A stretch of 37,345 nucleotides of DNA from an uncultured Hyphomicrobiales bacterium (GTDB taxonomy: Bacteria > Pseudomonadota > Alphaproteobacteria > Rhizobiales > Beijerinckiaceae): positions 1-37,345 of the forward strand of contig CAISZN010000546.1 in assembly GCA_903889985.1 (NCBI GenBank). Reading direction: 5' to 3'. Made by a program: the position numbers and the translations under genes. The notes under the pieces were generated by a model. The model was not told the origin of the DNA. It saw nothing but the letters and a program-made list of their open reading frames with translations, and ran no database searches. This document shows, piece after piece, positions 1-37,345 of this stretch. The number at the start of each line of letters is the position of its first letter. The first letter of the stretch is position 1.

Positions 1-160
1 AGGGTTCGACTCAACTGCCGCGCTTCGAAGACATGCTTGCAGCCCTGCTGTGTGCCTGCCTCGTGCTCTCAGTCCGGGCGCGCCGTCAGGCTTGACGGGG
101 GTAGCGCCGCCTGCCCATGGTCGCAGCGCATCAAGCTCGTCCAGCCATTGAGCAGTCCCC

Positions 161-838
161 TTGGAACCCTCGTTCTTCCTGCAGATCATCCAGATCGTCT
201 GGATCAACATCCTGCTGTCGGGTGACAATGCGGTGGTGATTGCCCTTGCCTGCCGGTCACTGCCGGCCCAGGAGCGCAAATGGGGCGTCATCCTGGGCGC
301 CGGCGCTGCCGTGTTCATGCGAATCATCTTCACGGTGATGGTGATGTCGCTGATGCAGGTGCCCTACCTGAAGCTCGTCGGTGGGCTGCTGCTGTTATGG
401 ATTGCCGTGAAGCTCCTCATCGACGAGACCGACGAAGCCGATATTCGCGCCTCCAGCACCATCTGGAACGCGGTGCGCACGATCGCGGTCGCGGACATGG
501 TCATGTCACTCGACAATGTGGTGGCCATTGCCGCCGCGGCGAAGGGCTCAATCCCGCTGATCATTTTCGGCCTGCTGATCTCGGTGCCCCTGATCGTCTT
601 CGGGGCGACCCTCATCATCACGATTCTCCAGCGCTTCCCGGTGCTGGTTTGGGCGGGCGCGGCCCTGCTGGGCTGGGTGGCAGGTGGCCTGATTGTCTCC
701 GACCCCTCCATGCAAACGCTGATGAGGGCCCTTGCCGAAAGCTCCGCGGAAATCATTGGAGGCCTGATTGGCGTCGTGCTGGTGCTGGGCCTGGCCCTCG
801 TGCTGAGGCAGCGGCGGGCAGAGCCAGATGTCACCTGA
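161..838 (+). CDS. TerC/YjbE-family integral membrane protein
   Basis: Translation has IWINILLSGDNAVVIALA and DMVMSLDNVVAIAAAA, typical TerC-family repeats, with multiple TM segments. Apparent TTG start. Confidence 0.85.
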   Translation: MEPSFFLQIIQIVWINILLSGDNAVVIALACRSLPAQERKWGVILGAGAAVFMRIIFTVMVMSLMQVPYLKLVGGLLLLWIAVKLLIDETDEADIRASSTIWNAVRTIAVADMVMSLDNVVAIAAAAKGSIPLIIFGLLISVPLIVFGATLIITILQRFPVLVWAGAALLGWVAGGLIVSDPSMQTLMRALAESSAEIIGGLIGVVLVLGLALVLRQRRAEPDVT

Positions 839-841
839 ACC

Positions 842-1126
842 CTAGCGAGGCAGCCTGACACCGGGTCGTGGCGGGACAAGCTGCACGCAGTCCCGGCCGC
901 CTGTATCCAGGCAACGTCCCAGTTTTTCCTGCTCGTCGATGGCCTTGATCGTCCACACGACAGCTATCGCGAACAGCAGGAGAAAAATCGTGGCCAGCAG
1001 GTTGATGAAGGTCCGATGCCCGTAGTCCGTATCATCCGGTTCCCGGACAACAGGAGACAGCTCACGGCCATTCCCACCTCGTGGGAGGCTTTTCATGGTC
1101 CCCGGCCTGCCATCTGGCTGCGTCAT
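842..1126 (-). CDS. Small single-TM hypothetical protein
   Basis: ORF 842..1183; internal Met at 1126 more likely. TM segment TFINLLATIFLLLFAIAVVWTI. Confidence 0.5.
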   Translation of the reverse strand: MTQPDGRPGTMKSLPRGGNGRELSPVVREPDDTDYGHRTFINLLATIFLLLFAIAVVWTIKAIDEQEKLGRCLDTGGRDCVQLVPPRPGVRLPR

Positions 1127-1179
1127 CGGGAATCCTGCCCCAGCGATTTCATGCAGTCTGCGCCCGCCCGCGCCCGGGA

Positions 1180-1608
1180 TCAAGCCGCAGATGAGGGATG
1201 CTGGACGCCCTTGGGCGGCCGTCGGGGCTTGAACATGCCGGAGGCCCGGCAGACCAGCTGCCCAGCCTCATCGGTGACGGTTCCTTCCACATAGATCAGC
1301 GAGCCCTTGCGCAGCACCTTGCCAAGGCCTGTGAGTGTGCCCCGCCCCGGGGCCAGGAAGGCCACCTGCATGTCGACCGTCATCATGCCATGGTCCTCGT
1401 CCGTGACCGTGCGGGCAGCCCCCGCCATGACGCTGTCGAGCAGGGTCATCAGCAGGCCGCCATGGGCTGCCCCGGTGCGATTGCCGAGCTGCTTCTCGAC
1501 CGTCACCTCGCTGCGCGCAAAACCATCGCCCCAGTCGACCCGGCGAATGCCGCAGTAGCCGAGGAAGGGGGCCGCATGGCCGAGAAGATCAACGGGGGGC
1601 TTGGACAT
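1180..1608 (-). CDS. PaaI-family (hotdog) thioesterase
   Basis: GAAHGGLLMTLLDSVMAGAAR motif and hotdog-like length of 142 aa. Confidence 0.85.
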   Translation of the reverse strand: MSKPPVDLLGHAAPFLGYCGIRRVDWGDGFARSEVTVEKQLGNRTGAAHGGLLMTLLDSVMAGAARTVTDEDHGMMTVDMQVAFLAPGRGTLTGLGKVLRKGSLIYVEGTVTDEAGQLVCRASGMFKPRRPPKGVQHPSSAA

Positions 1609-1611
1609 GGT

Positions 1612-2787
1612 TCAGAGCTCGAAAGGAAGGCCAGCATAATTCTCGGCGACCAGCGTCTGGCCTGCAACCGAGCCGGTGACCGTCTCAAGCTCGGCAATCT
1701 GGCGCTTCAGGTCGAAGGGGCTGGCGTCGGGCATGATGTGCAGCATGGAGGTCATCCACCAGGAGAAGTGCTGCGCCCGCCAGATGCGCTTGAGGCAGAT
1801 CTGCTCGTAGCGATCGAACAGGCTCGTGTCATTGCGCTTGTAGAAAGCCGTGAAGGCCTTCGCGAGCACATAGATGTCGGCGATGGCGAGGTTCATGCCC
1901 TTGGCGCCAGTCGGCGGCACGATGTGGGCCGCATCACCGGCGATGAACAGGCGCTCATGGCGCATGGGCTCGGCCACGTAGCTGCGCATGGGCGTCACCG
2001 ACTTCTGGAAGATGCGGCCGGTCGAGAGCTTGAATCCCTCATGCTGGCCGAGGCGACGATCAAGCTCCGACCAGATCTGGTCGTCGGACCAGTTGTCCGC
2101 ATCCTCTTCGGGCGGCACCTGCAGATAGCAGCGCGAAACGCTGTTCGAGCGCATGGTGAAAAGCGCGAAGCCACGCGGATTGTGAACATAAAGCAGCTCG
2201 TGATGGGTTGGTGCGGCTTCCGCGAGGATGCCGAGCCAGCCGAAGGGATAGACCCGGTCATGGCCGCGCAGCAGCTCGGTCGGGATCGCATCGCGGCAAA
2301 TGCCATGGAAGCCATCGCAACCCGCTATATAATCGCAGGTCAGGGTCTCCTCGCGACCGTTGGCAACATAACGAATGAACGGCTTGGCCGTATCCAGACC
2401 GCCAATCTCCTTCCCCTCTGCCTCAAAGATAATCGGCACGCCAGCAGCGAGGTTGACCGCGATCATGTCCTTCACGGCCTCCTGCTGGCCGTAGATATAG
2501 ACCCGGCGACCGATCAGCTCCTGCATGTTGATGCGACGGCGCTTGCCTTCGAAGATGAACTCGACGCCGTCATGGGCCATGCATTCGCGCTGAAGGCGTT
2601 CACCAACACCTGACTCGATCATCAGATCGACGGAACCCTGTTCCAGAAGGCCTGCGCGCACGCGGTTCTCGACATAGTCGCGGCTGCGCGACTCGAGGAT
2701 CACGCTGGAAATACCCTGCAGATGCAGGAGCCGCGCGAGCAGAAGACCGGCCGGGCCTGCGCCGATGATGCCGACTTGCGTGTGCAT
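1612..2787 (-). CDS. pobA: 4-hydroxybenzoate 3-monooxygenase (FAD-dependent)
   Basis: N-terminal GIIGAGPAGLLLARLLHLQG, plus AGCDGFHGICR and LFIAGDAAHIVPPTGAKGMNLAIAD motifs; 391 aa. Confidence 0.92.
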   Translation of the reverse strand: MHTQVGIIGAGPAGLLLARLLHLQGISSVILESRSRDYVENRVRAGLLEQGSVDLMIESGVGERLQRECMAHDGVEFIFEGKRRRINMQELIGRRVYIYGQQEAVKDMIAVNLAAGVPIIFEAEGKEIGGLDTAKPFIRYVANGREETLTCDYIAGCDGFHGICRDAIPTELLRGHDRVYPFGWLGILAEAAPTHHELLYVHNPRGFALFTMRSNSVSRCYLQVPPEEDADNWSDDQIWSELDRRLGQHEGFKLSTGRIFQKSVTPMRSYVAEPMRHERLFIAGDAAHIVPPTGAKGMNLAIADIYVLAKAFTAFYKRNDTSLFDRYEQICLKRIWRAQHFSWWMTSMLHIMPDASPFDLKRQIAELETVTGSVAGQTLVAENYAGLPFEL

Positions 2788-2823
2788 GTATCCCTCTCCC
2801 TGCAGCGGCTTGCCCGCCTATGC

Positions 2824-3597
2824 TTACTGGCCTGCGTGGGCTGCCTTGGTGCGGGCCTGAATGTCCCGCAGCACGTCGAGTTCCTGTACGGTGGGCGGCG
2901 GCGTCTCGACCACGGAGGCCGCGAATTTCGGCTGCCACCCGCAGGCCTCTTCGACTTGCGTGCGCGTGACACCGGGATGCAGCGAGACGACCGTCATCTC
3001 CTGCGTGTCCGCGTCAGGTTCAAAGACGCAGAGATCCGTGATGAGGCGGGTCGGCCCCCGGCTTTTGAGGCCCAGCGCACGACGCTCCGCACCTGTCGGG
3101 CCGTGGCCCATGGAGGTGATGAATGGCAGCTTGTCCACGAATGCGCGCTTGCCCATGGCCATGATGATGAAAATTTCCTGGCAGTTGGTGGCAATCTCAG
3201 GTGCGCCACCGCCGCCGGGAAGGCGAACTTTCGGCTTGTGATAATCGCCGACCACCGTCGTATTGAGATTGGCGAAACGGTCGATCTGCGCCCCGCCGAG
3301 GAAGCCGACGGTGATGCGTCCGCCCTGCAGCCAATACCGGAACATTTCCGGCACCGACACGGTGGTCAGGGCCGTATCGCAGAGTTCGCCATCGCCGATG
3401 GACAGCGGTAGCACATTGGGACGCGTGGCCAGCGTGCCGGACTCATAGATGAGCGTGATGCGTGGAGCGTGCGTGAGGCGCGCGAGATTGCAGGCAGCCG
3501 AAGGCGCACCAATGCCAACGAAGCAGATGTCCTCGTTGCGCAGGGCGCGCGCCGCCGCAATCGTCATGATCTCGTTGGGCGTGTAGGTCTGGCTCAT
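2824..3597 (-). CDS. CoA-transferase subunit B (class I, glutaconate/IpdB-like)
   Basis: FVGIGAPSAACNLARLTHAPRITLIYESGTL and LPGGGGAPEIA motifs. The ORF extends to 3798, but the MSQTYTPNEIM start at 3597 overlaps the end of subunit A. Confidence 0.85.
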   Translation of the reverse strand: MSQTYTPNEIMTIAAARALRNEDICFVGIGAPSAACNLARLTHAPRITLIYESGTLATRPNVLPLSIGDGELCDTALTTVSVPEMFRYWLQGGRITVGFLGGAQIDRFANLNTTVVGDYHKPKVRLPGGGGAPEIATNCQEIFIIMAMGKRAFVDKLPFITSMGHGPTGAERRALGLKSRGPTRLITDLCVFEPDADTQEMTVVSLHPGVTRTQVEEACGWQPKFAASVVETPPPTVQELDVLRDIQARTKAAHAGQ

Positions 3598-4445
3598 GCC
3601 GCAGCCCTCTTGGCATATTTTGCAAAGGCCTCGGGGCCCTTCTCCAGCACGTTTTCCTTCATCCACGCGAGGAAGCTGTCGCGTTCGCGCGAGAGCTTGT
3701 CCCAGGCGATATAGAAGGAGTTGTCGCGCTTGTAGTAGCCCTGTGCGTAGGAGGGATGGGCGCCACCCGGCACGACGGCGATGGCAGAAATGGTCCAAGA
3801 GGGCAGGATCACCGCATTGGGGGAGCGAGGACCGAAATCGTCGACAATTTCCTCGACGATGGCGAGGCTCTTCGTCGAGGCGAGCACCACTTCCTTCTGG
3901 CAGCCGATGATGCCCTCGATCAGCACATTGCCTTCGCGGTCGGCACGAAGCGCATGGATGATGCCGGCATCGGGACGGATCGCCGGCACAGTCGCCAGCA
4001 CCTCGCCCGTATAGGGGCAGGTGACGCTCTTGATGCGCGGATTGACCTTGGGCAGGTCGACGCCGATGTAGCCGCGGAAGACGGCGAAGGGCAGATTTGC
4101 CGCGCCTGCCTCATAGGCATTGGCCATGGCGGCATGGGAATGTTCCTCAAGTGCCAGCGGGCACGGCCACTGGTTCTCGACTGCATCGCGGATGCGGTGG
4201 GTCGAGCCCACGCCGGGGTTGCCGCCCCATGAGAAGACTAGCTTGTCCGCGCAGCCCATGCCGATCATCTGGTCGTAGATGAGATCGGGCGTCATGCGGA
4301 TGAGGGTCAGGCCCTTGCGGCCCTGGCGGATGACCTCATGGCCGGCCGCGAAAGGAATGAGGTGGGTGAACCCCTCCATGGCGACGCTGTCGCCATCCTT
4401 CACGATGTCCTCGACCGCCGCTGCGAGTTCCAGGAACTGCGCCAT
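3594..4445 (-). CDS. CoA-transferase subunit A (class I, glutaconate/IpdA-like)
   Basis: DGDSVAMEGFTHLIPFAAGHEVIRQGRKGLTLIRMTPDLIYDQMIG; SWGGNPGVGS; 283 aa; overlaps subunit B by 4 nt. Confidence 0.85.
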   Translation of the reverse strand: MAQFLELAAAVEDIVKDGDSVAMEGFTHLIPFAAGHEVIRQGRKGLTLIRMTPDLIYDQMIGMGCADKLVFSWGGNPGVGSTHRIRDAVENQWPCPLALEEHSHAAMANAYEAGAANLPFAVFRGYIGVDLPKVNPRIKSVTCPYTGEVLATVPAIRPDAGIIHALRADREGNVLIEGIIGCQKEVVLASTKSLAIVEEIVDDFGPRSPNAVILPSWTISAIAVVPGGAHPSYAQGYYKRDNSFYIAWDKLSRERDSFLAWMKENVLEKGPEAFAKYAKRAAA

Positions 4446-4542
4446 CCGTCCTCCCGACTGCCGTCACTGCAGATGGCTTCCCTTACGGGGGCAAGTGGCG
4501 GGACGTCAATCGGGGAGACGTTGGCTATGAAGCATCCCGGTC

Positions 4543-4573
4543 GTCACCCTCACCCTTGCGGGGAGGGTTGGGA
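4543..4573. repeat. REP-like GC-rich palindromic element (intergenic copy)
   Basis: CACCCTCACCCTTGCGGGGAGGGTTGGG, similar to the CCCTCACCC...GGGAGAGGG elements at 20.66 and 21.77 kb. Lies between the MetE-like gene and CoA-transferase A. Confidence 0.5.
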
Positions 4574-4582
4574 AAGCGGCGG

Positions 4583-5686
4583 TTACTTCCCCCAGACTTC
4601 CTTCGCCACGTCGACAACGAGGCGCAGTTTCGCCCACTGCTCTTCCTCGGCCAGCGTGTTGCCCTCCTCGGTCGAGGCGAAGCCGCACTGGGGCGACAGG
4701 CAGAGCTGGTCGAGGGAGGCATATTTCGTCGCTTCCTCGATCCGGCGCATCAGGGTGTCGCGGGTCTCGAGCGTGCCCGTCTTCGAGGTCACGAGGCCCA
4801 GGATCACGGTCTTGCCCTTGGGCAGGAAGCGCAGGGGCTCGAAGCCGCCGGAACGGTCGTTGTCCCACTCGAGGAAGTAGCCTTCGATGTTCAGCGTGTT
4901 GAACATCAGGTCCGCGATGGGCTCGTAACCACCAGACGAAATGAAGGTCGAGCGGAAATTGCCACGGCAGACATGCATGGTGGCAGCCAGATCCGCCGGC
5001 TTGCCCGCGAGCGCGGCATTGATCATGCCCACATAGATCTCACCCTGCTTTGTCGGATCATCGCCACGGGCTGCAAGCATTTCGCGCTGCTGCGGGTCGC
5101 AGAGATAGGCGAAGGAGCAGTCGTCGATCTGGATGTAGCGGCAACCGGCGGCATAGAAGCCGTTGATCGCCTGCTTATAGGCCTGTCCGAGATCGGAATA
5201 GAACTCATCCATGGTCGGGTAGATGCCCATGTTGATCATCTTCCGGCCGCCGCGATAGTGCAGCATGGACGGGCTCGGGATCGACTGCTTGGGCGTCTTC
5301 TTCGTGTTGGCGGCCAGAAACTTGAAGTGCTCGATGTGCGGATGGGCTTTCGAGCCAAGCTTGCCAGTGACGCGCGGCACCTTGGGCTTCGTGGTGACGC
5401 CGGTGAACTGGATGCCCTGATCGGCCTCGATCACGTCGACGCCATCGAGACCGCCCAGAAAGTCCATGTGCCACCAGGAACGGCGGTATTCGCCATCGGT
5501 GATCGCCTCGAGGCCAACCTCTTCCTGCTTGGCGATGATCTTGCGGATCTCGACGTCTTCGACAGCCTTCAGGCCGGCGTCGTCGAGCTGGCCCGCATAC
5601 CACTTCTCGCGGGCATCCTTGAGCGGTGCGCTGCGCAGGATCGAGCCAACGTGGTCGGCGCGGAAGGGCGGGCGTGTTCTCATCAT
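4583..5686 (-). CDS. Cobalamin-independent methionine synthase II-family (MetE C-terminal-like / epoxyalkane:CoM transferase-like) protein
   Basis: RPPFRADHVGSILRSAPLKDAR start; CRYIQIDDCSFAYL; HVCRGNFRS; ILGLVTSKTGTLE; LCLSPQCGFAST motifs. Confidence 0.85.
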   Translation of the reverse strand: MMRTRPPFRADHVGSILRSAPLKDAREKWYAGQLDDAGLKAVEDVEIRKIIAKQEEVGLEAITDGEYRRSWWHMDFLGGLDGVDVIEADQGIQFTGVTTKPKVPRVTGKLGSKAHPHIEHFKFLAANTKKTPKQSIPSPSMLHYRGGRKMINMGIYPTMDEFYSDLGQAYKQAINGFYAAGCRYIQIDDCSFAYLCDPQQREMLAARGDDPTKQGEIYVGMINAALAGKPADLAATMHVCRGNFRSTFISSGGYEPIADLMFNTLNIEGYFLEWDNDRSGGFEPLRFLPKGKTVILGLVTSKTGTLETRDTLMRRIEEATKYASLDQLCLSPQCGFASTEEGNTLAEEEQWAKLRLVVDVAKEVWGK

Positions 5687-5712
5687 TTGGCTGTCTCCGG
5701 CAACTTCAGTCG

Positions 5713-6424
<712 letters not shown>

Positions 6425-6432
<8 letters not shown>

Positions 6433-7183
6433 GACCCACGTCCTCCTCGCCGAGATAGACCTGACGCACCCGCGGGTCACGAGCGATTTCTTCGGCCGTC
6501 CCTTCGCAGAAGAGCGCGCCGTTGACGAGCACGGAGATGGTCTTTGCGAAACGGAAGACGAGGTGCATGTCGTGTTCGATCAGCACCAGCGCAACATCCT
6601 CCGGCAGGCCTGCCACCACGTCGAGGATCTGCTCGCGCTCGGATTCAGGCACGCCTGCGGCCGGCTCGTCGAGAAGCAGGAGTTTCGGCTTCGCCGCCAG
6701 TGCCAGTGCGATTTCAAGCAGGCGCTGCTTGCCGTAGGCGAGCGAGCCCACGCGCGCACCGCGCACATCGGCAATGCCCAGCTGCTCGAGCAGTTCGATG
6801 GCCTCCGTCACGATGGCGCGGTTGGCGCCAAGGGGCGCAAACCAGCGGCGACCCTCATTCTCGCGCTCGGCAATGGCCAGCATCACGGTTTCAAGCGGCG
6901 TCAGATCTGCAAAGAGCTGGTTGATCTGGAAAGTGCGTGCGATGCCCGCCGTCGCGCGCTGGCGCACGCTCCAATTGGTGATCTCCTGGCCGGCATAGAG
7001 GATCTGGCCTGAGGTCGGGCTCAGCACGCCGGTGAGCTGGTTGACGAAGGTCGTCTTGCCGGCGCCGTTGGGGCCGATCAGCGCGTGACGCGCGCCCACG
7101 GGCAGCTTGAAGTCCACATGGTCCGTCGCGGTGATGCCGCCGAACTTCTTGCAGAGCTGACGGGTTTCGAGAACGATCGTCAC
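6425..7183 (-). CDS. livG: Branched-chain amino acid-type ABC transporter ATP-binding protein (LivG-like)
   Basis: GPNGAGKTTFVNQLTG; LAYGKQRLLEIALALAAKPKLLLLDEPAAG. Confidence 0.9.
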
Positions 7184-8247
7184 GCGCCGTCCTCCTTCTG
7201 GTACCCGAGCTTCACGGCGGTCCGCTGGATGAGCCCGATGATGCCGCCGCGAACGAAGAGCACGAGCAGGACGAGGACAAGACCCAACCAGAACTGCCAG
7301 TACTGCAGGGTGATGTTGCCAATCACATCCTGCATGACGCGGAAGAAGACGGCGCCGATGAGGCCGCCATAGAGGTGGCCGGCACCGCCGAAGACGAGGA
7401 TCAGCAGCGCATCGGCACTGCGATGAAACGCGATCATGTCAGGCGAGGCGGACTGGGTCGTCTGGGCCAGGAGCCCGCCGGCGATACCCGCATAGGCAGC
7501 GGCAATCGTGTAGATGGCCACCAACCGGGCATTGACCGGCACGCCGATGGCGCGCGAGCGCAGCGGGTTGCCCTTGATGGCCCGCAGCGACAGGCCCAGC
7601 GGCGAGCCTACGATGCGGCGCGCTAGCCAGAACAGCACGAAGAGAACCGCCAGCGAATAGAGATAGGCTGTGCGCCCCCACAGGTCGAAGTCCCACTGGC
7701 CAAAAACCGCTGAGGACATCACGCCCTGCAGGCCATCGGCACCGCCGGTGAGCCAGCGCATCTGGTTGGCAAGCTCGGCGAGGATGAGGGCAACGCCCAA
7801 GGTCACCATGAGGCGCGTGAGATCAGATCCGCGCAGCACGAGGAAGCTCGTGATGAAGCCAACGAGCCCTGCCACCGCACCTGCCGCGAGCAGCCCGATG
7901 ATGGGATCACTCAGGGGGAAGGTGCCGGCGCCGTATTTGGCCATGAGACCGGCTGCATAGGCGCCAAGCCCGAAAAAGGCCCCCTGCCCCAGCGTCACGA
8001 TGCCCGCATAGCCAAGCACGAGATCGATGGAGAGGGCGAGAAGTGCGATCGTGACGATTTCAGACAGCAGCATGAGCTTGGTCGGAATGCCGGGGATGAA
8101 GTCGCCAAAAATGAAATAGAGGGCCACGGCAACGACCCAGAAGGCATATTCCCACCAGCGCCAGCGGCGCGAGGAGACAAGGCCATTGGCCGCTTCATCA
8201 CCTGTGCTGGTGGCGGTTCCGGTCTTGGTTTGCAGGGCCATGGTCAT
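7180..8247 (-). CDS. livM: Branched-chain amino acid-type ABC transporter permease (LivM-like)
   Basis: LSIDLVLGYAGIVTLGQGAFFGLGAYAAG motif; multi-TM; operon position. Confidence 0.9.
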   Translation of the reverse strand: MTMALQTKTGTATSTGDEAANGLVSSRRWRWWEYAFWVVAVALYFIFGDFIPGIPTKLMLLSEIVTIALLALSIDLVLGYAGIVTLGQGAFFGLGAYAAGLMAKYGAGTFPLSDPIIGLLAAGAVAGLVGFITSFLVLRGSDLTRLMVTLGVALILAELANQMRWLTGGADGLQGVMSSAVFGQWDFDLWGRTAYLYSLAVLFVLFWLARRIVGSPLGLSLRAIKGNPLRSRAIGVPVNARLVAIYTIAAAYAGIAGGLLAQTTQSASPDMIAFHRSADALLILVFGGAGHLYGGLIGAVFFRVMQDVIGNITLQYWQFWLGLVLVLLVLFVRGGIIGLIQRTAVKLGYQKEDGA

Positions 8248-8263
8248 GAGCGAAACCTGCAGC

Positions 8264-9124
8264 TCATCGGGTTGCAGCGCGGGTGAAGAGCCCCTGCGGA
8301 CGCAGGATCAGCACCGCCACCATGATGGTGTAGATGATGAAGCCGCCAATCGCAGGCACGTAATATTTGCCGACCACGTCCGCCACCCCAAGCAACAGGG
8401 AGGCGAAGAAGGGTCCGGTGATGGTGGTGGTGCCACCGACTGAAATCACGATCAGGAAGTAGATCATGTATTTCAGCGGGAAAGTCGGATCGAAACTCAC
8501 GATGCCCGTGGCGAGCGCACCGCCAAGACCCGCAAGGCCCGAGCCTACGGCGAAGGTCAGCGCGAAGATGGCTGTCACATCGATGCCCATGCCACGCGCC
8601 ACGCGCCCGTCATCCACGGCCGCGCGCAGCCGCGACCCGAACCGCGTCTTGGTGAGGATGAGCTGCAGGATGACCGTCAGCAAGCCACAGATGGCGATGA
8701 CAAAAAGCCGGTAGATGCCGATGCTGGCACCCAGAAAATTGACGCGCCCATCAAGCGAGGATGGCAGGTTCACGATCTGCTGGTTGGCACCCATGAAATA
8801 ATCGACCACGGCTGTCGCCATGAAGACGAGGCCGATGGAAAAGAGCACCTGATCGAGGTGGCTCTTGTCATAGAGATGCACATAAAGCAGACGCTCGAGA
8901 ATGGCGCCCAGCAGCCCGGAGAAGATAAACGCCGCCGGCAGGCCCCAGTAGAATGAGATGCCATACCTGTTCATCATCACGATGGTGAGGTAGCCGCCCG
9001 CCATGGCGAAGGCGCCATGGGCCAGGTTGATGAAGTTCATCAGGCCCAGCGTCACACAAAGGCCAATGCCCAGCACGAAGAGGAGCATTCCATAAGCGGC
9101 GCCATCAAAGACAATGGTGAGCAC
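8264..9124 (-). CDS. livH: Branched-chain amino acid-type ABC transporter permease (LivH-like)
   Basis: GTG start at 9124 (VLTIVFDGAAYGMLLFVLGIGLCVTLGLMNFINLAHGAF). The ORF extends further upstream but that extension lacks family character. Confidence 0.88.
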   Translation of the reverse strand: MLTIVFDGAAYGMLLFVLGIGLCVTLGLMNFINLAHGAFAMAGGYLTIVMMNRYGISFYWGLPAAFIFSGLLGAILERLLYVHLYDKSHLDQVLFSIGLVFMATAVVDYFMGANQQIVNLPSSLDGRVNFLGASIGIYRLFVIAICGLLTVILQLILTKTRFGSRLRAAVDDGRVARGMGIDVTAIFALTFAVGSGLAGLGGALATGIVSFDPTFPLKYMIYFLIVISVGGTTTITGPFFASLLLGVADVVGKYYVPAIGGFIIYTIMVAVLILRPQGLFTRAATR

Positions 9125-9189
9125 GGAGGTCGTTCCTTTGCAGGGCCAATATGAAGGCGGCCGGAAAATCCGGCCGCCTCTGATACGTC

Positions 9190-10356
9190 TTACTTGTGGG
9201 TCGGATCCTTGATCGGTCCGAGATCCTCGAACTCCACGTTGTAGAGTTCGCCGTTCTTCTTCTCGACCTTGCGAATGTACATGGGCGGGATCGCCTCGCG
9301 GGTCGCTGCGTCGATTTCCATCGGGCCGCGCGGGCTCACCCACTTCTGACCCTTCATGGCATCGACGAGCTTCTGGCCATTGGCATCACCGTTGGTCTTC
9401 TTCAGCGCCTCATAGATGACACGCATGCCATCCCAGCCCGCAACCGCCATCATGTTGGGGCGCAGGTTGTTGTTGGCCTTCTTGAACGCTTCGACGAAGA
9501 CCTTGTTCTCCGGCGAGTTATGGTCCGCCGAATAATCGTGCGAGGTGATCATGCCCAGCACGCTGTCGCCCATGTCGTTGAGCAGATCGTCGTCGGTCAC
9601 GTCGCCAGTGGCGATGACGCGGATCTTGGCGCCGGCGAAGTCGCGGTCGATGACCTGCTTCATCAGGGTCGCGCCCTGGCCCGACGGCACGAAGAGGAAC
9701 AGCGCATCCGGCTTCAGGTCCTTGGCGCGCTGCAGGAAGGGTGCGAAGTCAGGCGAGGCAAGCGGGGCGCGCAGGCTGTCGAGAACCTTGCCACCCGATT
9801 CCTCGAAGCGCTGCTTGAAGAACTTCTCGGCGTCGATGCCCGGCGCATAGTCGGAGACCAGGGTCACGGCAGTCTTGATGCCGTTCTTGGCGCTCCAGTC
9901 CGCAATCGGGAAGGTCATCTGCGGCATGGTGCGGCCGACGCGGATGAAGAAGGGCGACTGCTCGACGACAATGGAGGTCGCAGCGGTCATGATGACGGCA
10001 GGAACCTTCGCCTGCGTGGCAACCGGGCCAACTGCCATGGCAATCGGGGTCAGGCCGAAGCCCGCGAGCACGGAGACCTTGTCATTGACGACGAGTTCTT
10101 GTGCCAGGCGCTTTGACACGTCCGCGACGCCGGTGTCATCCTTGACCACGATCTCCACATTCACGCCAGCAACGGTCTTGCCGAATTGCTGCTGGAAGGC
10201 ACGGGCGCCGCCTTCAAGCTGGCGACCGGTCGAGGCCTGCTGGCCCGTCATCGGAACGATGAGGCCGACCTTGACGGTCTGCTGAGCCAGCACCGGCAGG
10301 CTGCCTACCACCATGGCCGCAAGGGTCGCGGCCGCAAGGATCTGTGTGCGCTTCAC
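9190..10356 (-). CDS. ABC transporter substrate-binding protein (LivK / type I periplasmic binding fold)
   Basis: Signal peptide MKRTQILAAATLAAMVVGSLPVLAQQ; KVGLIVPMTGQQASTGRQLEGGARAF. Confidence 0.9.
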   Translation of the reverse strand: MKRTQILAAATLAAMVVGSLPVLAQQTVKVGLIVPMTGQQASTGRQLEGGARAFQQQFGKTVAGVNVEIVVKDDTGVADVSKRLAQELVVNDKVSVLAGFGLTPIAMAVGPVATQAKVPAVIMTAATSIVVEQSPFFIRVGRTMPQMTFPIADWSAKNGIKTAVTLVSDYAPGIDAEKFFKQRFEESGGKVLDSLRAPLASPDFAPFLQRAKDLKPDALFLFVPSGQGATLMKQVIDRDFAGAKIRVIATGDVTDDDLLNDMGDSVLGMITSHDYSADHNSPENKVFVEAFKKANNNLRPNMMAVAGWDGMRVIYEALKKTNGDANGQKLVDAMKGQKWVSPRGPMEIDAATREAIPPMYIRKVEKKNGELYNVEFEDLGPIKDPTHK

Positions 10357-10536
10357 GGGTCTTCTCCCCTTTAGAAACTCGTCCCCGGCGCCGGCCTAAA
10401 CCTTTTGGTTCCTGAAGCCATGCCGCCGGGGGCGCGAACCCCTATCAGGTAAGGGACAGCGCGTCCACGAGGCCGTTCCGACAGCGGTTCTTATTCATTA
10501 GTCGTAGACGTCTTTTCCCTCTCCAAACCGGCCGGC

Positions 10537-10578
10537 GAGAGGCTTGGGGCGAGAGGCTTGGGGCGAACGGTTTGGGGC
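10537..10578. repeat. Three 14-bp direct repeats
   Basis: GAGAGGCTTGGGGC x2 followed by GAACGGTTTGGGGC. Confidence 0.75.
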
Positions 10579-10613
10579 AATCCCCTGCCCCGTCAATGGC
10601 CTGAAACCTGGGC

Positions 10614-11939
10614 TCAGCGCTCCCGGACCGTCCAGCGTTCCAGATCGTCCTGCTCGCCGATCAGGGCCAGTCCATAGGCAATTGACAGCAACTGGTCCCC
10701 GGTCTCGATCCGCTCCTCGCCGAATCGTTGAACGAAGCGGGCCTTGACCGCCGGCACGAAGGACGTGCCACCGGTCAGGAAAACCTTGTCGATGCCATGG
10801 GCCGGCAGGCCCGCCTGATCGAGAGCTGCGACCACGGCAGCGTCGATGGCTGCAAGGTCGGGCTCGATCCATCGCTCGAAGTCAGCCCTGAGGATCTCGG
10901 CCTCGATGTCGACGCCATAGCTGTGGAAGGAAAGCTGCGCGGTCGGCGCATGGGACAGCTCAAGCTTGGCTGCAGAGACAGCCTTGTAGAGCGGATAGCC
11001 CAGATCTTCCTCAATGATGGTGATCAGCATTTCGAGCTGGTCGGGCGAATCGCTGGTGCGCGCCAGCTGTCGCAGCTCGCGCAAAGCCTGCGCCGATTTC
11101 ATGATCGCCAGCTGGCTCCAGGAGGCAAAATTGGCGAAGTAGTGACTTGGAATATCGAGCATCTTGTCGAAGGTGCGATAGCGGCTGCGCTTGCCCAGCA
11201 GCGGCGACACGACATTGTCGATGATGCGATAATCGAAACGGTCACCCGCGAGCCCGATTCCGGTCTTGGCAAGCGAGACGGCCTGTATTCCGCTGCTCCC
11301 AACCTTGAAGCGAAGGATCGAGAAGTCGCTGGTGCCTCCACCGAAGTCGGCAACGAGCACGGTGGCGTCACGCTCAAGACGCTGGGCAAAATAGAAGGCG
11401 GCTGCAACGGGCTCATAAACATAATGCACATCGCTGATGCCGCATTTCTCCAGTGCGCTCGCATAACGGCTTTCTGCCAGCACCGGATCGGCGGCATGAC
11501 CGGCAAAGGCGACAGGCCGTCCTATGACCAGCCGGCGCGAGGCAGGCTCGAGATCCACATCCGCGCGCGCCAGCATGTTCCCGACGAAAGCCGCCATCAG
11601 ATCTTCGTAGAGGTATGAGCGAGCATGAATGATGGTGTTGCGGAACGAGGGACTCGCGGCGAATGTCTTGAAGGATTGCAGAAACCTGCATGCAGAAGGA
11701 TCGTCGAGATAGCGCTCCACCGCCCATGGCCCCACATCCACCTGGGTCTCACCCCTGTGCCTGACAAAACTCAGCGCGGTGCGGCAGATCGCCTGCGTGC
11801 TCTCGGGTGCCGTGAATGTCGCCGTCTGGATTGTGCCGTCAGGCTGTGTCGTTGCCACAACGCTGTTGGTGGTGCCAAAATCCAGACCAAGCGCCCGCTT
11901 TGCACCGGAAAGACGCGGAAATTCAGCAGAGGGCATCAT
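10614..11939 (-). CDS. Hsp70-family protein (YegD-like)
   Basis: LGLDFGTTNSVVA; VLVADFGGGTSDFSILRF; VFLTGGTSFVPAVKARF; about 440 aa, without the C-terminal DnaK lid. Confidence 0.88.
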   Translation of the reverse strand: MMPSAEFPRLSGAKRALGLDFGTTNSVVATTQPDGTIQTATFTAPESTQAICRTALSFVRHRGETQVDVGPWAVERYLDDPSACRFLQSFKTFAASPSFRNTIIHARSYLYEDLMAAFVGNMLARADVDLEPASRRLVIGRPVAFAGHAADPVLAESRYASALEKCGISDVHYVYEPVAAAFYFAQRLERDATVLVADFGGGTSDFSILRFKVGSSGIQAVSLAKTGIGLAGDRFDYRIIDNVVSPLLGKRSRYRTFDKMLDIPSHYFANFASWSQLAIMKSAQALRELRQLARTSDSPDQLEMLITIIEEDLGYPLYKAVSAAKLELSHAPTAQLSFHSYGVDIEAEILRADFERWIEPDLAAIDAAVVAALDQAGLPAHGIDKVFLTGGTSFVPAVKARFVQRFGEERIETGDQLLSIAYGLALIGEQDDLERWTVRER

Positions 11940-12400
11940 CGCTCCAGATTGGTGGCATGACGCCGTGCCGCCACCAAGGAGCGCGGAACCTAGGGATGGA
12001 ACGGCTCAAGTCAACGGAAATGATCTTGTCCGTTGAAAAGGACACCGGAATTTCATCGATCTTGCTGGAGGGAGCTCCTTCTCAAGCCAGACCTGTTTCA
12101 TGAATATGACAGAACGTATGACGAACGAATGAGCCTGTACGAGCTCGAAGTTACAGATAGAACAAATTGGAACAGGCATCGTTTTGGATGCGCAAAATCA
12201 CCTGCATCCTGGCGCAGGATTCAGGCCCCCGCATGAGAGGACCTTGAGAAGCTCACTGATAGACCATTCCGCATGTCAGGCTGACCCAAGACAATGCGAG
12301 GGAACTGGTTCGGTGGATCTCGTGGGGTTGCATGTCTCAACAGTCGCGCTGCCTTCAGTATCTCAGGGGGACTCAGGAGAACGCTCGGCATTTCACTCGC

Positions 12401-12463
12401 TTGCATGTCCCGCCAATTTATCCCTTCGAGAAGCAGCAAAAAATGCGCCACTTGCCAGCTCGT
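12401..12463 (-). pseudogene. Probable IS66-family Orf2 (TnpB) remnant
   Basis: Minus-frame peptide TSWQVAHFLLLLEGINWRDMQ resembles the C-terminal ...AQLSMLLEGIDWR... of IS66 TnpB. No intact transposase present. Confidence 0.4.
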
Positions 12464-12690
12464 GACCAGTCCACAGTATTTGCCAGCTTGCAAATGCAAT
12501 CGTCAAGACACTGGCAGACTAACTGCGATTGCTTCCAGGACGACTGAATTGGCGCAGATAGTTTCTGGCCGAACTTGCAGAGTGCGCCTCTACCGGCATG
12601 GACCCGCATTTATTCGTGCAACTCAAGGAAAGCTCATGGATCTGATAGAAGCTGCCCACATCGTCGGCATTCGGCTGTTTTCATAAAACA

Positions 12691-14115
12691 TCAGGGTCGC
12701 AAGTCGAGAACGGTAATCAATGCGATCACGGCATTCTGAATAACGCTTTCAAGATGATCGTCGCTAGCGATATCGGTCAGCATCGGCGCACTCAGACTCA
12801 GGCGAAGGGCGGCCACCGGGGCCCCACCTCGAACGCCGCAAGACACCGGCTGGCCCAAGAGTATCGGCGTTTTGAGATGAGCAAGCTTCGCGTGCAATTG
12901 AGCAAGATCCTGTCGGCCCATCCAAGACCCGTCTCGTCCTTTGATCAAAAAGGTGAAAATACTTTGCCGGGCCGACCATGAATGAGCCCCTTCAAACTCT
13001 TCTCGGCCTAACAAAGGTGTCGACAAGAGTTCAAGTTGTGGGGCTTTATCTATGAATGTGCGCACGCTCTTGCTGAATCGATCAATGGCAGAAATCACCA
13101 ATGACTCGTTCAAAGCGCAGAATGCTGTCCATTCCGCCAATGCCGCGCGCCAACGCAAGACCAATCCCAAATTAGCTTCCTGGCTCCGTAAGACGTCACA
13201 CTCTGGTCTTACAACTTTGTTTCTGAAAGTTGGATCAGACGAACTGACATTTTTACGATCGCTTGGTATCAACAATGCCCCGGAAAATGTAGGACCTCCT
13301 AGAAACTTCGAGCCAGTTATGATCACCATAAAGCCATGGGCCAGATATTCCCGCACGACGCTTGGGCTCACCCTCATCTGACAGGCATCAACGACCACCT
13401 CAAGATCGGATCCCCATCTTTCCTTCATATTCAGAACACTTCGAAGCGAAGGCCAAAGAACCCCCGTCTTGCTGACATCAGTAACGACCAGAACCGCCCG
13501 TGATCCGCCATCTTTGCTGGCTTGAACTTGTCGATTGAGTTCAGATTCTATGGAGGCAGAATTCAGAGGGCTGCCATCTTCCTCTCGTGCTGAGATACCA
13601 ACCACAGCATGAGCGCGGCCGTCTGACGTCTTCTGCAATGCATGAGGAACGCCTGAACCAGTTTCTGCGTCTTCGATCGTCAGGAAGGTCAGTGGCAGCC
13701 CAACCATACGATTGAGCAAGATTGCTGCATTCCTGTGAGAATCTGTTCCAGACGGGCTGAGAATGCATCTTGGCGCTGCGTCGTCTCGGGCGGCATATCC
13801 CAGCAGGGTTAGAATTCCGGATTTGATTTGCAAAACATGAGACCTGTAAATGTCTACAGCTCTCTTGCCGGCTGCCAGTTCGCCATAAATGCTTTGGTAG
13901 ACTGAAAGGACTTCTCGATAGCCTCTCGCCGCGAGCGGCGACGCCGTCGTGGAAGAAAAGCTATAGGGAGATGCGACCGGCCGCAGTGGGAGGTTGTAAC
14001 GATTACGCCCCTCGCCATCCAATACTATTCTTTGATCGCCCCCCGACGTCAGGATATCGAACGCGGCAGCCTCGTGGTCCCTTTCATCAAGACGGGAAAA
14101 TGCGAGAGCACTCAT
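12691..14115 (-). CDS. Uncharacterised fold-type-I PLP-dependent enzyme (aminotransferase V / decarboxylase-like)
   Basis: ILSPSGTDSHRNAAILL; VVVDACQMRVSP (PLP-binding Asp); VIITGSKFLGGPTFSGALLIP (candidate Schiff-base Lys). ATG at 14115 overlaps the upstream stop in ATGA. Confidence 0.75.
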   Translation of the reverse strand: MSALAFSRLDERDHEAAAFDILTSGGDQRIVLDGEGRNRYNLPLRPVASPYSFSSTTASPLAARGYREVLSVYQSIYGELAAGKRAVDIYRSHVLQIKSGILTLLGYAARDDAAPRCILSPSGTDSHRNAAILLNRMVGLPLTFLTIEDAETGSGVPHALQKTSDGRAHAVVGISAREEDGSPLNSASIESELNRQVQASKDGGSRAVLVVTDVSKTGVLWPSLRSVLNMKERWGSDLEVVVDACQMRVSPSVVREYLAHGFMVIITGSKFLGGPTFSGALLIPSDRKNVSSSDPTFRNKVVRPECDVLRSQEANLGLVLRWRAALAEWTAFCALNESLVISAIDRFSKSVRTFIDKAPQLELLSTPLLGREEFEGAHSWSARQSIFTFLIKGRDGSWMGRQDLAQLHAKLAHLKTPILLGQPVSCGVRGGAPVAALRLSLSAPMLTDIASDDHLESVIQNAVIALITVLDLRP

Positions 14116-15536
14116 CGTGATCCCTCGTCCTGACCATAGCTTGCATCGAGCATGATGAGGCGATCGATAAATCCATCCATGTCGCTCTTGAGCGTCCGGT
14201 GATTCATGATGGCCGCTCTGACCACAGGATGACCATTGAGAAATGTCAGCGATGGCGCGAACTGACCGTCCTCGTGAAGCAGCTCCACAACTCGCCTGTT
14301 CCGTTCTGCTGCATTTTCGCCGATGAAGCCAAAGCATACGATGTTCAGCGAGACCGGCGCTGCCAAGGCAAGCGAATCTTCTGCGGCAATTCGATCCGCC
14401 AGATGCATGGCGCAATTGCAATTGTATCGAATGTTCTCGCCTATTGCCTCGAAGCCATAGGTTTTCAGCGTGAACCAGGCTTTAAGGGCCCTGAAACCTC
14501 TTGAAAGGTCGGGGCCGGAATCCGTGGGCCACCAATCCCCCGCAGCAAGTCCGCGACTGGCTCGGGAGAGATATGATGCTTCGGATGCAAAGGTCGCGTC
14601 ATGCAAGTCTGCAGAGCGGCTCAAAAGAAACCCTGCATCATATGGGACATGCGCCCACTTATGAAAATCAAAGGCAATGCTGTCCGCGTGCTGGATACCC
14701 TCGAATCGGCCAGCAAGATCGGTGTCTGCCATGGCAAAAGCGCCAAGCGCAGCATCGACATGGAAGTACATGCCCTGTGATTTGGCAAATTGGCTCAAGG
14801 CCGCCAGTGGATCGATAGATCCTGTATTTACACTCCCTGCATTTCCGATCAGCAAGAATGGCTTTAGACCGGCCGCCCGGTCCCTCTCAACAGTCTCGGC
14901 AAGCTCGACAAGATCAATTTTATAATATTCATCGGTGCCGATCAGACGAAGGAAATCCGACCCGACGCCAGCCAGCTCCATCGCCCGGGAGACACATCCG
15001 TGAACCTCCTTGGAGGCATAGGCGGTCAAGCCAGATGTATGCGCGTCATAGCCATGCGCCCTCGTCGCCACACCAATTGCATGGACCCGAGCGATCAAGA
15101 CTGCGAGGAAGTTTGCTTGCGAGGCACCAGTTGTGAATATGCCGCGTACGCCTTCTGGAAATGAAAAGAACGAACGCATCCATTCTGTGACTTCCAGTTC
15201 AACCCCAATGGCAGCGTGATGGCGCCCGCCACAATTGGCATTCATCGTCGCGCACATCAGTTCCGCGATCAGGCCGATCGGCGTTCCCGCGCCCTGGACC
15301 CACCCCATGAATCCTGGATGGATGTTACCTCCCCCATAGGGGAGAATCGTGCGCTCGAACTCTTCGAGGACCGAATCAAGGGCCTCACCATGCAGCGGAA
15401 TCTGGCTGGCGGCACGTGATGGCGGCGCCTGCCAAACCGGACGCTGCCTTATCGTCGCCAGATGATTTATCGCAATATCGATCGACCTGTGAGCGTACTC
15501 ACGAAAGCTATCCCAACTTTCCGGATCGAATGTCAT
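14112..15536 (-). CDS. Group II PLP-dependent decarboxylase (aromatic-L-amino-acid decarboxylase-like)
   Basis: HPGFMGWVQGAGTP; ATMNANCGGRHHAAIGVELEVTEWM; FHVDAALGAFAMAD; SIAFDFHKWAHVPYDAGFLL. Confidence 0.88.
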   Translation of the reverse strand: MTFDPESWDSFREYAHRSIDIAINHLATIRQRPVWQAPPSRAASQIPLHGEALDSVLEEFERTILPYGGGNIHPGFMGWVQGAGTPIGLIAELMCATMNANCGGRHHAAIGVELEVTEWMRSFFSFPEGVRGIFTTGASQANFLAVLIARVHAIGVATRAHGYDAHTSGLTAYASKEVHGCVSRAMELAGVGSDFLRLIGTDEYYKIDLVELAETVERDRAAGLKPFLLIGNAGSVNTGSIDPLAALSQFAKSQGMYFHVDAALGAFAMADTDLAGRFEGIQHADSIAFDFHKWAHVPYDAGFLLSRSADLHDATFASEASYLSRASRGLAAGDWWPTDSGPDLSRGFRALKAWFTLKTYGFEAIGENIRYNCNCAMHLADRIAAEDSLALAAPVSLNIVCFGFIGENAAERNRRVVELLHEDGQFAPSLTFLNGHPVVRAAIMNHRTLKSDMDGFIDRLIMLDASYGQDEGSR

Positions 15537-15724
15537 CGGAAGATGGCCGCGGCCGTCCGCATAGAAGCAGAGACTGACCCAGTTCCATGCCTAGCAACTG
15601 CCATACCAGAAACCTTCACCTGCATTGGCTCGATGCTGATGCAATACTATTCTGCGCAACCCTTGCGCAGCGCTGGTCAGCCATCGAATGATGCAACCTG
15701 TCTAGCATTGAGATCGGTCGGTGA

Positions 15725-16990
15725 CTACGATGATTGGGCCTCAGCTTCAATCATCACATGTTCAGGCCTGTCTTCGAGCGCCGCATTTGTGAGCATATCC
15801 TGAAACGACCTGAACAGCTTATGCATGATTGGCTTTTTATAATGGAACATCGGGTCGTCATCCAAATCATGGACGATCATGATGTTGTCAGCTTCAAATA
15901 CCAGCATGCGACCATCTGAAATCGGGATACAATCGACAGCAAAATAGTCTACCGCATATGCGTCACAAAGCTTTTCCAATGCGGAGGCATAGCGCTTGGC
16001 GAAGACGGAATCGAAGCTTTCCATCCATTCCGCTTCTTCTGCGCGACGCTCCGGATGAAGGTTCATCTCTGCGCTGAGATAGTGGACCATCCAATGCGAT
16101 GAGATGGCCATATGACAGGCAAATGGGCGGCGCTTGATAAAGACGATGCGTTGCTTCCTGTAGAGCCCATCCGGACTCCGATATTCAATGAAAGGCGCCA
16201 TATAAAAGGTGCCTTCCGTCATGCGTTGCAAGTAGTTGGATAAAGAATCTGGCGATTCAATTAACTCCAACCCATTTCCTGCATGTGTACCTACGGGCCT
16301 CACAATGACAGGCATGGAGTAACCAGGCAGGAACTCTTCGACGCGACGTCTTCCCGCGGCAATTTCTTCGATCTCAGCGCGACTGACAATGACCTGGGGC
16401 GGTGACAGGATTGCTGGATCGTTTGACAGCTCTCGATGGAGCCTATCCCTCGTCATTTTGGCGATAAGACCAACATCGCGATTTATAATTGGCGGATGGT
16501 CGTGCCAGGCATTCAGCAACTCCTCCACCCTTCGAAGCACCCCCTGATTGGCAGGCGATTCCCCGATCGCCATGAATATGACATCTACGTCAGGAATTTC
16601 CGAGAGGGTCAGGGTTTTTTCGTCGATAAATACGGTGTAGAGCATGAAATCTGATTGCACGAGGAGGAAGTCGATCGGCGTATTGGCCGTCATGTCCCCT
16701 TCCACCATCAAGGCCGCAACACGCAATCCCTTGCCCGTTCCATGTTTTCTCTTGTAAATTTTTTTGAAGCGTAGCGCAGCCGATTGCATTTCCCGGCCCT
16801 TTTGCGGCTGGCCGGTAGCATGAACCATGACGGAGAGGTCCAGGAGCGCTTCGAAATCCGTGGGATCCTGCGTATAGCGGTTTACGAGCGCCTCCCATAG
16901 TTCGGGTATCGCCTGCTCGTTATAAAGGGTTCGAAACAGTACCGTATTGCCAAGCAGTAATCGCTCAGAGGGGGTTGAGCTGGCGGGCAT
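15725..16990 (-). CDS. ATP-grasp-like protein with helical/TPR-like N-terminus
   Basis: MPVIVRPVGTHAGNGLELIES resembles an ATP-grasp lysine/glycine loop; FAVDCIPISDGRMLVFEADNIMIVHD resembles the metal-binding Glu/Asn segment. N-terminal ALVNRYTQDPTDFEALLDLSVMVHATGQPQKGREMQSAALRF is TPR-like. Confidence 0.65.
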   Translation of the reverse strand: MPASSTPSERLLLGNTVLFRTLYNEQAIPELWEALVNRYTQDPTDFEALLDLSVMVHATGQPQKGREMQSAALRFKKIYKRKHGTGKGLRVAALMVEGDMTANTPIDFLLVQSDFMLYTVFIDEKTLTLSEIPDVDVIFMAIGESPANQGVLRRVEELLNAWHDHPPIINRDVGLIAKMTRDRLHRELSNDPAILSPPQVIVSRAEIEEIAAGRRRVEEFLPGYSMPVIVRPVGTHAGNGLELIESPDSLSNYLQRMTEGTFYMAPFIEYRSPDGLYRKQRIVFIKRRPFACHMAISSHWMVHYLSAEMNLHPERRAEEAEWMESFDSVFAKRYASALEKLCDAYAVDYFAVDCIPISDGRMLVFEADNIMIVHDLDDDPMFHYKKPIMHKLFRSFQDMLTNAALEDRPEHVMIEAEAQSS

Positions 16991-17354
16991 TGAACGAACC
17001 TGTATTTGTCTGGACCACTGATGTTTCGCTTGGGAAACCGCGAGGATCTAGAATCGAAAAGTCCCAGTGCGTCGGCTTTCCTTCGGTGCATGAGCATGGA
17101 CCCAGGACCTGCGGCCACACAAGTGAGTCGGAGTGCCGAGGTCAGCCTCGCGCAAGCGATCGTTGCTGATTGGGCAATCTGCAATGTTGCGGGGCTGGTG
17201 AATTAAGCTCTGAGCGTATCACTGCTTTTTTGCTGACCAAACGAAGGCCTGGCGCGATCCAGCAGAATTACCAGGCTGTAGTCTTTTAATTGGTATAGTG
17301 AAGTTTGCTTCAGAATTTAGCCAATAGCGCGGATTTTGGACCACATTTGTTGTG

Positions 17355-17371
17355 GCTATTCAATGAATAGC
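17355..17371. promoter_or_regulatory. Perfect 8-1-8 palindrome, possible operator
   Basis: GCTATTCA-A-TGAATAGC in the intergenic region upstream of the ATP-grasp operon. Confidence 0.35.
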
Positions 17372-17547
17372 GGGGTAGCTCGGCGGTAGTGGCTCAGACT
17401 TCATATTTATCTTTTCGACTTTCCACCCTACTGATGCGCGTCATCAGATCCACAGACCTCACATCAGGGCGGATCGATCTTCAGGGAGGTCGCCCGCATC
17501 GACGGGTTTCCTGCTGGATCATCCGCCTTGTCCGAGTTTTACATCCT

Positions 17548-18042
17548 TCAGACGGGATAGGGAGCCCGTAGTTTCACGGTCTGGAGCGCAATCTGCGACT
17601 GCACGGCCTTCACAGGCACGCGCGCAGTCAGAGCAGCATAGACCTGCTCGTAAGCTTCGACGTGAGGAACGACGACCTGGAGGATATAGTCGAACTGGCC
17701 AGCCAGGCGATGCGCTTCAACAATCTCGTCGCGCTCCGCTATGAAGTCTGCGATCGCCTGCAGGTTTATTGGTGTGTGATCGGCCAATGTCACATGGGCG
17801 ATGACGGTAACAGCAAGGCCAAGGCGCAATGGGTCCGGGATTGCTGTTCGGCGAAGAATGATTCCGTCCGTCTCGAGCCGCTGGATGCGCCGCCAGCAAG
17901 GCGTCTGTGACATGCCAACCCGCCGGGCAATCTCGGCGATGGTGAGGCTCGCATCCAATTGAAGGATAGCGAGGATCCGACGATCAAAGAGATCGAGGGA
18001 AGATGTCTGTCGGCGCGTCTGCTGGATCTGTTCAGTTGACAT
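17548..18042 (-). CDS. Lrp/AsnC-family transcriptional regulator
   Basis: LDLFDRRILAILQLDASLTIAEIARRVGMSQTPCWRRIQRLETDGIILRR; C-terminal RAM-like domain. Confidence 0.93.
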   Translation of the reverse strand: MSTEQIQQTRRQTSSLDLFDRRILAILQLDASLTIAEIARRVGMSQTPCWRRIQRLETDGIILRRTAIPDPLRLGLAVTVIAHVTLADHTPINLQAIADFIAERDEIVEAHRLAGQFDYILQVVVPHVEAYEQVYAALTARVPVKAVQSQIALQTVKLRAPYPV

Positions 18043-18390
18043 CTTTAGTTACCGTTCAATCCTGTCGTGGTCGTCGTGGGAGGATGCGCACCTCCGCAAT
18101 CCCGAGATCGAGACAACCACGCCAGCGATGCGTGGCTGATGAATGGAAAGATCAAGGCTGATCCGCCCATTTCGATCATCACGCTAAGATCAGTCAGGGT
18201 CGTCACTTTTGAGGTGTCATTGTAATGAGAAGGGCTGCTGTGTCCTGGCAACGATCAGCACACCGCTCTTTTGACAGCCAACAGGCGCCAGCTTGCGAGC
18301 ATCTGCAGCGCGCATCTCTCCAGGACCTGATAGAGCATGCGCGGATAGGCTCAGGCTGAGGAAATCCCTGCCCTTCATGGTATTCTCCGA

Positions 18391-18598
18391 TTAATTGTTC
18401 CAGGACGGCACGTGGATACGGCCGGCGTTCTTGCGACGGTGCGCGCGCGCTGCCATTTCGGCCTGCCTCGGCGTGGTGAAGAGGGTGCCTTCGAGGGCAA
18501 AGTAGGCGCGTGTGGCCGCATAGAAGCGATAGCCGCGCTGCTCGGCGGCGACGATGCCGGCCGCTTCTTCGCCGATTTCGATGATGTAGGCTGTACAC
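18391..18598 (-). CDS. Small hypothetical protein
   Basis: MCTAYIIEIGEEAAGIVAAEQRGYRFYAATRAYFALEGTLFTTPRQAEMAARAHRRKNAGRIHVPSWNN, with AGGAGA upstream of ATG 18598. Confidence 0.6.
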
Positions 18599-18603
18599 AT
18601 GGG

Positions 18604-18717
18604 TTCTCCTGTCGCCGGCACATAGCCAGCGGTCCGCTTGCTGCTATCCAAGGTCGGGTGGGATCAGGCGCGGGAAGAACGCGCGCCCGTCGCGGCCGAG
18701 CACCGGCGACAGGAGAA
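18604..18717. repeat. Perfect 15-bp inverted repeat flanking an 84-bp spacer
   Basis: TTCTCCTGTCGCCGG (18604-18618) and CCGGCGACAGGAGAA (18703-18717). Confidence 0.85.
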
Positions 18718-19008
18718 TTGGAATGGATCAAGTTTGGCGCGAGGCCCGACAAGCGTCTTCGTGGTTCTGTCTCACCTCTCGGTGGAGCCCACGAAGAGCC
18801 TTCGTGGCGCTTTTAGCGTTGATGACGCGGCGCAAGCTGCTCCTTCAAATCCCGCGATCCGCCGGATTTAATCCCGACCGACTTGATCAAGTTATTTGGC
18901 GGCATGGCCTCCCGTCAACCGGAATGATTTTCTCCTTTGGTCTGAATGGGGGGACATTCATTTCATCCGTTCCGGCTTGACTCCCGACCCCATTCCGGGA
19001 ATCTAATA

Positions 19009-19023
19009 GAACATATAGTGAAC
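19009..19023 (+). promoter_or_regulatory. LexA (SOS) box, alphaproteobacterial type
   Basis: GAAC-ATATAGT-GAAC, an exact GAAC-N7-GAAC direct repeat 21 bp upstream of the imuA ATG. Confidence 0.8.
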
Positions 19024-19044
19024 ATGTGAGAGCAGGTAGGACCG

Positions 19045-19779
19045 ATGTCGCAGGGCGGCAGTTCGGAGCGCATATCCTTTTTGCGGGGCGCCATCGCCCG
19101 CATCGAGTCGGGTCAGCCCGAAGCTCGTGCGGCGCGTGGGAGTCTGAGCGAAGTCGTGCCGGCGAAGGCCGGAGACCGGACGGCGGCCTGCGGCTTCGCC
19201 CTGAGTCTGGCGGCGCAGGCCGCTGGCAACCGGGGCATGGTGGTCTGGGTCGCCGAGGACTTCGTCCTGCTGGAGGCGGGCCTGCCCCATGGGCCGGGCC
19301 TCGTGGAGCAGGGAATTGACCCGAACCGGCTGGTGCTGGTGCGCGCAGCCAGTGCGAAACAGGCGCTCTGGGCCATCGAGGAGGCGCTGAAATCGCCTGC
19401 CTGCGCCGTGGTGCTGGGCGAGGTGGTGGATGGCGCCCGCCAGTTCGATCTCGCCTATACGCGCCGTCTCGCGGTCGCCACCCGCACCTCCGGGGCCCAT
19501 GGCATCCTGCTGCACGGGGCCCCTGCCCCCGGCGGCCTCTCCACCGCCGCCCAGGCGCGCTACGAGGTGCGCAGCCACCCGGGTCCCCACCTCGTCTCCG
19601 CCGCTGGCCGGCGCCCCATCACCAGCCAGTCCGCTTGGGGTGTGCGCCTGCTCAAGGCCCGCGCGGCACAGGGGCTGAGCGCCCTGCCCGATCCCAACCG
19701 CTGGCAGAGCTTTGTGGGTGCCGCCGCCGAAGCCGCACCCGCCCCACTCCCCTCCCTCCCACGCAGGAGCGTCCGGTGA
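19045..19779 (+). CDS. imuA: ImuA (SOS mutagenesis, RecA-like)
   Basis: Position 5' of imuB-dnaE2; LRGAIARIESG start and GFALSLAAQAAGNRGMVVWVAEDFVLLEAGLPHGPGL. Confidence 0.88.
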   Translation: MSQGGSSERISFLRGAIARIESGQPEARAARGSLSEVVPAKAGDRTAACGFALSLAAQAAGNRGMVVWVAEDFVLLEAGLPHGPGLVEQGIDPNRLVLVRAASAKQALWAIEEALKSPACAVVLGEVVDGARQFDLAYTRRLAVATRTSGAHGILLHGAPAPGGLSTAAQARYEVRSHPGPHLVSAAGRRPITSQSAWGVRLLKARAAQGLSALPDPNRWQSFVGAAAEAAPAPLPSLPRRSVR

Positions 19780-21278
19780 CGCGCTATCTCTCGATCCATA
19801 TCGCCGGGCGCAGCCGCGAGGACGCGCGCCCGCTGACCCCCGCCCGCCTCGCCGACTGGGCGCGGCGCTTCACACCCCTGTCCGCCCCCGACGCGCCCGA
19901 TGGCGCCATGCTCGATGTGAGTGGAGCCGCCCATCTCTTCGGTGGCGAGAAGGCGCTGCTCGACGAGATCGAACAGCGCCTGGCTGCGGCGGGCTGGGAA
20001 GCCCGAACCGCGCTTGCGCCCTCACCGGAAGGAGCCTGGGCGCTGGCGCGCTGGAGCCGCGTGCGCCTCGTGCCCGAATGGATCGAGGACAAGGCGCTGG
20101 TGCGCCTCTTCGGCCCCCTGCCCGTCGCGGCGCTGCGGCTCGACGATGCCACCGTCTATGCGCTGTCGCAGGCGGGCCTCAAGCGCATCGACGACATTCT
20201 GCACCGCCCGCGAGCGCCGATCACCGCGCGCTATGGCGCGGCCGTGTTCCAGCATCTCGACGCCATGCTGTGCCGGACCAAGAGCCCCATCTCGCCGCGC
20301 TTCGAGGCGCCCGCCTATGTGGTGGAGCGACGGTTTCCCGAACCCCTCGTGCGGCGCGAGGACATCGAGGCGGTGCTTGAGCTGCTCGGCGGGGATCTCT
20401 GCCGCATGCTCGAACGCCATGGCGAGGGCGCGCGGCAGATGCAGATCGATCTGTTCCGCGTCGACAATGCGGTGCATCGCATCAGTGCAGCGGCCAGCCG
20501 CCCGCTGCGTGATCCCAAGGCCATGAGCCGCCTGTTCGCCGAGCGCATCGCGGCCGCCAGCGAGGCGCGGCAGGACGATCCGCTCGAGGCGGGCTTTGGC
20601 TTCGATCTCATCCGGCTGGCTGCGATGGAGGTCGAACGGCTGGATGCGCGGCAGCTGACAGGCCCTCACCCCAGCCCTCTCCCGCAAGCGGGAGAGGGAG
20701 CGCACACGCAGATGCGTGACGACACTCCGACATTAAGCTCGATGCTGCCGCCCCCCTCGCCCCGCCGAAGGTGGGGAGAGGGTAAGGGTGAGGGGCTGCC
20801 ACAGAACGAAGACGCAGCCGATCTCGTCGATCGCCTCGGTGCGCGGCTCGGTACGCGCCGCGTCACGCGTCTCATTCCCCAGCCATCGCATATTCCCGAA
20901 CAGGCGGTGATGCTGTCGCCAGCTGCCAGCCTGCGTGGCAATGCGGCGCTGGATCTGTGGCAAGGCCCCTTCGCCGTCACGCAGGCCACGCGGCCCCTGC
21001 GCCTGTTCGAAAAGCCCGAGCCCGTCGAAGCCCTCGCCGAAGTGCCAGATGGCCCGCCCCTGCGCTTTCGCTGGCGTCGCGTCATGCATGAAGTCGCTGC
21101 CATCGAGGGGCCAGAGCGCATCGCACCCGAATGGTGGAAGGCGGATTCTTCGCCACTGACGCGCGATTACTTCCGCGTCGAGGATCGCGAGGGTCGCCGC
21201 TTCTGGATGTTCCGCGAAGGCCTCTATGGCCAGGAAAGCCAGCGGCCGCGCTGGTTCATGCATGGGCTGTTCGCCTGA
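19776..21278 (+). CDS. imuB: ImuB, Y-family DNA polymerase-like mutasome protein
   Basis: GTG start at 19776 overlaps the imuA stop (GTGA). RYLSIHIAGR; AMLDVSGAAHLFGGEKALLDEIEQRL; C-terminal DYFRVEDREGRRFWMFREGLYG. Confidence 0.9.
   Translation: MTRYLSIHIAGRSREDARPLTPARLADWARRFTPLSAPDAPDGAMLDVSGAAHLFGGEKALLDEIEQRLAAAGWEARTALAPSPEGAWALARWSRVRLVPEWIEDKALVRLFGPLPVAALRLDDATVYALSQAGLKRIDDILHRPRAPITARYGAAVFQHLDAMLCRTKSPISPRFEAPAYVVERRFPEPLVRREDIEAVLELLGGDLCRMLERHGEGARQMQIDLFRVDNAVHRISAAASRPLRDPKAMSRLFAERIAAASEARQDDPLEAGFGFDLIRLAAMEVERLDARQLTGPHPSPLPQAGEGAHTQMRDDTPTLSSMLPPPSPRRRWGEGKGEGLPQNEDAADLVDRLGARLGTRRVTRLIPQPSHIPEQAVMLSPAASLRGNAALDLWQGPFAVTQATRPLRLFEKPEPVEALAEVPDGPPLRFRWRRVMHEVAAIEGPERIAPEWWKADSSPLTRDYFRVEDREGRRFWMFREGLYGQESQRPRWFMHGLFA
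20661..20805 (+). repeat. Composite REP-like element inserted in frame in imuB
   Basis: CCCTCACCCCAGCCCTCTCCCGCAAGCGGGAGAGGGAG followed by CCCCGCCGAAGGTGGGGAGAGGGTAAGGGTGAGGGG. Translates to GPHPSPLPQAGEG...PSPRRRWGEGKGEG. Confidence 0.85.
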
Positions 21279-21289
21279 GGTTCAAGCGT

Positions 21290-24829
<3,540 letters not shown>

Positions 24830-24894
24830 CAGAGCCTCTGCATCGGCTAAAGCCAATAAATATTGTCAGCGCGAGCTCGCGACGTGGACCCGAT

Positions 24895-25947
24895 CTAGGC
24901 CCCACGGATGCGCGCAAGCACGCGCTGAACATTCTCGATAGGCGTGGGCGGCAGAATCCCATGGCCGAGATTGAAGATGTGGGGCCCCGCTGAGCAGGAT
25001 TCGAGAATGCGATCCACCTCGGCTTCGAGGCCCTTCGGCCCTGTCAGCAACATGATGGGATCGAGATTGCCCTGCAGGGCTGCATGAGGCTGTGCAAGCT
25101 TCGCACAGGTCGCAATATCTGCGGACGTGTCGAGACTGACGCCGTGAACCGACGGCCGCGCCGCGAGCTGCGCGATGGCGCTTGCAGGCGCGCCGCGAGG
25201 GAACACAATAATGCGAACATCTGGATGTGCTGCTGCAACCGCGTCAGCGATGGCCGCGCAAGGAGCAAGACACCAGCGTTCGAGTTGGGGGCCGGGCAAC
25301 ACACCAGCCCAGGAATCAAAAATCTGAACAACCTCAGCCCCGGCGCGGATCTGCGCCGAAAGATGCGCAATCGATGCACTCACGAGCTTGTCGATCAGCG
25401 ATTGGAATGCATCGGGATAGCGATAAGCGAAGGTGCGGGCCGGGCCCTGATCAGGTGTTCCATGGCCAGCAATCATGTAACTGGCAACAGTCCACGGCGC
25501 GCCACAAAAACCGATCAGCGTTGTTGAACCGTCAAGTGCACCATGAACCCGGTCGATGGCTTCATAGACAGCCGACAATTTCGACAGGTCTGCCTCATCT
25601 GCCAACTGCAGAAGATCCTCGGGGCCCTGCATGGGCTTCAGCCGCGGACCTTCTCCTGCCTCGAAGGAGACCGACTGTCCGAGCGCCTCGGGAATGGTGA
25701 GGATGTCGCTGAAGATGATCGCTGCATCGAAACCGAAGCGTCGGATTGGCTGCAGTGTCGCTTCCGCAGCTTTGGCAGGATTGAAGCAGAACTCCATGAA
25801 GCTCGACGTCGTGGCGCGCAACTCCCGGTATTCCGGAAGATAGCGGCCAGCCTGACGCATCAGCCAGATTGGCGGCCGCTCGGCCTTCTCTCCAGAGAGA
25901 ACCCGCAGGAGCTTCTTTGTCGGCGCAGCTAACGTTGATTTTGTCAA
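24895..25947 (-). CDS. hemE: Uroporphyrinogen decarboxylase
   Basis: RPPIWLMRQAGRYLPEYRELR; FCGAPWTVASYMIAG; FNLGHGILPPTPIENV. Probable TTG start at 25947; ORF extends to 25980. Confidence 0.95.
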   Translation of the reverse strand: MTKSTLAAPTKKLLRVLSGEKAERPPIWLMRQAGRYLPEYRELRATTSSFMEFCFNPAKAAEATLQPIRRFGFDAAIIFSDILTIPEALGQSVSFEAGEGPRLKPMQGPEDLLQLADEADLSKLSAVYEAIDRVHGALDGSTTLIGFCGAPWTVASYMIAGHGTPDQGPARTFAYRYPDAFQSLIDKLVSASIAHLSAQIRAGAEVVQIFDSWAGVLPGPQLERWCLAPCAAIADAVAAAHPDVRIIVFPRGAPASAIAQLAARPSVHGVSLDTSADIATCAKLAQPHAALQGNLDPIMLLTGPKGLEAEVDRILESCSAGPHIFNLGHGILPPTPIENVQRVLARIRGA

Positions 25948-26070
25948 ACCCTGCTCCCAGTGCTCATGCGACGCCCGCAAAACTTGGCCGCCAGTTAATC
26001 CGCAAGGCCGTAAAATTCAAGGCACCGGCGAAGGTCACACAACACAGATAGGGCCATTGAAGCCAGATAG

Positions 26071-26655
26071 ATGCCGAACCGGACCGCCGCGACTGGCCAT
26101 TCGCGGGATCAACAGTGGCCGGGGCACAACTTGCTCGCGAGCGAGGGGGCCTCTAAGATTCAATTCCGTAGCGCCAAATTGAACGGAACGCCAGTGTCCT
26201 CCAATTCCGAACATGCCGAACGCGTCTGGTTTCGCTGGCTGCGGCTGCAGAGCCGGATGGAGGGAATGGTGGCTGAAAGGCTCAAGGCCCTCGGCCTCTC
26301 GGTTCCCCAGTGCGACGTGCTCACCACGCTCACCGAGCGCGAGGGCATCAGCCAGCAGGAACTGGCCGAGCGGCTCTACGTGACAAAAGGCAATATTTCG
26401 GGCCTGATCGACCGACTGACCGCAGCCGGTCTGGTCGAGCGGCGCTCCATCGAGGGCGACCGCCGCTCCCATGCAATTTACCTGACCCCGGCCGGCCGGG
26501 GTCTCGCCGAGAAGGGCATCATCCTGCAGCGCGACTTCGTGGCGCAAACCATCGGCCAGCTGACGCCAGGCCAGATCACCGAGTTCGAGGCAATCCTGAT
26601 CTCCACCCGTGACAAGGTTCGGGCTCTCAATCCAAAGCCACGCGGCCGCCGCTGA
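26071..26655 (+). CDS. MarR-family transcriptional regulator
   Basis: SVPQCDVLTTLTEREGISQQELAERLYVTKGNISGLIDRLTAAGLVERRSIEGDRRSHAIYLTPAGR. N-terminal start uncertain. Confidence 0.88.
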   Translation: MPNRTAATGHSRDQQWPGHNLLASEGASKIQFRSAKLNGTPVSSNSEHAERVWFRWLRLQSRMEGMVAERLKALGLSVPQCDVLTTLTEREGISQQELAERLYVTKGNISGLIDRLTAAGLVERRSIEGDRRSHAIYLTPAGRGLAEKGIILQRDFVAQTIGQLTPGQITEFEAILISTRDKVRALNPKPRGRR

Positions 26656-26882
26656 AACAGCGAGGCAGCGGTGCCGGCACCACGATCCGGTATGGCCTTC
26701 GCCGTTAACCCTGCGATGGATCGCTGACCGGCTGCCATGATGCTGCCGTGACCTCGATGCACATTCCTGTGTATTGGCGTGCGAACAAGGGGTCCGTTGG
26801 GTGATTTTTTACGGGGCATTAACCGCGACAGTCGACCCTCGCGAAGAGGCAGTTCGCCTCCTCGAACGACGAGTTGAGTCCC

Positions 26883-27080
26883 ATGAGCGTAGACGTTCAG
26901 CCCTCCCCTGCAGCCTCCCAACAGCCCCAGCATGCCCGCGAACTGCAGGCGCGACTTTATCGCGAGATCGGCATTTCAGCGGTCGCCGCGGCCCTGCAGC
27001 TTCCAGAACCCCCGGTGGATGTCCAGGTCGAACAGCATCGCGACAATCAGCCCATGCTTCGCAAGGATATCGCTGCCTGA
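26883..27080 (+). CDS. Small hypothetical protein
   Basis: MSVDVQPSPAASQQPQHARELQARLYREIGISAVAAALQLPEPP...; intergenic, non-overlapping ORF. Confidence 0.5.
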   Translation: MSVDVQPSPAASQQPQHARELQARLYREIGISAVAAALQLPEPPVDVQVEQHRDNQPMLRKDIAA

Positions 27081-27132
27081 GCGATCCTGCCGGGCCGAAA
27101 CTTGGTCCGATTTGCCCTGAAAGCTGTTCCCG

Positions 27133-28044
27133 ATGTTCCTGACACGCCGCGCCTTCCTCAAATCCGGCGGCGCGCTGTCTCTCAGCGTGGGTGGTGCCGG
27201 CAGCTACGCGGCCGGCGTCGAGCCCATGTTCATGCTCGGCGTCACGGACTACCACATGACGCCACCGGGCTGGCCGCCTGACCTCGAACTGAAGGTCAGC
27301 CTCATCGCCGATATTCATGCCTGCGAACCCTTCATGTCGCAGGAGCGCGTACGCTATATCTGCGACCTGTCGAATTCGCTGAACCCCGACCTCGTGCTGC
27401 TGCTTGGCGATTACAACGGCGGGCACAACTACGTCACCGGCGTCGTGATGCCAGACCAGTGGGGCGCGGCGCTGGCAGACCTGCGCGCCCCGCTCGGCGT
27501 CTATGGCATCCTCGGCAACCACGATTGGTGGCATGGGCCAATCCCGCGCATGCGGGGCGACGACGGGGAGAGCGTTCGCAAGGCCCTGCGCGCCGCCCAT
27601 GTCCGCATCCTCGAAAATGATGCGATCAGGCTCACCCATCATGGGCGTCCCTTCTGGCTGGCAGGCCTGGCGAGCCAAATCGCGCTGCGTGTCAGCCGTG
27701 GCGTGTTCCGTGGTGTCGATGATCTGCCCGGCACGATGCGCAAGATCACCGATGACGCGCCTGTCCTCCTGATGGCCCATGAGCCCATGGTCTTCGATTC
27801 GGTTCCGGAGCGCGTCTCGCTGACCGTCTGCGGCCATACCCATGGCGGGCAGATGAACCTGCCCTTCATCGGATCGCCTTTCGCGGAGGGGCGCTTTGGC
27901 CCAAACCACATCTACGGCCATGTGGTCGAAGAGGGCCGCAACATGATCATCTCGGCGGGCCTGGGCGCTTCCATTGCACCGCTGCGCATGGGGCGTCCGC
28001 CGGAAGTCGTCCAGCTGACCTTGGGGCGCAGTCTCTCCGCCTGA
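27133..28044 (+). CDS. Metallophosphoesterase (probable Tat/Sec signal)
   Basis: VSLIADIHAC; LLLGDYNGG; GILGNHDWW; VCGHTHGGQ metallophosphoesterase motifs. Confidence 0.92.
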   Translation: MFLTRRAFLKSGGALSLSVGGAGSYAAGVEPMFMLGVTDYHMTPPGWPPDLELKVSLIADIHACEPFMSQERVRYICDLSNSLNPDLVLLLGDYNGGHNYVTGVVMPDQWGAALADLRAPLGVYGILGNHDWWHGPIPRMRGDDGESVRKALRAAHVRILENDAIRLTHHGRPFWLAGLASQIALRVSRGVFRGVDDLPGTMRKITDDAPVLLMAHEPMVFDSVPERVSLTVCGHTHGGQMNLPFIGSPFAEGRFGPNHIYGHVVEEGRNMIISAGLGASIAPLRMGRPPEVVQLTLGRSLSA

Positions 28045-28122
28045 AAAACAAAGGGCTGCACAACCTTCCGGCCGCGCAGCCCGCAATGTCTGGTCCGGCG
28101 GGACGAGCCCACCGACGCCTGA

Positions 28123-28728
28123 TTACTTCACGATGACCTTGGCACCCACCTGGACGCGGTTGAACAGGTCGATCGCGTCGATGTTGGCCATGCGGATGCA
28201 ACCCGAGGACACGTCATGACCGATCGATTCCGGCTCGTTGGTGCCGTGGATGCGATAGAGCGTGTCCTTGTTGCCCTGATAGAGATACATGGCGCGCGCC
28301 CCGAGAGGATTGTCGGGACCACCCGGCAGGCCACCAGCAGCCGCCGTCGGCTTGAGGTGAGGCCAACGCTCCAGCATGTCAGCGGGCGGCATCCAGCGCG
28401 GCCATTCAGCCTTGCGACCAACCGTTGCGACGCCGCTCCAGCCAGCTGCTTCCGAGCCGGTCGCCACGCCGTAGCGGATGGCCTTCTTGCCGGGGAGGAC
28501 GAAGTACAGGAAGTGCTTCTTCGTATCGATCACCACCGTGCCCGGCGCTTCGCCGGTCGGATCCTCGACCTGATAGCGATGGAACTCGAGCCCGACTTCG
28601 AAGTGCGGCACCATGGCCATGTACTTCGAATCCTGGGTCGACACGGACGGATCCGGGACCGAGTCATAGCAACCAGCCAGACCCACCGTAAGGCCACAGA
28701 CGGCCGCGAAAACTTTCCAATTCATCAT
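28123..28728 (-). CDS. L,D-transpeptidase (YkuD domain), lipoprotein-like N-terminus
   Basis: YRIHGTNEPESIGHDVSSGCIRMANIDAIDLFNRV (catalytic HG...SSGCIRM); GLAGCYDS lipobox-like. Confidence 0.93.
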   Translation of the reverse strand: MMNWKVFAAVCGLTVGLAGCYDSVPDPSVSTQDSKYMAMVPHFEVGLEFHRYQVEDPTGEAPGTVVIDTKKHFLYFVLPGKKAIRYGVATGSEAAGWSGVATVGRKAEWPRWMPPADMLERWPHLKPTAAAGGLPGGPDNPLGARAMYLYQGNKDTLYRIHGTNEPESIGHDVSSGCIRMANIDAIDLFNRVQVGAKVIVK

Positions 28729-28959
28729 GACTTATCCCGCCCCGGATGCCAGCAACAGGAACCGGCATCGTCTTAAACTTCCCCTTACCATAAGGTTTGC
28801 ACTGCGGCGAGACGGCGAAGCTCGCCAGCCAGACCTTGTGGCTTTGCTGCAACATGTGCTTGGACCTCCACCCATCGGCCCCCGCCCTTTGCGTCTGTCG
28901 AATGATGGACAGGTCCTGCGTGCTGGAGGACACTGGCGGAGCAGCCCGGAGCCAAAGCC

Positions 28960-29889
28960 TTGAATACACTCTTCCTCACCCATCCAATCGCGCTTCAGCA
29001 TGAGATGGGCGAAGGCCATCCCGAAAGGCCTGACCGCCTGCGGGCCATCGAGCGGATTCTCGAAGCCGAGCAGTTCCAATCACTTCACCGGGATCTGGCC
29101 CCGCGCGGCACCATCGAGGCCGTGGTCCGGGTCCATCCACGCGACTATTACGACGTGCTGGAGCGCGAATCCCCCGATCAGGGCTACGCCCAGCTCGACG
29201 CGGACACGGTCATGAACGAGGCGAGCTTCGAGGCCGCCATGCATGCGGTGGGCGGTGCCTGCTTCGCCGTCGACGAGGTCATGACGAAGCGCTGCGACAA
29301 TGCCTTCGTGGCCATGCGACCTCCCGGCCACCATGCCGAGCGCGCAACCCCCATGGGCTTCTGCTTCTTCAACAATGCCGCCATTGCGGCCCGTCACGCC
29401 CAGGCGGTGCATGGGGCGCAGCGCGTCGCCATCATGGATTTCGACGTCCACCACGGCAATGGCACCCAGGATATCTTCTGGGCGGACCCTACGGTCATGT
29501 ATGCCTCGACCCATCAGATGCCCCTCTATCCGGGCACCGGGGCCGCGAGCGAGACCGGCGAGCACGACAACATCGTCAATGCGCCCCTGCGGTCGGGCGA
29601 TGGCGGGGTCGCCTTCCGCGAGGCAATGGAGGCGAAGATCCTGCCCCGGATTGAGGCCTTTGCACCGGATCTCGTGATCATCTCGGCCGGCTTCGACGCC
29701 CACCGCCGCGATCCCCTTGGCGGCCTCTCCTTCGTTGAAGAAGACTTTGGCTGGGCCACGGCCAAGCTCATGGAGATTGCCGACAAGCGCGCCAGGGGCC
29801 GCCTCGTGTCCCTGCTGGAGGGTGGTTACGACCTTGAAGGATTGGCACGCTCAGTCTCGACGCATATGAAGAGGCTGATGGGTGCCTGA
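28960..29889 (+). CDS. Histone deacetylase-family protein (acetoin utilisation/APAH-like)
   Basis: RPPGHHAERATPMGFCFFNNAAIAARHA; MDFDVHHGNGTQDIFW; SAGFDAHRRDPLGGL. TTG start. Confidence 0.93.
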   Translation: MNTLFLTHPIALQHEMGEGHPERPDRLRAIERILEAEQFQSLHRDLAPRGTIEAVVRVHPRDYYDVLERESPDQGYAQLDADTVMNEASFEAAMHAVGGACFAVDEVMTKRCDNAFVAMRPPGHHAERATPMGFCFFNNAAIAARHAQAVHGAQRVAIMDFDVHHGNGTQDIFWADPTVMYASTHQMPLYPGTGAASETGEHDNIVNAPLRSGDGGVAFREAMEAKILPRIEAFAPDLVIISAGFDAHRRDPLGGLSFVEEDFGWATAKLMEIADKRARGRLVSLLEGGYDLEGLARSVSTHMKRLMGA

Positions 29890-29980
29890 CAGGATGATAG
29901 CTACTGCTAAAAGCGTTCCAAAGTATAATCGGCTGCCGCACAAAGCAGTTTTGATCAGTTTAAAAAATGACCTTGAGGAG

Positions 29981-31228
29981 TCATGAACTGTAATTTTGAA
30001 TGGGCTCATTCAAGTCTGGGATAAGGAATATCCCATAGATAGATACTAAAGTGATTAGCCCAATGGCGATTGCTAGCGGCACCTGACTAATCTGGTACGC
30101 TCCAATAAATCCTCCGCACAAGGTAGAAAAAACAGCGGCCCATACACGGCTTATGGAATCTCCAGCTGCAATGATCAAATGAAGTGATTCTGGAGGAGAT
30201 ATTCTTTGACCAATAGAAACGACAAGCGTCCGAGCCGCAGCTGTTGAGATGCCAAGTAGCGAGCAAACCAGCAAAATATAGAACACATGCAGCTCAACCA
30301 ACGACATGATCATAAAAATACCAGCGCAACACGACGCAATTCCGGCAATTATCCCGAGCATGATAAGCTTACCAGATGCATTGCTCTTCATAAACTGTAA
30401 TATTATATGGCTGCCAAACACCATACCCGAAGCAGATATTGCCAAACACAGACCATAATATCGCGCATAGTCGGCAGTTGGAATCATTTCTAACAGCAGT
30501 GTCGGAATCAACGCAGCCCAAAATGTACCCATTAGAGGCCCGAGTAGCCGAGCAGACGTCAAGCGGCGAAGCTTCGGGCTTTGCAGAATTTGGATAAACC
30601 CACCAAGTGGAGAACTTCTACGATTACGATGGATATCTGGGCAATGGCGTCGCAATTGCCACGCCCAATAGGCCGCAACCACCGAAAGAAAAATCACATC
30701 CAAATAAAGACAAAACCAAATCTCAAGAAAAAATGACAGAACCGCGACAATCGCCGGAGCAACTGTAGAAGCAGCCCCCTCATAAGATTGCAATCTATTG
30801 ATAATTATTTCGCGCTGCTTGACGTCGACCGCCACCCGATTCAGATAAAAATATTTTAGCGGATTAAGTAGGCCGTCTAAACATGAAAGCGAAAACTGGC
30901 ATGCGACGAGAAACGGAAAGAAGTCTACGTACGTTAAAGCAAATAAGGAACCTAATAGAAGAGCTATTTTACCCAAGGCGACAATGAAAATAGCAAAAAA
31001 ACCGATTCGTGGCTGGACAACAAACGGTATTAAAAATCCTGATGTAACGGTACCGACGTTCATGGCGACCCAAAGCGTTACAGCAGCAGTCGCTCCAAAA
31101 TGAGTTGCTGCAATCGTTATGATCGCAACCCTTGTAAGAGCCAAACCCAGCTGGCTTAGCAATGCCGCAGCAACGAAAATATTTGCCGAGAATCGGGCCG
31201 GCTCTTCCTCGCGTTTTTTATTTTGCAT
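29981..31228 (-). CDS. MFS-like multi-TM transporter (candidate exporter of island B)
   Basis: 415 aa with many hydrophobic TM segments. Start overlaps the end of the PP-loop gene by 11 nt; low GC. Confidence 0.75.
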   Translation of the reverse strand: MQNKKREEEPARFSANIFVAAALLSQLGLALTRVAIITIAATHFGATAAVTLWVAMNVGTVTSGFLIPFVVQPRIGFFAIFIVALGKIALLLGSLFALTYVDFFPFLVACQFSLSCLDGLLNPLKYFYLNRVAVDVKQREIIINRLQSYEGAASTVAPAIVAVLSFFLEIWFCLYLDVIFLSVVAAYWAWQLRRHCPDIHRNRRSSPLGGFIQILQSPKLRRLTSARLLGPLMGTFWAALIPTLLLEMIPTADYARYYGLCLAISASGMVFGSHIILQFMKSNASGKLIMLGIIAGIASCCAGIFMIMSLVELHVFYILLVCSLLGISTAAARTLVVSIGQRISPPESLHLIIAAGDSISRVWAAVFSTLCGGFIGAYQISQVPLAIAIGLITLVSIYGIFLIPDLNEPIQNYSS

Positions 31229-32420
31229 TGAGAAGCCGCTTATGCGCCAGCCGCAATGCCATAGGTATAGGCCCTAACGTATCAAACCCTAAATCAGCGT
31301 CAAAAACTAGCGGGCTCCCTAAGCGTGTCGACAGTTCTGCAGACGAATCTAATAGCTTTTCACCGACCCCGGGGAAATCAGAAGTCAGCACGTAAGCCAA
31401 CTGATAGGCCAAAGTCCGACCAGGAGAGAAGCTTGGATACCGACCTTCATAATTCGCAAAAGAGTGCTTCGGATAACACCCGTCGATAATCTTCTTCGGT
31501 GTCTTCCAGAGAGGGAATAGAAGCTTTACGCCATCTACTTTTCGCACCGGCAGTTCGGGTGGCATCCCACCGCGTAAATTCCAAGCGAAGTATTCTGCAA
31601 TTAAGTCCTCGAAATTGATGCCTGTACAAATGTGCCTTGCATTGTTTAATTTGGCAATATGAACCAGAACTCTACGAATGATAAGTGTGCCCAAGAACTC
31701 ATAATCTTCACCAGGAAATTGCTTTCCAAATCGGCTTATAAGATCCGGCCCTTCACCGGTTGCACCTAAAATCTCTCGAGTTTCAAGCTCAGATACCACA
31801 TTCAGTTTCAATGAAAGTTGATCGCAGATATCTTTTGCCCGAGAGATCCCAGCGTCCCACTCGCCAGGCCCCGAAATGATCACTGGAATAATCTCTATAT
31901 TTTTATCGGATTTATATTTTTCAAGCGCCGATATCAGCGCGTTGCTATCACCGCCACCGCTAACACCGATCACGATTTTAGCAACGCCGCTGCCGGACTT
32001 TTCAAAATATTGATCCAACATTGATGAGACATTCTCTTCAACAACCTGGATGCATTCAGCCCGACTGAACCGTCTAAGAATTGTGTTTCCGGATCGTTGC
32101 GACAGGTCACGGTATAGATATTCAGCCACGGCTCCATTCCCGTCCGCCGGATCAGAAATCTTTAAATGAGCATGTATGTAGCTTGTTGGGTCAATGTTTC
32201 TTTGCAAGAAAGCAGCAACTAAAGTATTGCGTCCAAACTCCGACATTTTTGTTCCCAAGCAGGGGAAAAGCCGAAAACCAGAATCCCCGACCTCCTTTAC
32301 ATAAAGCGCAACTGAGGCCCAAGCTATCTGCGCGCTATTAAGAACATCCAGCACAGTATCGTCATCGCCATGCGGAAGATCGAACATTCCATGCGTTGAA
32401 AACAATCGAAGAATTGGCAT
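31218..32420 (-). CDS. PP-loop ATPase / asparagine-synthase-like (adenine nucleotide alpha hydrolase superfamily) enzyme
   Basis: KIVIGVSGGGDSNALISALEKY PP-loop (SGGGDSN near 31941-31961); HICTGINFEDLIAEYFAWNLRGG. Lacks an N-terminal catalytic Cys2 glutaminase signature. Confidence 0.75.
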   Translation of the reverse strand: MPILRLFSTHGMFDLPHGDDDTVLDVLNSAQIAWASVALYVKEVGDSGFRLFPCLGTKMSEFGRNTLVAAFLQRNIDPTSYIHAHLKISDPADGNGAVAEYLYRDLSQRSGNTILRRFSRAECIQVVEENVSSMLDQYFEKSGSGVAKIVIGVSGGGDSNALISALEKYKSDKNIEIIPVIISGPGEWDAGISRAKDICDQLSLKLNVVSELETREILGATGEGPDLISRFGKQFPGEDYEFLGTLIIRRVLVHIAKLNNARHICTGINFEDLIAEYFAWNLRGGMPPELPVRKVDGVKLLFPLWKTPKKIIDGCYPKHSFANYEGRYPSFSPGRTLAYQLAYVLTSDFPGVGEKLLDSSAELSTRLGSPLVFDADLGFDTLGPIPMALRLAHKRLLNAK

Positions 32421-32445
32421 TGAAAATACTCAATTTTGGAAAAAT

Positions 32446-32469
32446 GCGCCTGCCAAAAAAGGTAGGCGC
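32446..32469 (-). terminator. Stem-loop between small peptide gene and PP-loop gene (attenuator or partial terminator)
   Basis: Minus strand GCGCCTACC-TTTTTT-GGCAGGCGC followed by ATTTTTCC; 9-bp stem with one mismatch. Confidence 0.55.
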
Positions 32470-32492
32470 GAAAAAGTTCTTTTGTACAGGCC

Positions 32493-32708
32493 TCACCAGG
32501 AGGCGGGCTCAATAGATGCAGCATAAATAAAATTGAGCTTGCATTCCGAGGCGAACATCTCGCGCCTGTTTACCCTAAGATCTTCTAGCAGTTTTAGAGA
32601 GACTGGTTGCGTAAGTATCGTGGCTGTCCGCACGCATGTCCCAGCTTTAATATCTTTCATTTCATAGCCCCGAGACGCGCCATGAACTTCATGTTTAAAA
32701 GCATTCAT
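32493..32708 (-). CDS. 71-aa small peptide, candidate precursor peptide
   Basis: MNAFKHEVHGASRGYEMKDIKAGTCVRTATILTQPVSLKLLEDLRVNRREMFASECKLNFIYAASIEPASW. AGGAG Shine-Dalgarno shortly upstream of the ATG. First gene of a PP-loop/MFS operon. Confidence 0.65.
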   Translation of the reverse strand: MNAFKHEVHGASRGYEMKDIKAGTCVRTATILTQPVSLKLLEDLRVNRREMFASECKLNFIYAASIEPASW

Positions 32709-32758
32709 TTTTAACTCCTAATGAGGTAAAATAGGCAAAACTATGCAACAACAACCAA

Positions 32759-32787
32759 ATGTTGTAGAGCAATTTTGTTACAGTCAA
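32759..32787 (-). promoter_or_regulatory. Putative sigma70-like promoter for the small peptide operon
   Basis: Minus strand TTGACT - 17 bp - CAACAT, about 50 bp upstream of ATG 32708. Confidence 0.4.
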
Positions 32788-32830
32788 GATCCGCTGCGAA
32801 CAATATTCCAAAAAGCCCTAGGGAGGCACA

Positions 32831-34048
32831 ATGCTCAGCGCCAGTGTCGTGTCCGACAGCGACACCCACACGGAAAACCGCACGCTCGCCATCATCTGCG
32901 TGGTGCATCTGATCAGTCATTTCTACTGGCTGCTGTTCGTGCCGATCCTGCCCGCTCTGAAGGACCTGCTCGGCGTGTCCTTCGTCGAGTTGGGCTTTGC
33001 CATCACAGTCATGAATCTGGTCTCGGCCCTGACCCAGGCGCCCACCGGCTTCATCGTCGACCGCTTCGGTGCGCGGCTGATGCTCATCATCGGCATGGTC
33101 CTGGGGTCAGCCGCCTTCATCGCCATCGGCCTGATGCCGACCTATCCGGTCCTGCTTGGCGCAGCTGCCATGATCGGCCTTGCCAATGCGGTCTACCATC
33201 CAGCCGATTATTCGATCCTTGCGGCGGAGATGAACCCGCAGCGCATGGGCCGCGCCTTCTCGATCCATTCCTTTGCCGGCTACCTTGGCTTTGCCGTCGC
33301 CCCGCCCATCATGCTGACCGCCACCCAGTTCGGTGGCCTGCGCTTCGCCCTCGTGCTGGCGGGCGTTTTGGGTGCGGTCTGTGCCTTGCCGCTCATCCCG
33401 GGCATGCGTCATGAACGCAAGCCGAAGAAGGGCAATGCCGCAGAAGCACCGAAGTCTTCGGCCAGCAGCCTGATCACCCCGGCGGTGCTCCTGCTGACGC
33501 TGATGTTCACCACGCTGAACCTGTCGACGAACATCCTGCAGACCTACATGGTCGTCTCGCTGGAAAGCCTGCATGGCCTGCCGCGCAACGTGGGCGCATG
33601 GGCACTGACGGTTTTCCTCTTCGCGCTGGTCGGCGGCATCCTGCTCGGAGGCCTCTTTGCTGATCGCGTGAAGCACCAGTCGCTCATCACTTCGGGCGGC
33701 CTCGCCCTGTCAGCCCTGTTCGTGCTGGCCGTGGGCTTTCTCGGCCTGCCGGCCGCAGCAACCATCGGCGCATTGGCGGTTGCCGGGCTGCTCGCCGGCA
33801 TCATCGTGCCCTCGCGCGACATGCTGGTGCGCAACGCCTCGCCGCCCGGCGCGGTGGGCCGGGTCTTCGGCATCGTGACGACCGGCTTCAATTTCGGCGG
33901 CATGGTGGCGCCGCTCGTCGGTGGCTGGCTGATCGATCGCGGCGCACCGCTGTGGGTCTACATCACCTCGGCGAGCTTCATGTTCGCCTCGGTGGCTATC
34001 TCCGTGCTGGCCGATCGCAGCTCTGCGAAGAAGCCTCTCACCCCTTGA
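32831..34048 (+). CDS. MFS transporter
   Basis: APTGFIVDRFGARLMLIIGMVLG; multi-TM; GGGAGG ribosome-binding site upstream of ATG 32831; high GC. Confidence 0.9.
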   Translation: MLSASVVSDSDTHTENRTLAIICVVHLISHFYWLLFVPILPALKDLLGVSFVELGFAITVMNLVSALTQAPTGFIVDRFGARLMLIIGMVLGSAAFIAIGLMPTYPVLLGAAAMIGLANAVYHPADYSILAAEMNPQRMGRAFSIHSFAGYLGFAVAPPIMLTATQFGGLRFALVLAGVLGAVCALPLIPGMRHERKPKKGNAAEAPKSSASSLITPAVLLLTLMFTTLNLSTNILQTYMVVSLESLHGLPRNVGAWALTVFLFALVGGILLGGLFADRVKHQSLITSGGLALSALFVLAVGFLGLPAAATIGALAVAGLLAGIIVPSRDMLVRNASPPGAVGRVFGIVTTGFNFGGMVAPLVGGWLIDRGAPLWVYITSASFMFASVAISVLADRSSAKKPLTP

Positions 34049-34952
34049 GGGCGTAGGTGGCGCTCAAGGTCGCAGGTCCGCCCGCCTCGACCGCTCCGCG
34101 CAGGACGAGGTCCTCAAGGTGGGCGAGCACGGACAGGCCCGCGGCCTTCGTCAGGCGCGAGTCGAGGCCGACATAGATCTCCGCCACGATCTCCTCGATG
34201 GTGCTCTCGCGCCTGCCAAGGCTATTGAGAATCGAGATCTCGCGCTGCCGCCTGTGATGGGCGAGCGCGCGCACGAAGCGCTGGGGCTCGCGCACAGGCC
34301 CGCCATGGCCCGGCCAGTAGATCGCATCGTCGCGGGCCCTGAGCTTGTCGAGGGAGGCCATGTAGTCGCCCATGACCCCATCGGGCGGTGCCACGATGGT
34401 GGTCGACCAGGCCATCACGTGATCGCCCGAAAACAGCGCATTCTCCTGCGGCAGGGCAAAGCACAGATGGTTGGACGCATGGCCCGGCGTCGCCACCGCC
34501 ACCAGCGAGAAGCCCTCGCCTTCGAGCTGATCGCCATCGGCCAGGACCTGATCGGGCGCATGGTCGAGATCGTGGCTCGCATCGAGCCGCCCCGAGGGCG
34601 CGTTCTCGATGGGCACATGGCGCGCGCACCCCACGATGGGCGCGCCGGTCAGGGCCTGCAGTTGACGCGCGCCGGGGGAATGATCGCGATGGGTATGGGT
34701 GACGACGATCTGCGCCACGGTCTCGCCCGCAAGGGCTGCGGTCAGGGCTGCAATATGGGCCGCATCATCCGGGCCCGGATCGATCACCGCCACGCGCCCC
34801 TGCCCCACCACATAGGTGCAGGTCCCGGTGAAGGTGAAGGGCCCCGGATTGGGCGCAATCATCCGGCGCACGAGCGGCGACAGACGCAGCATCTCGCCCG
34901 ATGGCGCAGCGGGCGACTTGTCGAATGGAATGTCGTCTTGCGGTGCTGACAT
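34038..34952 (-). CDS. MBL-fold metallo-hydrolase (LACTB2-like)
   Basis: VVTHTHRDHSPGARQL; ATPGHASNHLCF; LFSGDHVMAWSTTIVAPPDG. Start likely MSAPQDDIPF at 34952. Confidence 0.92.
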   Translation of the reverse strand: MSAPQDDIPFDKSPAAPSGEMLRLSPLVRRMIAPNPGPFTFTGTCTYVVGQGRVAVIDPGPDDAAHIAALTAALAGETVAQIVVTHTHRDHSPGARQLQALTGAPIVGCARHVPIENAPSGRLDASHDLDHAPDQVLADGDQLEGEGFSLVAVATPGHASNHLCFALPQENALFSGDHVMAWSTTIVAPPDGVMGDYMASLDKLRARDDAIYWPGHGGPVREPQRFVRALAHHRRQREISILNSLGRRESTIEEIVAEIYVGLDSRLTKAAGLSVLAHLEDLVLRGAVEAGGPATLSATYALKG

Positions 34953-35079
34953 GTCCTGCTGCTCTCCCTCGTCCCAGCATAGGGCGAGAGGACGCCTGCG
35001 CAAAACAGCAGTGCCGCGTTGCGCCCCTGTCCCGATGCTTTAGAAAGGGAATACCGGCGCGGCGCCGGAGGCCGGGACG

Positions 35080-35856
35080 ATGCGACGCCTCATCATCGAA
35101 GAGCCCTATTCCAAGGCGGCCCTGTGGAGCCGCAGGCTCGCCAGCTTCTCGCTGGCGGTCGCGCTCATGGCCATCGCGCTGGCCCGCACCCAGCTCGTCG
35201 ACACCACCGCTGTTCTCTCGGTCTTCGGGGCCGCCGTCGTCATCGCCTGCCTCGGCCTGCTCTTTGCCCTCTCGGCAGGCGTGGTCATCTGGCGCACGGG
35301 CCGCCGTGGCGTTGGGGCGGTCGTGGGCGGCGTCTTTCTGGCCGGGCTGCTGCTTGGCTACCCGACCTTTCTGGCCGCCCAGGCGGTCCGCCTGCCGCTC
35401 CTGAACGATGTCTCGACCGACCTCGTCGACCCGCCCGACTTTGCCCGCTCCTCACGCGCCACGGCCGAGCGCAACGGCCTCATTCATCCAGAGATCCCGG
35501 AGAGCTGGAGACAGGCCCAGCGCCGCGCCTATGCCGACCTGCAGCCCATCGTGCTGGACCTTGAGGCCGACGATGCCTGGCAGATCGTGCAGAAGGCCGT
35601 GGCTGCCCGCGGTTGGCGAATCATCGACCAGACGCGGCCCGGCGGCCGCACCGGCATCGGCCATGTGGACGCCATAGACCGGACGCTCATCATGGGTTTC
35701 CCGGATGACGTGACCATTCGCCTGCGGCCGCTGGCCGGACAGACCCGCATCGACATCCGCTCGGCCTCCCGCATTGGGCGCCATGACTTCGGGGCCAATG
35801 CGCGCCGCATCCAGCGCTTTGCGCAGGAGCTGCAGACCCAGCTCGACGCGCGCTGA
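35080..35856 (+). CDS. DUF1499-like membrane-anchored protein
   Basis: N-terminal TM helices, then domain with AWQIVQKAVAARGWRII...GHVDAIDRTLIMGFPDDVTIRLRPLAGQTRIDIRSASRIGRHDFGANARRI. Confidence 0.8.
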   Translation: MRRLIIEEPYSKAALWSRRLASFSLAVALMAIALARTQLVDTTAVLSVFGAAVVIACLGLLFALSAGVVIWRTGRRGVGAVVGGVFLAGLLLGYPTFLAAQAVRLPLLNDVSTDLVDPPDFARSSRATAERNGLIHPEIPESWRQAQRRAYADLQPIVLDLEADDAWQIVQKAVAARGWRIIDQTRPGGRTGIGHVDAIDRTLIMGFPDDVTIRLRPLAGQTRIDIRSASRIGRHDFGANARRIQRFAQELQTQLDAR

Positions 35857-36348
35857 TCAGAGCGGGCCGAGACGCTCGACGCCAGATGCATCGATACCAG
35901 CCAGCAGCTCTGCCACAGTCCGCGCACCGACCGTCAGATCGGGTCCGATCTCCGCAAAAGGCACCAGCACGAAGGCGCGTTCTGCAAGGCGCGGATGAGG
36001 CACCTCAAGGCCGGGCTCGTTAATCGTGGCTGCGCCATAGGTCAGCACGTCGAGATCGAGCGTGCGTGGGCCCCACCGCAGGTCGCGCACGCGCCCCTGT
36101 TCGCGCTCGGTGGCAAGGCACAGGTTCAGCAGCGCACGGGCACTGATTTTGACAGCCAGAACCGCCACCATATTGAGGAAGGCGGGCTGGTCCGTCACAC
36201 CCCAGGGCGCCGTCTGATAGACGTCGGAGCGCGCAAGAATCTCGACACCAGGCTCGGCAGAAAACCGCTCCAGCGCATGGCGAAAGGCCGCGCGCACATC
36301 GCCCAGATTGCCGCCCAGCGAGACGGCGGCAATCACCCGATCAGCCAC
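35857..36348 (-). CDS. folK: 2-amino-4-hydroxy-6-hydroxymethyldihydropteridine pyrophosphokinase
   Basis: AAVSLGGNLGDVRAAFRHAL; YQTAPWGVTDQPAFLNMV; RWGPRTLDLDVLTYG; VPHPRLAERAFVLVPFAEI. GTG start at 36348. Confidence 0.95.
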   Translation of the reverse strand: MADRVIAAVSLGGNLGDVRAAFRHALERFSAEPGVEILARSDVYQTAPWGVTDQPAFLNMVAVLAVKISARALLNLCLATEREQGRVRDLRWGPRTLDLDVLTYGAATINEPGLEVPHPRLAERAFVLVPFAEIGPDLTVGARTVAELLAGIDASGVERLGPL

Positions 36349-36727
36349 GCGTCGCCTCTTCGCGAGTGAGGCGCAGCTCCACGCCGGCCGCCGCAATGCG
36401 CTCAGGGATCGGCGGCTTGAGCTTCATAACGCGAACGAAGACTTCGTCCACTTCCGGGAACTGGGCGAGCAGGCCCTTGGCGAGTTCGACACCGGCGCTC
36501 TCCACGAGCTTGTGGCGCTTCTCGGTGAAGATGCGCCGCGTCGTCGAGACGATCGCGCCATAGTCGAGCGCATCGGACAAATGATCGCTGCCGGCAGGCC
36601 TTGTCAGGTCGGTCAGCAGTTCAAGATCAATCGTATAGGGTTGGCCGAACTCGCCCTCGTGGGGATGCCAGCCATGATAGGCATGCAGTTCGAGCTGGGC
36701 GATGACCACGCGGCCCTTGATCGTCAT
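36341..36727 (-). CDS. folB: Dihydroneopterin aldolase
   Basis: ELHAYHGWHPHEGEFGQPYTIDLELLTDL; DALDYGAIVSTTRRIF. Confidence 0.94.
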   Translation of the reverse strand: MTIKGRVVIAQLELHAYHGWHPHEGEFGQPYTIDLELLTDLTRPAGSDHLSDALDYGAIVSTTRRIFTEKRHKLVESAGVELAKGLLAQFPEVDEVFVRVMKLKPPIPERIAAAGVELRLTREEATRG

Positions 36728-37345
36728 GGTACCTCCACTGATGCCGGATCCATGATCGCGGCAAACATCTTCATTGCATCCACATGCGCCGCCACATCGT
36801 GCACGCGCACGATGGCAGCACCATTCATGGCGCCCACGACTGCGGCGGCCACAGACCCGATCACACGGTCCTTGGGCGCCGTGCGGCCGGTTGCAAGACC
36901 AATGGCCCGCTTGCGCGAGACCCCGAGCAGCACCTCGCAGCCCAGCTCTTCCTTGAGCCGCCCCAGCTCGCGCACGGTGGTGAGGCTCTGGGGATGGGTC
37001 TTGCCGAAGCCGAAGCCCGGATCAACGATGATGCGCTCGCGCTTCACGCCCGCGGCCAGCGCGATCTCGATGGAGTATCGCAGGAAAGCAATCACCTCGG
37101 CCATGACATCGATCGAGGGATCATCGCTCTCGCGGTTGTGCATGAGGATGACCGGCACATCGGCGGCAGCGGCCACCTTCGCCAGCTCAGGATCGTGCTG
37201 GAAGCCCCACACGTCATTGATGATGGTGGCGCCGGCCTCGATCGCGGCGCGTGCTACCTCGGCCTTCATCGTGTCGATGGAGATCGGCACGTCGGTCTTG
37301 GCGGCGAGCCCCCGGATGACCGGGAAGATGCGTGCAATCTCTTCA
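36724..37345 (-). CDS. folP: Dihydropteroate synthase (5' end beyond window)
   Basis: VPISIDTMKAEVARAAIEAGATIINDVWG; VILMHNRES; RIIVDPGFGFGKTHPQSL; LGVSRKRAIG. The frame stays open to the window edge. Confidence 0.95.
   Translation of the reverse strand, partial: EEIARIFPVIRGLAAKTDVPISIDTMKAEVARAAIEAGATIINDVWGFQHDPELAKVAAAADVPVILMHNRESDDPSIDVMAEVIAFLRYSIEIALAAGVKRERIIVDPGFGFGKTHPQSLTTVRELGRLKEELGCEVLLGVSRKRAIGLATGRTAPKDRVIGSVAAAVVGAMNGAAIVRVHDVAAHVDAMKMFAAIMDPASVEVP

Follow-up and report, generated by a model that had tools for sequence, protein, structure and literature searches.

A conserved proteobacterial gene set of an ATP-grasp ligase and two PLP enzymes with a possible role in flagellar protein modification

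RimK and LysX/ArgX are ATP-grasp amino-acid ligases that act on a protein. In the methanofuran pathway, MfnA, MfnC and MfnD combine a decarboxylase, an ATP-grasp ligase and a PLP enzyme. An ATP-grasp gene has also been described in a flagellin-modification operon, Shewanella sfmABCDE, where loss of sfmE shifts the mass of flagellin and changes spreading on soft agar (PMC3765264). This operon was the sole precedent found in a literature search on ATP-grasp enzymes and flagellin, in which coverage of subscription journals was thin.

In this study, a gene trio from an uncultured Hyphomicrobiales bacterium was compared with these systems. The window was the whole stretch of DNA analysed, 37,345 nucleotides. 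Positions 12691–16990 carried three intact open reading frames on the minus strand, with no internal stops. The features were as follows:

15725..16990, minus strand: GRASP, an ATP-grasp ligase by predicted structure, 421 aa; about 80 N-terminal residues form TPR-like helix pairs, followed by a RimK/LysX-type ATP-grasp domain
14112..15536, minus strand: DDC, a PLP-dependent group II decarboxylase (PF00282), 474 aa
14112..14115, minus strand: ATGA overlap of the DDC stop and the PLP2 start, read directly from the sequence
12691..14115, minus strand: PLP2, a fold-type I PLP protein whose predicted fold is of class V (NifS/C-DES-like), 474 aa

PLP2 started with the ATG at 14115; a longer reading frame reaching 14421 from a TTG start was rejected as an over-extension. 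The GC content of the trio genes was 0.51–0.55, against 0.60–0.65 in most flanking genes and 0.607 in the whole window, and GC3 was 0.51–0.59 against 0.71–0.84 in most flanking genes. The preliminary description had reported a minus-strand block of lower GC and two PLP genes overlapping through ATGA, and both observations held. GRASP and DDC were separated by 188 nt, so that a single common transcript is presumed.

GRASP had no match in Pfam or NCBIfam, and no curated RimK family model was matched. In sequence searches against solved structures, its profile gave weak DDL/RimK matches only. The predicted structure (AF2, pLDDT 93.4) indicated a RimK/LysX-like member of the ATP-grasp superfamily, in agreement with the ATP-grasp protein first guessed. 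The model matched RimK with Z 17.8 (rmsd 3.8, 267 aligned) and LysX/ArgX with Z of about 16 over residues 89–407. Other structural matches were D-Ala-D-Ala ligase and glutathione synthetase folds, and RimK/LysX ranked above the small-molecule ligases by 1–4 Z units. The graspetide macrocyclase MdnC was among the lower matches (Z 13.8). R231, R281, D353, E366 and D368 were invariant in 37 sequences; by analogy with the superfamily, the three acidic residues are probably Mg ligands and the two arginines probably basic nucleotide-binding residues. A family signature of H293, W300, H303 and Y304 was kept in relatives with one or two exceptions. GRASP thus shares with RimK and LysX/ArgX the predicted fold of residues 89–407 (Z 16–18) and these acidic and basic residues, at only 11–17% identity. 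It differs from them in the additional N-terminal TPR-like helices and in its frequent association with DDC and PLP2.

DDC scored 163 bits against PF00282 (cut-off 27). It retained H179, D261 and H292-K293, which correspond to the catalytic H-K and D, and the group II decarboxylase proposed at the outset was confirmed by this score and by the catalytic lysine. The nearest solved relative was the tryptophan decarboxylase of Ruminococcus gnavus (4obu, E 1e-53), and DOPA/Tyr decarboxylases were also among the closest. The family domain and catalytic residues are shared with these enzymes and with DAB decarboxylases; DDC differs from the named group II decarboxylases in adjoining the ligase in most loci examined. 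It fell under every NCBIfam equivalog cut-off (RhbB, 123 against 900 bits; PanP, 103 against 606; MfnA, 78.3 against 299.4; HisDC, 46 against 305), so no substrate was assigned. On the MfnA score the methanofuran pathway was rejected, and the other genes of that pathway were not seen beside the trio.

PLP2 had no match in Pfam or NCBIfam and no significant sequence match in PDB, consistent with the earlier remark that it resembles no named enzyme. Its predicted model (pLDDT 86.6) suggested a class V fold-type I (NifS-like) PLP protein. The fold was shared with class V enzymes such as NifS-like desulfurases, C-DES and aminotransferases (Z 23–26), with Z 24–26 for NifS-like proteins and 24.7 for cystine lyase C-DES, and the D-x-C-Q and S-K motifs occurred in the expected order. 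The hallmarks DACQMR and TGSKF, noted earlier, were present and conserved across 30 relatives. Invariant residues in this set were G25, G26, D27, S122, G123, T124, D213, K216, D243, C245, Q246, S269 and K270, and A244 was nearly invariant. Unlike known class V enzymes, PLP2 carried its own N-terminal signature, GGDxRI. Cysteine desulfurases (NifS/SufS) have a conserved catalytic cysteine in a C-terminal loop. The sole invariant cysteine in the 30-sequence alignment of PLP2 was C245 of the DxCQ motif, outside the C-terminal region.

The relatives came from an alignment-based ligase scan of genome contigs; a single-sequence PLP2 scan of the contigs found none. Of more than 500 ligase loci the scan retained 80. 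Neighbourhoods were counted at 80 ligase loci with full flanks. The controls were 60 regions of 20 kb, placed at fixed points in some of the genomes; for the named-genome cases there was no matched control. Of the 80 loci, 57 had DDC and 41 had PLP2 no more than 3 kb from the ligase, always on the same strand; 38 had both, and in 20 the ligase stood alone. The GRASP, DDC and PLP2 models matched 0/60 control regions. The trio was found in genomes labelled Alpha-, Beta-, Gamma- and Deltaproteobacteria. Gene order varied among relatives (GRASP-PLP2-DDC, PLP2-GRASP-DDC, DDC-GRASP-PLP2 and DDC-GRASP), so the co-occurrence is more than inherited synteny. The trio is a widespread conserved gene set. 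No further gene family was conserved near it across loci, including transporter, regulator, release, tailoring, glycosyltransferase and sugar-biosynthesis genes. The preliminary description had made its proposal depend on co-occurrence elsewhere and on the trio mapping to no known pathway; the genes did co-occur, and no known pathway in the family libraries and papers searched fitted them. No literature on the trio was found among these papers, with thin coverage of subscription journals.

Flagellar context was investigated with 23 E. coli flagellar proteins as independent seeds at 108 loci over a 10 kb range. Flagellar genes occurred near the ligase at 15 well-supported loci and one weak locus, against 0/60 controls (P ~0.001), and L114 added a further flagellin gene. 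DDC was present at 16/16 flagellum-linked loci against 43/66 others (P 0.004); because loci inside one clade are not independent, these locus-level P values overstate the effect and the honest unit is the clade. The 16 loci needed five state changes on the ligase tree and thus formed five separate clades, for which the number expected by chance is an estimate:

clade g41: includes the divergent copy L123, beside different flagellins
Rhizobium clade: DDC-GRASP flanked by flagellin genes
clade L114: flagellin gene between PLP2 and GRASP
clade L130: fliC-fliD-fliS-DDC-GRASP-PLP2
betaproteobacterial clade L089/L096/L110: beside FliK/FliS/FliD/FlgN/MotB

A flagellar match at L066 (110-aa reading frame, E ~1e-5) was judged weak and put aside. 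The counts also leave out the divergent TPR-ATP-grasp relatives (L018, L029, L117–L121, L136 and L138), which had flagellar neighbours in 0/9 cases. Within 10 kb, most relatives had no flagellar gene, the loci of Hyphomicrobium, Mesorhizobium and Massilia among them. The window's own trio was not beside flagellar genes, nor were its nearest relatives L031–L033. Genetic linkage, a criterion for flagellin modification, was observed in five clades of relatives and not for the window's copy. Flagellin_N was present in 56/57 ligase-positive genomes, the lone exception being a 68%-complete genome. In the class sample all 12 strong ligase genomes had it, compared with 223 of the 373 others. Genome size and lifestyle may account for part of this co-occurrence of ligase and flagellin. 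The flagellum-linked trios resemble Shewanella sfm in having an ATP-grasp gene in a flagellin context. The two systems differ in their ligases, sfmE being described as an ATP-grasp_4 domain protein, and in their partner genes, which in sfm are PseI-like, TPP-dependent, reductase and methyltransferase genes without the PLP pair.

The RimK/LysX matches and the flagellar neighbours in five clades suggested that the acceptor is a protein, possibly flagellin. The trio may be a dedicated protein-modification module, the ligase target most likely being a flagellar filament protein or its sugar (probability about 0.45). DDC would decarboxylate an amino acid to an amine. PLP2, which is absent from some loci, might convert or supply an alternative amino acid or amine; this is the weakest step. 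GRASP would form an ATP-dependent amide bond between the small molecule and a carboxylate of the target, guided by its N-terminal TPR-like helices. The target, a flagellar filament protein as judged from genomic context in relatives or a sugar on it, would be modified in the cytoplasm before export. More tentatively, the RimK-like ligase and its own decarboxylase could represent a new kind of flagellar or surface-protein modification, in which filament proteins receive an amine or an amino acid. It would stand apart from glycosylation and lysine methylation, the routes already known, and would be spread over several proteobacterial classes.

The same enzymes could instead make a free, diffusible amide, with DDC making the amine, PLP2 tailoring the partner and GRASP joining them. 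In other systems, enzymes of these classes produce free amides, the D-Ala-D-Ala ligase and glutathione synthetase folds match GRASP, most trios do not adjoin flagellar genes, and no acceptor protein was found. This pathway is nevertheless rather unlikely, given that a transporter, regulator, release or further tailoring enzyme is not conserved beside the trio, that flagellar linkage recurs in five clades, and that RimK/LysX outrank the small-molecule ligases, though by only 1–4 Z units. The dedicated pathway of an ATP-grasp ligase, an amine-making decarboxylase and a PLP enzyme, as first proposed, was supported by the co-occurrence, the fold and the lack of a known pathway; its extension to a small biosynthetic pathway for a conjugate was less supported, as no exporter, precursor or other biosynthetic gene was conserved beside the trio. 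Still less probable is a graspetide-like ribosomal peptide pathway, in which the ATP-grasp enzyme would modify a small precursor peptide. The fold and the MdnC match are compatible with it, and at some Mesorhizobium/Hyphomicrobium loci the ligase reading frame is extended at its C-terminus by a stretch that may hold a C39-like motif (Pfam E 0.21, below the cut-off, in 1/3 sequences). RimK was the better match, however, and in the trio vicinity no short reading frame or precursor gene was conserved across genera; the clusters found were probable shadow ORFs or were limited to close relatives. This pathway is very improbable.

Some loci have ALTTAQ-repeat neighbours, so within protein modification the general target may be something other than flagellin. 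Surface proteins such as these long repeat proteins could be the main targets, with flagellar linkage as one specialisation among several. Genes for them (PF20080) lay within 10 kb of the ligase at L035, L068, L081, L089 and L095 and in 0/60 controls, but the difference was not significant (5/108 against 0/60, P 0.16). PF20080 occurred in 22/46 ligase-positive named genomes, mostly Rhizobium, whereas the class sample had it in 6/385 genomes, the window's own assembly among them. The repeat was found in just 1/12 strong ligase genomes of the class sample, and surface proteins as main targets seem improbable. A sub-case of protein modification, of slightly lower probability again, is that the ligase loads the amine or amino acid on a sugar later moved to flagellin. 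The g41 trios and the lone ligase in L045 have an Anp1-like glycosyltransferase gene next to them, the flagellin genes of Rhizobium include a GT41-family gene in their midst, and the product of Shewanella sfm on flagellin is a substituted nonulosonic acid (PMC3765264). What weighs against the sugar route is that glycosyltransferase and sugar-biosynthesis genes are not generally conserved with the trio.

The trio ranges from rhizobia to betaproteobacteria. GRASP and PLP2 match no Pfam or NCBIfam family, and the module therefore largely escapes automated annotation. If flagella are modified by it, this would be new chemistry on a structure on which motility, phage adsorption and plant-host recognition depend, and it would be directly testable in tractable plant symbionts.

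The trio consisted of three intact minus-strand genes, located as in the preliminary description:

15725–16990, minus strand: ATP-grasp candidate (ligase), intact ORF
14112–15536, minus strand: group II decarboxylase (DDC), intact ORF
12691–14115, minus strand: PLP2 (fold-type I PLP protein, 474 aa), intact ORF with ATG at 14115

The proposed ATGA overlap of the two PLP genes was confirmed, with the PLP2 start codon overlapping the decarboxylase stop. The low-GC block was also real: the trio genes had a GC content of 0.51–0.55 and a GC3 of 0.51–0.59, both well below most flanking genes, which suggests that the trio may have been acquired horizontally. A second two-gene block of low GC (~0.45, below that of the trio) was present at 29981–32420 on the minus strand, encoding a 415-aa protein without match and one of 400 aa that weakly matched PP-loop (ATP_bind_3). 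At 19045–24829 on the plus strand, a Y-family polymerase-like gene preceded one for a DnaE-type polymerase, an arrangement similar to the imuB-dnaE2 mutagenesis cassette.

DDC was a clear PF00282 member in the Pfam scan, and its nearest solved relatives were Ruminococcus gnavus tryptophan decarboxylase and DOPA/tyrosine decarboxylases. It fell below every equivalog cut-off in the NCBIfam scan and received no substrate assignment. The ligase and PLP2 had no family match in either scan. Their structures were predicted by AlphaFold2 with alignments of relatives from other genomes, and both models were confident (pLDDT 93.4 and 86.6, respectively). The ligase model showed two N-terminal helix pairs followed by an ATP-grasp domain, whose best structural matches were RimK (Z 17.8) and LysX/ArgX (Z ~16), in agreement with the earlier ATP-grasp call; Foldseek alone ranked LysX/ArgX at the top. 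The PLP2 model was fold-type I, and its closest matches by Z were NifS-like proteins and C-DES, a cystine lyase; decarboxylases headed the Foldseek ranking. We read PLP2 as class V, and the 10–16% identity to its matches carries no information on the reaction.

The expected co-occurrence of the three genes was observed in other genomes. PLP2 was found in 11 of 297 genomes of the order. The neighbourhoods of seven had all three families adjacent, in varying order; in one, the contig ended inside PLP2. A ligase-alignment scan of genome contigs confirmed 554 relatives, and 80 loci were kept. With loci from class-wide and phylum-wide genome samples, 109 loci with a strong ligase were obtained, including the window. 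Co-occurrence within 3 kb was counted at the 80 ligase loci flanked on each side by 4.5 kb or more. DDC was near the ligase in 57, PLP2 in 41, both in 38 and neither in 20. All ligase pairings with DDC or PLP2 were same-strand, and none of the three families occurred in 60 control regions from related genomes. Therefore, DDC and the ligase are the commonest core, and PLP2 is a frequent third member. No other gene family was conserved close by across loci. At two loci, a similar class V aminotransferase-like gene followed the ligase, replacing DDC/PLP2:

L101:11215–12306: class V aminotransferase-like gene, PF00266 match (tested on this locus)
L106:11122–12216: class V aminotransferase-like gene

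Outside any trio, the window's assembly contained two paralogues: one of PLP2, next to a gene for a P-type ATPase (L028:4420-5928, contig C596), and a longer one of TPR-ATP-grasp type, close to transposase-like genes (L029:14272-16104, contig C566). At L026:8740-11586, the gene immediately after a PLP2 relative encoded another kind of ATP-grasp protein (PF14397, sugar-transfer associated); pairings between PLP2 and ATP-grasp enzymes may extend beyond the trio. In a Mesorhizobium, a Hyphomicrobium and a Rhizobium (L039, L044, L046), the ligase ORF had a C-terminal extension of ~170 residues resembling peptidase C39 around a Cys motif (Pfam sub-threshold, E 0.21, one of three). An Anp1-like glycosyltransferase gene adjoined the trio in genomes of the g41 group (L020:10114-10947) and a lone ligase in Phenylobacterium (L045:11193-11984).

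Flagellar genes recurred when the ligase neighbourhoods were read. Because seeds from the cases themselves were to be avoided, the seeds for counting them came from E. coli K-12 (23 flagellar proteins). Flagellar genes were detected at 16 of 108 ligase loci (15 without the weak L066) and in 0 of 60 control regions. At locus L114, a flagellin gene lay between PLP2 and the ligase; a seed derived from the cases detected it, and PF00669 confirmed it. Most copies in the g41 group, probably Bradyrhizobium judging by its DUF1522 flagellins, were near flagellins of ~760 aa, and a divergent copy (L123) lay by 388-aa flagellins. In a Rhizobium group, DDC-ligase lay between flagellin genes; at L130, fliC, fliD and fliS preceded DDC, ligase and PLP2, all on one strand; betaproteobacterial-type loci lay beside FliK, FliS, FliD, FlgN and MotB. 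On the tree of 109 ligases, the 16 flagellum-linked loci (15 plus L114) needed five changes of state, corresponding to these five groups (g41, Rhizobium, L114, L130 and betaproteobacterial-type). Flagellar genes were estimated to fall in ~2% of random 20-kb regions, and the number of independent ligase clades was put at ~30; on these two estimates, the chance of five or more flagellum-linked clades was P ~4e-4. DDC was carried by 16/16 flagellum-linked loci, compared with 43/66 others (P 0.004).

Flagellin was encoded in 56 of 57 ligase-positive genomes, the exception being 68% complete. In the class sample, it occurred in 235/385 genomes and in 12/12 of those whose ligase was strong (score over 200 bits; P 0.002); genome size and lifestyle may account for part of this co-occurrence. 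The window's assembly (4.78 Mb, 695 contigs) had an estimated contamination of 8.55%, and its examined contigs had a GC near 53–56% or 60–65%, so it is uncertain which of its flagellin genes share the trio's organism. One flagellin match was on a 62% GC contig, like the window's flanks.

RimK and LysX/ArgX use a protein as the acceptor of the amino acids that they ligate; the products of group II decarboxylases are amines. The simplest reading joining these roles with the flagellar context is that the trio is a flagellar or surface-filament modification module, with a probability of about 0.45 and a proposed reaction. DDC would supply an amine, PLP2 would supply a different partner or one tailored further, and the ligase would make an amide bond on an acceptor; from the genomic context, the candidate acceptors are flagellin and a flagellin glycan. 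This reading is weakened by the location of most trios, including the window's, away from flagellar genes, and by ALTTAQ-repeat genes as further neighbours. Very long ALTTAQ-repeat proteins (PF20080) were encoded within 10 kb of the ligase at five loci (L035, L068, L081, L089, L095). Few genomes of the class sample had the repeat (6/385); it was commoner in ligase-positive genomes, but lineage-heavy. The window's assembly also encoded such proteins on contigs C174, C8 and C628 (L206–L208). That the trio makes a free metabolite, close to the small conjugate pathway of the preliminary description, is rather unlikely; the flagellar neighbourhoods speak for a protein target, and the trios away from them leave this alternative some weight.

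No description of the trio was found in family libraries or the searchable literature, in keeping with its earlier labelling as uncharacterised. For the modification-module reading, a parallel is the flagellin-modification operon of Shewanella, which contains a different ATP-grasp protein, SfmE, whose deletion lowers flagellin mass and soft-agar spreading (PMC3765264). The trio uses known enzyme classes and, we infer, would work like known ATP-grasp modification systems.

Follow-up and report, generated by a model that had tools for sequence, protein, structure and literature searches.

The window, by which we mean the whole 37,345-nucleotide stretch of DNA that was analysed, holds a compact cassette of three minus-strand genes between two core genes. 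As the original prediction had it, these are a 71-aa ORF, a gene for a 400-aa PP-loop protein and a gene for a 415-aa MFS transporter, the latter two overlapping by 11 nt, and they lie in an AT-rich block (44-49% GC over 30.0-33.0 kb vs 59-68% GC on either side; the cassette block as such has ~45% GC and the surrounding DNA 60-68% GC). The features are as follows, in the order of their coordinates:

28960..29889, plus strand: core gene for a histone-deacetylase-family protein (PF00850), left flank of the insertion
29981..31228, minus strand: MFS-type transporter gene, 415 aa
31218..32420, minus strand: PP-loop ATP pyrophosphatase-type enzyme gene, 400 aa
31944..31961, minus strand: PP-loop motif SGGGDS of the enzyme
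32196..32420, minus strand: modelled ubiquitin-like (beta-grasp) N-terminal domain of the enzyme, ~residues 1-75
32440..32469, minus strand: terminator-like hairpin and U tract between the precursor and PP-loop genes
32493..32708, minus strand: putative precursor peptide gene, 71 aa, ...LEDLRVNRREMFASECKLNFIYAASIEPASW
32496..32516, minus strand: codons of the C-terminal seven residues SIEPASW, the proposed core
32715..32719, minus strand: Shine-Dalgarno sequence AGGAG of the precursor gene
32831..34048, plus strand: core MFS gene (PF07690), right flank of the insertion

In eight genomes of the same genus the site is empty, and the histone-deacetylase-family and MFS flanking genes are direct neighbours, their aligned ends lying ~30 to 90 bp apart. 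A further 50 genomes of the genus lack the PP-loop gene, and in a sample of ~1,000 genomes taken at levels from family to phylum it turned up in only a few. The empty site, the absence from congeners and the sporadic wider presence together indicate that the cassette is a recent, horizontally acquired gain at a clean site between two core genes. Contamination of the host assembly is put at 8.6%; both flanks nonetheless keep the genus's own gene order, the insert excepted. A phage origin of the cassette was considered and rejected, as neither phage records nor viral contigs gave a match, and the cassette gave no PADLOC match that would mark it as anti-phage defence.

Homologs of the PP-loop enzyme were found on four plasmids and at 43 genome loci, the last few of them remote. 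The core of the original prediction was a precursor peptide, an ATP-activating PP-loop enzyme and an MFS exporter that fit no canonical RiPP class, and its main test was whether the small ORF accompanies the PP-loop gene at homologous loci. It passed: in almost every homologous locus examined a small ORF lies just upstream of the PP-loop gene, and in L012, L015 and L022 (three found later) it lies elsewhere in the locus. Precursor-bearing loci span Proteobacteria, Actinobacteria, Bacteroidota, Myxococcota, Bacillota and candidate-phyla genomes.

With positions numbered back from the stop codon, ~40 precursor tails align without gaps and share one pattern anchored at the C-terminus, which ranges from Streptomyces to Patescibacteria: L/V/I at -14, E at -13, any residue, I/V at -11, C/L at -10, G/C at -9, A/T/P at -8 and Ser at -7, followed by six group-dependent residues and the stop. 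Ser or Thr occupies -7 in 36/40 precursors; those of the HisRS clade have Ala or Pro there and no Ser. With a matrix for the C-terminal 31 residues, built from the other loci with the window excluded, the window's ORF scores 17.0 bits and ranks first among 655 window ORF tails, and the best non-precursor among 11,239 ORF tails from the window and the homologous loci reaches 3.6 bits on the same matrix. Outside the training set, the only tails that score higher are further precursors. Residues common to the window's ORF and the precursors of group A (the groups are described below) are L-31, E-30, R-27, A-19, S-18, L-14, I-11, A-8 and S-7, and a leader element, [N/G][F/Y]xxK and LE..R, is conserved in group A and in the window's branch. 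Codon comparisons of related precursors (dN 0.05 vs dS 1.1 for L033/L005; dN 0 vs dS 0.24 for L008/L009) indicate that the relatives' precursors are under purifying selection at the protein level. From these comparisons we take the 71-aa ORF to be a real, conserved partner of the PP-loop enzyme. Elements upstream are conserved across the precursors and the last six residues are variable; a leader/core boundary may lie just before SIEPASW, which has Ser at both -7 and -2. There is no protease gene in the cassette or the window.

The Shine-Dalgarno sequence claimed for the 71-aa ORF is present (AGGAG, 6 nt before the ATG). The promoter thought plausible for it was not recovered, a simple scan giving no sigma-70-like site upstream. 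The hairpin that follows the ORF has a GC-rich stem of 8 bp (-13.4 kcal/mol, z -2.5), then A and five U. It was not listed by a consensus scanner; of 20 loci checked for a similar element, about half have one, with a small control.

The motif SGGGDSN read earlier in the PP-loop protein is invariant in 32/32 aligned homologs, as are about twenty further residues; one invariant Cys, C315, is found in the enzyme. The proposal that the enzyme is asparagine-synthase-like failed: PF00733 is absent, and there are just weak ATP_bind_3, NAD_synthase and TilS-type matches. Matches to the TilS, TtuA and NcsA family models are likewise weak and far below the family cut-offs. The AlphaFold2 model of the enzyme is confident (pLDDT 90.8), and the nearest solved folds are the tRNA thiolases TtuA/NcsA (E ~1e-12 to 1e-10; TtuA 2.7e-12), then TilS and NadE; a profile search agrees (NcsA, E 2.3e-9). 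Beta-lactam synthetase is distant in the fold list (TM-score 0.25), and homology to asparagine synthase, lasso cyclases or beta-lactam synthetase was rejected on the missing Pfam match and the distant fold. TtuA and NcsA use three Cys ligands, including a CxxC, for an Fe-S cluster. The CSFCG stretch of NcsA aligns to a Cys-less EFLGT stretch in the enzyme, and since the CxxC ligands are thus replaced, the Fe-S chemistry of TtuA/NcsA is unlikely here. Foldseek matches of the N-terminal domain are to ubiquitin-like domains, including that of TtuB (5gha_H, TMt 0.73), all at E > 0.001. A winged-helix RRE was not found, this domain being ubiquitin-like instead and the cassette encoding no further protein, and the window's enzyme had no ThiF match in Pfam or NCBIfam. 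As modelled, the enzyme combines a PP-loop fold of TtuA/TilS type, its pyrophosphatase loop intact, with a ubiquitin-like N-terminal domain.

The transporter itself has no Pfam match. That it is of MFS type, as had been proposed, is supported by BLASTP (6e-13 to 2e-11) with the L025 and L023 proteins, which match MFS_1. Homologous transporters occupy the corresponding position in Bordetella hinzii (L023), Xenorhabdus (L004), an alphaproteobacterium (L024) and Parachlamydiales (L025); judged by gene order in these loci and the window, an MFS transporter is the recurrent third gene. The cassette of B. hinzii has an identical three-gene make-up, though in the available sequence its enzyme gene seems to carry a frameshift close to the 5' end.

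A tree of 46 enzymes tracks neighbourhood types and not host phylogeny. The nearest relatives of the window's enzyme are from Janthinobacterium (44% identity) and Bordetella. Group A loci have many tailoring enzymes (flavin monooxygenase, NAD_binding_9, amidase, M28 peptidase, phosphodiesterase); group B, which includes the window, has MFS only, sometimes with a Clp-like ATPase; group C has TauD with a P450 or a carbamoyltransferase; group D, HisRS; group E, a nucleotidyltransferase; and group F comprises Patescibacteria with a PheRS-like gene. Types B and E are intermixed on the enzyme tree. Clp-like ATPases occur in L004, L024 and L006, and L024 also has a HIT protein. Enolase and oxidative enzymes are found at many group A loci, and the products and targets of the family are therefore not uniform. 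As a candidate for a general immunity gene, enolase lies near several group A PP-loop genes, but in three genomes this copy is the only one found.

The two synthetase associations deserve separate description. In group D, a HisRS copy immediately follows the PP-loop gene in 4/4 loci, with two HisRS per genome, and the three precursors identified end in ..AHI. In group F, the enzyme gene has a single-chain PheRS-like gene as its neighbour, the precursors end in ..AFN or ..AFF, and two PF01409 genes were found in 3/3 testable genomes; the precursor of L038 ends in ..ATK, and there is a single PF01409 gene. For 67 further neighbours, at the non-HisRS/PheRS loci, the strongest NCBIfam/Pfam matches (the top 25 families listed) include no other synthetase, although a weak match could have been missed. 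Neither association occurs in the window's own branch. An immunity copy of SerRS in the window's genome, the window's precursor having Ser at -2, was considered and rejected, as only one SerRS was found. Because only two clades are represented, the match between synthetase and residue -2 is a lead rather than proof, and could be coincidence.

In microcin C systems (mccABC), a ThiF/E1-type adenylating enzyme, MccB, acts with a precursor that typically has seven residues and a C-terminal Asn, and mccC provides the exporter; microcin C-like products are nonhydrolysable aminoacyl-nucleotides that block a tRNA synthetase. The cassette has the same arrangement of a small precursor gene first, an ATP-using enzyme gene second and, to judge by homology, a dedicated exporter gene. 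Its hairpin between the precursor and enzyme genes has a counterpart in the terminator between mccA and mccB, and the seven-residue spacing of its C-terminal pattern is reminiscent, in spacing only, of the seven-residue precursors of those clusters (PMC6495379). Some relatives of the cassette have HIT-type and Clp-type genes; HIT hydrolases (PMC7157772) and ClpA homologs (PMC12250964) have been reported for microcin C clusters. The synthetase copies of relatives likewise bring microcin C to mind. The differences are also clear. The cassette's enzyme has a PP-loop pyrophosphatase fold instead of MccB, its precursor has 71 aa with a long leader and ends in ..ASW without a C-terminal Asn, and there is no GNAT or MccF-like gene. 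Because MccB is absent, the cassette falls outside the microcin C family, although it may function in a similar way.

TtuA receives the tail of TtuB, its ubiquitin-like partner. The cassette's enzyme resembles the TtuA/NcsA tRNA 2-thiolases in its catalytic-domain fold, to which they are closest, in its SGGxDS loop and in an N-terminal domain similar to TtuB; it differs in lacking the Fe-S CxxC, in its sporadic distribution and linkage to a precursor, in having this domain fused, and in the weakness of the sequence similarity. TilS and NadE are the next closest folds, with weak profile matches; in comparison with these ligases, the enzyme lies far below the family cut-offs, has a different C-terminal part and is linked to a putative peptide substrate. 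Lasso cyclases, beta-lactam synthetase and asparagine synthetases carry out PP-loop acyl-adenylate chemistry. The cassette's enzyme shares with them the general PP-loop chemistry and the appearance of beta-lactam synthetase in the fold list, but the TM-score and the absence of an asparagine-synthase Pfam match set it apart, as does the lack of a lasso protease or RRE. We know of no tRNA-thiolase-type PP-loop enzyme that acts on peptides.

How the three genes might work together is suggested by these comparisons. A conserved precursor gene that is genetically linked to the enzyme gene, the general mark of RiPPs, is present, and the peptide is very probably the enzyme's substrate. The enzyme would bind the leader and take the C-terminal tail of the precursor into its active site, as TtuA does with the TtuB tail; entry of the tail would explain a pattern counted from the last residue. 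With ATP it would then adenylate a carbonyl located at the C-terminus or close to it, yielding a C-terminally modified seven-residue (S-x6) product, which the MFS protein would export. Activation by ATP near the C-terminus is somewhat favoured by us, and the analogy with microcin C makes an exported antibacterial product a little better than an even prospect. Its most likely form would be a Trojan-horse antibacterial, an aminoacyl-adenylate mimic or peptidyl-nucleotide, a reading based on the microcin C analogy and on the copies of aminoacyl-tRNA synthetase genes next to the genes of related enzymes. That a synthetase-type target exists in the family is put forward tentatively, and a phosphoramidate or nucleotide product as in microcin C is, by analogy, rather doubtful. 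On balance we lean towards a microcin-C-like locus for a C-terminally ATP-activated, exported RiPP-like peptide, with a new type of enzyme.

The main rival explanation also has the enzyme activate the C-terminal carboxylate, here for ring closure or atom exchange: attack by Ser(-7) or Cys would give a seven-residue macrolactone or macrolactam, or sulfide or ammonia would give a thiocarboxylate or amide, and the exported signal or antibacterial would carry no nucleotide. The placement of Ser or Thr exactly at -7 in 36/40 precursors, the single invariant Cys (C315) and the nearest fold relatives, sulfur-transfer enzymes that work with a ubiquitin-like carrier, are all compatible with it, and ThiF-like enzymes do close peptide rings via C-terminal adenylation (PMC12250964). 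It is nonetheless unlikely, though not strikingly so, in view of the Ala or Pro at -7 in the HisRS clade, the absence of the Fe-S CxxC of TtuA/NcsA, and synthetase, Clp-like and HIT neighbours that point to an intracellular target and not to a signal. Alternatively, the peptide could be a scaffold, on whose C-terminus a small molecule is built and later released with recycling of the peptide, as in peptide-aminoacyl-tRNA-ligase systems. An anchored pattern whose last six residues vary between groups, and the many extra redox enzymes of group A, would suit such a scheme; the three-gene version in the window has no further tailoring enzymes, however, and the variable residues change from one group to the next together with the adjacent synthetase genes, which makes it improbable.

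We consider it more improbable still that the small ORF has a regulatory role, as a leader peptide or an attenuator, and that the enzyme acts elsewhere, on tRNA or on a small molecule exported by the MFS protein. The hairpin directly after the ORF and the closeness of the enzyme's fold to tRNA-modifying enzymes could be read in this way, but an attenuator would need regulatory codons and not a stop-anchored pattern, the C-terminus is conserved at the amino-acid level across phyla with synonymous change, the leader element is conserved in group A and the window's branch, and the enzyme is sporadic, unlike tRNA enzymes. An ordinary housekeeping tRNA-modifying PP-loop enzyme beside a chance ORF can be set aside almost entirely. 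A match to a tRNA or housekeeping family had been named as evidence against the original prediction, and it was found in part: sequence and fold do resemble tRNA-modifying enzymes, with weak matches to the TilS, TtuA and NcsA models. These matches are far below the cut-offs, however, and the enzyme is not a housekeeping one because it is sporadic, leaves a clean empty insertion site in congeners, 50 of which lack it, and has no Fe-S CxxC; the part concerning the ORF is already refuted by its conservation with the enzyme.

Returning to the microcin-C-like reading, no description of a PP-loop RiPP, or of a RiPP with synthetase or enolase self-resistance, was found in the openly licensed literature, which was the scope of the search. 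The cassette and its relatives point to a RiPP-like family of ribosomal peptides with a new enzyme type, apparently not described before and possibly antibacterial. Such a family would probably be missed by class-specific and RRE-based mining, as it has no RRE and no known RiPP enzyme. A bolder proposal, which we regard as speculative and on present indications unlikely, is that of a new RiPP class in which the PP-loop enzyme makes an aminoacyl-adenylate mimic, residue -2 picks the synthetase (His, Phe, Ser, Ala, Gln, ...), and a spare synthetase confers immunity in some producers. The spare HisRS and PheRS genes, together with precursors that have a penultimate His or Phe, make this idea of the target directly testable. 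Microcin-C-like synthetase inhibitors are of antibacterial interest, and, if the proposal is true, the products of these loci would form a family of Trojan-horse synthetase inhibitors that is programmable by nature.

Two proteobacterial loci with homologs of the window's PP-loop enzyme carry the following features:

L023:7992-9178, PP-loop gene of Bordetella hinzii, with an apparent frameshift near its 5' end
L024:4295-5876, MoaA-like radical SAM gene and HIT-domain gene, upstream of the cassette on an alphaproteobacterial contig

The B. hinzii frameshift appears to reflect a pseudogene or an assembly error. At six loci of group A, the enzyme-tree type with many tailoring enzymes beside the PP-loop gene, enolase genes lie less than 8 kb away (L011, L012, L013, L015, L016, and L017). 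This enolase is an extra copy in some genomes and the sole copy found in others; it may be a target, or have an immunity or biosynthetic role.

The most divergent relative is on Geobacillus plasmid pGS18 (L006:4463-9247), where the small peptide ends in ..TCATDPITSW and the PP-loop enzyme has a Cys-rich, zinc-finger-like stretch at its C-terminal end; further genes there are nucleoside phosphorylase-like, MFS and ClpC-like. Two Butyrivibrio genomes (L048 and L049) encode a distantly related PP-loop protein of another kind; in both, its neighbours are a conserved protein of 597 aa and one of 103 aa (clusters 24 and 40), possibly another uncharacterised system.

The window itself has a second block of lower GC (50-55%):

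12690-16990, block containing a PLP-dependent decarboxylase gene (PF00282)

The long ORFs adjoining this gene had no Pfam match; judged by eye, one is PLP-enzyme-like and one ATP-grasp/TPR-like. An AsnC-type regulator gene lies just outside the block, which is possibly another acquired biosynthetic island.

Two candidate-phyla loci have two proteins in common near the PP-loop gene, one of the ThiF family (cluster 22) and another from cluster 37:

L032:11935-13056, ThiF-family and cluster 37 proteins
L038:6120-7379, ThiF-family and cluster 37 proteins

A ThiF enzyme at these loci would connect them with chemistry like that of MccB, the ThiF/E1-type adenylating enzyme of microcin C.
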